Assembly (NCBI GenBank): GCA_017545485.1
Contig: JAFWMY010000016.1
Location: 1-62,984, forward strand
From: Candidatus Saccharimonadota bacterium
Lineage (GTDB): Bacteria; Patescibacteriota; Saccharimonadia; Saccharimonadales; Saccharimonadaceae
Length of the DNA stretch: 62,984 bases
Direction: 5' to 3'
The notes under the pieces were generated by a model. The model had not been told where the DNA came from and made no database searches. It was given only the letters and a program-made list of their open reading frames with translations. Shown here piece after piece: positions 1 through 62,984 of this stretch (the first letter of the stretch is position 1; each line of letters begins with the position of its first letter). A program made the position numbers and the translations under genes.

Positions 1-457
1 TATTTGGTACATTATGATAGTTATTAAAGCTATTATCTATGGTAGTAGCAAAGGTACCAGTAGTAACTTGTGATAATTTCATAGACCAGTTAGAATTACT
101 GCCTGAAGTAGCAGTACCTGTGTTAAAGGTAATACTACTATCTGCTTGGTTTATCATAGTAGTGTTACCATACTCATTATTAGAATAACCCACAGCATAA
201 ATAGCGAATCCTCCACTATCATTACATATAGTATTTAGTGTAGTAGTACCTATTTCTGTCCTGTTAGTACCATTAGGTATTTCTGCATTATGTGGAGTAT
301 CTACCGTAGCAGTCATGGTACAGGCTGAGCCTACTGTGACTGCTGCGTCAGCAGTGGTAGAGGCAGAAGAAACATGAGAAGAAGAAAGGATAAGACCAAT
401 AGTAAGCGTACAAAATAGTAATGTTACTACATAAAAATTGCTTATGGTCTTTAACAT
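1..457 (-). CDS. Secreted surface protein, N-terminal part (cut by window edge)
   Basis: An open frame of 152 codons starts at ATG 457 and runs off the left edge without a stop. The protein opens with a short basic start, a hydrophobic stretch at about residues 8-26 and a small-residue region (SSASTTADA) that looks like a signal peptide cleavage zone. The mature part is Thr/Ser/Asn rich with few charges, typical of secreted CPR surface proteins. Its last residues (NVPN) match the first residues of the protein entering from the right edge (VPNTYTKVA), so both belong to one family and the missing part here is probably a similar C-terminal domain. The exact function is unknown; adhesion or surface display is an inference. 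Confidence 0.8.
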   Translation of the reverse strand, partial: MLKTISNFYVVTLLFCTLTIGLILSSSHVSSASTTADAAVTVGSACTMTATVDTPHNAEIPNGTNRTEIGTTTLNTICNDSGGFAIYAVGYSNNEYGNTTMINQADSSITFNTGTATSGSNSNWSMKLSQVTTGTFATTIDNSFNNYHNVPN

Positions 458-472
458 GTTCTTATTATAACA
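458..472 (-). promoter_or_regulatory. Leaderless-type promoter of the left-edge surface gene
   Basis: On the minus strand TGT-TATAAT is followed by exactly 6 nt and then the ATG at 457, so the expected transcription start falls on the start codon. No Shine-Dalgarno sequence is present. Confidence 0.65.
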
Positions 473-502
473 TAAGCCATTTAAAAGATGTAGCAATTTT
501 CG

Positions 503-517
503 TGTTATAATGTAATT
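503..517 (+). promoter_or_regulatory. Leaderless-type promoter of the thioredoxin-reductase-like gene
   Basis: TGT-TATAAT (box 506-511) plus 6 nt precedes ATG 518. There is no Shine-Dalgarno site. Confidence 0.65.
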
Positions 518-1282
518 ATGTACGATGTAATTATTATAGGGGCGGGGATGGCTGGAATGACGGCTGCGATTTATGTGGCGCGAGCTGGCCGTAAAGTTTT
601 AGTCTTAGAAAATAAAGCTCATGGTGGGCAAATCATCAATTCTTATAAAATTGAGAATTGGCCGGGTGATTTTGGCGTGTCTGGCCCAGATTTAATGGAA
701 AAGATTTATAACCAGATGAAAGATTTGGGAGCGGAGATAAAATATGAGGAGGCCATTTCTTTAAAGGAAGAAGGTGAAAAGTTTTTAGTAAAGACTGACG
801 AAGCGGAATATAACTGTGATGCGATAATAATTGCGACGGGCACTGAGCCGCGTAAGTTAGACGAAGAACGAACAAAGGAAGTTGGCGACAGGCCTATTTT
901 ATATTGCGCAACTTGTGATGGAGCACTTTATAAAGATAAAACAGTGGCTGTGATTGGTGGCGGAAATTCTGCAAAGCATGAGATAGAATATCTTGAAAAG
1001 ATTGTAGCAAAAGTATATCCAGTTCATTTTGAAGATCCAATTCCTGAGGATGTGGAAGCGGTATTTGTTGCAATTGGGCGTGAACCAGCGACGAGTGCTT
1101 TTAAAGATTTTGTAGACTTAGATGAGAATGGTTATATAGTGGCGGACGAGAGTTGTAAAACATCTCGTAACGGAGTGTTTGTGGCAGGTGATTGTCGGAC
1201 GAAGAATATTAGACAACTAGTGACGGCGGCTGGGGATGGAGCAGTAGCAGCTGAAACGGCAATTAGATATTTAGGCGAGTAG
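518..1282 (+). CDS. Thioredoxin-reductase-like FAD oxidoreductase with shortened NADPH domain
   Basis: This 254-residue protein belongs to the class II pyridine nucleotide-disulfide reductases. The FAD motif GAGMAGM lies at residues 8-14, the redox-active CATC at 130-133, a second nucleotide motif GGGNSA at 147-152, and the C-terminal FAD motif (VFVAGDC) near 220-226. Family members are about 305-320 residues. The missing length is in the NADPH domain: the usual HRRxxxR segment and the strands after it are reduced to VHFEDPIPED (169-178), after which the sequence resumes with VFVAIG. It may still reduce thioredoxin with NADPH, or take electrons from another donor as described for some degenerate thioredoxin reductases. 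Transcribed alone from its own promoter; tRNA-Leu follows. Confidence 0.85.
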   Translation: MYDVIIIGAGMAGMTAAIYVARAGRKVLVLENKAHGGQIINSYKIENWPGDFGVSGPDLMEKIYNQMKDLGAEIKYEEAISLKEEGEKFLVKTDEAEYNCDAIIIATGTEPRKLDEERTKEVGDRPILYCATCDGALYKDKTVAVIGGGNSAKHEIEYLEKIVAKVYPVHFEDPIPEDVEAVFVAIGREPATSAFKDFVDLDENGYIVADESCKTSRNGVFVAGDCRTKNIRQLVTAAGDGAVAAETAIRYLGE

Positions 1283-1329
1283 TCTTACTCGCTATGAGAA
1301 ACGGTCAATATGTGGTATAATAGTAGAGT

Positions 1330-1414
1330 GGCCGGGTGGCGGAATTGGTATACGCGTTCGACTTAAAATCGAATGGGGAAACCCGTACGGGTTCAAGTCC
1401 CGTCCCGGCTACCA
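1330..1414 (+). tRNA. tRNA-Leu (UAA)
   Basis: A full cloverleaf can be drawn. The acceptor GGCCGGG pairs with CCCGGCT through one G-U pair, the anticodon loop is CTTAAAA (anticodon TAA) on a TTCGA/TCGAA stem, a long variable arm (class II) is present, the T arm is GGGTTCAAGTCCC, and CCA is encoded at 1412-1414. Confidence 0.95.
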
Positions 1415-1466
1415 ACTAGTAGTGATGCTGCTGTTGGCAGTTTTTATTTATGCGAAGGAGTTAGAA

Positions 1467-2192
1467 ATGGCTAGATTCACATTGGAACAATTTGAAAACT
1501 TTTTGAAGGGCGTAGATCTTAAGTCATACCGTGAAAAGTATTCCAAGATTAAGACTGTAGAAATGGACCTCCCTCGCAATATTCAGGCTCTTAAGACAAT
1601 TTATGAACAGTATTGGGATAATATTGATAATTGTGAGGAGCCACTTTCTTTTGACGAGTATTACAAAGTTTATTGGAACACGCATGAAAAAGAAATAAAC
1701 GAGTTTTGGGATAAAAGTGGATTTGGCAAGGATTGTGATTGTTTTAAAAAAGGTTTGGAAGCAAGAATATATCGTACGTGGGCTTCTCTTATCACGCAAA
1801 TTCAGGGTGGTTATGTAGCTGAGACGGTTTTTGGTAAAGGTAATGTGGAAATGAGCGCTGAATTAGATCACCAAAATATTGATATTTTGATTAAAAATGA
1901 TGATGGCAGCGAAAGATTGAAGATTCAAGTAAAGAAGGAAACGCATCGGCCAGAAATTGCTAGGATGCATAAGAATGTAAATAATCAAAATGGTGCGGTG
2001 GATGTATATTATGTAGTTCCAACTGATTATGATAACCCATATTATAGACAAAATGGGAAGGGCTATAAAATTGGTGATGAAAAACCATTTGTGAAAGACT
2101 TTGCAAAGTGGTATCCTGAAACTGCGACGATGGATAGACTAGATAACGGTTTTATTATCTTTACTAAAAATGCTTTTATTGGTTTAGAGTAA
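1467..2192 (+). CDS. TaqI-family type II restriction endonuclease
   Basis: 241 residues from ATG 1467, chosen because AAGGAG at 1455-1460 sits just upstream; an earlier in-frame start at 1422 lacks a site. From memory of the TaqI protein the N-terminus matches closely (FLKGVDLKSY, IKTVEMDLP, and a later LEARIYRT block). The PD-(D/E)XK core is visible as ELDHQNIDILI followed about 20 residues later by IQVKKE. TaqI cuts TCGA, so that specificity is predicted here. It ends one base before the stop of the convergent methyltransferase gene, forming a compact restriction-modification pair. Specificity and activity are inferred. Confidence 0.85.
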   Translation: MARFTLEQFENFLKGVDLKSYREKYSKIKTVEMDLPRNIQALKTIYEQYWDNIDNCEEPLSFDEYYKVYWNTHEKEINEFWDKSGFGKDCDCFKKGLEARIYRTWASLITQIQGGYVAETVFGKGNVEMSAELDHQNIDILIKNDDGSERLKIQVKKETHRPEIARMHKNVNNQNGAVDVYYVVPTDYDNPYYRQNGKGYKIGDEKPFVKDFAKWYPETATMDRLDNGFIIFTKNAFIGLE

Positions 2193-3404
2193 TCAAGTGA
2201 TATCGATGATTTGAAAATCTTTATGATAATTTAATTTGTTTTTGGCGGTTTTTAAACGAAAAATCATTAATTGATCTACGGTTGGCTTGAGATCGTGTTT
2301 AATAGCGAACCTGTACTGCGGAGTATTGTTACGAATAGTTTCGTTTAGTTGGACTAAGGTATAACTATGAGACTTATTATCTTCCTGATTAACTTCCATG
2401 ACAGCTTGACCAGTTGTACCGGAGCCGGCAAAATAATCTAGAACGACGGCACTATTGTTGTGATAAGTGGCAATACGAATTAAATATTTGATTAATTCGG
2501 TTGGTTTTGGGGTGTCGAATAAATCTCTAAGCCCCAATTTGTTTAAATCGTTAGTGCCTTGCCTTGAATAAAAATCGAGTATTGATGAAACATTGTCATA
2601 AGAGTCTTTAAGGAAATGTTTTTCGTATGGGCGAGAACCTTTGAAGAATAGTTTATTTTCATTATGTAACTTGATGATTTTTTGGGCGGAGGACCATTTT
2701 CTGGTGGGAAGAGCTGCGAGTTTTAGATTAATTTCTGGAATTGCTAAGTCGGCAGGCTCGCCTGGGACTGACAAATCTTTAGCGAAGAACACCTCGCCAT
2801 TTTCATCAACTTGTGAATAGTTGCGAAGCCAGGTGATGTTCTTTTTTAACATATATTCATTGTTGATTTTAGCAAGAGTTTTTTCGGCGGCAATGCGACC
2901 GGATTTTTTGAAGACTTTGTAAACTTTTTCTGATATGTCGCGAATCATTGGCGCGTCGTTTGGGTTGTCAGTGCGCTTGATTTTGAAGGGTTTGAGCTCT
3001 TTTTTGTTTTTGGCGTAGGCTAAGATGTATTCGTGTACGGTATTAATATGACGCGAGTTGCTGCGGATGGCTTGTTTTGTGATGAAATTGCCTAGGAAAT
3101 TTTGTTTGTTAAAAATACTATCACAGGCAATTTTTAAATCATATAATGAACTATCATCTATAGAGATAAAAATTACACCACTTTCTTTTAAAACTGAATG
3201 GGAGATAATTAGATTTTTTTTGATAAAGCTAATCCAATCGTTACTGCTGCGTTTATCATTGTATGAAAAATTGTTACCAGTATTGTATGGCGGGTCGATA
3301 TAGATAATGTCAGCAAATAGTTGGTTTTTTTGCATGAATTTGAGATATTTAAGACTATCACCTATGACGACGGTGTTGTCCAATTCATTCTCTGGGCATC
3401 TCAT
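2193..3404 (-). CDS. DNA adenine methyltransferase (beta class) of the TaqI-like system
   Basis: 403 residues from ATG 3404. The catalytic motif IV DPPYNTG is near residue 38 and the SAM-binding FAGSGTT near residue 340. That order (motif IV before motif I) is the beta group of amino-methyltransferases, which usually make N6-methyladenine. It is convergent and almost touching the restriction endonuclease gene, so its job is presumably to protect the same site. M.TaqI itself is a gamma-class enzyme, so the pair would combine a TaqI-like nuclease with an unrelated methylase class. It is divergent from the Y-family polymerase gene across a 58-bp gap. Confidence 0.87.
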   Translation of the reverse strand: MRCPENELDNTVVIGDSLKYLKFMQKNQLFADIIYIDPPYNTGNNFSYNDKRSSNDWISFIKKNLIISHSVLKESGVIFISIDDSSLYDLKIACDSIFNKQNFLGNFITKQAIRSNSRHINTVHEYILAYAKNKKELKPFKIKRTDNPNDAPMIRDISEKVYKVFKKSGRIAAEKTLAKINNEYMLKKNITWLRNYSQVDENGEVFFAKDLSVPGEPADLAIPEINLKLAALPTRKWSSAQKIIKLHNENKLFFKGSRPYEKHFLKDSYDNVSSILDFYSRQGTNDLNKLGLRDLFDTPKPTELIKYLIRIATYHNNSAVVLDYFAGSGTTGQAVMEVNQEDNKSHSYTLVQLNETIRNNTPQYRFAIKHDLKPTVDQLMIFRLKTAKNKLNYHKDFQIIDIT

Positions 3405-3419
3405 AAAGAAATATTACCA
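3405..3419 (-). promoter_or_regulatory. Leaderless-type promoter of the methyltransferase gene
   Basis: On the minus strand TGG-TAATAT plus 6 nt precedes ATG 3404. The TGG end overlaps the palindrome at 3415-3430. Confidence 0.55.
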
Positions 3420-3430
3420 AAATTTTGGTA
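3415..3430. promoter_or_regulatory. 16-bp perfect palindrome between divergent genes (candidate operator)
   Basis: TACCAAAATTTTGGTA is fully self-complementary and overlaps the extended -10 element of the methyltransferase gene. A second inverted repeat, TACAATT (3435-3441) with AATTGTA (3446-3452), reaches into the -10 box of the opposite gene. Position suggests a repressor site; the repressor is unknown. Confidence 0.5.
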
Positions 3431-3448
3431 GATTTACAATTTATCAAT

Positions 3449-3462
3449 TGTATAATTATCTT
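3449..3462 (+). promoter_or_regulatory. Leaderless-type promoter of the Y-family polymerase operon
   Basis: TG-TATAAT (box 3451-3456) with 6 nt to ATG 3463. No Shine-Dalgarno site. Confidence 0.6.
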
Positions 3463-4818
3463 ATGGAGAAGAGTTATATTGCGATTGATTTAAAGTCTTT
3501 TTATGCTTCAGTGGAATGTGTGGAACGAGGTCTTGATCCATTAAAGGCGAGGTTAGTAGTGGCTGATGAATCGCGGACAGATAAAACAATTTGCCTTGCA
3601 GTTTCTCCTGCTTTAAAGGCGCTAGGAATTCCAGGACGGGCAAGATTATATGAAGTGAAACAAAAGGCAAAGGATTTTATTATCGCAAAACCGCGGATGG
3701 CTTTTTACATTAGTTATAGTACACGTATATATAATATATATCTTCGTTATATTGCAGAAGAAGACATGCATGTTTATTCTATAGATGAAGTATTTATTGA
3801 CGCTACACCGTATTTAAAAAACTATAAATGTACTGCTCGGGAATTAGCGACAAAAATCGTGAAAGAGGTTTTTGCAGAAACTGGAATTACGGCGACGGTA
3901 GGAATTGGAACAAATATGTATCTTGCGAAGGTGGCAATGGACATTGTGGCGAAGCATACAGAACCTGATGAAGATGGTGTGAGAATTGCGGAACTGAATG
4001 AGATGGGTTATCGGCAAAGGCTGTGGGAACATCGGCCGCTAACGGATTTTTGGCGAGTAGGAAAGGGCTATGCACGTAGGCTAGAATCTGTGGGTCTTCG
4101 TACAATGGGCGACATTGCTTTATGCTCAGAAAAAGACGAAGATTATTTGTATAAGATGTTTGGAGTGAACGCGGAGCTTTTGATTGACCATGCGTGGGGA
4201 TGGGAACCTTGCGAGATTCGTGATATTCGCGAATATCGGCCAACGAATAATTCGTTTTCGTCTGGGCAAGTTTTGAAAGAGCCGTATTCGTATGACAAAG
4301 CGTTGGTAGTGGCGATTGAAATGGCGGAGGAAGTGGGGCTACATTTATTGAGAAAAGGTTTGGTGACGGACCAGGTGGTTTTGACGGTGGGATACGATAA
4401 AATGAGTTTAGAAAAGGGCTATACCGGTGAGACGAAGTTGGATTTTTATGGGCGAGAAGTGCCGAAACATGCGCATGGAACTTATAATTTAAAAAAGTAT
4501 AGCGCGTTAAATAGCCAAATTGTGGAGGCAGTAAAAAATTTGTTTGAAAAGTATGTAAATAAAGATTTGTTGGTGCGAAGAATTAATATTGATGTAAATC
4601 ATGTTTTATTGGAAAAAGATGCAAAAAAGAAATTGAGACAGTTAGAATTATTTGATGAAGTAAATGAGGAGGATGATTTAAAGGAGAAGCGGGCGAACGA
4701 AGCAATGCTAGTAATAAAGAAAAAATATGGAAAGAACGCAATTTTAAAAGGAATTAATTTTGAAGAGGGAGCAACAGGAAGAGAACGCAATGCACAAATT
4801 GGAGGGCACAAAGCATGA
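3463..4818 (+). CDS. Y-family DNA polymerase (UmuC/UvrX-like)
   Basis: 451 residues when started at ATG 3463; a longer frame back to 3307 would run through the divergent promoter and into the methyltransferase gene, so it is rejected. The catalytic acidic residues are visible: D9 in AIDLKSFYASVE, and D108/E109 in YSIDE. Little-finger-type sequence follows in the C-terminal half. The enzyme would carry out translesion synthesis. It overlaps by 4 nt (ATGA) a YolD-like gene, the same arrangement as uvrX-yolD type pairs in Gram-positive plasmids and phages, which supports the UvrX-like assignment over DinB. First gene of a five-gene run to 7642. Confidence 0.9.
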   Translation: MEKSYIAIDLKSFYASVECVERGLDPLKARLVVADESRTDKTICLAVSPALKALGIPGRARLYEVKQKAKDFIIAKPRMAFYISYSTRIYNIYLRYIAEEDMHVYSIDEVFIDATPYLKNYKCTARELATKIVKEVFAETGITATVGIGTNMYLAKVAMDIVAKHTEPDEDGVRIAELNEMGYRQRLWEHRPLTDFWRVGKGYARRLESVGLRTMGDIALCSEKDEDYLYKMFGVNAELLIDHAWGWEPCEIRDIREYRPTNNSFSSGQVLKEPYSYDKALVVAIEMAEEVGLHLLRKGLVTDQVVLTVGYDKMSLEKGYTGETKLDFYGREVPKHAHGTYNLKKYSALNSQIVEAVKNLFEKYVNKDLLVRRINIDVNHVLLEKDAKKKLRQLELFDEVNEEDDLKEKRANEAMLVIKKKYGKNAILKGINFEEGATGRERNAQIGGHKA

Positions 4819-5030
4819 AATATGATGAAATAATTAACCATCCGCATTATGAACCAAAAAACCATCCACGAATGTCACGTGCGATGCGGGCAGGACAGTT
4901 TGCGCCATATGCTGCACTTTCTGGACATGCGGGAGCAATTCGGCGAACAGCAAAAATAGCGGAACTACGTAGCACGCGAATAATAGAAACAAATTTGGAT
5001 GATGAGAGATTTGATATAATAGAAGAATGA
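4815..5030 (+). CDS. YolD-like small protein
   Basis: 71 residues, overlapping the polymerase stop by 4 nt and the next start by 4 nt. The core (HPRMSRAMRAGQFAPYAAL followed by SGH) matches the YolD-like family, whose members sit beside Y-family polymerases in Firmicutes. The family is thought to act as a partner of the polymerase, but its mechanism is not settled. No membrane segment or signal peptide is seen. Confidence 0.8.
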   Translation: MKYDEIINHPHYEPKNHPRMSRAMRAGQFAPYAALSGHAGAIRRTAKIAELRSTRIIETNLDDERFDIIEE

Positions 5031-5848
5031 ATATTTTATATTGTGGTGACAAGGGCATTGCGCAAGGTTTGTTGGTATCGGTTTTGTCGCTTTTGAAGCA
5101 TAATAAAGGAGTTTTACATTTTTATATTTTGACAATTAATTATGAAGACACGGTGGCTTTTACGGAAAAGTCAGCAAAATTCTTGGACAGTTTGGTGAAA
5201 AAAACTAATGCAAAAAGTTTTGTGAAGTTGATTGACGCAACGGATGTGTTTGTGAAGAATCTGCCAAAGAAAAACATGGGTTCGTATTTTACGCCGTGCG
5301 CGATGCTTAGGCTTTATGCTGATAAAGTGTCGGAGATTGCAAAGCTAGAGCGGGCTTTATATTTAGACTATGATGTGGTGTGTCGGAGGGATTTGGCAGA
5401 GTTTTATAATATGGATTTGACGGATATAGAGGCGGCAGGTGTACTAGATATTTATGGTCGGCGTTGGTATCATTACCACGGGCTATTTGTGCAGGATTAT
5501 ATGAATTCTGGTGTGATGTTATTTAATATGTCGGAATGTTTGAAGTCGCATATGTTTGAAAGAGCGGCTGCTTTGTGTGCTAAAAGATGGATGATGTTAG
5601 CGGACCAGGCAGCATTAAATAAAATGATTACAAAACGTAAATTGGTGGATAGAAAATATAACGAGCAAGAAGAAAGGCCGCGGGAGGATACAGTTTTACA
5701 TCATTTTAGTAATAATTTTAAGTTTTGGCCTTATTTCCATGTGCAAAAAGTAAAACCACATGAAATTGATAAAATACATGATGTTTTGAAAATTACTGAA
5801 TATGATGATATATTAAATGAATTTAATAAATTAAAGGATAATTTATAA
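5027..5848 (+). CDS. GT8-family glycosyltransferase
   Basis: 273 residues with the layout of LgtC/GlgA-type family 8 transferases: an N-terminal nucleotide-sugar domain beginning MNILYCGDKG and a DXD-type metal site DYD at residues 114-116 within ALYLDYDVV. A later segment (YMNSGVMLFNM) matches the acceptor-side motif of the family. It would add a hexose from UDP-sugar to a glycan or lipid acceptor at the cytoplasmic face of the membrane. ATG overlaps the upstream TGA by 4 nt. Sugar and acceptor cannot be told from sequence. Confidence 0.85.
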   Translation: MNILYCGDKGIAQGLLVSVLSLLKHNKGVLHFYILTINYEDTVAFTEKSAKFLDSLVKKTNAKSFVKLIDATDVFVKNLPKKNMGSYFTPCAMLRLYADKVSEIAKLERALYLDYDVVCRRDLAEFYNMDLTDIEAAGVLDIYGRRWYHYHGLFVQDYMNSGVMLFNMSECLKSHMFERAAALCAKRWMMLADQAALNKMITKRKLVDRKYNEQEERPREDTVLHHFSNNFKFWPYFHVQKVKPHEIDKIHDVLKITEYDDILNEFNKLKDNL

Positions 5849-6669
5849 TGGCGCAAGCAGAATTATTTCAAAAAGATATTCCAAAATCAGAACGAGTATT
5901 TTATTATGTTTCGGAAGAAGACGATCCAATAAAAACGGACGAACAAGAAAAGAAAGTAGAAGTAGGTTTGCCGGAAGGATATGAATTTGTACCAAAAAAT
6001 CCGTTTGTGAGAATATGGTCTTCGGTGCTGTTCCGGGTGTTTTGGATTTTTGGGCAATGGTATGAGAAACATTATTGGCAGGCGAAGTTTTATGGACGAG
6101 AAAAACTAAAGGAGGCTCGTGGTAAGGGCTATGTGATATATGCAAATCATACAAATCCGTTTCATGATGTATTTGGTCCAGCGATAGCGGCTAATCGGCG
6201 AATTTTTACAATTATTTCGCCAGTGAATTTAAAAGTGCCGGGGATTGGACCGATGTTGCCTTTGATTGGTGGGTTGCCGTTAGGAAAAAGTCGGGAAGAA
6301 AAAAGGGCATTTAATGAAGCGGTGGATAAAAGGTTAAAGCAGAAAAAATGTTTAGTGGTGTATCCGGAAGCGCATGTGTGGCCTTGTGCGACGAAAATTC
6401 GTAAGTTTCCAGCTGGGGATAGATCTTTTAAATATGCCACGCGAAATAATGTGCCGATATTCACGATGACCACTACATATCATAAGCGTAAAGATAAAAA
6501 ACGTGGCGATTTGCCGAGAATGGATATATATTTGGATGGGCCATTTTGGCCGGAGGCTGAAAAAACTGAAGACGAAAATCGGGCAATTTTAGCGAAAAAA
6601 GCTTATGATTCTATGGTAAAATATAGCAAGAAGAGTACTTACGAATATTTTAAGTACATAAAGAAATAA
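5848..6669 (+). CDS. PlsC-like acyltransferase
   Basis: 273 residues. The acyltransferase block is at about residues 98-108 (ANHTNPFHD). The acceptor-side motif is replaced by VYPEAH, near KIRKFPAGD, and the last motif is near VPIFTMT. The spacing of the first motif is His-X5-Asp rather than the usual His-X4-Asp, a small departure worth noting. It would acylate a lysophospholipid or glycolipid. The start ATG shares one base with the previous TAA. Lying between two GT8 genes, it may help build a membrane glycolipid; that role is inference. Confidence 0.8.
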   Translation: MAQAELFQKDIPKSERVFYYVSEEDDPIKTDEQEKKVEVGLPEGYEFVPKNPFVRIWSSVLFRVFWIFGQWYEKHYWQAKFYGREKLKEARGKGYVIYANHTNPFHDVFGPAIAANRRIFTIISPVNLKVPGIGPMLPLIGGLPLGKSREEKRAFNEAVDKRLKQKKCLVVYPEAHVWPCATKIRKFPAGDRSFKYATRNNVPIFTMTTTYHKRKDKKRGDLPRMDIYLDGPFWPEAEKTEDENRAILAKKAYDSMVKYSKKSTYEYFKYIKK

Positions 6670-6670
6670 T

Positions 6671-7642
6671 ATGAGTATTTTTTATACAGGTATAAATCCG
6701 ATTAATAAGTTTAAAGTAGTGCCGATTTTTTTGACTATTAATAGTGCATATGCGCCGTATGCGGCAGCGTCAGTCCATTCTTTAATGCAGAATACTGATC
6801 CAAAGCGGTATTATCGGGTGATTATTTTGCATGATGGGTTGAATTTCGTAAACAGAATTCGTTTGAGAAGTTTGGTAACGAAAAACTGTGCAATTCAGTT
6901 TAAGAAAATGACGCGAAGTTTATACTTAAAGGCAATTATTGCGTATTGTACAAAAAGACAAAAAGGAGCGGGCGATTTCTTCTCATCGGCAGTGTATTAT
7001 TATAGGGCATTTATTCCATGGATGTTTCCACTTTATAAAAAGGCTGTATACATTGATAGCGATACAATTTTGAGGGGCGATATTGGGGAATTGTTTGATA
7101 CAGATTTGGGTGATAAAGTACTAGCGGCGATGCCTGACCCGAAGGTGACAGTGATTCCGGAATTTCGGGATTATGTAGATAATGCCCTCGGCGTGCCACA
7201 TAGTGAATATGTAAATTCAGGCGTGCAGGTGATGGATTTAAGAAAAATGCGTAAGATGAAATATTTAACGACGATGACGGATTTGATTCGGAAGTATGAT
7301 GCGGATTTAGTGGCGCCGGACCAAGATTATTTGAATGTGATTTTGCGGGGACAAATTGTGTTTTTGGAACCAAAATGGAATGCGGAGCCAGTGTCGGATT
7401 TGCCAAAAAGTGTGAAACTGGTGCATTTTAATTTGTTTAATAAACCTTGGCATTATAAGAATGTGCCGTGCGAAAGGTTGTTTTGGAATGCGGCGAAGGG
7501 TACAGGATTTTTGGGTGATTTGAAACGCCAACAGGCAGGATTTGATGCCGAGAAACAAAAGGCGGATCATGAAAAAGTAGAAGCTTTGATCCAGAAAGCG
7601 GGAAGACTCGCAAAAGTTAAAAAGCCGGTGATAAAGCTTTAA
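6671..7642 (+). CDS. GT8-family glycosyltransferase
   Basis: 323 residues. The family 8 metal-binding DXD is DSD at residues 129-131 in AVYIDSDTILRGD, followed by YVNSGVQVMDL, an aspartate-rich acceptor region (VAPDQDYLN) and a final LVHFNLFNKPWHY resembling the HFxGxxKPW signature. The C-terminal tail of about 40 residues is basic and helical and may associate with membrane. It starts 1 nt after the acyltransferase stop and closes the operon. It is distant from the first GT8 gene, so the two probably add different sugars. Confidence 0.85.
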   Translation: MSIFYTGINPINKFKVVPIFLTINSAYAPYAAASVHSLMQNTDPKRYYRVIILHDGLNFVNRIRLRSLVTKNCAIQFKKMTRSLYLKAIIAYCTKRQKGAGDFFSSAVYYYRAFIPWMFPLYKKAVYIDSDTILRGDIGELFDTDLGDKVLAAMPDPKVTVIPEFRDYVDNALGVPHSEYVNSGVQVMDLRKMRKMKYLTTMTDLIRKYDADLVAPDQDYLNVILRGQIVFLEPKWNAEPVSDLPKSVKLVHFNLFNKPWHYKNVPCERLFWNAAKGTGFLGDLKRQQAGFDAEKQKADHEKVEALIQKAGRLAKVKKPVIKL

Positions 7643-7706
7643 ATAATAGAGACAGTTAATTTACTTGGTCGGCTTTATTTACTTGTGGAAAACTTTATAT
7701 TTTTTG
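7643..7706. other. Intergenic stretch after the glycosyltransferase operon
   Basis: No gene, tRNA or clear terminator hairpin is visible here. Confidence 0.5.
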
Positions 7707-7735
7707 TTGCTTTTTAACCGTAAACAACATATAAT
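7707..7735 (+). promoter_or_regulatory. Promoter TTGCTT-17-TATAAT
   Basis: A -35-like TTGCTT (7707-7712) and perfect -10 TATAAT (7730-7735) are separated by 17 bp. The expected start is near 7742, giving a 37-nt leader before the small ORF at 7779. Confidence 0.6.
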
Positions 7736-7778
7736 TAAAGAGACCAAAAGGTCATACATTTAACAAAAAGGTGTTTTA

Positions 7779-7961
7779 GTGAAAAGAACAAAAACAAAGA
7801 GTATTTTTGGGGCGTTGTGTTTGTTTTTTGCTATTTCATTATTTTCTGTATTTTTAAGTATTTCTTTTACACGGCAAATACGTAACAGGGGTGTGCATAA
7901 GAAGCAAAATACCCCTGTTAAACAGGGGTGTTTTTACACGGAAATTGGGGGTCAAAAATGA
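7779..7961 (+). CDS. Small basic membrane protein (GTG start) with a terminator inside the frame
   Basis: 60 codons from GTG 7779, preceded by AAAAAGG at 7765-7771. The product has a basic N-terminus (KRTKTK), one hydrophobic helix at about residues 9-29 and a basic tail. An intrinsic terminator (7911-7931) lies upstream of the TAG/TGA region, so most transcripts would end before the stop codon at 7959-7961. Either the reading frame is fortuitous, or the message is a nonstop mRNA, as known for arfA in enterobacteria. I do not recognise the family. Confidence 0.4.
   Translation: MKRTKTKSIFGALCLFFAISLFSVFLSISFTRQIRNRGVHKKQNTPVKQGCFYTEIGGQK
7911..7936. terminator. Intrinsic terminator, probably bidirectional
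   Basis: ACCCCTG-TTAAA-CAGGGGT followed by GTTTTT. It would stop the small-ORF transcript on the plus strand and tRNA-Cys readthrough on the minus strand. An upstream copy of the right arm (AACAGGGGTGT, 7884-7894) can compete for the same pairing. Confidence 0.75.
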
Positions 7962-7971
7962 ACTAACCACC

Positions 7972-8045
7972 TGGAGGTGCCTACCGGAATTGAACCGGTG
8001 TACGCGGTTTTGCAGACCGCTGCGTAACCACTCCGCCAAAGCACC
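7972..8045 (-). tRNA. tRNA-Cys (GCA)
   Basis: On the minus strand the acceptor GGTGCTT pairs with AGGCACC, the anticodon loop is CTGCAAA on GCGGT/ACCGC, the discriminator is U as expected for cysteine, and CCA is encoded. Confidence 0.95.
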
Positions 8046-8062
8046 ATGTAGTATTTATTATA

Positions 8063-8995
8063 TCACATTTGAAGTAAGACTATGCCAAGAACGACTAAAA
8101 ATGTGGCGATGAGATGGACTATAATGGATTTGCGATCAAGTTTTTCGCGACCGAATTTTGGCCAAATAAGAGTGAGTAAAATACCAAGGAAAAATATAAC
8201 GATGGGTTCTGCGGAGTCTGAGGCGGCAGATGCTAAAGCGACGGTGGGGGCGAGAATTAGACCGGCACGATAGGCAACGCTTTTAATAACACTGAAGATG
8301 AAATTGATACTGAGAGGGACTATGAGTTTGGACTTGTATTTTTTGGTGACGGAGGTGAAACGTTTGCGCCATTTTGGCATGCATATGACTATAGCTACAT
8401 TGGAAATGCCCATACCGAGATAGAAGAAAGCAATTTCGCCAATAAAACCTAAGTGATTAGTTTCTAAGGCATTGGTTTTAACGAAAATGAGATTGCCAAT
8501 TACTGCAAAAAGTATATAGAGAAAAGCGTAAATGACGGCACGGATTTTGATTTTGCGACTGCGCTTTCGCGCGTTTAAAACGATGATAAGTGGGGCGAGG
8601 AGGATGACTGGGATGGCGATTAATTGATAAAGCGAAAATGATTCGCCAAGGAAGGCCCATCCTAGAACTAAATATAGTATTGGGGCTAATTGAACAAAAA
8701 TTCCAAGATTAGTTGACTCTTCAATTTCTAGGGCTTTGTAATAGGGAATTCCACCTAGAGTGTATAGAGCACCGGCAAAAATGGTAATTAAATAAATATA
8801 AGGTTCGGTTTGTCCAAAATTGAAACTGATTACCGCCATAAGTATAATAGCAACCAGGATATCGCCTATGGCGACGAGACATTTTTGTGAGGCGGCAAGT
8901 TTTCCTTTAAAAAACGTATCAGAAATGTAGTTATCTATAAAAATACGAATGGCATCTAAAAATGTGGCAAATAAAACTAGAAGTAGCCAATTCAT
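8063..8995 (-). CDS. EamA/DMT-superfamily transporter
   Basis: 310 residues and almost entirely hydrophobic, with about ten predicted membrane helices in two five-helix halves; family members carry metabolites or drugs. The first half contains the segment GALYTLGGIPYYKALEIEE and the second GLILAPTVALASAASDSAEP, both at the positions of the conserved EamA motifs. The start overlaps the antiporter stop by 4 nt (ATGA), so the two are co-transcribed. Substrate unknown. Confidence 0.8.
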   Translation of the reverse strand: MNWLLLVLFATFLDAIRIFIDNYISDTFFKGKLAASQKCLVAIGDILVAIILMAVISFNFGQTEPYIYLITIFAGALYTLGGIPYYKALEIEESTNLGIFVQLAPILYLVLGWAFLGESFSLYQLIAIPVILLAPLIIVLNARKRSRKIKIRAVIYAFLYILFAVIGNLIFVKTNALETNHLGFIGEIAFFYLGMGISNVAIVICMPKWRKRFTSVTKKYKSKLIVPLSINFIFSVIKSVAYRAGLILAPTVALASAASDSAEPIVIFFLGILLTLIWPKFGREKLDRKSIIVHLIATFLVVLGIVLLQM

Positions 8996-9975
8996 GCTGC
9001 GATTGCTCCGTATACGATATAACCATAATATAATAGGAATATTATTAACATGAGGATGCCTTCGGCGCGAGTGATTTTATGATTATTGCGAGCGAGGACG
9101 CAAATTAAGAAGGCCGAGAAAACGAGCATTATTAAATCTATAATCTCAAAGTTTTCTGGGGAGATGCCGCCAGAAATTGCGATTGGTAGAGCTAGCACAA
9201 TGCAAATATTGAAGATATTACTACCGACAATATTGCCGACAAGGAGATCGGACTCGCCTTTTTTGGCGGCGGTAATGGTGGTGACAAGTTCTGGGAGGGA
9301 AGTGCCAAGCGCGATAATGCTAAGAGAAATAACACGTTCGGAGATACCGATGGCGCTGGCGACAAATGAGGCAGAACTAACGACTAGTTGGCTGCCACCA
9401 ACTACACCGATAAGGCCAAGAATGACAAATAAGAAAGATTTACCGAGTTTGTATTTTGGTTTTTCGGTTTCCTTTTTGGCGGATTTGCCACGACGATTTT
9501 TGCGTGCCATGGCGATGAGATAATAAAGGAAAATACCAAAGAATAATAAACAGATAATAGCATCTGCGCGTGAAAAAGTGTTGGTGATGGCTTCGGCGAG
9601 ACTGGTGTCTAAAAGTAGAATGATAAGCGCAGTAGAGATAAGAAGAAGAAGTGGGAGTTCTTTAGAAACAGTGTCTTTTTTAACTCTGATTGGACGAATG
9701 ATGGCAGCTACACCGATAAGAAGTAAGACATTAATTATGTTACTACCGATGACGTTGCCAACTAGAATATCTGTACTTCCATTAAATAGGGATGAAAAGG
9801 AAACAGCAAGCTCCGGGGCGCCAGTGCCAAAGGCGACGATAGTGAGGCCAATGAGAAGCTTGCTAACCTTAAAATTTGATGCGACTGAAGAAGCCCCATC
9901 TACGAGCCAGTCTGCGCCTTTGATAAGTAGTATAAAACCAATAACTAGGAGTAAAATTTGAAAAATAATTTCCAT
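8992..9975 (-). CDS. Calcium/sodium antiporter (CaCA family, YrbG-like)
   Basis: 327 residues from ATG 9975; upstream in-frame ATGs are rejected because they lie in the promoter and near tRNA-Gly. The two inverted alpha-repeats of the family are plain: GTGAPELAVSFSS with GNVIGSNIINVLL in the first half, and GTSLPELVTTITA with GNIVGSNIFNIC in the second. Each half carries the Glu and Asn/Ser residues that bind cation. About ten membrane helices are predicted, with a basic loop (RKNRRGKSAKKE) between halves. It would exchange Ca2+ for Na+ or H+ across the inner membrane. Confidence 0.9.
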   Translation of the reverse strand: MEIIFQILLLVIGFILLIKGADWLVDGASSVASNFKVSKLLIGLTIVAFGTGAPELAVSFSSLFNGSTDILVGNVIGSNIINVLLLIGVAAIIRPIRVKKDTVSKELPLLLLISTALIILLLDTSLAEAITNTFSRADAIICLLFFGIFLYYLIAMARKNRRGKSAKKETEKPKYKLGKSFLFVILGLIGVVGGSQLVVSSASFVASAIGISERVISLSIIALGTSLPELVTTITAAKKGESDLLVGNIVGSNIFNICIVLALPIAISGGISPENFEIIDLIMLVFSAFLICVLARNNHKITRAEGILMLIIFLLYYGYIVYGAIAA

Positions 9976-9994
9976 TACGGTTATGATTATATCA
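9976..9994 (-). promoter_or_regulatory. Promoter of the antiporter-EamA operon
   Basis: Minus-strand TGA-TATAAT followed by 10 nt and ATG 9975, predicting a leader of about 4 nt. Confidence 0.55.
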
Positions 9995-10049
9995 TAAAAT
10001 GGCTTGATATTACCAAACAAAAAAAGCTCCGACTGGAGCAAATTTGACG

Positions 10050-10126
10050 TGGTGCGAGCGAAGAGACTCTAACTCTCGACCTCTTCCTTGGCAAGGAAGC
10101 GCTCTAAACAACTGAGCTACGCTCGC
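10050..10126 (-). tRNA. tRNA-Gly (GCC)
   Basis: On the minus strand the acceptor GCGAGCG pairs with CGCTCGC, the anticodon loop is TTGCCAA on CTTCC/GGAAG, the discriminator is A and CCA is encoded at 10050-10052. The D-arm (GCTCAGTTGTTTAGAGC) is standard. Confidence 0.95.
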
Positions 10127-10172
10127 ACGTGAGTATATTATATCATACATTTTAATTATTTGCGCAAAAAAG

Positions 10173-10207
10173 TGATATAATGGTTATATAAAGAAAAGGA
10201 GAATAAA
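10173..10207 (+). promoter_or_regulatory. Promoter and Shine-Dalgarno leader of lemA
   Basis: TGA-TATAAT (10173-10181), then a leader of about 20 nt ending in AAAGGAG and ATG 10208. This is one of the leadered genes of the window. Confidence 0.6.
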
Positions 10208-10786
10208 ATGCCTACATGGGGAATTATATTACTTGTCATAATCATAGTTGCGGTTGCAATTATTAGTTTTATTGCGGGTATTTACAACAGTTTAGTAAAA
10301 CTAGACGAGCGCGTAAATGAAGCTTGGTCCGACATTACGGTGCAACTCAAGTATCGTGCGGATTTAATTCCGAACGTAGTTGAAACCGTTAAGGGTTATG
10401 CCAAACACGAAAAAGAAACTTTCCAAATGGTGACGGAAGCTCGTACTGCTGCGATGGGCGCAAAAACTGTAAAACAGGCAGCTGAAGCTGAGAAAGAAAT
10501 GCAAACAGCACTTGGGCGAATTTTTGCAATTGCAGAAGCTTATCCAGAACTTAAAGCAAATGAAAACTTTGTAAAATTGCAAGAGCAACTTCAGGATGTT
10601 GAAGATAAAATCCAGGCTGCACGTAGATTTTATAATGCAGGTGCGAAAGATCTTAACACTAAAATTAAAACTTTCCCAACTAACATAGTTAATAATTTCA
10701 TTGGTCATTTTAAGAAGCGTGATTATTTTGATGTTGATGACGCTGAGAAAGCAAAAATTAAAGACGCGCCTGAAGTTAAGTTTTAA
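10208..10786 (+). CDS. lemA: LemA family protein
   Basis: 192 residues. One N-terminal membrane helix (residues 4-26) is followed by the LemA helical domain, recognised from YNSLVKLDERVNEAW, LKYRADLIPNVVETVKGY, and RRFYNAGAKDLNTKI. LemA proteins place an N-terminal helix in the membrane with the domain facing outside or in the periplasmic space; their biochemical role is not established. It is followed by htpX, the usual partner in many genomes, which supports the call. Confidence 0.92.
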   Translation: MPTWGIILLVIIIVAVAIISFIAGIYNSLVKLDERVNEAWSDITVQLKYRADLIPNVVETVKGYAKHEKETFQMVTEARTAAMGAKTVKQAAEAEKEMQTALGRIFAIAEAYPELKANENFVKLQEQLQDVEDKIQAARRFYNAGAKDLNTKIKTFPTNIVNNFIGHFKKRDYFDVDDAEKAKIKDAPEVKF

Positions 10787-10859
10787 AAACATCATATTAT
10801 GATTTTTTACACCTCTGTTAAAATGGCGATGTAGTTTTTAAAACATGGAGTTATGATAA

Positions 10860-11738
10860 ATGTATAAGCAGATTGCAGAAAATAAACGGAGAACAGTTTT
10901 TATCATTATCGGTTTTGTGGTGATGGTAGGTGTGATTGCTGGTTTGTTTGCTTGGTACTATCAAAATGCATGGGTAGCGGTTTGGACAATACTGATTGCA
11001 ATTGTATATGCGCTGTTTCAATATTATGCGTCTGGAACAATTGCGATGGCAATGACTGGCGCAAAAGAAATAGTTAAAAAAGATAACCCGCGTTTTTATA
11101 ACATTGTTGAAAACTTATCTATCACGACTGGGCTGCCTATGCCAAAAGTTTATATTGTGCAGGATCCGGCTCCGAATGCGTTTGCAACAGGACGTGATCC
11201 TAAACACGCTTCGGTGGCGGCGACGACGGGTCTTTTGGATATTATGGATGATAAAGAATTGACGGCTGTGATGGCGCATGAAATGTCGCATGTAAAAAAT
11301 TATGACATCCGTGTGTCCATGATTGTGTTTGGTTTGGTATGTGTGATTGGGCTGATATCGGACGTGGCGTTTAGAATGATGTTTTATGGCAATAGGCGTC
11401 GCAATAATGAAGGTAGCCCGATGGGATATTTGCTAGTTATTATAGCTGCTATTTTATCTCCTCTTGTGGCGGCTTTGGCACAAATGGCGGTGTCGCGACA
11501 AAGAGAATATTTAGCGGATGCTTCTGCGGTAAATATTACGCGATATCCGGAGGGAATGATTGATGCGCTTAAAAAACTGCAATCACATAGTCAACCAATG
11601 AAGAGTCAAAACATTGCAGCGGAGTCAATGTGGATAAATAATCCGCTGAAAAAAGGTTTCTTTAGTAATTTATTATCGTCACATCCGCCAATTGAGAAGC
11701 GAATTGAAAGACTAGAGCATGGCAAAAAGAACTTCTAA
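10860..11738 (+). CDS. htpX: HtpX-like membrane zinc metalloprotease (M48)
   Basis: 292 residues. Two N-terminal helices (residues 12-33 and 38-58) precede the catalytic HEMSH at 140-144 (AVMAHEMSHVKNYD). Two further helices follow, and the third zinc ligand is expected in the glutamate of REYLADASA. HtpX degrades misfolded membrane proteins. The start uses TGGAGT about 8 nt upstream. A 20-nt overlap joins it to the next membrane-protein gene. Confidence 0.92.
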   Translation: MYKQIAENKRRTVFIIIGFVVMVGVIAGLFAWYYQNAWVAVWTILIAIVYALFQYYASGTIAMAMTGAKEIVKKDNPRFYNIVENLSITTGLPMPKVYIVQDPAPNAFATGRDPKHASVAATTGLLDIMDDKELTAVMAHEMSHVKNYDIRVSMIVFGLVCVIGLISDVAFRMMFYGNRRRNNEGSPMGYLLVIIAAILSPLVAALAQMAVSRQREYLADASAVNITRYPEGMIDALKKLQSHSQPMKSQNIAAESMWINNPLKKGFFSNLLSSHPPIEKRIERLEHGKKNF

Positions 11739-12831
11739 AAGTAATAAGAAACCAAAAAATCGCTTTTGGAGACGCTCCTCACGCCCGTCTTCACGGGGTT
11801 CGTCGCTTCGTCCTCGTAGCAACTGCGGATGCCTCCGAAAGCGATTTTCTTGGTTTAAAGACAAGTTTAAAAAAATATTACCTAAACGTGTTAGCCCGCA
11901 TAAGTCTTTTAAACGGTCTTATCGGGAGGATTACGTAAGAGAAACGAATGTTCCTGGCATAATGTATCACATTATGCATAGCTTTCGGATGATTTTTAAG
12001 AATTGGAAATTGTTTTTGCCGCTACTTATCATTGTAGTGATACTGAATGTTGTGTTTATTGGAATTATGAGTGAGGCAAACTATATACAATTTCAAGACA
12101 TAATGGATCAGACTAGTGCGGAGGTGACGGGTGGAGATATAGGCAGTGTAGCAAAGGCTGGGCTGCTCCTCATATCAACAATTACGACTGGAGGTTTGTC
12201 CGGAGATTCTAGCGAAGCGGCGGTAGTATTTGGTGTGATAATATTTTTGATTATTTGGCTTACGACAATTTTCTTATTAAGACACATTATGGCTGGCCAT
12301 AAAGTTAAACTACGTGATGGGCTTTATAATGCCATGACTCCACTTATTTCGTCATTTTTAGTGTTTGTAGTGGCGGTGTTGCAGTGCATTCCGATTTTCA
12401 TTTTGATTATTGCATTTTCGGCGGCGGTAAGGACTGAATTCTTGGCGACGCCATTTTATGCGTTATTGTTTTTTATTTTTGCGGTATTGATGATTTTACT
12501 TTCGGGTTACTTATTGTCGTCCTCATTGATTGCATTTATTGCTGTAAGTGCTCCGGGAATGTATCCTTTGAGAGCCTTAAACACTGCATCAGATTTAATG
12601 ATGGGACGGAGAGTAAGATTTATTATAAGACTAATTGCGCTACTAATTGCGCTTGCTATTGTATGGGTAATTGTAATGTTGCCACTTATACTGTTTGATA
12701 TGTGGATGAAGCAATTTGAGTGGACGGCAGGAATTCCGTTTGTGCCGATTTGTCTGACTATTATGACCTGCTTTACTGCAATTTATGTGACAGTTTATCT
12801 GTATTTGTATTATCGTTGGATGTTAAAAGCG

Positions 12832-12834
<3 letters not shown>
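11719..12834 (+). CDS. Multi-pass membrane protein of unknown function with basic N-terminal tail
   Basis: 371 residues. The first 75 residues are extremely rich in Arg, Lys and Ser (for example RFWRRSSRPSSRGSS), then about six membrane helices follow from residue 92 to the end. It overlaps htpX by 20 nt and is probably co-translated. I do not recognise a family; the hydrophobic pattern resembles DUF-type integral proteins annotated beside proteases and ligases in CPR genomes. The basic tail is cytoplasmic by the positive-inside rule and could bind nucleic acid or lipid headgroups, which is speculation. Confidence 0.75.
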
Positions 12835-14850
<2,016 letters not shown>

Positions 14851-14870
14851 TTTGTTATAATAATTGCACT

Positions 14871-14945
14871 GGTCTCGTAGTATAACGGTTAGTACATCGG
14901 GTTTTCATCCCGACAACGCGGGTTCGACTCCCGCCGAGATCACCA
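14871..14945 (+). tRNA. tRNA-Glu (UUC)
   Basis: The acceptor GGTCTCG pairs with CGAGATC, the anticodon loop TTTTCAT sits on TCGGG/CCCGA, the discriminator is A and CCA is encoded. A TATAAT box lies at 14855-14860 upstream. Confidence 0.95.
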
Positions 14946-14948
14946 CAT

Positions 14949-14970
14949 AAAGACCTGTGAGGTCTTTTTT
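14949..14970 (+). terminator. Intrinsic terminator of tRNA-Glu
   Basis: AAAGACC-TGTGA-GGTCTTT continuing into a T run, directly after the tRNA. Confidence 0.8.
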
Positions 14971-14976
14971 GTTAGC

Positions 14977-15423
14977 TTAGAAATTGCAAGAATATGAAAT
15001 TTTGAGATGATAGGAAGTCTTCGTAAATGGTGGTTCGGGGAAGATTTGAATGATAGTTTTGTCATCATCGCAGTATTGGCGGATATAACTGGCAGTTTCT
15101 GCATTTTTTTCAGCGTTGTGTAAAAGTATTTGATGAAGGGTCAGACGTGAAAAACCACGATCTACATATTTTTGCATGGCTTCTTCTTTGTTTGTTAGGC
15201 TTTGATACTTTTCGGAGCTAGTGTAGTCATCGTAAAAGAAGTTTTCGTAATAGTCGCGGGCAACTTGCTCAATTTTTTGTTGAACGAGATTCTCGTTTTT
15301 GACAAGTGGTAGTATAACTAGGGCAAGGATTACTACGGCCATCGCAGCACAAACGACGAATAGTGAAATTTTTTTAAATGGGGAAGAATTTGTTTTTTTA
15401 GATTTTTTTGTAACTTTACGCAT
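14977..15423 (-). CDS. Single-pass membrane-anchored protein of unknown function
   Basis: 148 residues. A basic N-terminus (RKVTKKSKKTN) is followed by one hydrophobic helix at about residues 22-41 and a mixed-charge domain presumed to be extracytoplasmic. Cysteines occur at two places in the C-terminal third (RQYCDDD and the final YSCNF), which could form a disulfide. The family is not recognised. It is divergent from pyk with a 45-bp gap that carries both promoters. Confidence 0.7.
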   Translation of the reverse strand: MRKVTKKSKKTNSSPFKKISLFVVCAAMAVVILALVILPLVKNENLVQQKIEQVARDYYENFFYDDYTSSEKYQSLTNKEEAMQKYVDRGFSRLTLHQILLHNAEKNAETASYIRQYCDDDKTIIQIFPEPPFTKTSYHLKISYSCNF

Positions 15424-15439
15424 ATATAATATATTACCA
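15424..15439 (-). promoter_or_regulatory. Leaderless-type promoter of the 148-residue membrane protein gene
   Basis: Minus-strand TGG-TAATAT plus 7 nt to ATG 15423. Confidence 0.5.
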
Positions 15440-15453
15440 TATTATTGAACTTA

Positions 15454-15468
15454 TGGTAAGATATTATT
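15454..15468 (+). promoter_or_regulatory. Leaderless-type promoter of pyk
   Basis: TGG-TAAGAT plus 6 nt to ATG 15469; no Shine-Dalgarno site. Confidence 0.55.
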
Positions 15469-16902
15469 ATGAGCAGACTATTTAAGAGAACGAAAATATT
15501 AGCGACGATTGGACCAGCTACTAATACGGCAGAAATGATAGAAAACGTAATTATGGCTGGCGTGAATGGATGTAGGCTAAATTGTTCGCACGGGTCAAAT
15601 GAGGAACGCGACCAGCAAATTAAATGGATTCGTGAAGCAGCCAAGAAAAAAGGTAAAAGTGTTGCAATTTTACAGGATTTGCAAGGTCCGAAGATAAGAT
15701 TAGGAATGTTGAAAGATAATCATTTGGATTTGAAAACTGGCGATGAACTAGTGTTAAAACATGGTGATTTTGAACATGATGGTGGGTTGACAGTGCCGGT
15801 GCAATACAATTTAGCGGAAAAAGTAAAAGTTGGAGAGCCGATTTCTTTGTTTGATGGCAAAATAAATACGGAAGTATTAGAAATTATTTCTGGTACAGAA
15901 GTGAAAGTCAAAGTTTTGAATGACGGCTTTATTATGTCTAAAAAAGGTTTAAATTTGCCTGATACGGATTTTGGTGGAGATATTTTAACCGAGAAAGATA
16001 TTTCTGATATTGAATATGGCGCAAATTGTGATTATGATTATGTGTCTTTGTCGTTTGTGCAATCGGCGGAAGATATTTTGAAATTAAAGCAGTTGTTGCT
16101 GTCTTTAGGCTCTACTGCGAAAGTAATTGCAAAAATTGAAACGAAAAAAGCAATTGCTTCGGATGAGCATTTGGAAGAGATTGTAAAGGCTTCAGATGGC
16201 ATTATGGTAGCGCGTGGTGATATGGCGGTAGAAGCAGGGGCAGAAGTAGTGCCAATAGTTCAGAGAAAACTAATTGCGATGTGTCGGGCGAATGCAAAGC
16301 TATGTATTGTAGCGACACAAATGTTATCTTCTATGGTGGAATCGCCACAGCCGACACGGGCGGAAGTTTCGGATGTTGCAACCGCGGTGATACAAGGTGC
16401 AGATGTAGTGATGTTATCTGATGAGACTGCAAATGGTTCATATCCTTTAGAAGCTGTGCAAGAGATGAAGAAAGTAATATTATATACCCAAAATCATTCA
16501 AGAGTGACGCCAATGTCGGTGATTCCGGATGGTGAAAAATCCGATATATATGATGGAATTTCACACGCTGCAGCGAGATTAGCTGAGAATATTTCAGCAG
16601 ATTTGATTGTTTGTCAAACTGCTTCTGGCGTAACAGCTATGACAATGGCTGCGAATAGACCAAATTTGCCGATTGTCTCAGTAACTTCAAATCCTAGAGT
16701 GGCCAATCAGTTGGCGTTGGTTTTTGCTAACTCGGCTTTCGTGAGACCGTATTCTCCAGAGTTTGGTTATGATTTGGCAGTGGAACTCAAGAAATCTGGT
16801 TATTTACAAACAAGAGATGGCGTGAAAGACTTGACGGCAGTGATTGTATCAGGCGACAGGAATAAGGTTGGGACCGATACAATTAAAGTTAGAAAAATAT
16901 AG
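15469..16902 (+). CDS. pyk: Pyruvate kinase
   Basis: 477 residues. The N-terminal TKILATIGPA, the substrate/Mg region MVARGDMAVEAG and the activation region VVMLSDETANGSYP are all clear matches to pyruvate kinase. It converts phosphoenolpyruvate and ADP to pyruvate and ATP. The C-terminal regulatory domain is present (residues about 345-477) and ends normally. pgk lies convergent just downstream, so two lower-glycolysis steps are neighbours. These are among the few energy-yielding reactions expected in such a reduced genome. Confidence 0.96.
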   Translation: MSRLFKRTKILATIGPATNTAEMIENVIMAGVNGCRLNCSHGSNEERDQQIKWIREAAKKKGKSVAILQDLQGPKIRLGMLKDNHLDLKTGDELVLKHGDFEHDGGLTVPVQYNLAEKVKVGEPISLFDGKINTEVLEIISGTEVKVKVLNDGFIMSKKGLNLPDTDFGGDILTEKDISDIEYGANCDYDYVSLSFVQSAEDILKLKQLLLSLGSTAKVIAKIETKKAIASDEHLEEIVKASDGIMVARGDMAVEAGAEVVPIVQRKLIAMCRANAKLCIVATQMLSSMVESPQPTRAEVSDVATAVIQGADVVMLSDETANGSYPLEAVQEMKKVILYTQNHSRVTPMSVIPDGEKSDIYDGISHAAARLAENISADLIVCQTASGVTAMTMAANRPNLPIVSVTSNPRVANQLALVFANSAFVRPYSPEFGYDLAVELKKSGYLQTRDGVKDLTAVIVSGDRNKVGTDTIKVRKI

Positions 16903-16947
16903 CTTTATTATATAGAGTGAGGTTTTAAGTAAATCAGTTTTGGTAAT

Positions 16948-18000
16948 CTATTTTGTAATAGCTTCTAGACCTGGGAGTTTGTTGCCAAGAAGATATTCTA
17001 GTGAGGCACCACCTCCAGTTGAAACAAGCGAATAATGGAGATTTGGATGATTTTCCATGAGGTTTTCTACGAACCCAGTAGTATCGCCACCGCAAATAAC
17101 TGTAGTAGCATCTTGATGCTCACCAATTACTTCAGCGGCAATTGTGGAGGATGTAGCATAGGCGGGGTCTTCGGCGTAGCCTAGTAAACCATTCCAGATA
17201 ATGGTTTTTGCGTCGGTAATGAAGCCTGCTACTTTTGCTGTAGAAAGGGGACCGATATCTAGTTTTTTACCGGTAGAATCTTCGTCGTAATCTTCGGCGA
17301 CATAGATTTTTGGATTATCCGATTTGTAGCCATCAGCGGCGATTTTGCCGCCAACTACGATTTGATTGGCGGATTTTGTAAACTTATCTATTAGAGGCTG
17401 TTTGTCTTCAACTTTGGCTCCTCCGATAATAAGCAGAACGGGTTTTTCGGGGTTTTTGGTAATTTTGTCTAAATTAGTAACTTCTTTTTCAAGCAATAGA
17501 CCGGCATAGATTGGGAGAAAGTTTTTAATAGCGTCAGTAGAAGCATGAGCGCGGTGAATAACAGCGAATCCGTCTTGAACATAGGCGTCTGCATGAGTGT
17601 CATTGACGATGTTTTGAATAAACGTTTTGTCATTGTTTTCTTCGCCAGGGTTAAAACGCAAGTTTTCTAAAAGAGCAATTTTGGTGTTTTCAGGGATTTT
17701 TATCTCTCCGTTGTCGTTTGGCAATGGGCAAAAACTAATCGTGGTTTTTGGAAGTAGTTTACGAAGAACGTCTGAAACTGGTTTTAGAGAAAATTCAGGA
17801 TTTGGTTTACCTTCGGGGCGTCCAAGATGGGAAATCAAGATGATTTGTTTGGCGCCATTTTCTAGTAAATATTGAATTGTGGGAAGACTGGCACGAATGC
17901 GCAAATCACTGGTGACTTTTTTGTCTTTAATCGGGACGTTGTAATCTACACGTACTAAAAATGTTTTATTTTTTACAGTTAAATCTCTAATCGTTTTCAT
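16948..18000 (-). CDS. pgk: Phosphoglycerate kinase
   Basis: 350 residues from ATG 18000; a longer frame to 18081 would overlap the divergent gene and is rejected. Matches include FLVRVDYNVPI at the N-terminus, HLGRPEG, and the C-terminal GGDTTGFVE with STGGGASLEYL. It makes ATP from 1,3-bisphosphoglycerate. It is about 40 residues shorter than common bacterial PGKs, with compact loops rather than a lost motif. Convergent to pyk. Confidence 0.95.
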   Translation of the reverse strand: MKTIRDLTVKNKTFLVRVDYNVPIKDKKVTSDLRIRASLPTIQYLLENGAKQIILISHLGRPEGKPNPEFSLKPVSDVLRKLLPKTTISFCPLPNDNGEIKIPENTKIALLENLRFNPGEENNDKTFIQNIVNDTHADAYVQDGFAVIHRAHASTDAIKNFLPIYAGLLLEKEVTNLDKITKNPEKPVLLIIGGAKVEDKQPLIDKFTKSANQIVVGGKIAADGYKSDNPKIYVAEDYDEDSTGKKLDIGPLSTAKVAGFITDAKTIIWNGLLGYAEDPAYATSSTIAAEVIGEHQDATTVICGGDTTGFVENLMENHPNLHYSLVSTGGGASLEYLLGNKLPGLEAITK

Positions 18001-18016
18001 GGAATTAATTATAACA
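18001..18016 (-). promoter_or_regulatory. Leaderless-type promoter of pgk
   Basis: Minus-strand TGT-TATAAT plus 7 nt to ATG 18000. Confidence 0.65.
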
Positions 18017-18038
18017 TACTTTACAAATATGCATGCTG

Positions 18039-18054
18039 TGATATAATTATTTAC
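18039..18054 (+). promoter_or_regulatory. Leaderless-type promoter of the HTH-MurA gene
   Basis: TGA-TATAAT plus 7 nt to ATG 18055. It lies 22 bp from the divergent pgk promoter. Confidence 0.6.
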
Positions 18055-19605
18055 ATGAAAAAAGTGAGGACATACCAACAATTAATCGGTGAAACTGTTG
18101 AACACTTGCGAACAGAAAAAGGATGGACGCAGGGTGAGTTAGCCGAAAAAGTAGGTTCTAGCCAATCCGCAATTCATAGAATTGAAAAAGGTGGACAAAA
18201 CGTTTCACTAGAAATGATAAATAAACTTTCCGAGGCGTTTGGAACGCAAATTCTCTCTATAAATGATTCTGTTTCACAGAGTTTTAGAATTAGAGGTGGC
18301 AAGGAATTATCTGGTGAGATTACGATTAATACTTCTAAGAATGCCGCGGTCGGTTTATTATGCGCAGCGCTTTTAAATTCTGGAAAGACGATTTTACATA
18401 GAGTAGCGAGGATTGAAGAGGTCTTTAGGATTATTGAAGTTTTAGAGTCGGTTGGTGTAAAATGTCACTGGCAAAACCGTCATCGTGACCTTGAAATTAT
18501 ATCACCACGTGAATTGAAATTGGACGAGATGGATATAGAAGCAGCACGAAGAACTAGGTCTATTATTATGTTTTTGGGGCCGTTACTCCATCGTTTTTCG
18601 CAGTTTAAAATACCTTATGCTGGAGGTTGTTCACTAGGAACCCGTACGGTTGAGCCACATATTCAGGCGCTAAAGTCATTTGGATTAAATGTGGATGCGA
18701 CTTGTAATAGTGGATTCTATGAAGTATCTGTAAATCAGACGACTCTAAAGAAATACCGTGATAGATATATTGTTTTGACCGAACGTGGTGATACTGTGAC
18801 TGAAAATGTTTTGATGGCAGCGGCGTTGGCGCCGGGTAAAACAACCATCGTAGGAGCTTCTCCAAATTATATGGTACAGGATTTGTGTTTTTTCTTAGAG
18901 AAATTGGGTGTAAAAATTTCTGGAATTGGCACTACTAGATTAACTGTTGTAGGACGATCGCGAATTGATTTAGACGTAGAATATTATATATCGGAAGATC
19001 CGATAGAAGCGATGTCGTTCATCGCGGCGGGGCTAGTGACAAACTCGGAGATTACGATTACGAGAGCGCCAATTGAATTTTTGGAAATTGAGTTAGAAGT
19101 TTTGAAATCAATGGGTGCAAAAATTGAAAGAACAGCGGAATATAATTCTGCTAATGGACGAACAAGATTAGTTGATTTAACAATAAAGAAGTCGCATTTA
19201 GTAGCTCCGGTAGATAAGATTCATCCGATGCCATTTCCTGGGCTAAATATTGATAACTTGCCGTTTTTCTCGGTAATTGCGGCGGTGGCGGAAGGACGAA
19301 CTTTGATTCATGACTGGGTATTTGAAAATCGGGCAGTATATATTACGGAGCTTTCTAACTTGAATGTAAAGGTAGAACTTTTGGACGCGCACCGGGTTTA
19401 TATTGTAGGGCCGACAAATTTTCATTCAGCAGATTTAACTGCGCCGCAGGCGTTAAGGCCGGCTGTGGTGGTGTTAATCGGTATGCTTGCAGCACCTGGG
19501 ACGTCAATTTTACGAAATATTTATACAATTAATCGTGGGTATCAAGATTTTGCAGCTAGACTTCGCCACCTTGGGGCAGATATTCAGCCATTGACTGGGA
19601 TTTAA
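18055..19605 (+). CDS. murA: UDP-GlcNAc enolpyruvyl transferase fused to an N-terminal XRE helix-turn-helix
   Basis: 516 residues, about 95 longer than MurA. Residues 10-65 form an XRE/Cro-type helix-turn-helix (TQGELAEKVGSSQSAIHRIE). From about residue 75 the MurA fold follows with its key residues: K95-N96 in TSKNAAV, catalytic C192 in AGGCSLGTR, D in FPGLNIDN, and the FENR segment near residue 427. MurA adds enolpyruvate to UDP-GlcNAc, the first committed step of peptidoglycan synthesis. The frame is unbroken and no second start with a ribosome site separates the domains, so the fusion appears genuine. The HTH may tie enzyme level or substrate state to transcription; this is inference. Confidence 0.93.
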   Translation: MKKVRTYQQLIGETVEHLRTEKGWTQGELAEKVGSSQSAIHRIEKGGQNVSLEMINKLSEAFGTQILSINDSVSQSFRIRGGKELSGEITINTSKNAAVGLLCAALLNSGKTILHRVARIEEVFRIIEVLESVGVKCHWQNRHRDLEIISPRELKLDEMDIEAARRTRSIIMFLGPLLHRFSQFKIPYAGGCSLGTRTVEPHIQALKSFGLNVDATCNSGFYEVSVNQTTLKKYRDRYIVLTERGDTVTENVLMAAALAPGKTTIVGASPNYMVQDLCFFLEKLGVKISGIGTTRLTVVGRSRIDLDVEYYISEDPIEAMSFIAAGLVTNSEITITRAPIEFLEIELEVLKSMGAKIERTAEYNSANGRTRLVDLTIKKSHLVAPVDKIHPMPFPGLNIDNLPFFSVIAAVAEGRTLIHDWVFENRAVYITELSNLNVKVELLDAHRVYIVGPTNFHSADLTAPQALRPAVVVLIGMLAAPGTSILRNIYTINRGYQDFAARLRHLGADIQPLTGI

Positions 19606-19654
19606 TATGGTATAATATAAACGTAAGCTTAAACATAATTAGAAAAGAGGTTTT

Positions 19655-21157
19655 ATGAGCATAAACGATGATTTTACTACTAGTGTAAGTAGTGAGAATG
19701 ATTCTGTTGCGCATGAGGATTATAGCGAGAGTGATAATAATGAACAAAAAAATAATAGTAGATTTGACGAGAGAGGCAAACAGGCAATAAATTCTACATT
19801 TAATGATGTAAATGAAAAAAACACGGACAGCGAGAATAGGTTTTCTGATGGTTTTAATGGTGATATTGTAGTAGATTCAGCGGAAACAAAGTCGGTGAGC
19901 GAAACAGAGGTTTCAAAGTATTTTGGTTGTGACATGAAGGAAACGACTATGAAGTATTACGGCGATAAGGAGTGGGCAGCTTTGAGAGAAGATGCGGTTA
20001 GGATTGTTAACCTTGATCATGATATGGTTAGTGGTTTGCGTGAACGTGGGGAATTGTCTGAAGAAGATAATAAAAAATATACGTCGTTATTGAAAATTGG
20101 TGTTGATGCAAAAAATTTAACTGTGGATGAGATGTCGGATGTTCTAGATTATGCGTTTGATAAAACTGAAGAAATTCGGACCAGAAAGACAGAAAGGTTG
20201 TATGATGCATTGAATAGACATATAAATGGAGTTAGGTCTAGACATGATGGAATGGAACCAGCATTTTATAATCCTGTAGAGGCTGAACGAAAAGATGCTA
20301 TTAGGGATAAGTATTTGGCGTGGGAAAGGGGTGAGTTTAATTTAGAGAGAGGGTTTGACGTAGAAGAAGCTTATAATAGGTTGATTGAAGAGGGGTATGA
20401 ACCTTCCGAAATGTTACGAAGACATTTAGAAGAAGAAGATTTTGAAGATTTATATGACGAAGGTTTAGTTGATGATGATTTGCGTTTTGTATATGGCCCA
20501 TTTACTGAAGAAAATATGAAAGATATGGACGTATTTGAATCTAGGACTTGGACTGATATAACTAATTCACGATATTTTGATAATAGTGGGAGAAAGTCAG
20601 ATAGCCTATCTAATGCAGTTAGTGGGGTAGCTATAAATAATAAAAAAGTGACCGGCAAAAGTCTATCTAATTTGCTTGATGAAACGATTAGGGCTAATAG
20701 CGCTAGTCCTGAGGTAGATTTGGTATACGATTATATTGCTAGCGAAGTCTTACAAACGCATCGTTTAAAGGCGAAAGAGCTTTTGATTGCTTCTTCGGCG
20801 GTGGCTTTGGACACGTTAAATATAGAGGGAGCTGAAAGTGGTCGCCAGGAAGAAATCCTTAAGTCTATGCGTGGTTCCGTAAGCTACATAAGTTATTATT
20901 TAGGTAAAATATTTGGGCGTTCATCATCAGAAATGAAAGAGCGATTTGGCTCTACTAGACCTATTTCAAAAGAATTTTTGACTGAAATGGTTGGCGAAAT
21001 AAAGGAATTGTCTCCTTCGCGCGTGGAATATGTGGAGAGATATTTTAAGCCATTATTGACAAAACTTGACGAACATTTTAGGAATCTTTTGAATAATAAA
21101 GTAATTGTTTACGAAAAATCATCTATTATGGATGAGTATTCAGAAGAGTTGGATTAA
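19655..21157 (+). CDS. Large acidic protein of unknown function
   Basis: 500 residues after a leader with AGAGG about 8 nt before ATG 19655. The first 100 residues are low-complexity and rich in Ser, Asn, Asp and Glu. The remainder is predicted mainly helical with repeated acidic stretches (RHLEEEDFEDLYDEG). No signal peptide or membrane helix is seen, so it is probably cytoplasmic. I do not recognise a family. It ends within the start region of the next gene, in another frame, suggesting translational coupling or a frameshift in a once-continuous gene. Confidence 0.7.
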   Translation: MSINDDFTTSVSSENDSVAHEDYSESDNNEQKNNSRFDERGKQAINSTFNDVNEKNTDSENRFSDGFNGDIVVDSAETKSVSETEVSKYFGCDMKETTMKYYGDKEWAALREDAVRIVNLDHDMVSGLRERGELSEEDNKKYTSLLKIGVDAKNLTVDEMSDVLDYAFDKTEEIRTRKTERLYDALNRHINGVRSRHDGMEPAFYNPVEAERKDAIRDKYLAWERGEFNLERGFDVEEAYNRLIEEGYEPSEMLRRHLEEEDFEDLYDEGLVDDDLRFVYGPFTEENMKDMDVFESRTWTDITNSRYFDNSGRKSDSLSNAVSGVAINNKKVTGKSLSNLLDETIRANSASPEVDLVYDYIASEVLQTHRLKAKELLIASSAVALDTLNIEGAESGRQEEILKSMRGSVSYISYYLGKIFGRSSSEMKERFGSTRPISKEFLTEMVGEIKELSPSRVEYVERYFKPLLTKLDEHFRNLLNNKVIVYEKSSIMDEYSEELD

Positions 21158-23381
21158 AGTGTTTAAGCCTGAAAAACAATTTGGCAATGATGTTATCAAA
21201 AATGAAGGTTCTTTTGATGAAAACGGGACTAATCTTGACAGTGAGGTTTTAGATTATAATTTTGAAGCTGATAACGCAAATAGGAATGATGGCGAAAAAA
21301 TTTTAAAGGATTTAGATAAAGAGTTGCCAGACGATTATCACGTTTCTGCTGAACATAAAGTTTTGTTTGGAACCTTAGAAGAGACGAAAGACAATTCTGG
21401 CTTTCCAATTATCTTAAGAAATTACGCAACATTCACGGCTCTTGGTTTGGAATATGGCGAAAAAAGAATCCCGTATAAAATGGAATTTCAGCAAGAAATA
21501 CATGAAAAAAACTTTCAGGATTTTTTGGATAAAAATGACGATGAAGATGATTATGCTGATTTGAGTGAAAGAATAGATAAGGAAAATGAGTTTTGGGAAG
21601 AGCCTTTATCAGAAATTATGGTAGAACAACTGATGTTATTATACAAGAGGGAGAATCGTGCTTCTATTTCTAAATTAATACAAGAGAGAAAAGCTTTACC
21701 TGTTTCTGCAGAAAATGAATATGGGCATAATGAAAAAAGTTTTTTGAGGAAGGAATTTGATAAGTATGAATTAGCTGTTGAACAAGAGCTTAGGAAGAAG
21801 TATAAAAGAAAGAGCAAAGAATCAGAGACCGACTATGAAAATAGGATAATAATGAAGCTAAATAGTAAACGATATAATTATATTGAAAAAAATTATAAAA
21901 ATAAAAAAGAAAAAGATATACAAGATTTTGCAATAAAAGAAGGGATAATGACTGAAGATGAGTGTAAAATATTTAATCATTATACTAAAAAGAGAGATGC
22001 GATAATAAAGAAGATAGGTGATTTTCAGGATTATGCTGGTAATAAAATACCTGGAAATCGTTTGGAAATGTTACGGGGAGATATTAAGCAGTATCTAAAA
22101 ATCTATATAAAGGATGAGCTTATTAAATCTTCGGGAATTGATGATTATTATAAGAAAAATGTAAGAGGTCGTTTAAGGATTGATCTTTTTGAGTATAAAA
22201 AAATAGATGGTGATAGTTTTTTCAATAAGATGGTGGAAAAAACTCCTGAAATTCTAAAACACCCTGAGATAATGAATGAAATTGAAAACCTTAAAGAAAT
22301 GGCTAAAGAGTTTTATTTGGAAATAATTCCAAAATTCGATAAAGCAAAAGCAGGTTTTTTTAATAGCTATAATGCGAAGAAATATGAACTAGACCAGCGG
22401 GCAAGTGATTTAAGAGAAAAAAATAAGGCTCTAAACGAGGATGAGATAAGTAGGATATTATTGCCTAGTGAAGTAGGAATGTTTAAAAAACAAATTGCGG
22501 ATTTGGTTTTTCCAGATGATGATGGTTTTAGTGATGTGCTAATTATACCAACTGGTATTGTAGCTGTGACAAAGGATGGGGATTGTAAGTTTGGTGCAAT
22601 TTCACCTTTGGATGAAAGAGTCTTGGCAATAATTGAGGATGTTGAAAGAAAAAAATGTTGGATTAAAACATGGGAGAAGAAACAAGGAGAAAATGATTCA
22701 TTAGTTCGGGAACTTTTGGCAAAAAAAATTGACGATGAAAAGGCCACGTCTAAAGATGCTTTTGATGAAAGGGGAGAATCTTATTTAGATATTAATCAAC
22801 TTGCGCCTCCGGTTTCTTTTGATAAGAGAACTGGTAGAGTTAATGATTCTATGCAGGAGAAGGATTATAAAATACTAGAAAAATTTGTTCCTTTGTTTGG
22901 TGATTTTATCAAAGGCGTAGATTTACGGACAATTGATAGAGATATCAACCTTACAAGTACAAGATTAGAAATAGTCGGTTATTTATCTGGTGATGATTAT
23001 AAGAAAGATATGTTACTTGTGTCTGGCGATTGTAAAATAAATACAAGAGAGCTGGACATCCTATTTTATAATACTACTCCAGAAAAAATGCAAAAATTAT
23101 ATGCACGTGTTTCTGCTGAGCTAGGTATTTCGTTGTATGAGCACCTCAGCAAAGAGAAAAGAGATGCGTTTAATGAGATAATAGGTTTAAATAATAGTAT
23201 TTCGGAGACAGAGTTTTATAAACTTTTTCATAAGAGTGTGGGAAATGCAACTGAAAGGCGTAGGTTAATAAGAAGGACTGTGTTTTTAACGGAGTTTAAT
23301 AATTATATTATCGGAAAAGCTAGTAGACAAATAAATGAGTTTTTTGATAGTTTTAAAAAGCAATCTCAATTAGTCCAATAA
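21132..23381 (+). CDS. Large charged helical protein of unknown function
   Basis: 749 residues if started at ATG 21132; GTG 21159 just after the upstream stop is an alternative and neither has a good ribosome site. Long Lys/Glu helical stretches (KRKSKESETDYENR, KNKKEKDIQDFA) suggest coiled coil. One more ordered region at about residues 450-500 contains DVLIIPTGIVAVTKDGD. The gene is more A-rich than its neighbours. No catalytic motif is recognised. Together with the upstream gene it forms a 3.7-kb block unlike the housekeeping genes on both sides. Confidence 0.7.
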   Translation: MSIQKSWIKVFKPEKQFGNDVIKNEGSFDENGTNLDSEVLDYNFEADNANRNDGEKILKDLDKELPDDYHVSAEHKVLFGTLEETKDNSGFPIILRNYATFTALGLEYGEKRIPYKMEFQQEIHEKNFQDFLDKNDDEDDYADLSERIDKENEFWEEPLSEIMVEQLMLLYKRENRASISKLIQERKALPVSAENEYGHNEKSFLRKEFDKYELAVEQELRKKYKRKSKESETDYENRIIMKLNSKRYNYIEKNYKNKKEKDIQDFAIKEGIMTEDECKIFNHYTKKRDAIIKKIGDFQDYAGNKIPGNRLEMLRGDIKQYLKIYIKDELIKSSGIDDYYKKNVRGRLRIDLFEYKKIDGDSFFNKMVEKTPEILKHPEIMNEIENLKEMAKEFYLEIIPKFDKAKAGFFNSYNAKKYELDQRASDLREKNKALNEDEISRILLPSEVGMFKKQIADLVFPDDDGFSDVLIIPTGIVAVTKDGDCKFGAISPLDERVLAIIEDVERKKCWIKTWEKKQGENDSLVRELLAKKIDDEKATSKDAFDERGESYLDINQLAPPVSFDKRTGRVNDSMQEKDYKILEKFVPLFGDFIKGVDLRTIDRDINLTSTRLEIVGYLSGDDYKKDMLLVSGDCKINTRELDILFYNTTPEKMQKLYARVSAELGISLYEHLSKEKRDAFNEIIGLNNSISETEFYKLFHKSVGNATERRRLIRRTVFLTEFNNYIIGKASRQINEFFDSFKKQSQLVQ

Positions 23382-23386
23382 TAATT

Positions 23387-23401
23387 TGGTATAATGGTGT
23401 A
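23387..23401 (+). promoter_or_regulatory. Leaderless-type promoter of the UvrD-like helicase gene
   Basis: TGG-TATAAT plus 6 nt to ATG 23402. Confidence 0.65.
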
Positions 23402-25417
23402 ATGAATGAAATTTTGGAGGGGTTAAATAAACAGCAAAAAGAAGCGGTGGAGACTTTGGAAGGGCCGGTGTTGATTTTGGCGGGGGCGGGATCAGGTAAA
23501 ACTAAAACCTTGACGCATCGTATTGCTAATTTGATTTCACACGGCGTGAAACCGGCACATATTCTTGCGGTAACGTTTACAAACAAAGCGGCGAAAGAAA
23601 TGCGAGCGAGGTTATGGAAATTATTGCAAGTGGAATCGGGGTTTTCTGGGGAGCCACCACGTAGTTTCATGCCTTATATGGGAACATTTCACGGGATAGC
23701 GGTGAAAATTTTGCGAAGCGAAGCAGAAGCGCTTGGAATTGATCGGAATTTTGTGATTTACGACACTGATGACCAGGTGTCATTAATTCGCCGAATTATG
23801 AAAGAACTAAAGATGTCTGATAATAAACAATTAAAACCGAAATCGGCTCAAGCGATTATTTCGGCGGAGAAAAACCAAGGTAATGGACCGGAGGATTATG
23901 AAGCGAGAGCGTTATATCCTAACCAAAAACAGATTGCAAAAATTTTTTATAAGTATGAGGAAGAAAAAAGAAAGGCAGGAGCGTTGGATTTTGACGATTT
24001 GCTGCTTTATGAGTTGGAATTGTTTAAAAAATATCCGGAAATTAGGAAAAAGTGGCAAAATAAATTTGAACATATTTTAATTGATGAATATCAGGATACG
24101 AATTTAGTACAGTATAGTATTGTGAGACTACTTGTGAATGAAAAACGGAATATTTGCGTGGTGGGGGATGATTGGCAGTCAATTTATTCTTGGCGAGGGG
24201 CAGATTTTACAAATATTTTGCATTTTGAAAAGGATTTTCCTGGGGCAAAGGTAATTAAACTGGAACAGAATTATCGTTCTACTGGGCATATTTTAGAGGC
24301 GTCGCAAAAAATTATAAATGAAAATAAAACACGGACTGAAAAAACATTATTTACGGAGGCAGGAGAGGGCGAGCCAGTGGATGTGGAGTCTTTACAAGAT
24401 GAAAATGGTGAAGCAAATTTTGTGGCATTATCGGTTCTGAATATGCAAAAGGACTATCCTGATTTTAGTGATTTTGCGGTACTTTATCGGACGAATGCGC
24501 AGTCATATGCCTTTGAAAAAGCATTTATGAATATGCATATTCCTTACAAAATTGTTGGTGGGGTGAGATTTTATGATCGTAAGGAAGTAAAGGATGTGTT
24601 AGCAATTTTGAAGGTGATAATGAACCAGCGAGATAAGGTAAGTTTGTCGCGGATAGTGTCTAATGTATTGTCCGGAATTGGCGAGGCATCGCTCGTGAAG
24701 GTTTTTTCGGCAATGGACTCATTAAGTGACGAGAAACCACTTTTTAATGAAGATTTACCTGAGGTTTTAAAGGCCGGGAAGGCACGTAATGGATTACTGC
24801 GGTTGATTAATTTTTTGAAGAAATGCAATTCGGGAGATAATCCTGGCGAATTGGTAAAACGGGCAATAGAATACTTTGACTTTAAAACTTTAACGGACGA
24901 TGGCACGCCTTCTGCGGAAGATAGGATGGGAAATTTAGAAGTATTGATGACGACAGCGTCTGAGTATAGTACTTTAGATGAGTTTTTGGCGGATGCGAGT
25001 TTAATGTCTTCGGCGGACGAGGCTGTGGTAAAAAACTCAGTGACCCTGATGACTTTGCATGCGGCAAAGGGGTTGGAATTTCCAGTGGTTTTTATTGTTG
25101 GGCTAGAAGAAGGGTTATTCCCGAGTGGAAGATGTACTAATGAAGAGGCTGAAATGGAAGAAGAAAGAAGACTGATGTATGTAGGAATGACACGAGCAAT
25201 GCAGAGATTGTTTTTGACTTATGCTACTTCGCGGTATAGTTATGGGTCGCGTAATTATAATATGCCTTCGCGATTTTTGACGGAATTAGGCTATAACCCA
25301 TATGGATCGGCGGGGTATCATGATGAAAATGGTGACGGCTTTACTGATTTTACTGATGATGACTTTGGTGAAAGTGATTTTGATCCTTTTCCAGATGACG
25401 TGCCCGTATTTGAATAA
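23402..25417 (+). CDS. UvrD/PcrA-family DNA helicase
   Basis: 671 residues of superfamily 1A. Motif I is GAGSGKT (residues 29-35), motif Ia ends in VTFTNKAA, motif II is DEYQDTN, motif III is GDDWQSIYSWRGAD, motif IV is NYRST, motif V is TLHAAKGLEFP and motif VI is VGMTRA. It would unwind DNA in repair and replication. A final acidic tail (DFTDDDFGESDFDPF) replaces the basic RNA-polymerase-binding tail found in many PcrA proteins. UvrD, PcrA and Rep cannot be separated with confidence. Confidence 0.95.
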   Translation: MNEILEGLNKQQKEAVETLEGPVLILAGAGSGKTKTLTHRIANLISHGVKPAHILAVTFTNKAAKEMRARLWKLLQVESGFSGEPPRSFMPYMGTFHGIAVKILRSEAEALGIDRNFVIYDTDDQVSLIRRIMKELKMSDNKQLKPKSAQAIISAEKNQGNGPEDYEARALYPNQKQIAKIFYKYEEEKRKAGALDFDDLLLYELELFKKYPEIRKKWQNKFEHILIDEYQDTNLVQYSIVRLLVNEKRNICVVGDDWQSIYSWRGADFTNILHFEKDFPGAKVIKLEQNYRSTGHILEASQKIINENKTRTEKTLFTEAGEGEPVDVESLQDENGEANFVALSVLNMQKDYPDFSDFAVLYRTNAQSYAFEKAFMNMHIPYKIVGGVRFYDRKEVKDVLAILKVIMNQRDKVSLSRIVSNVLSGIGEASLVKVFSAMDSLSDEKPLFNEDLPEVLKAGKARNGLLRLINFLKKCNSGDNPGELVKRAIEYFDFKTLTDDGTPSAEDRMGNLEVLMTTASEYSTLDEFLADASLMSSADEAVVKNSVTLMTLHAAKGLEFPVVFIVGLEEGLFPSGRCTNEEAEMEEERRLMYVGMTRAMQRLFLTYATSRYSYGSRNYNMPSRFLTELGYNPYGSAGYHDENGDGFTDFTDDDFGESDFDPFPDDVPVFE

Positions 25418-25447
25418 TTTGAATTATAGGCGAAATCATTAAAATAA

Positions 25448-25461
25448 TGTATAATAAGGTT
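25448..25461 (+). promoter_or_regulatory. Leaderless-type promoter of the envelope cluster at 25462
   Basis: TG-TATAAT plus 6 nt to ATG 25462. Confidence 0.55.
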
Positions 25462-26010
25462 ATGAAGAAAAAAGGGGTAATGTATAATTATATCATAAGC
25501 TTTATAATCTGTCAAGTATTGTGTCTTGGTGGCGTGTTGGTTTTTGGGAATTTTGTTAGTGCGGAAGAGGCGCAACCAGAGATTGCTCCAGAGAAGTTAA
25601 CAATTATTTCTAAACATTGTGATGCAATTAAAAGTAGTCTAAAAATTGTCCAAAAAAACGATGCCAGAACGAGGGTTTATTTGGGGGCATATTATGAAAA
25701 AATTTTGACGAAGTATATTACTGCTTTAAATTTGAAATTAGTGGAAAGTAATATTTCTGATGTAGGTCTGATAGAAAATCAAAACAATTTTGTAAAAACA
25801 AAGCAAGCGTTTAATGACGATTTTATTAGCTATCAGAAAGGTTTGGAAGAGTTGGTTCTAATTGATTGCAAAAATGAGCCTAAGAAGTTTTACGAGGAGT
25901 TAGTAAAAGTGAGAAAGAAACAAAGTGTGATGACGAAGGATATGAAAAAATTATCAGATTTAATTACTGAACAAAAGAATTTGGTGAGTAAGCTAAAGGA
26001 GAAGCTATGA
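25462..26010 (+). CDS. Secreted helical protein of unknown function
   Basis: 182 residues from ATG 25462, picked for its spacing to the -10 box over ATG 25447. A signal peptide is clear: basic start (KKKG), hydrophobic helix, and a VSA-EE cleavage site near residues 34-36. The mature part is helical and Lys/Glu rich, with two cysteines in about 80 residues (KHCDAI and IDCKNEP) that could form a disulfide. It overlaps the next gene by 4 nt. It could serve as an extracellular coiled-coil partner of the next two products. Confidence 0.75.
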   Translation: MKKKGVMYNYIISFIICQVLCLGGVLVFGNFVSAEEAQPEIAPEKLTIISKHCDAIKSSLKIVQKNDARTRVYLGAYYEKILTKYITALNLKLVESNISDVGLIENQNNFVKTKQAFNDDFISYQKGLEELVLIDCKNEPKKFYEELVKVRKKQSVMTKDMKKLSDLITEQKNLVSKLKEKL

Positions 26011-26429
26011 AAAAGTTAAAAGAGAAGCAGGCTTCTGAAAAAAAGCAAAATCGTGGAGCAATAAACTTGATAATAATGGGTCTTTTGTCAGTTTTGATTG
26101 CGGTTTCAACTACTGGAATAAGTTTGGCGATTTATCATAATTCAGGGGATATTTATTTGGATAGATCGCGTCCTGGTTATTTGCCAGATGAGGAAGAAAT
26201 TGAAGGAGATGAAGATGAAGACGTAGAAGAATACGATTTTTCTAAGAGTGGTTCGGTGACTCGCGAATCTTTAGATGAATATTTGAAATATTTAAGTCAA
26301 GAGGAAAAAGCAGTCAATGCGTATGAGAAACCATTTGATGCAATGGTTCTGTCTGATGAGCATTTAGGGATTGTTTTAAGTGATAGTGCAGATGGGGCCA
26401 TTAAGGACGTGGAAGGTATAGCTGAATAA
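26007..26429 (+). CDS. Single-pass membrane protein with acidic external segment
   Basis: 140 residues. A basic cytoplasmic tail (KKLKEKQASEKKQNR) leads into one helix at about residues 20-42. Outside it is a very acidic linker (DEEEIEGDEDEDVEEYD) and a small helical C-terminus. It overlaps the preceding gene by 4 nt and lies 44 nt before the fibro-slime gene. Family not recognised. Confidence 0.72.
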   Translation: MKKLKEKQASEKKQNRGAINLIIMGLLSVLIAVSTTGISLAIYHNSGDIYLDRSRPGYLPDEEEIEGDEDEDVEEYDFSKSGSVTRESLDEYLKYLSQEEKAVNAYEKPFDAMVLSDEHLGIVLSDSADGAIKDVEGIAE

Positions 26430-26473
26430 AACTTGATTTTTGAGATAAAAAAGCTTATACTAAAAGGAGAAGT

Positions 26474-27592
26474 ATGAAGAAGAAGCGTAAAAACGGAAAG
26501 AAATTCGGGATAATCGCTCTTAGTGCGTTTGTAGTGGCTGTGCTTTTGTCGGTTTTTAGCCTTTCGCATACCGTTAAAGAGATATCAGAAGTAGCAGTTT
26601 CAAAAACTCCTACGGCAATCTTGGCTAGTGCGGGAGTTTCTGAAGGGCGCTCGGTTAATGTACCGGTATTATACTATGACCAGAAAGCAGATGCTTGTGT
26701 AAATTTGTATGATTTGAACTTAAAAGGTGCTTTGGAAAGCCGCCAATTTGAGTGGTCGGAGTGTGGATATTTAAATAAGCAGATTGAGCAAGGGTTAGTT
26801 GAATTTGAATTAAATGAACAATTTCTACCGGTAGGTAAGAGTGGTGAGTTGACGCCGAATAGAGGTCTTGGAGATATTACACGATGGTTTTCGGCAGTGG
26901 ATGGAAAGAGCGCGAGCTATACTGGAACGATAAGACTTGATTATAAAGCAGATGGCGCTGTGTTTTCGTTTTATAAGGATGAGTTTTATCCGTTGAATGA
27001 TGCTGAATTTAGCAAAGGTGACTTTGTAAATAAAGATGGGCGCAATCATTTGTTTGCGATGAATTTCGCTGTGCCATTTACACCGTTGCTTAGCGGGGAT
27101 GAGACATTTACGATTAATGCCGATGATGATACTTTTGTGTTTGTTGGTAATAAACTAACGATTGATATGGGTGGCGTACATGACGCGACAACTGGCGTAT
27201 TTCAAATCCATGAAAACGGTGAAGTTTACACTTCAGTAGATGGGGAAACCATGGCTTATTCGGGTGTGAATGTCGGGAAAGATGAAGGCTCAATTATACG
27301 AATATTCCATGCTGATAGAGACTCCAATGATTCAAAATTTAATGTGAACTTTAGCGGCATGAATTTAGCCTTAGTTGACACTAAACTTGCTGATAGCGGA
27401 GAAGATGAAATTCAAGTAGCGTATGATCCAGCCGATCCATCGTATGTGGCACCTTTGGGTGAAAGCAGAGTGTTTAAGCCTAGCAGTACTAAAGGTTTGA
27501 TTATTGTAGCCACAATTGAAGGCGCAGTTTTGATAGCATTTTCAGTTTTTACCGCAATTATGATAAAGCTTCTAATGAAGAGTAAAAGATAA
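26474..27592 (+). CDS. Fibro-slime domain surface protein
   Basis: 372 residues after AAAGGAGAAGT. N-terminal helix at about residues 12-31 (signal or anchor) and a C-terminal helix at about 343-366 ending in a basic tail, so both ends may be membrane-held. The centre matches the fibro-slime domain: FTINADDDTFVFVGNKLTID followed by MGGVHDATTG, a beta-rich carbohydrate-binding-like module related to PA14. Such domains occur in extracellular and cellulosome-like adhesins. It most likely acts outside the cell with the two genes upstream. Confidence 0.82.
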   Translation: MKKKRKNGKKFGIIALSAFVVAVLLSVFSLSHTVKEISEVAVSKTPTAILASAGVSEGRSVNVPVLYYDQKADACVNLYDLNLKGALESRQFEWSECGYLNKQIEQGLVEFELNEQFLPVGKSGELTPNRGLGDITRWFSAVDGKSASYTGTIRLDYKADGAVFSFYKDEFYPLNDAEFSKGDFVNKDGRNHLFAMNFAVPFTPLLSGDETFTINADDDTFVFVGNKLTIDMGGVHDATTGVFQIHENGEVYTSVDGETMAYSGVNVGKDEGSIIRIFHADRDSNDSKFNVNFSGMNLALVDTKLADSGEDEIQVAYDPADPSYVAPLGESRVFKPSSTKGLIIVATIEGAVLIAFSVFTAIMIKLLMKSKR

Positions 27593-27925
27593 TTATTTCT
27601 TTGGGGGTGTAATACGGGCTGGGCGACCGTAATCTGGAATGATGATTTGATGCTTTTTATTATGATGGTCGTACAAAGGAATATTTAATTCATGAGCTAA
27701 GGTGTTAACGATAGTGGCGCCGATGCGAAGACCAGTAAAAGAACCAGGACCAGACATAAAAGTGACTTCGCTTATATCTTTCCAATCTTTACCATTTTCT
27801 TGGAGTTTTTCATGTATCCAATTTAGGAGCTTTTCGGCAAGATCGTGACCAAAGTTATAACGGTATTCGCTAGTATCCAATTTGAGGATGGTTTCTGGAG
27901 TGCTAGTATCTAAATATAATTTCAT
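27593..27925 (-). CDS. tsaB: TsaB-like protein, short form
   Basis: 110 residues. The N-terminal sequence LYLDTST and the block MSGPGSFTGLRIGATI are the TsaB signature. TsaB is normally about 220-230 residues, so the second half (the ASKHA-fold lobe) is missing; the frame ends in a basic ARITPPKK tail. TsaB scaffolds TsaD and TsaE in making the t6A modification of tRNA. Short CPR versions are plausible, but truncation of function is possible. Divergent from tsaE with only 16 bp between start codons. Confidence 0.85.
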   Translation of the reverse strand: MKLYLDTSTPETILKLDTSEYRYNFGHDLAEKLLNWIHEKLQENGKDWKDISEVTFMSGPGSFTGLRIGATIVNTLAHELNIPLYDHHNKKHQIIIPDYGRPARITPPKK

Positions 27926-27941
27926 GATATAATATTATACA
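27926..27941. promoter_or_regulatory. Symmetric bidirectional promoter between tsaB and tsaE
   Basis: TATAAT (27928-27933, plus) and its mirror (27934-27939, minus) abut as the palindrome TATAATATTATA. Each box is 8 nt from its ATG. No room remains for separate promoters or ribosome sites. Confidence 0.7.
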
Positions 27942-28343
27942 ATGATTATTAAGTCTGAACAAGAGATGATGGATTTTGGGCGTGATTACGCCAAAAAAAT
28001 CGTAAAACCTGCAGTAATTGAATTGGTTGGTGATGTCGGGGTTGGCAAAACGACTTTTACTAAAGGGTTGGCGGAAGGTTTAGGTGTGCGCGAGGAGGTG
28101 ACGAGTCCGAGTTTTACAATTTCTAAGGTCTATAAGATGGCAGATGGCGGGAATCTGGTACATTTTGATTTTTATCGTTTGCCAGAACCTGGTTTAATGG
28201 CGGAAGATTTAACTGAAAATTTGAATAACCCTGATAACGTGGTTGTGGTTGAATGGGGCGAATCAGTAGTTGATTTGTTGCCGGAAAAACATAATAAAGT
28301 TGAAATAAGATATAATGATGAAGGAAGAGAGGTAATAATATGA
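27942..28343 (+). CDS. tsaE: TsaE, ATPase of t6A synthesis
   Basis: 133 residues with the P-loop GDVGVGKT at 30-37 and the TSPSFTI motif in VTSPSFTISK. The HFDFYRL and WGE segments follow as in the family. TsaE hydrolyses ATP to drive turnover of the TsaBD complex in forming threonylcarbamoyl-adenosine at tRNA position 37. Overlaps murC by 4 nt, so a wall-precursor gene is coupled to it. Confidence 0.93.
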   Translation: MIIKSEQEMMDFGRDYAKKIVKPAVIELVGDVGVGKTTFTKGLAEGLGVREEVTSPSFTISKVYKMADGGNLVHFDFYRLPEPGLMAEDLTENLNNPDNVVVVEWGESVVDLLPEKHNKVEIRYNDEGREVII

Positions 28344-29641
28344 ATATTTATATATCTGGAATATCTGGGACGGGAATGGGCCCTTTGGCATTAATGGCAA
28401 GAGCTGCTGGATTTAACGTGTGCGGGTCGGATCTCGCAAAAGGTGCAATTTATGATGAATTAATTGAAGCAGGGATTGATGTGTTTATCGGTACTCAGGA
28501 TGGAGAATTTTTAAAACAGAAGTTAGAAGATGGGGTAGATTGGTTTGTACATACTTCGGCTTTGCCGGAGGATCATGCAGAGCTAAAATTGGCGCAAGAA
28601 TCTGGAATTAAAGTAACAAAAAGAGATGATTTTACAGCGTTCTTAGTGGATAAACTAGGACTAAAAATGATAGCTGTAGCCGGAACACATGGTAAGACTA
28701 CTACGACTGCAATGATTGTCTGGGCGGCTCTAAAGTCCGATTTGCCAGTATCATATATTGTGGGAACGACTTTGGGATTTGCTCCTTCTGGAGTGTATCA
28801 CAAAGGGGATAAATATTTTGTTTATGAAGCGGATGAGTATGATAAGAATTTTCTAAAGTATCATCCGTGGTTGGCGGTAATACCAGCGGTTTCTTATGAC
28901 CATCCGGATATTTATCCAACAAAAGAGGACTATCTAAAAGCTTTTCAGCAGTTTAGGGAACAGAGTGAGCGCATAATTGAGTTTAAAGATGGCAAGGTAA
29001 TGCAAAAACATGAGGAAGACGGGGAAGTTTATGACGATGAATGCTTGTATAAAGTTGAGGATTTTAAGCTAGCTGGTGAAGCAAGAAGAATGGATGCGGC
29101 ATTGGCAGCAAATGCAGTTTACTATATGGATCAGGAGGAGTTTGAAGAAAAAGGACTTAACGTAAGTTATGATTGTTATAGTTTAATAGCAGATATGAAC
29201 GAATTTCCGGGGGTAGGACGAAGATTTGAAAGACTTCGTGATGGCGTTTATACTGATTATGCGCATCATCCGGAGGAAATTGAAGCAACTATGGAAATTG
29301 CACAAGAAGAGTGTGAGTTGATTGGACGAAAAGGTGTGGTAGTTGTTTATCAACCTCACCAAAATACACGGCAACATGAAGTGCGTGATGGGTATCGTGA
29401 AGCATTCATGGGGGCGACAAAAGTGTTTTGGTTGCCGACATATTTGACGCGGGAAAATCCAGATTTGTCAGTGATTGAACCGGATGAGTTTATTCATAAT
29501 TTGGTTAATTCTGAAGTTGCTGAAGCAGCGGAATTAAACGATGATTTAGCTAAGAAGCTTAGAGAATATGTGGATGAGGGATATTTAGTGATTTTGATGA
29601 CAGCAGGTCCGGCGGACGAGTGGTTTAGAAAAGTATTTTAA
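28340..29641 (+). CDS. murC: UDP-N-acetylmuramate-alanine ligase (MurC/Mpl type)
   Basis: 433 residues. The Rossmann start ISGISGTGMGPLA, the ATP-binding AGTHGKTTTT at about 114-123, the EADEYDKNFL metal/substrate region and the later TDYAHHPEEI are all Mur-ligase marks, the last typical of MurC. It would ligate L-Ala (MurC) or a peptide (Mpl) to UDP-MurNAc. MurC is more likely as murB lies nearby and no other MurC is in the window. Confidence 0.88.
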   Translation: MNIYISGISGTGMGPLALMARAAGFNVCGSDLAKGAIYDELIEAGIDVFIGTQDGEFLKQKLEDGVDWFVHTSALPEDHAELKLAQESGIKVTKRDDFTAFLVDKLGLKMIAVAGTHGKTTTTAMIVWAALKSDLPVSYIVGTTLGFAPSGVYHKGDKYFVYEADEYDKNFLKYHPWLAVIPAVSYDHPDIYPTKEDYLKAFQQFREQSERIIEFKDGKVMQKHEEDGEVYDDECLYKVEDFKLAGEARRMDAALAANAVYYMDQEEFEEKGLNVSYDCYSLIADMNEFPGVGRRFERLRDGVYTDYAHHPEEIEATMEIAQEECELIGRKGVVVVYQPHQNTRQHEVRDGYREAFMGATKVFWLPTYLTRENPDLSVIEPDEFIHNLVNSEVAEAAELNDDLAKKLREYVDEGYLVILMTAGPADEWFRKVF

Positions 29642-29690
29642 AACTAGAATTTTGCCGGGTGGTTGTTGGATGCTAATTGGTACTGACTTT

Positions 29691-30476
29691 TTACTGGTTG
29701 ACCGTTTGGATAACGTGGTCAAATAAACAGGAAACGGTGAGTGGACCAACGCCGCCAATTTCTGGTGTGATTGCAGTTAGGTCTTGACGGTTGCGAACCT
29801 CAGGTGCGAGGTCGCCTTTAATGATACCTTTTTCGCTGGCAGTGCCGGCATCTACAAGAATGGCGCCTGGTTTTATTTGTGAATTAATAATCAACCCCGG
29901 GACGCCCGTGGCAGTTATAATTATATCATATTGGTTAAGCTTTGTCAAGTCAGAGCCACGATGGAATAATGTAACATTATAGCCTGAATTAGTAAACATC
30001 TTATAAAGTGGAGCACCGACTAGTTTGCCACGACCGACTATGGCAATCTTGGCATTTACGAGATTGATATCGTAGCCAGTTAGTAACCAATTAATTGCTG
30101 TTGCTGTTGCAGAGTCATATTTGGCTTTTTCTCCTAATCCATCTACGTCTTTTTCAGGGTTTATGAGATTCGTAAGTGAGTCGGTTTGTGATTTGTCGGA
30201 AATGGGGAGCTGCAGGATAATGGCATTAATGGTCGGGTCGTTATTGGCGGATTTAATTTTTGCTTCAATTTCTTTGGAATCTTTTGCCTGAAAAATTATA
30301 ACATTTATGCCGATGTCTTCGCCGTAATTTTTTTTGAGATTTACATATTTATCTATAACTGGATTGTCGCTGTCGCGAATGATGAGAAGTGTGGGTTTGT
30401 CTTTCATTGCGGCAACTTGGTGGGCTTGACGTTCTTTGATAAAACCAGCTAGCTCTTTACCGTTTAAAATTTTCAT
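29691..30476 (-). CDS. folD: Bifunctional methylenetetrahydrofolate dehydrogenase/cyclohydrolase
   Basis: 261 residues. The catalytic Tyr/Lys region reads DKYVNLKKN, followed by ILQLPIS, the PEKDVDGL motif and the NADP-binding GRGKLVGAPL. A final IGGVGPLTV-type motif is present. It interconverts 5,10-methylene-, methenyl- and 10-formyl-THF. The start overlaps the end of murB by 20 nt, so the pair is co-transcribed. The family is usually 280-290 residues, so this one is slightly compact. Confidence 0.93.
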   Translation of the reverse strand: MKILNGKELAGFIKERQAHQVAAMKDKPTLLIIRDSDNPVIDKYVNLKKNYGEDIGINVIIFQAKDSKEIEAKIKSANNDPTINAIILQLPISDKSQTDSLTNLINPEKDVDGLGEKAKYDSATATAINWLLTGYDINLVNAKIAIVGRGKLVGAPLYKMFTNSGYNVTLFHRGSDLTKLNQYDIIITATGVPGLIINSQIKPGAILVDAGTASEKGIIKGDLAPEVRNRQDLTAITPEIGGVGPLTVSCLFDHVIQTVNQ

Positions 30477-31557
30477 TAGTAATCTCCACAGGCTCTTGTT
30501 CTAGCCAGTAGCCGAATTTATCATATACTTTAGCAATGATTTCGTCGCGAGCTTTAGCAAGATCATTATAAGAGGTCGCAGATTCATTTATTAAAATGAG
30601 AGAAGCTTTTTCATTAACACGAATGCCATGAAGGAGCTCGCCTTTGAAGCCGGCTTGCTCAATAAGCCATCCTGAATTGATACTATAGCCGTTTTTACCT
30701 TTGTATACTGGATAGCCTTTTTCTTTGGCAGTTTCAGCGTCTGGTTCGGAGAGATAAATATTTTTGAAAAATGAACCAGCACTTGCTTTTTCGCGTGGGT
30801 CAGGAATTTTGGAAGCGCGGATTTCGCTGATGATTTTACGGATGTTTGCAGGGCTAAAATCGGTTACGTTGTGTTCGCTAACGTATTTCTCAATTGAATC
30901 ATAGAATGGACGGGGCATTTGTCCTGGTTGTAAGGTTAAGGTGATAGATATTACAAAATAGCGGTTTTTTGCAGTTGTGTTTAGAATGCTTTTACGATAA
31001 GAGAACTGCAAGTCTTCATTAGAAAGTGTGCGAAAAGAATTGGTTTCAGAATCATAAACGTCTATCTCGGTGAGTGTATCGGTAATTTCTTGGCCATAAG
31101 CACCGATGTTTTGAACTGGGGCTGCTCCGGCAAGGCCAGGAATCTTGCTAAGGCCTTCAATACCGGATAAACCTTTACTAGCTGCGTATTCGCAAACATT
31201 ATCCCATGGTTCGCCGCCCATGACTTTAATCTGGATGGGTCCTGCTGACTCTTTTCCCTCTCCAAAATTTTTGCTTTGCAAAACATTTTGGGGCCCCCTT
31301 CCAGAGTCGTCACCCATCCATGTTACGTCCGTGATGCCTCGCATGCGATTAATGATTATAACACCATTAAACCCTTCGTCGTGACCAATTGTATTTGCGC
31401 CACCGCCAAGAACAAATACGGGAAGATTGTAAGTTTTCGCAAATCCATAAGCGTCTGGTATTTCTTCAGGTTTTTCTATTTCGTATACATAGCGGGCAGG
31501 ACCGCCAAGCCGCATAGTGGTAAGACTTGATATTAAGATATTTTCGTTTATTCTCAT
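30457..31557 (-). CDS. murB: UDP-N-acetylenolpyruvoylglucosamine reductase with in-frame palindrome insertion
   Basis: 366 residues from ATG 31557. The FAD-binding region reads TMRLGGPARY, then GGGANT and GLSGIEGLSKIPG..GAAPVQNIGAYGQE, and the catalytic region PREKASAGSFFKN with the late INEKASL glutamate follow. It reduces enolpyruvyl-UDP-GlcNAc to UDP-MurNAc with NADPH. Between WMGDD and IKVMGG there is an extra stretch (SGRGPQNVLQSKNFGEG and KESAGP) not found in usual MurB; it is encoded by a large palindrome at 31232-31320 that keeps the frame. Confidence 0.93.
   Translation of the reverse strand: MRINENILISSLTTMRLGGPARYVYEIEKPEEIPDAYGFAKTYNLPVFVLGGGANTIGHDEGFNGVIIINRMRGITDVTWMGDDSGRGPQNVLQSKNFGEGKESAGPIQIKVMGGEPWDNVCEYAASKGLSGIEGLSKIPGLAGAAPVQNIGAYGQEITDTLTEIDVYDSETNSFRTLSNEDLQFSYRKSILNTTAKNRYFVISITLTLQPGQMPRPFYDSIEKYVSEHNVTDFSPANIRKIISEIRASKIPDPREKASAGSFFKNIYLSEPDAETAKEKGYPVYKGKNGYSINSGWLIEQAGFKGELLHGIRVNEKASLILINESATSYNDLAKARDEIIAKVYDKFGYWLEQEPVEITNENFKR
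31232..31320. repeat. 89-bp interrupted palindrome inserted in murB
   Basis: Four arm pairs nest around a 3-nt loop: TGGATGGGT (31232-31240) with ACCCATCCA (31312-31320), GACTCT (31247-31252) with AGAGTC (31303-31308), CCAAAAT (31262-31268) with ATTTTGG (31285-31291), TTTTGC (31269-31274) with GCAAAA (31278-31283). It resembles the in-frame palindromic elements known from Rickettsia genes. Confidence 0.75.
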
Positions 31558-31572
31558 GTAATGATTATAACA
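31558..31572 (-). promoter_or_regulatory. Leaderless-type promoter of murB-folD
   Basis: Minus-strand TGT-TATAAT plus 6 nt to ATG 31557. Confidence 0.65.
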
Positions 31573-31760
31573 CAGACGCTATTTTCTTTTTAGGAAGTTC
31601 TTCTTTGAAATGATGCGTTTTGTTCCGTAACCGAATACTCCTAGTATAGTGGTTATGCAAATTATAAAAAGCGCTAACCTATTAAAACAATTGAAAAGGT
31701 TTTTATGCTGTGCTATACAGACGAGCAGAAAGTAGGGTTGGGGTTTTATCAAAAATAATA
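31573..31760. other. Intergenic stretch between murB and recA
   Basis: A minus-strand frame ending at 31579 would encode a hydrophobic helix and basic tail (GYGTKRIISKKNFLKRK) but has no ATG or ribosome site, only a TTG near 31750. It may be a decayed membrane gene. Nothing else is seen. Confidence 0.3.
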
Positions 31761-31790
31761 TATAATAAATAAAAGAAAGGTAATACTATT
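31761..31790 (+). promoter_or_regulatory. -10 box and ribosome site of recA
   Basis: TATAAT at 31761-31766 and AAAGAAAGG at 31772-31780, 10 nt before ATG 31791. No palindromic SOS-type operator of the common Gram-positive form is visible. Confidence 0.5.
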
Positions 31791-32828
31791 ATGGCAAAAA
31801 AGGATGCGGTGGAAAAGAAAAATACTAAAGCTGAGGCTTCCAATGATGGAAAGAGTGAGGCATTAAAATTAGCAATTGCGCAGATTACTAAGCAATTTGG
31901 CGACGGTTCAATTATGAAGCTTGGTGAGACTCCGAAAATGGATGTGGAGTTGTTGTCTTCCGGCTCATTATCACTTGATATTGCGCTTGGCGGTGGTTGG
32001 CCAAAAGGGCGTATTATTGAGATTTATGGGCCTGAATCGTCTGGCAAAACGACTTTGGCCTTGCATGCAATTGCGGAAATTCAGAAACAAGGCGGTCAGG
32101 CGGCGTTTATTGATGCGGAGCATGCTTTAGACCCGGCTTATGCAAAGAAGATTGGTGTAGATACAGCAAATCTATTAATTTCACAGCCAGATAATGGCGA
32201 GCAGGCTTTGGAAATCTGCGAGACTTTGGTACGTTCAAATGCAGTGGATTTGATTGTGGTAGATTCCGTAGCGGCGTTGGTGCCACAAGCAGAAATTGAT
32301 GGGGAAATGGGTGATGCGCAGATGGGTTTGCAAGCACGTTTGATGTCGCAAGCGATGAGGAAACTCACTGGAATTATTTCTAAATCACGCGCAACTGTAA
32401 TATTTATTAACCAGATTCGCATGAAAATTGGTGTGATGTTTGGTAACCCTGAAACTACAACTGGTGGTAATGCTCTTAAGTTTTATGCATCGGTGCGAGT
32501 TGATATTAGGAGGATTGGGCAGATTAAGGAAGGCGATAATATTTCAGGGAATAGAACTAAGGTTAAAGTAGTGAAGAATAAAATTGCAGCTCCATTTAGG
32601 ACTGCAGAGTTTGACATTATGTATAACGAGGGGATTTCTAAACCTGGTGATGTTTTGGATCTCGGCGTATCATATGGAATATTAGAAAAATCAGGTGCAT
32701 TTATTAAATATAATGGTGAGACTTTAGGACAAGGTCGTGAGGCGGTGAAAAAACTTTTCCGTGAAAAACCGGAACTTATGAATGAAATTGAAACAAAAGT
32801 TCGCGAGAAAGCTGCAGCGGATGCATAA
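31791..32828 (+). CDS. recA: Recombinase RecA
   Basis: 345 residues. The Walker A GPESSGKT is at 80-87, Walker B is [10 protein letters not shown], and loop L2 with the family signature [11 protein letters not shown] is present. RecA forms the filament for strand exchange and LexA-type signalling. An Asp/Lys-rich N-terminal extension of about 20 residues and a short C-terminus differ slightly from E. coli. The Nudix gene begins inside its last codons, then recX follows, so the three form one operon. Confidence 0.97.
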
Positions 32829-33375
32829 AGACGAATCGTGGCAGATTTATGCGCCGAATAGTTTGCCAATTGCTGGCAAAGGGTGGGATTCGGCGTTGGG
32901 AAATCCGGAAGTTACTGGAGCTGATGCAATTGTGGGTGTTGCTGTAGTGTTTTTATATCGTATGAATAATGGAAATTTAGAGTTGCTTTGGCAAAAACGT
33001 GCAGAGAGTGTGGACCGTTTTCCTGGTTATTATGATATTTCAGCAGGTGGGCATATCAATTTAGGAGAGACGATTACTGATGGGGCGATACGCGAAACTT
33101 TGGAAGAGATCGGTGCAAACATTTCAGCAGAAGATTTACAATTTGCATTTACCAAATCGTTTAATAAGAATAGATTTGCGTGGGTTTTTATGGTGGATTG
33201 GTCTGGCAAGCCAGATGATTTTGTCTTTAATGATAAAGAGGTATCAGAAACTAAATGGGTGCCTTATGACGAAACAGAAGATTTCAGAAAAAAATTTGCA
33301 AAGCCACCTTTGCAAAAAGATGATTTAACGTTTGTTAACCTTGATGATTGGCTAAAAATGCACGGATTAGTTTGA
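32821..33375 (+). CDS. Nudix hydrolase (IPP-isomerase-like subgroup)
   Basis: 184 residues from ATG 32821, which overlaps the recA stop by 8 nt; the longer frame from 32782 is less likely. The Nudix box is complete: [20 protein letters not shown] then IGA. The N-terminal [13 protein letters not shown] and [21 protein letters not shown] pattern resembles isopentenyl-diphosphate isomerase-type Nudix proteins, but without the isomerase Cys/Glu pair. It likely cleaves a nucleoside diphosphate-X compound. Placed between recA and recX, a house-cleaning role for damaged nucleotides is plausible. Confidence 0.87.
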
Positions 33376-34148
33376 TGGAGATTTATAAATTAAAAGATGA
33401 ATTGCCGGTAAAAAATATTCGGACTAAGACTTCTGATGCGAGGCGGTCTTTGGACTCTGATTTTGGAGTCCTTAAAATAACTGGTTTAAAGCAAGGTGTA
33501 AAGAACCCGAATCGGGTAAATGTATATGTTAATAATGAATACTCTTTTTCGCTTGACGTGACGCAAGTAGTAGATTTTAAGCTGAAAGTTGGTCAGAGTA
33601 TAGATTTGGAGAAATTAGATGAGTTCAAGTCAGCTTCGGAATTTGGTAAGCTTTATCAAAGGACTTTGGAATGGGTTTTGATGCGACCGAGGTCTATAAA
33701 GGAAACTCAGGATTATTTAAATGGAAAACTTAGAATTATTCTTAGAGAACATTTTACTATAAGTGAAGAACAAGCTGGTAAGGGTTTATATATAAACGCT
33801 AGCCGTAATGAGCAAGTTCGGGAAAAATATTCTGAATTTTCTGAGCAAATAATTGAGAGATTAATTTCGCGAGGGTATTTAGATGATTTAAAATTTGCAA
33901 AGTGGTATGTAGAGAATCGTTTCGTGAAAAAAGGTGTGTCGCGAAAAAAGCTAGAGATGGAATTAATTAAAAAAGGAATTAGTAGGGAAATATTAGATGA
34001 AGTTTTGGATGGACGAGATGATGAAGATGAAGTTAAGAAAATGATTGCTAAAAAACGTAATAAATATGACGATGAAAAACTAATAGCATATTTGTGTAGA
34101 CAAGGTTTTTCTTACGATTTAGTAAAAAGAGTTTTAAACGAGGATTAG
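33375..34148 (+). CDS. recX: RecX regulator of RecA
   Basis: 257 residues from ATG 33375, which shares one base with the preceding TGA. The C-terminal three-helix repeats are recognisable (KKGVSRKKLEMELIKKG and ILDEVLD, then AYLCRQGFSYDLVKRVL). RecX binds RecA filaments and limits their extension. The N-terminal 100 residues form a separate region seen in the longer RecX proteins of Firmicutes. It ends convergently, overlapping the PRC-barrel gene by 4 nt. Confidence 0.88.
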   Translation: MEIYKLKDELPVKNIRTKTSDARRSLDSDFGVLKITGLKQGVKNPNRVNVYVNNEYSFSLDVTQVVDFKLKVGQSIDLEKLDEFKSASEFGKLYQRTLEWVLMRPRSIKETQDYLNGKLRIILREHFTISEEQAGKGLYINASRNEQVREKYSEFSEQIIERLISRGYLDDLKFAKWYVENRFVKKGVSRKKLEMELIKKGISREILDEVLDGRDDEDEVKKMIAKKRNKYDDEKLIAYLCRQGFSYDLVKRVLNED

Positions 34149-34735
34149 TCGTCTGTTTCTTCAGCGTTACTTGGAGCGTATCCGGGCTGTTTTTCGCGGA
34201 ATGGATTGACAAAATTTGGGATAAAATCTTCTTTTTCGGCGCGTGCCTTAATAGTTTTTTCTTCATCTTTTACAATGATTTTATAATCAGTTACTTCAGT
34301 TATTTCGCGTCTGTGAATAGTGAGTTCTGGGTCAATAATGGCTTTTATAGCCGGGCGTCTCACGATAATTTGCTGAATTGTAAAATCGTCAGGAGTGATA
34401 GTATAATCTGTGACTTTGCCTAGCTTAGAACCTTTTTTAGTTTCTACTTTTAGGCCAACGATATGAAAGTTTAATGCAAGGATTTTACTGATTTTGACTA
34501 CGTCATCTGCTGAAATTAATTCCTCATCGCTGTCAATTATTAAGCCGAGGTTAGAGTATTCACGGACGGAATTAACATCAAGAATGTTATTATTCTTAAC
34601 ATGATGAGTGAGTTTAAAAGCAATAATTTTGAGTGTATCAGGATTAATAATCGGTTCTGAGGTAACACCAACTGGGGCACCTGTTTGAAGACTAAGTACT
34701 GGTGCGCCGATAAGGCGGCTAGATGTAACTAACAT
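34145..34735 (-). CDS. PRC-barrel domain protein
   Basis: 196 residues from ATG 34735. It contains two PRC-barrel-like units, the first beginning LVTSSRLIGAPVLSLQTGAPVG, the second with ETKKGSKLGKVTDYTITPDDF. PRC barrels occur in RimM, photosynthetic reaction centre H subunits and small stress or sporulation proteins (YlmC/YmxH-like). A short acidic tail ends the protein. The exact role is unknown; RNA-processing ties are possible because truB follows upstream. Confidence 0.8.
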   Translation of the reverse strand: MLVTSSRLIGAPVLSLQTGAPVGVTSEPIINPDTLKIIAFKLTHHVKNNNILDVNSVREYSNLGLIIDSDEELISADDVVKISKILALNFHIVGLKVETKKGSKLGKVTDYTITPDDFTIQQIIVRRPAIKAIIDPELTIHRREITEVTDYKIIVKDEEKTIKARAEKEDFIPNFVNPFREKQPGYAPSNAEETDD

Positions 34736-34750
34736 AAGTTTATTATAACA
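34736..34750 (-). promoter_or_regulatory. Leaderless-type promoter of the PRC-barrel gene
   Basis: Minus-strand TGT-TATAAT plus 6 nt to ATG 34735; the box overlaps the end of truB. Confidence 0.6.
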
Positions 34751-35390
34751 TAGTTGCGTCAGTGATGCTATAATCACCGATTTGAATGCGACGAAGGGCC
34801 GTGAGGTAGGCGCCGGTGCCAAGCTTTTTTCCGAGGTCTTCAGCAAGAGTGCGGATGTAAGTGCCGGAGCTGCAATGGACACGGATTTTAAGCTCTGGAT
34901 AGTTATAGTTTAAGATTTCTATATTATATATAGTTATGTTTCTGGATGGAATGGTGAAATCTTTATTTTGGCGGGCTAATTTATAAGCGCGTTGGCCATT
35001 AATTTTAATAGCACTAAAGCGAGGGGGCGTTTGGGCAATAGTGCCAATAAATGATTGCGTGACAAGTTTGATATTTTCTAGAGTTGGTTGTTTGCTACCT
35101 TGCGTTTTGGTGATTTCTCCTTCCGGGTCGCCAGTTGTAGACGTATAGCCAAGTTTTAAGGTAGCTTCGTAAGTTTTATCAAGTTTAAGAAAGTCGTTAG
35201 ATTTTTTGGTCATTTTTCCTGAGAGTAAAATTAGAAGACCAGTCGCAAAAGGATCAAGAGTACCAGTGTGACCTACTTTTATTTTATGGCAAAATTCATC
35301 GCGCAATTTAGCACGAGCTTTAGCAACGACACCAAAGCTAGAAATGCCGGCAGGTTTGTCTATTAAGATAATTTGATCTTCTGATTCCAT
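34743..35390 (-). CDS. truB: tRNA pseudouridine-55 synthase
   Basis: 215 residues. The catalytic aspartate lies in GHTGTLDPFATGLL, preceded by IDKPAGISSF. Later blocks RFSAIKINGQRAYKLAR and CSSGTYIRTLAEDLG match TruB. It isomerises U55 in the T arm of tRNA. The C-terminal PUA-like domain of E. coli TruB is absent, as in other short bacterial forms. Confidence 0.94.
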   Translation of the reverse strand: MESEDQIILIDKPAGISSFGVVAKARAKLRDEFCHKIKVGHTGTLDPFATGLLILLSGKMTKKSNDFLKLDKTYEATLKLGYTSTTGDPEGEITKTQGSKQPTLENIKLVTQSFIGTIAQTPPRFSAIKINGQRAYKLARQNKDFTIPSRNITIYNIEILNYNYPELKIRVHCSSGTYIRTLAEDLGKKLGTGAYLTALRRIQIGDYSITDATML

Positions 35391-35407
35391 TATTTTATAT
35401 TATATCA
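35391..35407 (-). promoter_or_regulatory. Near-leaderless promoter of truB
   Basis: Minus-strand TGA-TATAAT followed by 8 nt and ATG 35390. Confidence 0.55.
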
Positions 35408-35429
35408 GGAAAATATGAGTGACAAGTAA

Positions 35430-38400
35430 TTATAGCGGATTATTTGGGCATCCTCTACCTTGGATACATACGCCTGATGTATTGAAAGTAAAGTTTTCGC
35501 CATCGATTGTTTGAGCTCCGGTAACCATTCTACCATTTTTCCCGAGATAGAACCATTGTTCTTTACCGTTGTAATCAATTAATTGCCATTCTGTGGCCAT
35601 TTGACCGTTATTGAAGAAGTAAAACCATGATTCTTGGTTATTATAACTAAGCTTTTTCCAGCCCGTATCTAATTTGCCGTTTAAATTTGCATGTGCCCAA
35701 AGAATTTCCTGATTAGCAGTTATGCTATACCATTTGCCATTTGAATCGGCAACGGGGTTAATTATTAATCTTGAGTTGTTTAATGCATTATCATAATCTG
35801 ATATTATATAATTATTATTTTGGAATGAAACGACAATAGCATTTTCTGCAGGGCCAGTAACATATGTCTTCGCGCCATTATTATTGTGCGCTTTGATGAT
35901 TGCTGAAAGTTGTCTTGAATGGCTGGTTACGGTAAATGGCACACTTGGTACTATAATATCATGTGGTTTTATAGAATTAATGAAAGAATCTGAAGTTGAT
36001 GTAGTGCCACCATGGTGGCCCATTTGTAATATATCTATTGTTCCTACTTCTTCTGCAACTTTTGTTTCATCTATGATTTCCATATCACTAGCGAATAGAG
36101 TTTTTTTGTCGCCAATTTGGGCAAGAATAACAATTGAATTATCGTTCTCCTTTTTTGGTATACCATTATTGTTTAGCTCGTTGCCGCTGGCTTTTTCTGT
36201 ATTATAAAGCCTAATTGTGTAGTCGCTAAGATTGAAAAGAACGTTTTTATCGTCTGTTACTTCTTTTAATGTGGCTCCAGCATTTCTCATTGCGTTGATA
36301 GCACGATTATAGAAGGTACTATTATACCAGTCGGGGACAGTCGTATCTTCCACTGTCTCAGTGTATTGACGATAGTAGTAAGTAGTGTTGGAGTTGACAA
36401 ATCTTTGTGCGATTAGTGGCATGCCGCCAATATGATCAGAGTGTGAATGCGAACCTATCACAAAATCTAGCTGTTTAACACCAAGCTTGTTCAAAAAAGT
36501 CACTACTTGGCTAACGGTGTATTTAGGATTAGACACGCAGGTTGATTCGCTCATACATGTTGTAACATCTGAATCATTTTTTGGATAGAGTGGCGATGAT
36601 GCGTCAATGAGGCCATAATGTCCATTGCTTTCTAATAAGAAGGCATTACTAGTCCCTGTATTTATGAAATATATTTTTCCTTGGCTTCTCCAAATAGCAT
36701 AAATAGTTTTGTTGCCTGAAATTGTGATACTATTACCGGGTTGATATTTTGCGGCGGTAGCGGAAGTGGAATCCGCCCAGCCTAGGAAGGTATAACTGCT
36801 ATAGGTTGGTTTTGTAGAACCAATTATAATTGTACAGCTAGTTGCGGTACCTTTTATTGTGCAAGTTTGTGCATTGGGAGCGTTGATGCCGCCATTAGCA
36901 TTAAAGAATAAACTGTAAGTAGTTGTTTTAATCTCCCAAATGGCATAAATAGTTTTGTTGCCTGAAATTGTGATACTATTATTTGGTTGATATGTTGCAG
37001 CAGTAGCAGAAGCTGAATCCGCCCATCCTTTAAAGTTGTAACCAGCACGGGTTGGGATATTGGAGTCGATTTTGATTGCACAGCTGGTTGCAGTACCTTG
37101 AACGTTGCAAGTTTGAGCGCTAGGGGCATCTATTCCACCATTGGCGTTAAAGGATAATCTATGGGTATTTGTTTTAATTCCCCAGACAGCATAGAGGGTT
37201 TTGTCAGATGAAAGTGTAATGTTATCGTTTGGTTGATATTTCGCGGTGGTAGCGGAAGCAGAGTCTGCCCAACCTAGAAAATTATAACCATTACGAGTTG
37301 GTTCGTTGGACGTAATAACAATTTTGCAACTTGTCGCTGTGCCTTTAATGGTGCAATTCTGTGTGTTGGGTGCGTTAGTGCCATTATTGGCATTAAAAGA
37401 CAATGTGATATCATTAGTGATTATCTCCCAAACAGCATAAATAGTTTTGTTGCCTGAAATTGTGATACTATTACCAGGTTGATACTCTGCTGTAGTAGCG
37501 GAAGCAGAGTCCGCCCAACCTTTAAAGATATAACCAGCGCGAGTTGGTTCGGTGTTTGGTATGGTAACTAAGCAAGATGAAGCACTATTTTCAGTAGAAC
37601 ATGTTTTTTTGCTTGGGGCGTCAGTGCCATTATTGGAATTAAAGGAAAGTGTATAGGTATCTGGTGTTATGACATTGGCTAGGGCAAAATAATTAATTGT
37701 GACTCCTGAATAAGCGCCATCTGGTAAATCTGGGCCGATATTGGCTCCATAGTAGATTGAAGTGGTGTCTTTTTCTGATGTGGAGGCATCAGAATCTTTA
37801 ATAATAATTGCATTTTCTTGGCTGGTTGGAATTGGCCCCCAAACTTCCGAATCTTGATCATTTGGGACTACTGTTGAAACTCCCCACGTGTTTTCTTCGA
37901 GTGCGGTATTGCTGAGCTGTGTCATTATTATTTTATCTGTAGAATTTTCTGGCGATTTTATTTCAGTGCTTGTAGCATACATGCCTAATGTATATCCATT
38001 ACTGGTCCCATCTATGATTGTAATGTCGTTTTGAGTGTAATTAAATGCTGGTTGGTCTTGTTCACGATTAATTGTGAGATTAATGTCACTAGTAATAATG
38101 GATAGACTATCGTTAGGTGAGGCATTGGTGATTTCTGTTTTTTGATTGTTGTTTGTAATATAAAAAATGGAAAGTATAGAAAGAGGGAGAATTAAGATGG
38201 ATAAGATTTTATTTCGTCTAGACGATAAACTAAATTTTTTACTAGCTGAAAAGATACGATGGTTATGATGAAAATGTTTGTAAAGTACTATTATTAATAA
38301 TGGTATGACAATAATGAAAAATGCCAATGATGGACTGATGTTGCTAGGATTGTCATGAATATATTGCCCTGTATCAGGAACAGAGATTTCTGGCTCATCG

Positions 38401-38480
38401 GAGGGTTGAGGAATAATATCTGAGGAATCTGGATTTCCTTCATTACTGTTAGTGTTTAAAAATACTTTTATTTCGCTCAT
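35430..38480 (-). CDS. Pce-like surface protein: B-repeats, metallo-beta-lactamase domain and choline-binding-type repeats
   Basis: 1016 residues. Order: a Ser/Pro/Glu-rich start with VPDTG at 34-38, a membrane helix (51-67), basic segment, a second helix (about 90-107), a beta-rich region, four InlB B-type repeats (about 275-605), a metallo-beta-lactamase fold with HSHSDH at 678-683 and later QMGHHGG, and C-terminal cell-wall/choline-binding repeats (WFYFFNNGQMATEW, WFYLGKNGRMVTG). The enzyme domain and its repeats recall pneumococcal Pce/CbpE, a phosphorylcholine esterase (KIYFINTG..FLLESNGHYGLID). It probably faces outward and could act on wall or teichoic-acid decorations of a host cell. 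Substrate is inference. Confidence 0.85.
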   Translation of the reverse strand: MSEIKVFLNTNSNEGNPDSSDIIPQPSDEPEISVPDTGQYIHDNPSNISPSLAFFIIVIPLLIIVLYKHFHHNHRIFSASKKFSLSSRRNKILSILILPLSILSIFYITNNNQKTEITNASPNDSLSIITSDINLTINREQDQPAFNYTQNDITIIDGTSNGYTLGMYATSTEIKSPENSTDKIIMTQLSNTALEENTWGVSTVVPNDQDSEVWGPIPTSQENAIIIKDSDASTSEKDTTSIYYGANIGPDLPDGAYSGVTINYFALANVITPDTYTLSFNSNNGTDAPSKKTCSTENSASSCLVTIPNTEPTRAGYIFKGWADSASATTAEYQPGNSITISGNKTIYAVWEIITNDITLSFNANNGTNAPNTQNCTIKGTATSCKIVITSNEPTRNGYNFLGWADSASATTAKYQPNDNITLSSDKTLYAVWGIKTNTHRLSFNANGGIDAPSAQTCNVQGTATSCAIKIDSNIPTRAGYNFKGWADSASATAATYQPNNSITISGNKTIYAIWEIKTTTYSLFFNANGGINAPNAQTCTIKGTATSCTIIIGSTKPTYSSYTFLGWADSTSATAAKYQPGNSITISGNKTIYAIWRSQGKIYFINTGTSNAFLLESNGHYGLIDASSPLYPKNDSDVTTCMSESTCVSNPKYTVSQVVTFLNKLGVKQLDFVIGSHSHSDHIGGMPLIAQRFVNSNTTYYYRQYTETVEDTTVPDWYNSTFYNRAINAMRNAGATLKEVTDDKNVLFNLSDYTIRLYNTEKASGNELNNNGIPKKENDNSIVILAQIGDKKTLFASDMEIIDETKVAEEVGTIDILQMGHHGGTTSTSDSFINSIKPHDIIVPSVPFTVTSHSRQLSAIIKAHNNNGAKTYVTGPAENAIVVSFQNNNYIISDYDNALNNSRLIINPVADSNGKWYSITANQEILWAHANLNGKLDTGWKKLSYNNQESWFYFFNNGQMATEWQLIDYNGKEQWFYLGKNGRMVTGAQTIDGENFTFNTSGVCIQGRGCPNNPL
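36697..36735. repeat. 39-bp direct repeat, copy 1 of 3, inside the B-repeat gene
   Basis: Starts GCATAAATAGTTTTGTTGCC. Identical copies start 246 and 738 bp further on; 246 bp is one 82-residue B-repeat. Confidence 0.85.
36943..36981. repeat. 39-bp direct repeat, copy 2 of 3
   Basis: Identical to the copy at 36697 over its full length. Confidence 0.85.
37435..37473. repeat. 39-bp direct repeat, copy 3 of 3
   Basis: Identical to the copy at 36697; 492 bp from copy 2. Confidence 0.85.
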
Positions 38481-38486
38481 TTTCTA

Positions 38487-38509
38487 TTTTTATTTGTATA
38501 ACCTTTATG
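38487..38509 (-). promoter_or_regulatory. Conserved 5'-end element of the Pce-like gene
   Basis: Minus strand CATAAAGGTTAT-A-CAAATAAAAA, matching the element at 39343-39365 except for one base. It begins at the expected transcription start and can form ATAA-AGG-TTAT. Confidence 0.6.
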
Positions 38510-38515
38510 TTTTAT

Positions 38516-38544
38516 AATATATACATTCATTCAAACTTTGTCAA
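38516..38544 (-). promoter_or_regulatory. Strong promoter of the Pce-like gene
   Basis: Consensus TTGACA (38544-38539) and TATATT (38521-38516) with a 17-bp spacer, giving a leader of about 30 nt. Confidence 0.75.
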
Positions 38545-38601
38545 GGTGTTTCTTTATCCTTGTTCTTATGGTATTATAATAATAGTTAATGGAGGAAATA
38601 T

Positions 38602-39291
38602 ATGAAAAAATATATTGCTGAGTTTATCGGCACATTAGTTTTGGTGCTGATTGGTTGTGGCACGGCAATGGTTGTGGGTTGTAATCCGGCGGCGGGAAGT
38701 GGTTATATACTAACGGCTTTTGCGTTTGGGTTGGGGCTTCTAACTATGGCTTATTCCATTGGGAATATTTCTGGTTGCCACATTAATCCGGCGGTCACAA
38801 TTGGGATGTTAATAAATAAAAAAATAGGATGGAAAGATTTTTGGGGTTATATTGTATTCCAGATTCTTGGAGCTTTGGCGGGTGCTGGATTGCTTGCACT
38901 AATCTTCCATGGAGCGGGTATTACTGACATGACTGGTGGTTTTGGCGCAAATGGTCTTGCTGGCGTGAATGGAAATCCATGGGTTGGACTATTAGTAGAG
39001 ATACTATTAACTTTTGTATTTGTGATTTCTGTTCTTGGGGTGACTTCTGATAAAGCAAGACATGGTCACGTAGCTGGGCTTGTGATTGCCTTATCATTAG
39101 TTGCGGTGCATATTCTAGGAATAGGTTTAACTGGTACAAGCGTTAACCCAGCTAGGTCCTTAGGGCCAGCTATTGTGGCTGCTATTGGCGGAAATGGTGC
39201 GCCTATTAGTGTGGTTTGGATATTTATCGTGGGACCACTGCTTGGCGGTATTTTAGCGGCCTATGTTTATCGGCTTTTAGAGAAAAAATAA
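38602..39291 (+). CDS. Aquaporin (MIP family)
   Basis: 229 residues with six membrane helices. The two NPA boxes are HINPAVTIG and SVNPARSLGPA. The selectivity filter region includes the histidine of VAVHILGIGLTGTS, which points to a water channel of the AqpZ type over a glycerol facilitator. GGAGG lies 8 nt before ATG 38602. Located between two large surface-protein genes, with its own leader. Confidence 0.93.
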   Translation: MKKYIAEFIGTLVLVLIGCGTAMVVGCNPAAGSGYILTAFAFGLGLLTMAYSIGNISGCHINPAVTIGMLINKKIGWKDFWGYIVFQILGALAGAGLLALIFHGAGITDMTGGFGANGLAGVNGNPWVGLLVEILLTFVFVISVLGVTSDKARHGHVAGLVIALSLVAVHILGIGLTGTSVNPARSLGPAIVAAIGGNGAPISVVWIFIVGPLLGGILAAYVYRLLEKK

Positions 39292-39308
39292 TTTTGTAAA
39301 AATTAGGC

Positions 39309-39337
39309 TTGACAATGCGTTCATAATGGTATATTAT
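39309..39337 (+). promoter_or_regulatory. Strong promoter of the LRR/B-repeat gene
   Basis: Consensus TTGACA (39309-39314), 17 bp, TATTAT (39332-39337). Transcription would start near 39344, at the conserved leader element. Confidence 0.75.
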
Positions 39338-39342
39338 GGGCG

Positions 39343-39365
39343 CATAAAGGTTATGCAAATAAAAA
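39343..39365 (+). promoter_or_regulatory. Conserved 5'-end element of the LRR/B-repeat gene
   Basis: CATAAAGGTTAT-G-CAAATAAAAA. With the preceding G it forms a perfect GCATAA-AGG-TTATGC hairpin at the 5' end of the message, with AGG in the loop. Confidence 0.6.
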
Positions 39366-39377
39366 AGGAAAACCAAA

Positions 39378-39440
39378 ATGAATATCGTTGTTTGTTATTA
39401 CGAGCAGGAAGATAACGAGGTTTTTGTCTCGATAAAATAA
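39378..39440 (+). CDS. Possible 20-residue leader peptide
   Basis: ATG 39378 follows AAAAAAGGAAAACC and opens a 20-codon frame (MNIVVCYYEQ then EDNEVFVSIK) ending 15 nt before the next start. Its ribosome site is as good as that of the main gene. It may be a translated leader that couples to the 977-residue gene, or chance. Confidence 0.35.
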   Translation: MNIVVCYYEQEDNEVFVSIK

Positions 39441-39455
39441 AAAGAAAGGTCGTAC

Positions 39456-42389
39456 ATGCTTAGTTTACATAAAAAGAAAAGGATAGTGCTGTCTGTGCTA
39501 GTTACAGTGGGTGTTATTTTGCCGGCAGTTGTTTTTGCTGCAAATAGATTAGCTGTTTCTGAAGACACGCATGCGATTACATATGTGATGCCGGATGGGT
39601 ATACTGCGATGGTGGACCCGAATTTTTATGATTGCGTGGTGGCGGCATACAAGAGTACTTATCCTGCTGTGGAAATTCCGGAAACTGGTATTACTGATGA
39701 GCAATTGTTAACTATAGATACACTCGTTTGTAATAGCCGGGTGGATGGGGAAAAGATTACCGATACTACTGGGCTAGAAAAAATGCCAAGAATGGCTTAT
39801 CTTGATCTTAGTTCTAATAATATTTCAGCGATTGATGTTTCGTCTTTTAGTAATTTGACATTTCTCAATCTTCACTCTAACCAACTTACTTCTATTGATG
39901 TTAGGAATAATTACAGTTTAAGTAACCTTTATTTGAATAATAATAATTTATCATCGCTTAATCTTTCAAATAATCTATATTTGCGGGAACTTGATGCTAG
40001 CAATAATAACCTTTCTTCTTTGGATCTTTCAAATAATACTAGGCTTTCTTCTATTAAATTAGAACATAATAGATTACAATATCTTAATATTTCTAATACT
40101 TCTTCTTGGTTGAGGCTGCTGAATATTAATGATAATCAAATTGGGTTCTTAGACGTTTCTAATAACTCTAATTTAACCGATTTTATGGCAGATAATATTA
40201 TCTTTTATGCAGGGATTGAGCCTACTATTTCCAATGGTAATTATATTTATGATTTAAGTGGACTAAAATTTGTTGAGGATGGTGAACACGAAGGGTTTAT
40301 TGTTGATTTTTCAATAACTAATACTGAAAATTATAGTTATGATGAAGTAAACAAAATATTAACTGTTAATAACCCAGAAGGAGCTGGTCTTTATATACAA
40401 ATAGAAGGGGTTGATAATAGGAATGAAGGTAGCTTTACTTATAAGTTTGGATTGCCATATATACTAACTTATGATTTGAATGGTGGAAGTGGGGATTTTG
40501 GGCCAGCATTATGCTATCCAAATGTCGTTGATACTCAGATTTGTTTAATGGAGATTGCTGATGGTTTGCCGACAAGGGATGGCTATAATTTTATGGGTTG
40601 GGTAGACCCAGGTGATGCGGGTACTGGTTCATATTTTCCTGGTAATACGATTAGTATGTATCAGAGTAAGACAATTTATGCTGAATGGGAATTAGAGACG
40701 ACGACTGTTGGTTTAGACTTTAATTTAAATGGCGGTGAAGGTAGCGTGGCTGCACAGACTTGTGAGACAGATGTTGAACATCCAAATTGTACTGTAACTA
40801 TTCCTAATACTGTTCCAACAAGAGACGGTTACAATTTCCTTGGTTGGGCGAATTCATCTACGGCGACTGAGGCTGTTTATCAACCTGGTAGCTCAGTCTC
40901 ACTTTCTCAGAATAAAACTGTGTTTGCAGTTTGGGGGTTAATAACTAATACTGCAAGTTTGAATTTTGATTTGAATGGTGGAACGGGGGCTGTGGCTACA
41001 CAGACTTGCACACTTGATATTGACCATCCTACTTGCAATGTGAATATTCCTACTACTGCTCCGACGAGAAATGGTTATAACTTTGTAGGTTGGGCAGAGA
41101 CCGATACAGCTACTTCGCCTGCGTACAATACCGGCGATAGTGTGACTTTAAGTGGGAATAAGACGCTTTATGCGGTTTGGCAAATTATTTCTACGACAGT
41201 TAGTTTGAATTTTGACTTAAATGGTGGAGCTGGAACTATAGCTGCACAGACTTGTGAGACAGATGTTGAACATCCAAATTGTACTGTAACTATTCCTAAT
41301 ACTGTTCCAACAAGAGACGGTTACAATTTCCTTGGTTGGGCGAATTCATCTACGGCAACCGCGGCTGTTTATCAACCCGGTGGTTCGGTTTCGCTCAATC
41401 AAAGCAAGACCGTTTATGCAGTGTGGGAGTTAATCACTACTACGGTGAGTTTAAGGTTTGACTTAGATGGTGGGGAAGGAGCTATAGCCACGCAAAGCTG
41501 TGAAATTAGCGTAATTAATCCTAGTTGTAGTGTCTATATCCCTACTAGTTTCCCGACAAAAGAAGGAAATGAGTTCCTGGGCTGGGCACTTGAGAGAGGA
41601 GAAACAGTAACTAGTTATATGCCAGGTGAATTTGTGGATCTTACTAGTAATAATACTTTCTATGCTGTCTGGTCTCCAGTTTATACTTTAAGCTATGATA
41701 ATAATGGCGGTGTTGGTGTTCCTGACTCAACAAGTTGTAGTTTATACGGCGACGTTAAGGGAGGATGTGAAGTAATGGTTGGATCATTCGTGCCAACGAA
41801 AGATGGTTATCATTTCTTAGGCTGGGCCGATAGCGCTACGGCAACTACACCTGATTATCGTGTCGGTGATAGTATTTCGCTTTTGGAAGATAAGACTATT
41901 TATGCTGTCTGGGAAATGGTTGACACAACGGTAAGTCTGAGTTTTGACTTAAATGGTGGAGAAGGAGAAGTAGCTGAACAAAGTTGTATTATAAACGTAA
42001 ACAATCCTTCTTGTGTAGTTACTATTCCTGAGGCTACACCAACTAAGGAAAATCGTGAATTCTTAGGTTGGGCAGATAATGCGAGTGCTTCAGAAAAATC
42101 CTATGTTGCTGGTGACGAAGTAACTTTGGATAGTAGTAAGATTGTATATGCCGTTTGGGATGGCGCTGGGGATGATGATGAACCGGGTGATGATACACCT
42201 TCTGACGATGAGCCTGCTGATGATGGGGATGATATACCTGTGCCAGACACCTCTGCTCCTGATACGGGTGCAAATATCGGCAATAACGGTCTTGGTGCTG
42301 TGTTTACAGTAGCAATATTGCCTATGCTAATTGGTGCTGTTTATATTGTATTTCGTCGTAATAAGAAATCACATTTGAAATTTGACTAA
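39456..42389 (+). CDS. LRR and InlB B-repeat surface protein with C-terminal anchor
   Basis: 977 residues after GAAAGG. A signal peptide (KKKRIVLSVLVTVG to VFAAN, about residues 5-30) is followed by leucine-rich repeats from about 110 to 245 with the unit LxxLxxxxNxLxxL in an internalin-like form. Seven B-type repeats of about 82 residues (each ending with TIYAVWE-like) span 335 to about 905. An acidic Asp/Glu/Pro spacer, APDTG near residue 935, a hydrophobic helix and RRNKK tail form the anchor. The anchor resembles sortase signals, with PDTG in place of LPXTG. It probably mediates adhesion to a host cell. Confidence 0.87.
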   Translation: MLSLHKKKRIVLSVLVTVGVILPAVVFAANRLAVSEDTHAITYVMPDGYTAMVDPNFYDCVVAAYKSTYPAVEIPETGITDEQLLTIDTLVCNSRVDGEKITDTTGLEKMPRMAYLDLSSNNISAIDVSSFSNLTFLNLHSNQLTSIDVRNNYSLSNLYLNNNNLSSLNLSNNLYLRELDASNNNLSSLDLSNNTRLSSIKLEHNRLQYLNISNTSSWLRLLNINDNQIGFLDVSNNSNLTDFMADNIIFYAGIEPTISNGNYIYDLSGLKFVEDGEHEGFIVDFSITNTENYSYDEVNKILTVNNPEGAGLYIQIEGVDNRNEGSFTYKFGLPYILTYDLNGGSGDFGPALCYPNVVDTQICLMEIADGLPTRDGYNFMGWVDPGDAGTGSYFPGNTISMYQSKTIYAEWELETTTVGLDFNLNGGEGSVAAQTCETDVEHPNCTVTIPNTVPTRDGYNFLGWANSSTATEAVYQPGSSVSLSQNKTVFAVWGLITNTASLNFDLNGGTGAVATQTCTLDIDHPTCNVNIPTTAPTRNGYNFVGWAETDTATSPAYNTGDSVTLSGNKTLYAVWQIISTTVSLNFDLNGGAGTIAAQTCETDVEHPNCTVTIPNTVPTRDGYNFLGWANSSTATAAVYQPGGSVSLNQSKTVYAVWELITTTVSLRFDLDGGEGAIATQSCEISVINPSCSVYIPTSFPTKEGNEFLGWALERGETVTSYMPGEFVDLTSNNTFYAVWSPVYTLSYDNNGGVGVPDSTSCSLYGDVKGGCEVMVGSFVPTKDGYHFLGWADSATATTPDYRVGDSISLLEDKTIYAVWEMVDTTVSLSFDLNGGEGEVAEQSCIINVNNPSCVVTIPEATPTKENREFLGWADNASASEKSYVAGDEVTLDSSKIVYAVWDGAGDDDEPGDDTPSDDEPADDGDDIPVPDTSAPDTGANIGNNGLGAVFTVAILPMLIGAVYIVFRRNKKSHLKFD
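40749..40864. repeat. 116-bp direct repeat, copy 1, in the LRR/B-repeat gene
   Basis: Identical over 116 bp to 41241-41356; starts GCTGCACAGACTTG. Neighbouring B-repeats have diverged far more, so this identity looks recent. Confidence 0.9.
41241..41356. repeat. 116-bp direct repeat, copy 2, in the LRR/B-repeat gene
   Basis: Second copy, 492 bp from the first. Recombination would remove exactly two B-repeats (164 residues) in frame. Confidence 0.9.
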
Positions 42390-42399
42390 TATTTAAACG

Positions 42400-42437
42400 T
42401 TGACCATAAGAGGGGAGTATGGTATAATGGTTGCACT
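42400..42437 (+). promoter_or_regulatory. Promoter of rpsO with near-leaderless spacing
   Basis: TTGACC (42400-42405), 17 bp, TATAAT (42423-42428), then 9 nt to ATG 42438. Confidence 0.7.
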
Positions 42438-42704
42438 ATGATAACAAAAGAGAATAAGGACAAGGCTATTGCCAAGGTTGCCCGTAACAAGGCTGACGTT
42501 GGTTCTCCTGAAGTTCAAGTTTCTATTTTGACTGAGCGGATCAAAGAAGTGACCGAACATGTCAAAAACAACAAACATGACTTTATGGCCAAAAGAGGTT
42601 TGATGCAAATGGTAGGGAAGCGCAAGAAGTTACTTCGCTACTTGGAGGAGACCGATTTTGAGCTATATAAGAAGACTGTTAAGAAGCTCGGTCTCAGGAA
42701 ATAA
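42438..42704 (+). CDS. rpsO: 30S ribosomal protein S15
   Basis: 88 residues, the standard length. Matches include GSPEVQVSILTERI, LTEHVKNNKHDFMAKRGL-type central helices, and MVGKRKKLLRYLEE at the 16S-binding end. S15 binds the central domain of 16S rRNA. In many bacteria rpsO precedes pnp; here the two are close but separated by one gene on the other strand. Confidence 0.97.
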   Translation: MITKENKDKAIAKVARNKADVGSPEVQVSILTERIKEVTEHVKNNKHDFMAKRGLMQMVGKRKKLLRYLEETDFELYKKTVKKLGLRK

Positions 42705-42722
42705 GTTTTGTAAAAATGAGAA

Positions 42723-42748
42723 AACCCGCCTTATTTGGCGGGTTTTTT
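42723..42748. terminator. Intrinsic terminator after rpsO, bidirectional
   Basis: AACCCGCC-TTATTT-GGCGGGTT continues into a T run. The last codons and stop of the opposing gene lie within it. Confidence 0.85.
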
Positions 42749-43291
42749 CTTGGATTTTTTCTTTATTTCAGGATGTTCTTCCTGATATTTGAGACTATCT
42801 TCTTTTTTTTGTTCCTTTGTCTTCTTCTGCTTCTCTGGTTGATGCATTGAAGGCATCGTAAAGCCAAGGTCTGCAACGAAGGTTTTGATGATTTCATTGC
42901 ATTTTGCAAAGTCACCTTTGTCTAGAGCTTTTTTCCATTGTTCTAGTCCTGTTTTTTCGGTGAAAAACAATTCCAGCATAGCTTTATAATTGTCTAGAAT
43001 GCCGGCGCTTTTGGAGTCTCCTTTTAAGACTTTAAGAGCATCTTTAAGGAATACTTCAAATTCTTTTTCTTTGTGGTTGCTAGGAACTAGTGAACAGGTA
43101 ATTGTGCTTTCATGACGACTGAGAGTAACTATATAAAGCATTTCATCTTCTTGATTTTTTCTTATAGGTCTAAATAGCTCAACAATAGGGTCGTCACATT
43201 TGTTAGGAACGGTTAATTGCCCTTCTATAACGAGCCTTCCTTCTCCGGTGTTTTCGTCTATACAAGTAGATGATATGTATAAAACGTTCAT
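42731..43291 (-). CDS. Protein of unknown function with basic tail
   Basis: 186 residues; AAAGGAGG precedes ATG 43291 by 9 nt. The first half is a mixed beta/alpha region without recognised motifs. The C-terminal 40 residues are mostly Lys, Glu and Gln (KQKKTKEQKKEDSLK), probably extended and helical, ending in KKKSKKKPAK. A basic tail of this type could bind RNA or acidic proteins. Its stop codon lies inside the bidirectional terminator. Confidence 0.72.
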   Translation of the reverse strand: MNVLYISSTCIDENTGEGRLVIEGQLTVPNKCDDPIVELFRPIRKNQEDEMLYIVTLSRHESTITCSLVPSNHKEKEFEVFLKDALKVLKGDSKSAGILDNYKAMLELFFTEKTGLEQWKKALDKGDFAKCNEIIKTFVADLGFTMPSMHQPEKQKKTKEQKKEDSLKYQEEHPEIKKKSKKKPAK

Positions 43292-43362
43292 GTGCAGTTT
43301 CCTCCTTTTTTGAAAGTACTTTGTTTTAGTGTAAACAACTTATGTCTATATTATAGCATACT

Positions 43363-43391
43363 TTGCTAAATTAGTCAAGATTTGATATAAT
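43363..43391 (+). promoter_or_regulatory. Promoter of pnp
   Basis: TTGCTA (43363-43368), 17 bp, TATAAT (43386-43391). Transcription would start near 43398, leaving a leader of about 160 nt. Confidence 0.7.
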
Positions 43392-43397
43392 AGAAAT

Positions 43398-43559
43398 AAC
43401 ATTAACAATAGGGAAGACGGCAGATATCGGTGAACGAAACAACTATATCTCCATCTTCGGGAGCGCTCCGGGCCGCTAGGCCAAGTCTTACTCCCTCAGA
43501 TGAAGATATAGTTGTTTCGGGGCTGATATCTGAGGTTTTCCCGAGAAAGGATTATTTTT
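43398..43559 (+). promoter_or_regulatory. Structured pnp leader RNA
   Basis: A long nested hairpin. Outer pairs are GGGAA (43411-43415) with TTCCC (43538-43542) and CAGATATC (43421-43428) with GATATCTG (43525-43532). The 15-bp stem is 43436-43450 with 43504-43518, both perfect. Inner pairs are CATC with GATG, GGGAG with CTCCC, and a GGCC-GCTA-GGCC tip. The ribosome site AGAAAGGA lies just after it. In E. coli a hairpin in the pnp leader is cut by RNase III for autoregulation; a like role here is inferred. Confidence 0.75.
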
Positions 43560-45731
43560 ATGGAAATTATAAACCCTAATGGTAAGAAAACGGTGCGGGT
43601 TTCAACCGAGTGGCTAGGGAGAGAACTTTCCCTAGAGGTAAATAGGGTAGGATTTAGGTCAACATCTTCGGTGTTGGTGACTTATGGTGATACTGTGGTA
43701 CTGGGGTCAGTGGTCGTTGGAACCAAGCCAGTAGTGCAAGATTTCTTCCCTCTATCTATAGATTACGAAGAAAAATGGTATGCCGCTGGGAAAATTTCTG
43801 GCTCACGATTTATTAAAAGAGAGGGGAAGCCAGCGGATGAGGCGGTACTAGTGGGTCGTTTAATTGACCGTCCGATACGACCTCTGTTTCCAAAGGGATA
43901 TCGTCAAGAGGTACAGGTGGTTTGTACTGTTTTGTCGTTGGATCCTTCTTTTAGACCAGATTGTGTTGCGATGATTGCAGCTTCTTCTGCTTTAATGAAT
44001 GCTGGTGTACCGTTTGACGGGCCAGTAGCTGGTATCCGGATTGGGCAAATTGGAGGTGAATTTAAGGGGTTCCTTAACCCGGAAGAGCGCGAACAATCGC
44101 CAATGGACCTTGTGGTAGCCTGTAAAGATGGCAAAGTGATGATGGTGGAAGCTGGGATGAAAGAGGTTCCAGAGGATATGATTATAGATGCAATGCGTTG
44201 GGCTGTGGAAAACGTTCAGCCGGTGTTAGATTTACAGAGAGAATTAGCTAAGCAAGTAGACGCTACACCACAGGAATACGAGCTCGTACTCCCAGATGAA
44301 GAAATCTTAAAAGAAGTAGCTGATTGGACAAAGGGTAAGTTTGGTTCAAAGGTGCGTGGTAATGTAATGGAACGGGCACAAATTTTAGACGAAATAAAAT
44401 ATGCAATGCATGACGAATTTGCACTTGCAAAGGGGCAGGGTGAGACAGATAACGAGAAGGTTGAATGGTATGATGAAAATTTGCGCGATGTTTATGACCA
44501 AGCATTTGAACTAGCGGTACATAAAGAAGTGCGTCGGGGAATTGTTGAAGAAGGTGTGCGTCCGGACGGCCGTAAATTAGACGAGGTAAGACCACTTAGT
44601 TCACAGGTAGGAATTTTACCTCGCACACATGGGTCTTCTCTATTTACCCGGGGCGTAACACAAGCAATGAATATTGTAACTTTGGCGCCTTTGTCTTATT
44701 CTCAAGATGTTGATACGATGGAAATTACGGATGGCAAAAGGCGTTATATGCATCATTATAATGCTCCGTCTTATACAGTGGGCGAACCAGGTAGGATTGG
44801 TTCTCCGGGGCGACGTGAGATTGGGCATGGGTATTTGGCGGAGAGAGCCCTTATCCCAGTGCTACCTTCGGAGGAGGAATTCCCTTATGCAATTCGTTCG
44901 GTGACCGAAATTATGTCTCAGAACGGTTCTACATCTATGGCGGCAACTTGTTCTTCTTGTATGGCTCTGATGGATGCCGGTGTACCAATCAAGCGTCCTG
45001 TTTCAGGGGTGGCTATGGGCCTCATGGTAGATGTTGAAAAGGGCGTTGAAATTACAGCGAAAGATATTGATAAGGCATATGTGTTGACGGATTTGATGGA
45101 CGCAGAAGATTTTGCTGGTGATATGGACTTTAAAGTGACTGGTACTGAGCAAGGTGTGACAGCGCTTCAGATGGACATGAAAGTGCATGGTTTACCGGTG
45201 GAAATTATGGAAAAAGCTTTAAAACAATCACACGAAGGTCGTATGTTTATTCTAAAACATATTATGGAAGTGATTGATAAGCCGCGTGCAGAGATTTCTA
45301 AGTATGCGCCTCAGATTGAAAAACTAATGGTAAAACCAGAGAAGATTGGCGCAATTATTGGTAAAGGCGGCGAAACGATTAACAAGATTACAACTGAAAC
45401 AGGTGCAGAGGTAGATATTGAAGATTCTGGACTTGTGACGATTTCAGGGAACGATCCAGAAAAGATTCAGAAAGCCTTAGAATGGGTAAAATCCTTGGTG
45501 GAAGAGCCGGAAGTTGGGAAGATTTATAATGGAACTGTGGTTTCAATTAAGGACTTTGGCGCGTTTGTAAATATTATGCCAGGGATTGATGGTATGCTTC
45601 ATATTTCGCAAATTAGTGACAGAAGACTAAAATCCGTAGATGAAGTTTTGCATGTAGGTGATAAGGTGAAGGTGCGATTAATTGCGATAGATCATGGAAA
45701 ACTAAGCCTAACGATGAAAGATATAAAATAG
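43560..45731 (+). CDS. pnp: Polyribonucleotide nucleotidyltransferase (PNPase)
   Basis: 723 residues. Two RNase PH-like cores are present, the second with GVRPDGRKLDEVRPL, SLFTRGVTQA and the metal site VLTDLMDAEDFAGDMDFK (catalytic Asp pair). The all-helical linker, then KH domain (GAIIGKGGETINKI) and S1 domain (GKIYNGTVVSIKDFGAFV) follow at the C-terminus. PNPase degrades RNA from the 3' end with phosphate. It is probably autoregulated through its structured leader. Confidence 0.97.
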   Translation: MEIINPNGKKTVRVSTEWLGRELSLEVNRVGFRSTSSVLVTYGDTVVLGSVVVGTKPVVQDFFPLSIDYEEKWYAAGKISGSRFIKREGKPADEAVLVGRLIDRPIRPLFPKGYRQEVQVVCTVLSLDPSFRPDCVAMIAASSALMNAGVPFDGPVAGIRIGQIGGEFKGFLNPEEREQSPMDLVVACKDGKVMMVEAGMKEVPEDMIIDAMRWAVENVQPVLDLQRELAKQVDATPQEYELVLPDEEILKEVADWTKGKFGSKVRGNVMERAQILDEIKYAMHDEFALAKGQGETDNEKVEWYDENLRDVYDQAFELAVHKEVRRGIVEEGVRPDGRKLDEVRPLSSQVGILPRTHGSSLFTRGVTQAMNIVTLAPLSYSQDVDTMEITDGKRRYMHHYNAPSYTVGEPGRIGSPGRREIGHGYLAERALIPVLPSEEEFPYAIRSVTEIMSQNGSTSMAATCSSCMALMDAGVPIKRPVSGVAMGLMVDVEKGVEITAKDIDKAYVLTDLMDAEDFAGDMDFKVTGTEQGVTALQMDMKVHGLPVEIMEKALKQSHEGRMFILKHIMEVIDKPRAEISKYAPQIEKLMVKPEKIGAIIGKGGETINKITTETGAEVDIEDSGLVTISGNDPEKIQKALEWVKSLVEEPEVGKIYNGTVVSIKDFGAFVNIMPGIDGMLHISQISDRRLKSVDEVLHVGDKVKVRLIAIDHGKLSLTMKDIK

Positions 45732-45769
45732 TTTTAAGAGGTGATAAGGGGGTTTTCTAGCTGTTATTA

Positions 45770-45808
45770 TTGACTTATCCTTTAATTTGTGGTATAATTA
45801 AGGGATAG
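45770..45808 (+). promoter_or_regulatory. Promoter with overlapping inverted repeat (candidate operator)
   Basis: TTGACT (45770-45775), 17 bp, TATAAT (45793-45798). An inverted repeat, TATCCTTTAATT (45776-45787) with AATTAAGGGATA (45796-45807), flanks and overlaps the -10 box with one mismatch. Confidence 0.5.
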
Positions 45809-45850
45809 GTTTTAGTCTTGTACATTTACAGAAAGGTTGGTGCTGTATTG

Positions 45851-46519
45851 GTGGAACGCAAGGAATTGATAATTAACGATTTAATTGAAGCAGAAGAAGA
45901 AGCTTTCACAAAACAGAGGGAAGCCTTTGGGATTCTCAAAAAGAGTGAAAGAGCCGTCCATTATGCTCGCGAGCAAATGGATGAAGCATGGCAGAAACGT
46001 GCCGATGCACGAGAGCGAATGAATCATGAATATGATCTCAGAAAATATGAACGAGAGTATCATGATATGATTTGGAAAAACTTTCGTGAGATACGTGATC
46101 GTAACTCTGAGAGCATTAAATTGCTTAGAGAGAAATCTGATGCGGAGCATGCAGAAATGGTAAGTTGTTTCAGCAAGGCGAATGAAGCTAGAGAAAAAGG
46201 GGATTTTGAAACAGCTGAAGAACATGCTGCAGAAGGGAAAAAGCATCGTGAGGCGCGAAATATCATAAATCGAGATACTAAAAAACTGATTAATGAGATA
46301 AAAGTTGCCAAACAATATGCCTATAAGAATGGTCGCAAAGCAGACTCTTGGGCGTATGAACTCGCTAAAAAAGAATACGAGAAGTATAAGGAACTGCACG
46401 AAAAAGCCAAGAAAGAGTTTTATAAAAAAAAGGATGAATGCGCTCAGGCAGAAAAGGATTTTAACTATTGGGATAAAAGACAAAAAAGGTTAAAGGACGA
46501 ATTACTGCAGAGAGCATGA
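45851..46519 (+). CDS. Coiled-coil protein of unknown function
   Basis: 222 residues if started at GTG 45851; TTG 45848 and TTG 45818 are alternatives because the ribosome site (GAAAGG, 45831-45836) is not close to any ATG. The protein is almost entirely charged helix (AEEEAFTKQREAFG, KEYEKYKELHEKAKK), suggesting a long coiled coil. No signal peptide or membrane helix. Family not recognised. It ends before a clear terminator and has its own regulated-looking promoter. Confidence 0.68.
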   Translation: MERKELIINDLIEAEEEAFTKQREAFGILKKSERAVHYAREQMDEAWQKRADARERMNHEYDLRKYEREYHDMIWKNFREIRDRNSESIKLLREKSDAEHAEMVSCFSKANEAREKGDFETAEEHAAEGKKHREARNIINRDTKKLINEIKVAKQYAYKNGRKADSWAYELAKKEYEKYKELHEKAKKEFYKKKDECAQAEKDFNYWDKRQKRLKDELLQRA

Positions 46520-46564
46520 GGTTTTAATTTTAAGACTAAAGACAAAGACTAATACCTACAAATA

Positions 46565-46589
46565 GGTCGGTTGATGCCGACCTTTTTTT
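46565..46589 (+). terminator. Intrinsic terminator after the coiled-coil gene
   Basis: GGTCGG-TTGATG-CCGACC followed by seven T. Confidence 0.85.
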
Positions 46590-46590
46590 A

Positions 46591-46609
46591 TGTTATAATT
46601 TTGTAACAG
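46591..46609 (+). promoter_or_regulatory. Near-leaderless promoter of lepA
   Basis: TGT-TATAAT followed by 10 nt and ATG 46610; no ribosome site. Confidence 0.55.
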
Positions 46610-48460
46610 ATGGAAAAAATCAGAAACTTTTGTATAATTGCACATATTGATCACGGGAAGTCCACAATTGCAGACAGAATGATGGAACTGACTGGTACGG
46701 TAGAGAAGCGCGAAATGAAGGCGCAGCTTTTGGATTCTATGGAGCTGGAACGAGAGAAAGGTATTACAATTAAGCTCGCGCCGGTGACGATGAAATGGAA
46801 AGGATATACACTAAATTTAATTGATACGCCAGGGCATGTGGATTTTTCTTATGAGGTGAGTCGTTCGCTGCAGGCGGTGGAAACGGCAGTTTTAGTAGTG
46901 GATGCGACGCAAGGGATTCAGGCGCAGACTTTGGCGAATGTTTATTTGGCGCTTGAACAGGATTTAGCAATTATCCCTGTGATAAATAAAGTGGATTTGC
47001 CGGCGGCGGATGTAGAAAAGGTGGCGGCGCAAATTATGAATTTGCTTGGTTGCGCTCGGGAGGAGATAATTGAAGTTTCTGGAAAGACTGGATTTAATGT
47101 GGACAAAATACTAGATGCTGTAGTGAATGAACCTGCTATTTCTCCGGTGGGATCTGGTGATTCGCAAGCAAAATCCGGTGCCGTATCAGTCACGAAAGCA
47201 TTGATTTTTGACTCTTATTTTGATGATTATCGTGGTGTGGTACTATATGTGAGGATTTTTGAGGGCGAGATAAAAAAGAACGCTGAAATTTTGATGATGG
47301 CAGCGGGGACGAAGGGTTTGGCGCTAGAAGTTGGGGTGTTAACGCCAAAAATGTCGCCACGCAGCAGTTTGAAATCTGGTGAAATTGGCTATATTGTGAC
47401 GAACCTAAAAACTACGCGTGAAGCGAAGGTGGGTGATACAGTGACCTTGGCAAAAGGATTAATAGTACAAGAAAAAGAAGGTGGGCACGAAATTGTTAAT
47501 GATAAAGGCGAAATAATAAATCCTTTGCCTGGGTATAAAAATGTGTTGCCGTTTGTGTATGCGGGATTTTTCCCGGTTTCAAATGACCAGTATAAGGATT
47601 TAAAAGAGGCGATTGAAAAGTTGTCACTATCCGATTCGGCGCTTCGCTATGAGCCTGAAAATTCGCCGGTTTTAGGGTTTGGGCTGAGAATTGGTTTTTT
47701 GGGGCTACTTCATATGGATATTATTCGTGAGAGGTTGGAACGGGAATTTGGGTTGGATTTGATTGTGACGAATCCTTCTACGAATTACGAAATAGTGATG
47801 AATAATGGCGAGATTCGGGAGATAAAATCAGCGTCGGATTTGCCGGATGCTTCAGAAATTAAGGAAATTCGGGAGCCTTGGGTGAAGGGTGAAATAATTT
47901 TGCCTAAGTCTATGATTGGGAATGTTCTAAATTTGATTAATGAAAAACGTGGTCACCAGACGAATGTTTCGTATATTGAGGATAGAGCAGTGATTGATTT
48001 TGAGGCGCCGATGGCAAATTTATTAACGGATTTTTATGACCAGCTTAAATCGGCGACTTCTGGTTATGCGTCGTTTAATTATGAATTAAATGATTACCAG
48101 ACGGAAGATTTGGTGAGGGTGGATTTTTTGGTGGCTGGTCATAAAATGGATGCATTATCTGTAATGGCGCATCGGACTGAAGCGGAGGCGATTGGAAGGG
48201 AAGTGACTAAAAAACTAAAAGAGGTGATTCCGCGCCAAAACTACGAGGTGGCTCTTCAGGCTGCAATCGGGGCAAGAATAATTGCGAGAGAGACGATTGG
48301 AGCATATCGTAAAGATGTAACCGTGAAAATTCATACGGGGGATCGCGATCGTAAGGCGAAATTATTGGAAAAGCAAAAACGTGGTAAAGCCCGAATGAAA
48401 AGATTTGGAAAAATAGATATTCCGTCTGAGGCATTTACAGTGATGTTAAAAAGAGATTAA
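46610..48460 (+). CDS. lepA: Elongation factor 4 (LepA)
   Basis: 616 residues. G1 is AHIDHGKST (residues 9-17), G2 includes REKGITIK, G3 is DTPGH and G4 is NKVD. The long FSYEVSRSLQAVETAVLVVDATQ-type match (DFSYEVSRSL) and the C-terminal block LLEKQKRGKARMKRFGKID separate LepA from BipA and EF-G. It back-translocates ribosomes and assists translation under stress. The C-terminal domain unique to LepA is complete. Confidence 0.95.
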   Translation: MEKIRNFCIIAHIDHGKSTIADRMMELTGTVEKREMKAQLLDSMELEREKGITIKLAPVTMKWKGYTLNLIDTPGHVDFSYEVSRSLQAVETAVLVVDATQGIQAQTLANVYLALEQDLAIIPVINKVDLPAADVEKVAAQIMNLLGCAREEIIEVSGKTGFNVDKILDAVVNEPAISPVGSGDSQAKSGAVSVTKALIFDSYFDDYRGVVLYVRIFEGEIKKNAEILMMAAGTKGLALEVGVLTPKMSPRSSLKSGEIGYIVTNLKTTREAKVGDTVTLAKGLIVQEKEGGHEIVNDKGEIINPLPGYKNVLPFVYAGFFPVSNDQYKDLKEAIEKLSLSDSALRYEPENSPVLGFGLRIGFLGLLHMDIIRERLEREFGLDLIVTNPSTNYEIVMNNGEIREIKSASDLPDASEIKEIREPWVKGEIILPKSMIGNVLNLINEKRGHQTNVSYIEDRAVIDFEAPMANLLTDFYDQLKSATSGYASFNYELNDYQTEDLVRVDFLVAGHKMDALSVMAHRTEAEAIGREVTKKLKEVIPRQNYEVALQAAIGARIIARETIGAYRKDVTVKIHTGDRDRKAKLLEKQKRGKARMKRFGKIDIPSEAFTVMLKRD

Positions 48461-48508
48461 AATTCAGTATTTTTGGACTATAATATATTATATAAGTGGA
48501 GGTAAACT

Positions 48509-48937
48509 ATGAAGATTTTATGGACTGATGGGAGTGCAGTGCCTAATCCTGGGCCCGGGGGATTTGCTGTGATTGAAGTTAATGATGAAACTGGAAAACC
48601 AGTAGTTCTTGGAAGAGATAATGAAGCTACAAACATTCGGATGGAAGGTTTAGCGATGATTGCAGCAATAAAATATGCCGGTAATGAGGGATGCGAAATT
48701 CATTCAGATTCGGAATTTTGGATTAATGTACTAACAAAATGGGCTGTTAAATGGGCAGAGAATGGCTGGAAAAAGAAAACCGGGCCAATTAAGAATTTGG
48801 ACATAGTAAAAGAATTATATGAATTGTATTGCAAATATCCGGTAAAACTAGTTTGGGTAAAGGGGCATGTAGGAACGGAATTTAACGAAATGGCGGATGA
48901 GTGGGCAAATAAGGCGAGAGAAGGCTATCAATTGTGA
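48509..48937 (+). CDS. rnhA: Ribonuclease HI
   Basis: 142 residues with GTGGAGG 8 nt upstream. The four catalytic acids are D7 (WTDGSA), E46 (RMEGLAM), D67 (HSDSEF) and D130 (NEMADEWA), with the expected histidine in VKGHVG. It cuts RNA in RNA-DNA hybrids, clearing primers and R-loops. tyrS starts 13 nt downstream from its own box. Confidence 0.95.
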   Translation: MKILWTDGSAVPNPGPGGFAVIEVNDETGKPVVLGRDNEATNIRMEGLAMIAAIKYAGNEGCEIHSDSEFWINVLTKWAVKWAENGWKKKTGPIKNLDIVKELYELYCKYPVKLVWVKGHVGTEFNEMADEWANKAREGYQL

Positions 48938-48949
48938 TATAATAATTAT
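48935..48949 (+). promoter_or_regulatory. Leaderless-type promoter of tyrS
   Basis: TGA-TATAAT plus 6 nt to ATG 48950; the TGA here is also the rnhA stop codon. Confidence 0.65.
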
Positions 48950-50197
48950 ATGAAATTATCAGAGGAATTAATTTATCGGGGGTTTAAAGCAGAGACTACG
49001 GTTGGCAATCCGGAGGATTTAGATAATCGTAAGAACAAAAAATTTTATTGGGGTGCAGATCCGTCGGCGGATTCTTTGACAATTGGGAATCTTGCGGCGA
49101 TGATGATGTGCGCTTGTTTTGTGCGGCATGGCTATGAACCATATTTATTAGTTGGTGGGGCGACTGGGCAAATTGGTGACCCGAAAGAAAATGGTGAGCG
49201 TGATTTAAAGTCTTTAGATGAGATAGAACATAATAAGAAATGCATTCGTGAACAAGTTGAACGGGTAGTAAAAAGTGGTGCAGAATCTGCTAGCGTGACG
49301 ATGGTAGATAATTATGATTGGTTCCGTGATATGAAATATTTGGATTTTTTGCGTGAGGTTGGAAAAGCGTTTTCTATGACGCAACTTCTAGATAGACAAT
49401 TTGTGCAAAATCGGATTGGTGAAGGTGGTTCCGGGATAAGCTATGCAGAGTTTTCATACACTTTAATTCAGGGTTACGATTTTCTACATCTTTATCGTGA
49501 GTATGGCGTAGATATGCAACTTTGTGGAGCAGATCAGTACGGTAACTGCACCAGTGGGATTCATTTAATAAAGCGGTTAGAAAATGGTGAGGCTGATGTA
49601 TGGTCAACGCCGCTTGTAATTGACCCAGTGACTGGACGTAAGTTTGGTAAAAGTGAAGGGAATGCAATTTGGCTAGCGTCTTCAGACAACGGAAGTGGTA
49701 ATTACACCTCGGTATTTGATTTTTATCAGTTCTGGCTAAATCAGCCAGATGAAGCAGTGGAATATTTAATTAAAATTTATACTTTGCTGGATAAGGAAGA
49801 GATTGAAGAGATACTACGTCAGCATAAGGAGGCTCCAGAAAAGCGAATTGCGCAGAAAGCCTTGGCGCGAGGCGTGACAGAAGTAGTGCATGGTGTTGAA
49901 GCACTAAAAGCGATAGAAAATTTAACTGAAATGTTGTTTAATCGTGATACTGATTTTACAAGGTTTTCTGAAGATGAGATTTTGGAATTTGGTAAATATT
50001 TACCAGCCGATAAAAAAGGGAAAATGTTGGTTGATTTACTAACTGAGAATGGTTTAGCTGAATCTAAGAAAAAAGCACGTGAATACTTAGCGCAAGGCGC
50101 GATTACAATTAATGGCGTTAAAGCAAAAGAAGATATAGAGCTTAACCAAACTGCGATTGTGAAAAAGGGAAAGAATAAATTTTTGGTTATTAAATAA
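48950..50197 (+). CDS. tyrS: Tyrosyl-tRNA synthetase
   Basis: 415 residues, class I. The HIGH motif is TIGN (44-47) after WGADPSADS, tyrosine-binding YDF..LYREYGVDMQLCGADQYGN, and KMSKS-type KFGKS before EGNAIWL. An S4 RNA-binding domain ends the protein (AREYLAQGAITINGVKA). It charges tRNA-Tyr. The same length as bacterial TyrRS of the common type. Confidence 0.96.
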   Translation: MKLSEELIYRGFKAETTVGNPEDLDNRKNKKFYWGADPSADSLTIGNLAAMMMCACFVRHGYEPYLLVGGATGQIGDPKENGERDLKSLDEIEHNKKCIREQVERVVKSGAESASVTMVDNYDWFRDMKYLDFLREVGKAFSMTQLLDRQFVQNRIGEGGSGISYAEFSYTLIQGYDFLHLYREYGVDMQLCGADQYGNCTSGIHLIKRLENGEADVWSTPLVIDPVTGRKFGKSEGNAIWLASSDNGSGNYTSVFDFYQFWLNQPDEAVEYLIKIYTLLDKEEIEEILRQHKEAPEKRIAQKALARGVTEVVHGVEALKAIENLTEMLFNRDTDFTRFSEDEILEFGKYLPADKKGKMLVDLLTENGLAESKKKAREYLAQGAITINGVKAKEDIELNQTAIVKKGKNKFLVIK

Positions 50198-50199
50198 AT

Positions 50200-51051
50200 T
50201 TATTCGTTTAGAAATTCGCTAGACTTAGCTATATTTCTTAGTTGTGCCATGGAATAATTTGGATCATCCCAAGTTGTTGGAATAGAAATATTATTGGCTT
50301 TGGCCCATTTTTTGAAGCCTCGTTTGTTGTTTGCGATAGTTTTTTGGATACTACTAAAATAAGCTTCTTTTCTTCTCCCGTAGTCTTCTACCCCGTGAGG
50401 GTAATCAATGCTATAAATACTGTCTAGCTCTCGGAGACGTTTAGCTTCTTCAGGTGTGAATATTTCACCATTTTTCTGTCTCTTTTTGTAAGCTTTATCT
50501 CGTTGGTCTAATGGCAAATTTTTATCTCTCTCGTCTGCTCGCTCAGCTTTCCGTTGTTTAGTTTGCAAATAAGATCGTTCTTTGATGAAGCCTTGTCTAG
50601 CTTCGGTTGCTGAAATATTACTTTCGCCATAGAGTTCTTGATTTAGTATTTTTTCTTGTTTTTCTTGATATTCTTCATCTTGCTTTAAGTATTCTTCATG
50701 TTCAGCTTGTTTGGCAGCGGATGCTTCGGCTTCTTCACGTGTCATGATTCGTTCTTTGGTTCTCTCAACTGGGTTTGTGCTTTTTAATTCTTTATGTAAA
50801 TCTGATAATTCTTCACCATGTTCAACTACGTGTTCGGTTCCTTTTTCATATAAATCGTGAATTTTGTTTTTTAAGTATTCTGTATATTTTTCTTGACGAG
50901 CAACGCCTTCGTTGATTTTATGATGGTCTTCAGGCGTCATATCTGATGATGGTTTAGCAAAGTCTCCTGGTACTTCTTTTAGTGTGTCCCATTTTGTAGA
51001 TGATTCACTAGGGGCTTCGTTAGTATTAGAGATTGAATTTGGATTATGCAT
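50200..51051 (-). CDS. Charged helical protein of unknown function
   Basis: 283 residues; GAAAGGACTT precedes ATG 51051. It is very rich in Glu, Lys, Arg and Gln, with a long helical centre (EEYLKQDEEYQEKQEKILNQ) likely to be coiled coil. The last 60 residues look more ordered (RGFKKWAKANNISIPTTWDD). No membrane segment. The family is not recognised; similar loose coiled-coil proteins occur twice more in this window (45851 and 21132). Confidence 0.7.
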   Translation of the reverse strand: MHNPNSISNTNEAPSESSTKWDTLKEVPGDFAKPSSDMTPEDHHKINEGVARQEKYTEYLKNKIHDLYEKGTEHVVEHGEELSDLHKELKSTNPVERTKERIMTREEAEASAAKQAEHEEYLKQDEEYQEKQEKILNQELYGESNISATEARQGFIKERSYLQTKQRKAERADERDKNLPLDQRDKAYKKRQKNGEIFTPEEAKRLRELDSIYSIDYPHGVEDYGRRKEAYFSSIQKTIANNKRGFKKWAKANNISIPTTWDDPNYSMAQLRNIAKSSEFLNE

Positions 51052-51087
51052 AAGTCCTTTCGTTTGCTTTAGTTTTATTATATCACA

Positions 51088-51118
51088 TAAAAAAATACCC
51101 CTGTTAGGGGGTATTTTT
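51088..51118. terminator. Intrinsic terminator after rpmA, bidirectional
   Basis: ATACCCC-TGTTA-(G)GGGGTAT with A run on one side and T run on the other. Its edge overlaps the rpmA stop codon. Confidence 0.8.
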
Positions 51119-51389
51119 AGCGGACTTCCACGCGGACGCGGGGGAGAGATTTGCCGGAAAAGTGTGTTTTCTTGGTTTTAACGAAAGTAACTACACCGTC
51201 TTTAGCGGCATGAATAGTGAAATTGCGTGACATATAAGTACCTGGGCCAGCAATTTTGGTAGCACCGGTTTGGCGAACTAGCACTTCGCCGTTCTTGACT
51301 TTCTGGCCACCAAAACGCTTAACACCAAGACGTTGGCCTGCGTTGTTGTGAACATTTTTGGCGGTACCGCCAGCTTTAACATGTGACAT
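51117..51389 (-). CDS. rpmA: 50S ribosomal protein L27
   Basis: 90 residues from ATG 51389; a longer frame is rejected as it enters the upstream gene. The start MSHVKAGGTAKNVHNN and then GQRLGVKRFGGQKV are unmistakable. L27 reaches the peptidyl-transfer centre through its N-terminus. The first residues lack the Gly/Ser-rich MAHKKGGGS pattern of E. coli. Gene overlaps the methylase stop by one base. Confidence 0.96.
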   Translation of the reverse strand: MSHVKAGGTAKNVHNNAGQRLGVKRFGGQKVKNGEVLVRQTGATKIAGPGTYMSRNFTIHAAKDGVVTFVKTKKTHFSGKSLPRVRVEVR

Positions 51390-52528
51390 TATTTTTTCCT
51401 TAAAATTAATATATCTCTTGCGACGATTTGCCCTTTCCGACAATAAAGAAGCCCCTCGCGCGTTTTATTGTTAACATTATACCCCAATTTTTCTATTTCG
51501 TCAATAATGTTTAAGCGAGAATACTCATTATTTTCGCGAAGCCATGCAGGCACGGCAATCGTGACTGGAGTTTTTGGCGTGATTTGTGTGGCTAGATTCT
51601 TAAGAAAACTAAGGATAATATCACTACATTCTTGTTTTTGAGCTTTAAGTTTGAGTTCGCTTGGAATTTGTGACATCGGACTGCCTAAGTAACATTCACA
51701 TGCGATTGCATCAATTGGTGTTTGCCATTTAAAAGTGGTAGCATCGCCAACGAATACTGATTGTTCGGCTAAATCTGATGGAAGATTTGTGGTTTGTTCA
51801 TGCTCAGCAGTGAAGTTTTTTTGTAACCACTTTAGGTTCTTTTTAGAATAATCAACCATACGGTCGCTGAGGTCGGTGCCATATGGGTGATAACCCATAA
51901 GGAGAGATTCTTGCAGAATGACACCGGTTCCGCAGAAGGGGTCAAGAATGGTTGCTCCTTTTGGCAAAAGACCACAGAGATTAATTAGGATTTGGGCGAG
52001 TTTTGGGGGTAACATACCTACCTTAGCATCTCTGGCTGGGCGGCCTTGATCGCGGGCGGCATAACTTTCTATATCTTGAATAAATACCGTGCGGTACCAG
52101 TCTGAGTTTACTTTAATAAATTCAGCCTTGCGCTCGTTTGCACCGGATAAACCATTATGAAGAGAAGTGGCGGTAGAGAGAGCAGCTTCTTTATTTGCGA
52201 CGACTCGTACGGAACGTCCATGACGAACCAGGATTTTTTTAAGTTTAAGTGCCAGTGAAGTGGCTGTTTGGCGGGAAGCATGGGTAGAATAGTCTGAAAT
52301 ACCTATGGTTATTTTGCCTTTTGGCAGAGTTGCTAGATAGTCTAGAGGTTTTTGATTTAGTTTAATAGCGACTTTGAGAGTACCGCCTAGTCTTGAAAAA
52401 TCGTTTAGCTCTTTAGAAGAAGAAAAAGTAGCAAGAACAGGACTGATTTGTTTAACGTCTTTATATAATGCTTTTAATTCGGCAAGAGAGATTTCGGGTT
52501 GACGGCCTAAAATTGCTAGATATATCAT
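51389..52528 (-). CDS. TRM11-like RNA methyltransferase
   Basis: 379 residues from ATG 52528. N-terminal region resembles THUMP-type domains (LAILGRQPEISLAELKALY). The Rossmann methylase part begins at residue about 200 with ILDPFCGTGVILQESLLMG, then VGDATTF and the late IACECYLGSP in place of the usual DPPY-type catalytic loop. Family members methylate guanine N2 of tRNA (G10 in archaea and eukaryotes). A tRNA target is likely but not proven. Confidence 0.82.
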   Translation of the reverse strand: MIYLAILGRQPEISLAELKALYKDVKQISPVLATFSSSKELNDFSRLGGTLKVAIKLNQKPLDYLATLPKGKITIGISDYSTHASRQTATSLALKLKKILVRHGRSVRVVANKEAALSTATSLHNGLSGANERKAEFIKVNSDWYRTVFIQDIESYAARDQGRPARDAKVGMLPPKLAQILINLCGLLPKGATILDPFCGTGVILQESLLMGYHPYGTDLSDRMVDYSKKNLKWLQKNFTAEHEQTTNLPSDLAEQSVFVGDATTFKWQTPIDAIACECYLGSPMSQIPSELKLKAQKQECSDIILSFLKNLATQITPKTPVTIAVPAWLRENNEYSRLNIIDEIEKLGYNVNNKTREGLLYCRKGQIVARDILILRKK

Positions 52529-52544
52529 GGCTATAATTATAGCA
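52529..52544 (-). promoter_or_regulatory. Leaderless-type promoter of the TRM11-like gene
   Basis: Minus-strand TGC-TATAAT plus 7 nt to ATG 52528. The box lies in the palindrome TATAATTATA. Confidence 0.6.
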
Positions 52545-52550
52545 TATCTG

Positions 52551-52565
52551 TGGTATAATTTTGTT
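52551..52565 (+). promoter_or_regulatory. Leaderless-type promoter of the UPF0104 gene
   Basis: TGG-TATAAT plus 6 nt to ATG 52566; 37 bp separate it from the divergent start codon. Confidence 0.65.
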
Positions 52566-53609
52566 ATGGCTAGTAAAAAACGTAAGTGGTTTTCTGTGCG
52601 AACGATTTTAATGATTTTGACTGTCATCTTGGTAGCTTGGGTAGTTTATCAGAATTGGCCAGATATTTTGGAAACTTTAAAACACTTGCATGAGGCTAAT
52701 GGGTTTGTATTAGTTCTTTTGATTCCAGAGCAGCTGTTTATGTATTTTGCATGTGGACAGATTTTCTTTTCGTATTTGAGGCACAAAGAAAATGTTAAAA
52801 AGTTTAAAAATAGTGAAGTTTTACGAATTTCTACAGAATTAAATTTTGTAAATCATGCAATTCCGGCTGGTGGTGTTGGTGGCTTAGCGTTTTTGACTTA
52901 TCGTCTGATGCCATATGGGGTTTCGGCAGGGCAGGCGAGCTTTTTGTATTTATTCAGATATGCGATTACTACGGTAGTAAACTATATACAAGCTTTGATA
53001 GCAATTGTAGTGTTACTATTATTAAACTTAATACCTAATGAAGCAAAATGGATTATTCCAGTAGCACTCCTTATGAATATGGGAGTATTCTTCTTTATTT
53101 GGTTTGTAGTGTTTGTAGCGAGTAATGAAAAAAGGATAGAAAAATTTTCTGTATTTGTCTCTAAAATCTTAAATGGTTTAACTAGAATCGCAACGTTTGG
53201 TCGTAAGAAGACGATGATGAAATATGAAAAAATTAGAGATTATTTCCAGGACATTCATAAAAGCGTGGTGATAGCGAGGGAAAACAAGCGCTTACTTGTA
53301 AAACCGATTTTGTGGGGGATTGTTTACAGCTTCTTTGAAATAGCGACTTATTGGATTGTAGCAATTTCATTAGGACGGCCAGAACTACTACCGTTTATTA
53401 TGGTGGGCGAGGCGATTGGTTCGGTGTTTGATGGAATTGTGCCGTATGGTTTATATGAGTTGGGTATGGCCGGTGTAATGATTGCACTTGGTGTAGATTT
53501 TCCAACGGCAACAATTATTACGGTTATGACACGTGTGATCACATTATTATTTACAATCGCTTCTGGTTCGTATCCATATTATGAAGCAATTCGGGGAAAA
53601 GATGAATAA
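52566..53609 (+). CDS. Lysylphosphatidylglycerol synthetase-type membrane protein (UPF0104)
   Basis: 347 residues from ATG 52566. Eight or so membrane helices are predicted, with the family core NHAIPAGGVGGLAFLTYRL and a late IVPYGLYELGMAGVM. The fold matches the flippase part of MprF and UPF0104 proteins. There is no C-terminal lysyl-transferase domain. It may flip or export a lipid. Overlaps xseA by 8 nt. Confidence 0.85.
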   Translation: MASKKRKWFSVRTILMILTVILVAWVVYQNWPDILETLKHLHEANGFVLVLLIPEQLFMYFACGQIFFSYLRHKENVKKFKNSEVLRISTELNFVNHAIPAGGVGGLAFLTYRLMPYGVSAGQASFLYLFRYAITTVVNYIQALIAIVVLLLLNLIPNEAKWIIPVALLMNMGVFFFIWFVVFVASNEKRIEKFSVFVSKILNGLTRIATFGRKKTMMKYEKIRDYFQDIHKSVVIARENKRLLVKPILWGIVYSFFEIATYWIVAISLGRPELLPFIMVGEAIGSVFDGIVPYGLYELGMAGVMIALGVDFPTATIITVMTRVITLLFTIASGSYPYYEAIRGKDE

Positions 53610-54690
53610 TAGTTTTACGCCTACGGAATTGATTGCGGTAGTTAACCAGACTTTGGAATATGCTTATTCATCGGTTTTGTTGGTGGGCGAAGTATATAGT
53701 TATAATGTTAACCAAGGTAAATGGGTGTTTTTTGATTTAAAGGATGAGGAATCATCTGTCTCTTGTTTTATGCCGGTTTGGAATTTAAGAACTCCAATTG
53801 AGGATGGTATGAAAATTGTAGCTCGGGGTTTTCCGAAAGTAACTGGCAAAGGTAAGTTTTCATTTACAGTGAATGCGGTTAAACCAGTAGGAGAAGGAAG
53901 CTTAAAGAAAGCTTACGAGATTTTGAAGAAGAAATTAACAGACGAAGGGTTGTTTGATCCGGCAAAGAAACGACCTTTGCCAGAAGTTATTACAAAAATA
54001 GGCGTAATATCTAGCACGCAAGCAGCAGGATATGCGGATTTCATAAAGATTATCAATGCAAGATGGGGCGGTATGAAGGTACAGGTGGCACATACTTTAG
54101 TACAAGGCATGGATGCTCCCGATCAAATCGTGAAAGCGCTGAAACATTTCAATGAACGAGGCGAAATGGACGTAATAGTGATTATCCGTGGGGGTGGGAG
54201 TGCAGATGATTTGTCGTGCTTTAATGATGAAATGTTGGTGCGTGAAATTGCTAGTTCGCGGATTCCAGTAGTGACAGGAATAGGGCACGAAATTGATGAG
54301 ACGCTGTCGGACCTTGCGGCAGATGTAAGAGCTTCTACACCTTCTAACGTAGCAGAGATGCTAACACCTGATAGGGCAGAAGAGAACAAAAAAGTCGCAA
54401 ATCAAATTAATCGTGCGGAACAAATTATTTTGATGAATATAAAGAAAGAGTTGGATGAAAATGATGGAAAAGTGAAGAGGTGCTTAGACAAAATTAGAAT
54501 GGAACACACAAAGTTAGTAGAAGTTTTAGAGCAGAAAACGAAAATGTTGGAAATGTTAAATCCGGAAAAGGTCTTGAGTCAAGGTTACGCGATACTGTCT
54601 GGAAAGATTGACGTAGGGAATATTGTAAAAATTACAACAATAAAACAGGAAATTGCAGCAGAAATAAAATCAATTAAAGAAAGGAATTAA
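53602..54690 (+). CDS. xseA: Exonuclease VII large subunit
   Basis: 362 residues from ATG 53602, which overlaps the previous stop. An OB-fold start (LIAVVNQTLEYAYSSVLLVGE) is followed by the XseA core, including VISSTQAAGYADFI, VIIRGGGSADDL and TGIGHEIDETLSD and a coiled-coil region. The pair XseA-XseB degrades single-stranded DNA from both ends. It is somewhat shorter than E. coli XseA. Confidence 0.94.
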   Translation: MNNSFTPTELIAVVNQTLEYAYSSVLLVGEVYSYNVNQGKWVFFDLKDEESSVSCFMPVWNLRTPIEDGMKIVARGFPKVTGKGKFSFTVNAVKPVGEGSLKKAYEILKKKLTDEGLFDPAKKRPLPEVITKIGVISSTQAAGYADFIKIINARWGGMKVQVAHTLVQGMDAPDQIVKALKHFNERGEMDVIVIIRGGGSADDLSCFNDEMLVREIASSRIPVVTGIGHEIDETLSDLAADVRASTPSNVAEMLTPDRAEENKKVANQINRAEQIILMNIKKELDENDGKVKRCLDKIRMEHTKLVEVLEQKTKMLEMLNPEKVLSQGYAILSGKIDVGNIVKITTIKQEIAAEIKSIKERN

Positions 54691-54691
54691 A

Positions 54692-54892
54692 ATGACAGAG
54701 GAAATAAGTTTAAATCAAAAGATAAAAAATTTAGATGATAAAGTGGAATGGTTTTATTCGGATGATTTTAAATTAGAGGAGGCATCAGATAAATACAAGG
54801 AAGCTATTTCCCTTGCTAATGAGATTAAAAAAGATTTAGATGGATTGAAGAATGAAATTGAAGTTCTTGCGGAAGATTTTAGTAAAAAATAA
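54692..54892 (+). CDS. xseB: Exonuclease VII small subunit
   Basis: 66 residues, starting 1 nt after xseA. Two helices with the family pattern (FKLEEASDKYKEAISLAN and IKKDLDGLKNEIEVL) are clear. Several XseB subunits bind one XseA to make the active nuclease. Confidence 0.9.
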   Translation: MTEEISLNQKIKNLDDKVEWFYSDDFKLEEASDKYKEAISLANEIKKDLDGLKNEIEVLAEDFSKK

Positions 54893-54902
54893 TTAATTCT
54901 TA

Positions 54903-54917
54903 TGGTATAATTAAATT
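54903..54917 (+). promoter_or_regulatory. Leaderless-type promoter of the 254-residue membrane protein gene
   Basis: TGG-TATAAT plus 6 nt to ATG 54918. Confidence 0.65.
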
Positions 54918-55682
54918 ATGGAAAATGGTCAAATGCCTCAAGTGCAGCCGATGCAACCAGTTGATACTGCTTCCGGTATGCCAATGGTGCAACAAGTAAA
55001 TGTATTACCTGAGCAGAAAAAGGATGTCTCGGGATTAATTAAGACTATTATTATAGTAATCGTCTCCTTGATTGCAGCTACATTTATTGGTTTATTCATA
55101 TGGGCTTTTTTGCAATATGATGAAGCGCGAACTGACGTAGATGGTCAGATTGCTACAGCTGTTGCGATTGCTACAGATAAACAACACGCTAAAGACGAAG
55201 CTGATAGACTGGAAACTGAAAAGTATCCGTATAGATCTTTTTCTGGGCCGATTGATTATGGACAATTGTCGTTTGAATTTCCTAAAACCTGGAATGTTTA
55301 TATTGCTAAGGATGCATCAAGTGGTGGAGATTTTGAAGCGTATTTGAATCCTGGCCAGGTTGATCCGATTAGTAATACTACAATTAATGCTTTGAGGGTT
55401 TCGATTTTAAATAAAAGTTTTGAAGATGTAACGAAGAATTATGAGAGATACTTAACAAGCAAAGAAAAGACTTTAAGTTTGGAATCTGTGACTGTTAATA
55501 CGGCAACTGAAGGACAGGAAACGACTGCAAATAAATATACCGGTAAAATTCCTAATACAGACTTGAATGGAATTATACTAATTTTCAGAATTAGGGATAA
55601 AACAGTTTTGCTTAGAACTGATTCGTTATTATTTGAAGCTGATTTTAATAAACTAATTGAGACAATTACATTTAACTCTTAA
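54918..55682 (+). CDS. Membrane-anchored extracytoplasmic protein of unknown function
   Basis: 254 residues. A Gln/Pro/Met-rich cytoplasmic start (QMPQVQPMQPVDT) is followed by one helix at about residues 42-66. A short charged coil leads to an outer beta-rich domain of about 150 residues (RSFSGPIDYGQLSFEFPKTW), loosely like PsbP or PASTA-free lipoprotein domains. Its family is not recognised. Gene lies between xseB and a histidine kinase, with own promoter. Confidence 0.72.
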   Translation: MENGQMPQVQPMQPVDTASGMPMVQQVNVLPEQKKDVSGLIKTIIIVIVSLIAATFIGLFIWAFLQYDEARTDVDGQIATAVAIATDKQHAKDEADRLETEKYPYRSFSGPIDYGQLSFEFPKTWNVYIAKDASSGGDFEAYLNPGQVDPISNTTINALRVSILNKSFEDVTKNYERYLTSKEKTLSLESVTVNTATEGQETTANKYTGKIPNTDLNGIILIFRIRDKTVLLRTDSLLFEADFNKLIETITFNS

Positions 55683-55691
55683 TCTTTTTGC

Positions 55692-55706
55692 TGTATAATT
55701 ATATAC
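55692..55706 (+). promoter_or_regulatory. Leaderless-type promoter of the histidine kinase gene
   Basis: TG-TATAAT plus 7 nt to ATG 55707. Confidence 0.55.
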
Positions 55707-56393
55707 ATGGATGTGGAGGTTGATGGCGTGTTGGTGGCGGCACATGAGCTTAAGGCACCGCTAGCAGTTTTGAGACAACTAGCCTTATCTTTTGACGGAG
55801 CAGGCCATGAAGATGAACGTATAAGAAACGAAATGGTAAATGTGTCAGAGAGAGCGATTAGGCAGGTTAATGATTTAGTGAAAATAAAAAGGTTAAATGA
55901 TGGATTGTTTGCTATGGAGCCTGTAGCTGTGCGTGAAGTGTGCGATGCGGTGGGTCGTGAACTAAAGTATTTGTTTAGAGAACATGAACGAGAGTTTACA
56001 ATGAAGTTTTCTAATAAAACGCGGCTGGTCTCAGCAAATCGTGAACTACTTTATAGCGTAATATATAATTTTTTGTTAAATGCACTACATTATTCTGGGG
56101 TTAATACAAGGTCTGAATTAGTTATAAAAGATGTTAGAGGTAAAGTGAGGGTAGATATCAGAGATTATGGCCCGTCTCTGCCGGTAAATGTTTGGCGAGA
56201 AATCAAACAAGGATGGGTAGAAAAACCACTTTCTGTAGCAATGCGAGCGGGGTCTTCTGGACTAGGGTTGTTCATTGCGTCGCGTTTTTCGCAATACATG
56301 GGAGCTAATGTTGGTGCAGTAAGGCATCGGGATGGGACTAGTTTTTATGTGGAACTGCCAATATCAAAACAAGCGAGTTTATTTGAAATATGA
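55707..56393 (+). CDS. Sensor-less histidine kinase
   Basis: 228 residues. The H box HELKAPL puts the phosphorylated histidine at residue 13, so there is no sensor or membrane domain ahead of it. N box (IYNFLLNALHYSG), G1 (DIRDYGPSLP) and G2 (SSGLGLFIASRF) form the ATP-binding domain. It would phosphorylate the response regulator encoded next, with which it overlaps by 4 nt. Its input must come from elsewhere, perhaps a partner protein; the upstream membrane protein is a candidate. Confidence 0.88.
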   Translation: MDVEVDGVLVAAHELKAPLAVLRQLALSFDGAGHEDERIRNEMVNVSERAIRQVNDLVKIKRLNDGLFAMEPVAVREVCDAVGRELKYLFREHEREFTMKFSNKTRLVSANRELLYSVIYNFLLNALHYSGVNTRSELVIKDVRGKVRVDIRDYGPSLPVNVWREIKQGWVEKPLSVAMRAGSSGLGLFIASRFSQYMGANVGAVRHRDGTSFYVELPISKQASLFEI

Positions 56394-56737
56394 TTTTCAT
56401 AATTGACGATGATGAAATAATGGCGAGTTGCATAAAGCGTGCTATTAAAGGTGAGGCAAAGATTTTCGGTAACGCAATAGACGCAATGGTGGAGATTTCG
56501 GACGGTAGAATACCTGATTTAATTTTTTTAGATGTTTTATTAGATGGTCCGGACGGATTTACGTTTTTAAATGAAACGGCTTCTTATTCGGATACCGCTA
56601 AGATTCCGGTGGTAATAGTGACTTCGTTAGATTTGCCGCGTAATGATTATAGTGCCTATGGGGTAGTTGGGGTCTTAAAAAAAGAAGAGATGACGCCGGA
56701 AGATATAAGGAAGTATGTAAATGAGTATTGTAAATAA
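56390..56737 (+). CDS. Single-domain response regulator
   Basis: 115 residues that form only a receiver domain. Acidic pocket D6-D8, phosphoacceptor D48 (LIFLDVLLDG), T78/S79 (VVIVTSL) and the conserved lysine K97 or K98 are all present. There is no DNA-binding output. It therefore acts by protein contact or as a phosphate sink. It overlaps the kinase start by 4 nt and recO by 17 nt. Confidence 0.88.
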   Translation: MIFIIDDDEIMASCIKRAIKGEAKIFGNAIDAMVEISDGRIPDLIFLDVLLDGPDGFTFLNETASYSDTAKIPVVIVTSLDLPRNDYSAYGVVGVLKKEEMTPEDIRKYVNEYCK

Positions 56738-57404
56738 GGATATAAAAACCAAGGGCTATGTAATAAGGCGGACAAATTATGGTGAAGCAGACCGTATTTT
56801 GAACATTATTACACCGCTGGGGAAGCTATCAGCGATGGCAAAAGGTGTAAGAAAAGAAAAGTCACGATTAGCTGGTGCGATTGAAATGTTTACTCTTACT
56901 GATTATGTTTTTCATAAAGGGAAAGGTGAGCTATTAATTGTTACTTCTGCAAAGATGTTAAATCATTACAATAACATTTTAAAAGATTATAATAGGATGG
57001 AACTTGCAGGAACTATTTTGAAAAGAGTTAGTAAGGCGGCAGATAGCACAGATAATGCGGATTTTTTTAGAATAGTAGACCAAAGTTTAAATGGGTTAAA
57101 TAATGGTTTGGATAATAGAATAGTAGAAGCGTGGGTTTTGTTAAATCTTATAAAAGCCAGCGGAGAACAAATAAACATACAACGAGATGTACATGGTGAT
57201 AAATTGTCTGCTGGGCATAGATACGAATGGGATATTAGCGAGAACTGTTTTTATGTAAAAGAAGATGGTGAATATGACGAGAATGATATCAAGGTATTGA
57301 GGTTGTTATTATCGGTAGATTTATCGGTAGTGGCCAGGGTAAAAAACATTAATGAAATGATTGGGAAAATTTTGCAATTAATTTATATGATAGCTCAGTT
57401 GTGA
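56721..57404 (+). CDS. recO: DNA repair protein RecO
   Basis: 227 residues. The OB-fold start (KGYVIRRTNYGEADRILNIIT) is followed by GVRKEKSRLAGAIEMFT and the helical C-terminal part. It loads RecA with RecR on SSB-coated DNA. The Cys4 zinc finger seen in some RecO proteins is not present. It begins inside the response-regulator gene, so repair and signalling genes are coupled. Confidence 0.88.
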   Translation: MSIVNKDIKTKGYVIRRTNYGEADRILNIITPLGKLSAMAKGVRKEKSRLAGAIEMFTLTDYVFHKGKGELLIVTSAKMLNHYNNILKDYNRMELAGTILKRVSKAADSTDNADFFRIVDQSLNGLNNGLDNRIVEAWVLLNLIKASGEQINIQRDVHGDKLSAGHRYEWDISENCFYVKEDGEYDENDIKVLRLLLSVDLSVVARVKNINEMIGKILQLIYMIAQL

Positions 57405-57431
57405 TATAATAAATAGATAAAAGGAGAAAAA
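57402..57431 (+). promoter_or_regulatory. Promoter and ribosome site of ppa
   Basis: TGA-TATAAT (57402-57410), a short leader and AAAAGGAG before ATG 57432; the TGA is also the recO stop. Confidence 0.6.
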
Positions 57432-57959
57432 ATGGCAGATTTTAATAAAGTTTTGACGCCCGGTAATCCAGAGAAGGGTGAAATAAATGTTGTGATTGAG
57501 ATACCGACTGGTTCCAACCATAAGATTGAATGGGACAGAGAGCATGCTTGCTTTATGTTAGATAGAGTTGAGCCAATGATTTATGCAAAACCATGTAACT
57601 ATGGTTTTATCCCACAAACTTTAGATGAAGATGGCGATGAGTTGGATGTCTTGATGATTACCGATCAGCCTCTTACGACTGGAATTTGGATGAAAGCAAA
57701 AGTGCTTGGTGTAATGAAATTCGTAGATGATGGCGAAGTAGATGATAAAATCATCTGTGTTCCAGCAGACGATCGTAACAATGGCGATAAATATAATAGT
57801 TTAGAAGATTTGCCTACGCAGACACTAAAGCAAATTGAAAATCACTTTAATCATTATAAAGACTTAAAGAAGCCAGGTTCTACTGTAGTAAAATCATTTG
57901 AAGGTTTGGAAGTCGCTAAGAAGGTAATTGCCGACTCTATCGCAAGATTTAAGAAATAA
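57432..57959 (+). CDS. ppa: Inorganic pyrophosphatase
   Basis: 175 residues, family I soluble enzyme. The signature DEDGDELDVLM carries the metal-binding aspartates, after CNYGFIPQTL. It drives biosynthetic reactions by cleaving pyrophosphate, including the tRNA synthetases encoded nearby. Preceded by a good Shine-Dalgarno site, so probably highly translated. Confidence 0.96.
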   Translation: MADFNKVLTPGNPEKGEINVVIEIPTGSNHKIEWDREHACFMLDRVEPMIYAKPCNYGFIPQTLDEDGDELDVLMITDQPLTTGIWMKAKVLGVMKFVDDGEVDDKIICVPADDRNNGDKYNSLEDLPTQTLKQIENHFNHYKDLKKPGSTVVKSFEGLEVAKKVIADSIARFKK

Positions 57960-57971
57960 TTACGCTTTTAA

Positions 57972-58004
57972 AAAAATAGCCTGCGCGTTGCAGGCTATTT
58001 TTGT
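57972..58004. terminator. Intrinsic terminator after ppa, bidirectional
   Basis: A 13-bp stem with both arms identical in complement: AAAAATAGCCTGC, loop GCGTT, GCAGGCTATTTTT. Confidence 0.9.
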
Positions 58005-58013
58005 GCTTTTTGG

Positions 58014-58568
58014 TTATTCGGCTAATTCTTCACTACCTTCTGCTTCTGTTTCGGTTGGAGCTTCTGTTTCGTCACTTCCTCCATCTTGAGAAGCCTCATT
58101 TTGTTCGTTTTCTTTCATATATTCAATTTGCATTTGAACGTCTTTTGGCATAATGCCCTCATAATCTGATTCTTCGTGAGTGAATACGACGAAACGACCA
58201 TCTAAAGTAACTTCTTTAAATAAATTGGCGATGGTGTCTTGGAAATAATTATATGCCGTTTGGGCGATGCCTTCGTTAGCGTATTCTTGGTAAGTTTTGA
58301 AGTCAGTAATTTTTTCATTATTATAGAAATAAACTAAATATGATTTGACTGGCTCTGGCTCTTCTTCATCTATAGACATCCGCTCGTTGCTAATTGGAAT
58401 AACATATTTAGTATTGTCTGAAGTGAAAAATGCATCGCTACCTCCTAATTGATTGGGGCCTTGTTTGAAAGCTAGAATTGCCACGATTATAATTGCGATT
58501 ACAACGATTGCCGCAATACAAATAGTAATAATAGTATTTTTCTTAGCGTCTTTTGCTTTTTTAACCAT
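58014..58568 (-). CDS. Membrane-anchored protein with acidic C-terminus
   Basis: 184 residues from ATG 58568, picked for GAGGAG 8 nt upstream. A basic start (VKKAKDAKKN) and helix at about residues 12-34 anchor it, leaving an outer domain of about 110 residues and a Glu/Ser/Thr-rich tail (TEAPTETEAEGSEE). Family not recognised. Probably an envelope protein with a disordered end. Confidence 0.7.
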   Translation of the reverse strand: MVKKAKDAKKNTIITICIAAIVVIAIIIVAILAFKQGPNQLGGSDAFFTSDNTKYVIPISNERMSIDEEEPEPVKSYLVYFYNNEKITDFKTYQEYANEGIAQTAYNYFQDTIANLFKEVTLDGRFVVFTHEESDYEGIMPKDVQMQIEYMKENEQNEASQDGGSDETEAPTETEAEGSEELAE

Positions 58569-58613
58569 AAAAATCTCCTCTTTTATCAATTATATCATGT
58601 TTATGATTAATTT

Positions 58614-59957
58614 TTATAAATCAGCGATTTTGACGCGGGTTTGCTTGGTAGTGTCGCGGTCGCGAACAGTGACAGTGTCATCATTTAAAGTATCGTAATC
58701 AATTACTACGCATTTTGGTGTGCCGATTTCGTCTTGTTTGCGATAGCGTTTACCGATATTGCCTGAATCGTCCCAGGTGACGTTACTGTATTTAGTGCGA
58801 AGTTGTTGATAAACTGATTTAGCCTTTTCTACTAGTTCTGGTTTGTTTTTAAGAAGTGGGGAAACACAGAATTTGTATGGTGCGAGATTTTCTGGGAGTT
58901 TTAAGACAACACGTTTTTCATTATTTACTTCATCTTCAGTGTAAGCATTAGAAAGTACTGCTAAGAAGAGACGTTCCACACCGATAGATGGCTCAATGAC
59001 GTGCGGGATAAAGGTTTCGTTAGTTTTCTTATCACGGTATTCCATGGATTTGCCAGATTCGCGTTGAATGTTGGATAAATCAAAGTCAGTACGATAAGCA
59101 AGGCCCATTAATTCTTCTTCACCATTTGGATAATCGTACATAAAATCGGTAGTGCGTTTGGAATAATGAGCACGATCTGAGGCTGGAACATCATACTCGT
59201 GGATTTTATCTTTAGGAAGTCCAATGGTGTTTTCTAGGAATTCGTGCTGGAGTTTACGCATGGTCTCAAAATTATCTTCCCAGGTGTCCGGATGGACAAA
59301 ATATTCAATTTCCATTTGGGAGCATTCGCGATCACGAAGAATGAAATCACGAGGACTAATCTCATTACGGAAAGCTTTGCCTTGCTGAGCAAGACCGAAA
59401 GGTAAATCTGGGTAAATAGTATCATAAACGTTTTTGTAGTTCGTGAAAATACCTTGGGCAGTTTCTGGGCGAAGATATGCAATGTTTTTTTCGGCAACTT
59501 CTTTATCGTCATCTGGCAAGACTGCCCCGACGTGGGTTGAAAACATCATATTAAACTTGCGAATGGGCCCCCAGTTTTCTTTGCCGCAGACTGGACATTT
59601 GGTATGAGTGGCAAGGAATTCTTCGGTAGTGACAGATTCATTGATGCCGTCGGCGATCTTGTCGGCACGGAAGCGAGATTTACATTCCTTACATTCTACT
59701 AGTGGGTCGGCAAAAGTGGCAGTGTGACCGGAAGCTTCCCAAGTTTTGGGGTTCATGATAATGGCGGCATCTATTCCATAAATATCCTCGCGATCTTCTA
59801 CGAAGAATTTCCACCATTCGTCCATGATTTTCTTTTTTAATATGACGCCGAGAGGGCCAAAGTCCCAGGTGCCGGCGAAACCACCGTAAACGTCGGAGCC
59901 AGGAAAGACAAAACCACGGCGTTTGCATAAACTTACTATATCTTCTAATTTACTCAT
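58614..59957 (-). CDS. glyQS: Glycyl-tRNA synthetase (single-chain, homodimeric type)
   Basis: 447 residues. Motif 1 region (GGFAGTWDFGPLGVILKKKI), motif 2 (FRNEISPRDFILRDREC) and motif 3 (IEPSIGVERLFLAVL) are all present. A C-terminal anticodon-binding domain completes it. The form is the alpha2 type of archaea, eukaryotes and many Gram-positives, not the alpha2beta2 type. Charges tRNA-Gly, which is encoded at 10050. Confidence 0.96.
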   Translation of the reverse strand: MSKLEDIVSLCKRRGFVFPGSDVYGGFAGTWDFGPLGVILKKKIMDEWWKFFVEDREDIYGIDAAIIMNPKTWEASGHTATFADPLVECKECKSRFRADKIADGINESVTTEEFLATHTKCPVCGKENWGPIRKFNMMFSTHVGAVLPDDDKEVAEKNIAYLRPETAQGIFTNYKNVYDTIYPDLPFGLAQQGKAFRNEISPRDFILRDRECSQMEIEYFVHPDTWEDNFETMRKLQHEFLENTIGLPKDKIHEYDVPASDRAHYSKRTTDFMYDYPNGEEELMGLAYRTDFDLSNIQRESGKSMEYRDKKTNETFIPHVIEPSIGVERLFLAVLSNAYTEDEVNNEKRVVLKLPENLAPYKFCVSPLLKNKPELVEKAKSVYQQLRTKYSNVTWDDSGNIGKRYRKQDEIGTPKCVVIDYDTLNDDTVTVRDRDTTKQTRVKIADL

Positions 59958-59972
59958 ATAGTTATTATAGCA
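59958..59972 (-). promoter_or_regulatory. Leaderless-type promoter of glyQS
   Basis: Minus-strand TGC-TATAAT plus 6 nt to ATG 59957. Confidence 0.65.
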
Positions 59973-60022
59973 TATTAAAAATTTGGTGCGCTGGTTGGAT
60001 ATATCTAATTATGAGCTGTTAT

Positions 60023-61363
60023 TTATTGATCGGCCCAGAAATCTTCGGGGTTAGAAACAACTTCAATGTTAAGCTCGGTGGTTTCGCCGGTCTGGAAGTT
60101 TTTGGCTTTTAAAAGCTTTGTTTCGGTTTCTTCTGAACCTATAACGACGCCGTTTTTGGCAATTTTAGAGGCATAGGTCATTTTGTCACCGAGTTTTTTG
60201 CTACTAAAGACGATAGTAGTACTATGACCTTTATCGCGGAGCTTGCTAGCGACGCTCATGGCTTCATCATATTCGTGTTCGGAAACTGGAATAATGGCGT
60301 AGTCGGTGAGGTCTTGGATCTCGGGATTTAAGAGTTTTTGTTCATTTAGAATGAAGAATAGTCGCGATAATCCGATAGAACCGCCAACGCCAGGGAAAGC
60401 CTTGTCAGTAAAATGCTTGGTGAGATTTTCGTAACGACCGCCTCCGCCGACTGAGCCGATATTTAGGTGTTCTGATAAAACAAATTCAAAAACAGTACCA
60501 GTATAATAATCTAGTCCGCGGACAATTTTCATGTCAGCAGTGATTTGCTCTTGCAATCCGATGGATTCCAGGAGATATAAAACTTGGTCTAGTTCATTAA
60601 CGCCTTCAGCGAAAGTTTGGTTATCAATCTCAAGATTATTTAATTCTTTGACAACAAATGAACGTTCGCCATGAAGATTGATGAAAGCGATGATTTTTGC
60701 GATGGTCTTTTCGTTTAATTGTAGCTCGTTTAAGCTTGCTTTGGTTTGTTCTGGTGTAACCTTTTCGGCATGATCAATGATGTTCATGATTTCGGCGACT
60801 TTGTCGGTAAGACCAAGGAATTTCAAGAGGCCAGTGGTGATTTTGCGGTTATTAATGCGGGCTAGAACTGGCGTGTCTAAATTGAAAGATTTATAAGTAG
60901 CTAATAAAGTTGCGATAATTTCGGCATCATATGCGATAGGTAATTCATTTCGTCCAATGATATCTATATCACATTGGTAGAATTCGCGGAAGCGACCTTT
61001 TTGGGCACGTTCACCGCGGAAATTTTGACCGATTTGGGCAACTCTAAAAGGGAAGGTTAGCTTACTCTCGTACTCGGTGACATAGCGTGCTAGAGGTACG
61101 GTGTGGTCAAAACGAAGAGCCTGGTCAGCAGACTCAGCGGATTTGTCGCCTGTTTTGATAATCTTATAAATCTGCTTTTCGGTATCGCCGCCGGCTTTAG
61201 CTAGAAGAATTTCCATGCGTTCAATAGCCGGGGTTTCAATCTCCTGAAAACCATAAAGATGGTAAGTTTCAGCAATTTTATCTTTAAGATTATTAAACTT
61301 GGCCTGTTCCTCAGGGAGGAGCTCCTGTGTGCCAGAAACTTTTGAAGTATTGATGCTTTTCAT
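60023..61363 (-). CDS. hisS: Histidyl-tRNA synthetase
   Basis: 446 residues, class II. Motif 2 (RGERAQKGRFREFYQCDID) and the HisA/HisB signatures (LDYYTGTVFEF and GGGRYENL) are plain. Motif 3 is GGSIGLSRL. The C-terminal anticodon domain is complete. Transcribed in the same direction as glyQS but from its own promoter. Confidence 0.96.
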   Translation of the reverse strand: MKSINTSKVSGTQELLPEEQAKFNNLKDKIAETYHLYGFQEIETPAIERMEILLAKAGGDTEKQIYKIIKTGDKSAESADQALRFDHTVPLARYVTEYESKLTFPFRVAQIGQNFRGERAQKGRFREFYQCDIDIIGRNELPIAYDAEIIATLLATYKSFNLDTPVLARINNRKITTGLLKFLGLTDKVAEIMNIIDHAEKVTPEQTKASLNELQLNEKTIAKIIAFINLHGERSFVVKELNNLEIDNQTFAEGVNELDQVLYLLESIGLQEQITADMKIVRGLDYYTGTVFEFVLSEHLNIGSVGGGGRYENLTKHFTDKAFPGVGGSIGLSRLFFILNEQKLLNPEIQDLTDYAIIPVSEHEYDEAMSVASKLRDKGHSTTIVFSSKKLGDKMTYASKIAKNGVVIGSEETETKLLKAKNFQTGETTELNIEVVSNPEDFWADQ

Positions 61364-61378
61364 GTTTTTATTATAGCA
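61364..61378 (-). promoter_or_regulatory. Leaderless-type promoter of hisS
   Basis: Minus-strand TGC-TATAAT plus 6 nt to ATG 61363. Confidence 0.65.
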
Positions 61379-61594
61379 TAAAAAAGATTCATAAGGGTGT
61401 ATAGTTAAATCTCCCGTGCAGATTGCCGTGTAATAATTACCCTTTACTTTTTAAAAAAGATCCCCTTGCATATTTACTGATGGTCTTAATAAGGATGTTA
61501 AGATAATTTTTGTATATTTGAAAAGGCGATTCTCCCAAAATATCATTATAGGAGAGATGGGATGGTTAAGTATGATTAAAGACAAAAAGGTAAA
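61379..61594. other. Intergenic stretch between hisS and the right-edge surface gene
   Basis: No gene is visible. A weak inverted repeat (TCTCC and GGAGA around 61532-61557) might be a poor terminator for the surface gene. Confidence 0.4.
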
Positions 61595-62984
61595 TTAGGT
61601 GCCAGAAGTAACGCATCTTAGAGTAAAACCACGAACTCGTAGGTTTTTTTCTGTACCTGGGCCAATACCGCCTGCGCCTATATATAAACGATAAGCGTAA
61701 ACTTCACCAAGTGTTGATGCGGGCCAATAATACCCTCGTTCGCCACGATAGTATGTTAGAGTACCATCATAATAGCCAGAATAGACATAGTTATTAGGGA
61801 ACTTGCGCCATCGTTTAGATGCAGCTTCTGTTGACTGATCGTCACCGGTGCCTCCCATTTCATAGTCAAGTTTTGAAAAGCTGAAATTTGTAGTTGTTCT
61901 AATACCTCCAAATGGTAAGCGCCAACTCTTGGGGCAAATTGAGGTGCCGGCCGCATCAGATCCGCTCATATTGTTATAATATTTTGTATTTGCAATTGCT
62001 GCTGACCAAGTGTAATAGTTGCCATATGCAAACCATTGGACCGCATTGGTATTATTATTGTAACTTGGTGTCAACGTTTTTCCGGAAGCATTTTTCCCGC
62101 CAATTTTAGTATTGTTATTGTTATATCTGGGCATCCTAGAACCATTTTGGGCACCAGTAATATTCGTTTCTGTATCATAAATGCCGGTTGGAGTTGCCGT
62201 TGTGGTAAAATTATCTTCGGAAGAATCAAGTCCAATAAATATGCCGCCAAATCCTTGTGCCAAAGAACTGTCTGTAGAATATTCTGAATTGAGTCTGAGA
62301 TTTTCTATCATCCAACAGTTGTTATCTGCTAATCTTGCGATGGCATATGTATTTCCGTCACGAATATCGGTTAGTGCTGTTATGCTATCTAAAGAAGCAA
62401 CAAGATTCCCAGTTTCACTCTCATAAACTGTTGGAGTTAAGCCTGAACAGCCAGTCCAAGTCTGAAGAACTCCCGTTGATTCAACCCAGACTGGATAGAG
62501 AATTAATTTCTCGTTTTCGGCGTATTCTCCAGTTGCAAGATCAATTGTTTCATTCGGACCATAAATCTTACTACTATTATCTGCTTTATAATCAGTTGAC
62601 CACCCTGCGAAACCATAACCCACTCGTTTGTAATTTGGAGCGATGAGGGTTGCTGTAGTCCCACTGACACTTTGTTTGCCAGCTTGTGATGAAGTTACAA
62701 TCTCTCCTAGAGACGACATTGACCCCTGGATGTCATTTGAATTCACGGAGTAGCAAATATTTCCGATTGGACAATCTGCGTCGTTTAATGGATGCACTGG
62801 CTTAGCAGAGGCAGCCGGATGCACCATAGTATACTTTACTTTACCTTGATAAGTACCAGCTGCTTGAGTAGGAGAGATGAAAGTCTGGTAAGTAGCACTA
62901 ATAGACGTACCAGTAGCAGGATTAGCAGAAACTGCATCAGTAGCAGAGTCCCTATGAGCTACTTTAGTATAAGTATTTGGTACA
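61595..62984 (-). CDS. FISUMP-type surface protein, C-terminal part (cut by window edge)
   Basis: A minus-strand frame enters at the right edge with no start and ends at TAA 61595-61597, giving 462 codons. First comes VPNTYTKVA and ISPTQAAGTYQGKVKY, a beta domain found in many Saccharibacterial secreted proteins. One InlB B-type repeat (YGFAGWSTDY..LYPVW) follows, then a FISUMP-like domain (DIRDGNTYAIARLADNNCW, WMIENLRL, CPKSWRLPFGG, RGYYWPAS). FISUMP domains are lectin-like modules of adhesins. There is no membrane anchor at the C-terminus. The missing start is expected to resemble the protein at 1-457. Confidence 0.85.
   Translation of the reverse strand, partial: VPNTYTKVAHRDSATDAVSANPATGTSISATYQTFISPTQAAGTYQGKVKYTMVHPAASAKPVHPLNDADCPIGNICYSVNSNDIQGSMSSLGEIVTSSQAGKQSVSGTTATLIAPNYKRVGYGFAGWSTDYKADNSSKIYGPNETIDLATGEYAENEKLILYPVWVESTGVLQTWTGCSGLTPTVYESETGNLVASLDSITALTDIRDGNTYAIARLADNNCWMIENLRLNSEYSTDSSLAQGFGGIFIGLDSSEDNFTTTATPTGIYDTETNITGAQNGSRMPRYNNNNTKIGGKNASGKTLTPSYNNNTNAVQWFAYGNYYTWSAAIANTKYYNNMSGSDAAGTSICPKSWRLPFGGIRTTTNFSFSKLDYEMGGTGDDQSTEAASKRWRKFPNNYVYSGYYDGTLTYYRGERGYYWPASTLGEVYAYRLYIGAGGIGPGTEKNLRVRGFTLRCVTSGT

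Follow-up and report, generated by a model that had tools for sequence, protein, structure and literature searches.

A predicted membrane-anchored protein of a Saccharibacterium that joins a Pce-like metallo-beta-lactamase domain to choline-binding-type repeats

Gene organization and domain order

The window (the whole stretch of 62,984 nt analyzed here) was found to carry, on the minus strand at 35430..38480, an intact single ORF with an ATG start encoding a protein of 1016 aa. Its predicted order is a membrane anchor, a beta domain, four InlB B-repeats, a Pce-like metallo-beta-lactamase (MBL) domain and choline-binding-type repeats, and all of the features of this protein described below lie on the same strand. 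The B-repeats, of the InlB/Listeria-Bacteroides type (aa 276-597; 36690..37655), were identified by Pfam as four Flg_new/InlB stretches with an E-value of 1.8e-48 (163 bits against a cut-off of 27 bits). They are followed by the MBL domain (aa 599-897; 35790..36686), which was recognized by Pfam (Lactamase_B, E 3.6e-8; Lactamase_B_2, E 4.3e-8) as well as by sequence comparison, tree and fold model. The choline-binding-type repeats lie at approximately aa 915-938, 939-963 and 964-987 and run into a degenerate tail that extends to aa 1016 (35433..35738).

An HMM search for the esterase and cell wall-binding domains had been put forward as a check with the original prediction. In this search Lactamase_B was matched at the E-value given above. 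Choline_bind_3 (aa 939-987) reached 19.8 bits with hmmscan, and 33 bits when the frame was searched at genome level with the neighboring repeats taken in, against a cut-off of 27 bits. Distant NCBIfam matches to ComEC and to PspC/PspA tails were all far below their cut-offs. The protein encoded by the adjoining gene (39456-42389, plus strand) is internalin-J-like: it combines leucine-rich repeats with seven B-repeats, and its C terminus is an APDTG-helix-basic tail.

N-terminal anchor and surface display

The protein begins with a tail (aa 1-44; 38349..38480) containing a VPDTG motif (aa 34-38), before which no signal peptide was seen. The tail is followed by two transmembrane helices predicted from hydropathy, the first (aa 45-72; 38265..38348) leading into a basic loop (KHFHHNHR...) and the second spanning aa 90-111 (38148..38213). 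Other Saccharibacterial proteins of the genus were inspected, and those with a stretch extending over this region have the same layout, including a P[DN]TG close to their beginning. The region as a whole (aa 1-111; 38148-38480) has the layout of a sorting signal, placed N-terminally and lacking a signal peptide, and the source genome (G000) has two sortase-family genes. Next to the anchor is a probably beta-rich domain (aa 120-272; 37665..38123) which, like the anchor, is common to other surface proteins of the genus; the anchor/beta module was matched in 26 of 60 genomes, in some only in the beta domain. By positive-inside reasoning from the sequence, the enzyme part would lie outside the cell, with the two helices holding the protein in the membrane of the Saccharibacterium and the beta domain and four B-repeats serving as a stalk.

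Relationship of the MBL domain to Pce and ComEC

Pneumococcal Pce (CbpE) is an enzyme that clips phosphorylcholine (ChoP) off cell wall polymers. It was also the top match of the protein among solved structures in a phmmer search (2bib; E 7.3e-27 over aa 599-1002), a likeness far above chance. The second Pce structure, 1wra, followed with an E-value of 5.3e-23, and the next-best MBL was that of ComEC (E 7.5e-8). The local resemblances that had been noted from the sequence, namely KIYFINTG, FLLESNGHYGLID, LGVKQLDFV and SHSDHIGG, do align with Streptococcus pneumoniae Pce in the same order, their counterparts being KIHFINV, IILESNGHFAMVD, L(G/S)VQKLDFI and THSDHIGN/G, respectively.

An AlphaFold2 model of aa 599-1016, with 38 related sequences as input, was obtained with a pLDDT of 92.9. 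On alignment of this model with VIA-align, the highest scores were for 2bib (Z 31.9, model positions 1-408) and 1wra (Z 31.7), ahead of the ComEC C-terminal domain (CTD) 9ic4 (27.9) and RNase J (18.6), and in Foldseek, too, Pce ranked above the ComEC CTD, which came second. By both sequence and predicted fold, Pce is the closest relative of solved structure. The original prediction of a Pce-like MBL domain and cell wall repeats behind four B-repeats on a patescibacterial surface is supported, the protein being predicted to be membrane-anchored.

Six positions of the MBL domain were compared with residues of Pce which we take to be its metal ligands. These are the H, H, D and H of the motif HSHSDH (aa 678-683; 36432..36449), Asp799 (36084..36086) and one residue of the pair His822-His823 (36012..36017), which aligns with the His228-230 stretch of Pce. 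H678, H680, D682, H683, D799 and H823 are invariant across the 38 related sequences and correspond to H85, H87, D89, H90, D203 and H229 of Pce, where the numbering is that of the 2bib chain counted from the alignment and H823 adjoins a one-residue gap. All six are also kept in an ortholog only ~50% identical, which speaks against a catalytically idle adhesin in which the MBL fold is a scaffold and host binding falls to the B-repeats and cell wall repeats. Such an adhesin would be in keeping with the internalin-like B-repeat protein encoded next door and with the frequency of B-repeats in the genus, but it is considered quite improbable.

The motif is a less certain guide to substrate: many ComEC-like MBLs also carry HxHxDH, so that the motif by itself is not diagnostic of Pce activity, and this counts against a Pce-type reading. 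A second possibility that was weighed is a surface nuclease resembling the ComEC CTD, which would supply a nucleotide-dependent epibiont by degrading DNA outside the cell or from the host, and in which the repeats would act as an adhesin only. It draws on the place of ComEC as next-best match in both fold and sequence among solved structures, and on the NCBIfam model ComEC_Rec2, which matches the domain although far below its cut-off (58 against 190 bits). However, the domain does not group with ComEC-type nucleases. Patescibacterial ComEC-like MBLs are set apart from it with full support (100/100), and in a second, quicker tree a ComEC-type CTD with HxDxDH falls on the far side. ComEC has Asp in place of one motif-II His (PMC8579336), where the present protein has HSHSDH, and Pfam detected no transporter domain in it. 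The nuclease is regarded as improbable.

Choline-binding-type repeats

In the published choline site, the first and second aromatic residues of one repeat are combined with the third of the next (PMC4929436). The absence of choline-site aromatics had been named as grounds for abandoning the original prediction, but most of the cage aromatics appear to be present, as judged from sequence and from the strand register of the model rather than from geometry: W917/W928 with Y954, W941/W952 with Y978, and W965/W976 with F997 or F999. In the model strands W941 faces Y954 and W952 faces K943, which is the register derived for the consensus. In the model, then, three successive repeats keep a Trp-Trp pair with a Tyr (twice) or Phe (once) from the following repeat, in the register of the published cage.

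The repeats are nevertheless not canonical. They are about three in number and have 24 aa against about 20 in the standard repeat, each hairpin being two residues longer per arm in the model strands (four in all), and their score below the hmmscan cut-off counts against a Pce-type reading. They also match a glucan-binding repeat family (NCBIfam search) and a streptococcal glucosyltransferase (solved structures). The wider repeat family includes glucan binders, and the long altered repeats of CbpF do not bind choline (PMC4929436). These features would suit the same surface enzyme acting on another wall or capsule phosphodiester (e.g., glycerol-phosphate or sugar-phosphate units), with repeats that bind glycan and not choline. 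The retention of the Trp-Trp-Tyr cage pattern and register, and the position of Pce as closest relative of known structure, argue against this substrate.

A C-terminal tail (35433-35500) with paired cysteines, in which GRGC or GPDC comes after GVC, is common to the Saccharibacterial proteins and those of two Bacillota (L068 and L036).

Origin of the enzyme part

Relatives of the protein were sought by scanning 84,980 species genomes. After the Saccharibacterial ortholog, the nearest were from Erysipelotrichaceae (L068, 39%; L036, 37%) and Clostridia (L037, 39%), followed at ~25-32% by Bacilli, Lachnospiraceae and streptococcal Pce. Pfam identified six B-repeat stretches, an MBL domain, and both Choline_bind_3 and Choline_bind_1 above cut-off in L068, while L036 and L037 have Big_2 domains in place of the B-repeats. 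As L068 has the same order, the arrangement of B-repeats, MBL and choline repeats is not unique to the CPR. On a reading of its ORFs, L068 adjoins rpsO- and pnp-like genes, and so gives no impression of being a misplaced contig from a Saccharibacterium.

In a maximum-likelihood tree of 80 rows, the protein and its ortholog (100/99) join L068, L036 and L037 (94/88), and next Lachnospiraceae and other sequences (96/87). A place in the other half of the tree, with Coriobacteria and Romboutsia, was obtained for streptococcal Pce with modest support. The comparison with streptococcal Pce was thus favorable to the original prediction in that Pce and the related Bacillota proteins, and not ComEC-like MBLs, are the ones with which the domain groups, but not in that it does not join the streptococcal enzyme itself. 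The Streptococcus-like donor that had been suggested is rejected by this tree and by an AU test in which the two Saccharibacterial sequences were forced to group with Streptococcus/Gemella (p 0.008), the nearest relatives outside the CPR being the rumen/gut Erysipelotrichaceae and Clostridia at 37-39%.

The B-repeats share 46% identity with those of the neighboring gene, 48% with those of the ortholog and ~28% with those of L068, and from their sequence they look home-grown in the lineage. Rumen or gut Bacillota are the probable source of the enzyme and repeat part, whereas the anchor and B-repeats belong to a type native to the lineage.

Genome context and distribution in the genus

The source bacterium is probably an epibiont of other bacteria, and its genome has a size of 885 kb in 26 contigs, with an estimated completeness of 99% and contamination of 4.1%. 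The only full-length ortholog in the genus, in G010, is intact and 49% identical. The G010 protein is itself identical to one (L035) of Candidatus Saccharibacteria bacterium isolate Tb.RUG.419, which makes the window Saccharibacterial, and from this relative a rumen or gut source for G000 also seems likely. In both genomes the gene lies directly upstream of truB and close to recX and a PRC-barrel gene, though in rearranged order, which favors inheritance from a common ancestor over misassembly. Contamination is considered unlikely given this shared position, the presence of recA, recX, truB, pnp and lepA on the same contig, and the similar G+C content of the gene (37.6%) and the window (38.6%).

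The full form is rare, being found in two of 100 genomes of the genus. Among these 100, the enzyme part was matched in G000 and G010 only, together with a more distant MBL without repeats in G089, and choline-type repeats were found in G000, G010 and G009. The protein of G089, a related Saccharibacterium (L015:1186-3723, minus strand), has a signal peptide and an anchor of the PNTG-helix-helix type. Its MBL falls in the same broad clade, but it has no choline repeats, and a LicD match is present in that genome. The protein of G009, another Saccharibacterium (L127:730-1779, plus strand), is small, probably secreted and mostly made up of choline-binding-type repeats. No relative was found in the viral contigs searched, and the matches listed in the plasmid search were to the B-repeats or were weak ComEC-like ones.

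LicD and the proposed role

No match to LicD (PF04991), the ChoP transferase family, was found in G000 or G010. A search for the choline kinase family gave one sub-threshold match in G000 and none in G010, and no confident LicA-type kinase was found in either genome. LicD was present in 17 of the 19 searched genomes in which the MBL match runs into repeats and in four of six with the MBL only, compared with backgrounds of 10/100 in the genus and 43/146 in the order of one relative, G497. Comparison of 17/19 with 43/146 gives a Fisher p of 6e-7, though the carriers span more taxa than the background and are not taxonomically matched to it, and the association of LicD with MBL-repeat genes is suggestive only. 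LicD-family proteins may also transfer other groups.

The frequency of LicD among carriers is a further point against a substrate other than ChoP, while the genomes of L068, L040 and G580, in which no LicD match was found, favor such a substrate and count against the Pce-type reading. On balance, a different phosphodiester joined to glycan-binding repeats is judged rather unlikely. We give about an even chance to a di-metal phosphodiesterase displayed on the surface, belonging to the Pce-like MBL and choline-repeat type and acting on wall polymers of a host or neighbor. Its MBL domain would hydrolyze a terminal phosphodiester, most likely ChoP, on these polymers, and its C-terminal repeats would grip the surface of the host or neighbor. 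As LicD is absent from G000 and G010, the target, if the enzyme acts on ChoP, is probably foreign and borne by another cell.

Known oral Saccharibacteria have hosts belonging to the Actinomyces group. The oral species Actinomyces viscosus and A. gerencseriae, of this group, have Lic-1 genes and are reported as ChoP-positive by antibody (PMC10434233), and in co-culture the host of the oral TM7x showed higher expression of its own choline-binding proteins (PMC6166536). It is conceivable, if doubtful, that an epibiotic Saccharibacterium with a ChoP esterase and a choline-binding module, and without ChoP decoration genes of its own, docks on and trims host phosphorylcholine. Such an activity could bear on attachment, on whether choline-binding proteins of the host are released, or on competition over the host.

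The protein bears on how Patescibacteria recognize and alter their hosts, and a literature search found no earlier account of such a protein, whether Pce-like or choline-binding, from Saccharibacteria themselves. With its Pce-like enzyme, its wall-binding repeats and a source genome in which LicD has no match, it points to a specific and testable candidate for a host ligand, namely phosphorylcholine on wall polymers. It also appears to be a case in which a surface enzyme passed from gut Bacillota to a CPR lineage, where it was fitted to that lineage's own anchor.

Comparison with known systems

S. pneumoniae Pce/CbpE (2bib, 1wra) resembles the present protein in the succession of an MBL domain and choline-binding-type repeats, in fold (Z ~32), in the compared metal ligands and in the local motifs. 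It differs in sequence (24-26% identity) and in belonging to a separate clade, in having 10 repeats instead of about three long ones, and in having a cleaved signal peptide in place of a membrane anchor, beta domain and B-repeats. The C-terminal MBL nuclease domain of ComEC (9ic4) is alike in fold (Z 27.9) and in most ligand positions, but it has HxDxDH, is attached to a transporter domain and lies on the other side of the tree. InlB B-repeat surface proteins share the Listeria-Bacteroides repeats, four of which form the presumed stalk here, while the present protein has an enzyme domain and no leucine-rich repeats, which are found in its neighbor. The uncharacterized MBL-choline-repeat proteins of gut/rumen Bacillota (L068, L036, and L037) have the same C-terminal layout with a GVC-type tail at 37-39% identity, but begin with a simple N-terminal hydrophobic segment instead of the Saccharibacterial anchor, with Ig domains of the Big_2 type in L036 and L037.
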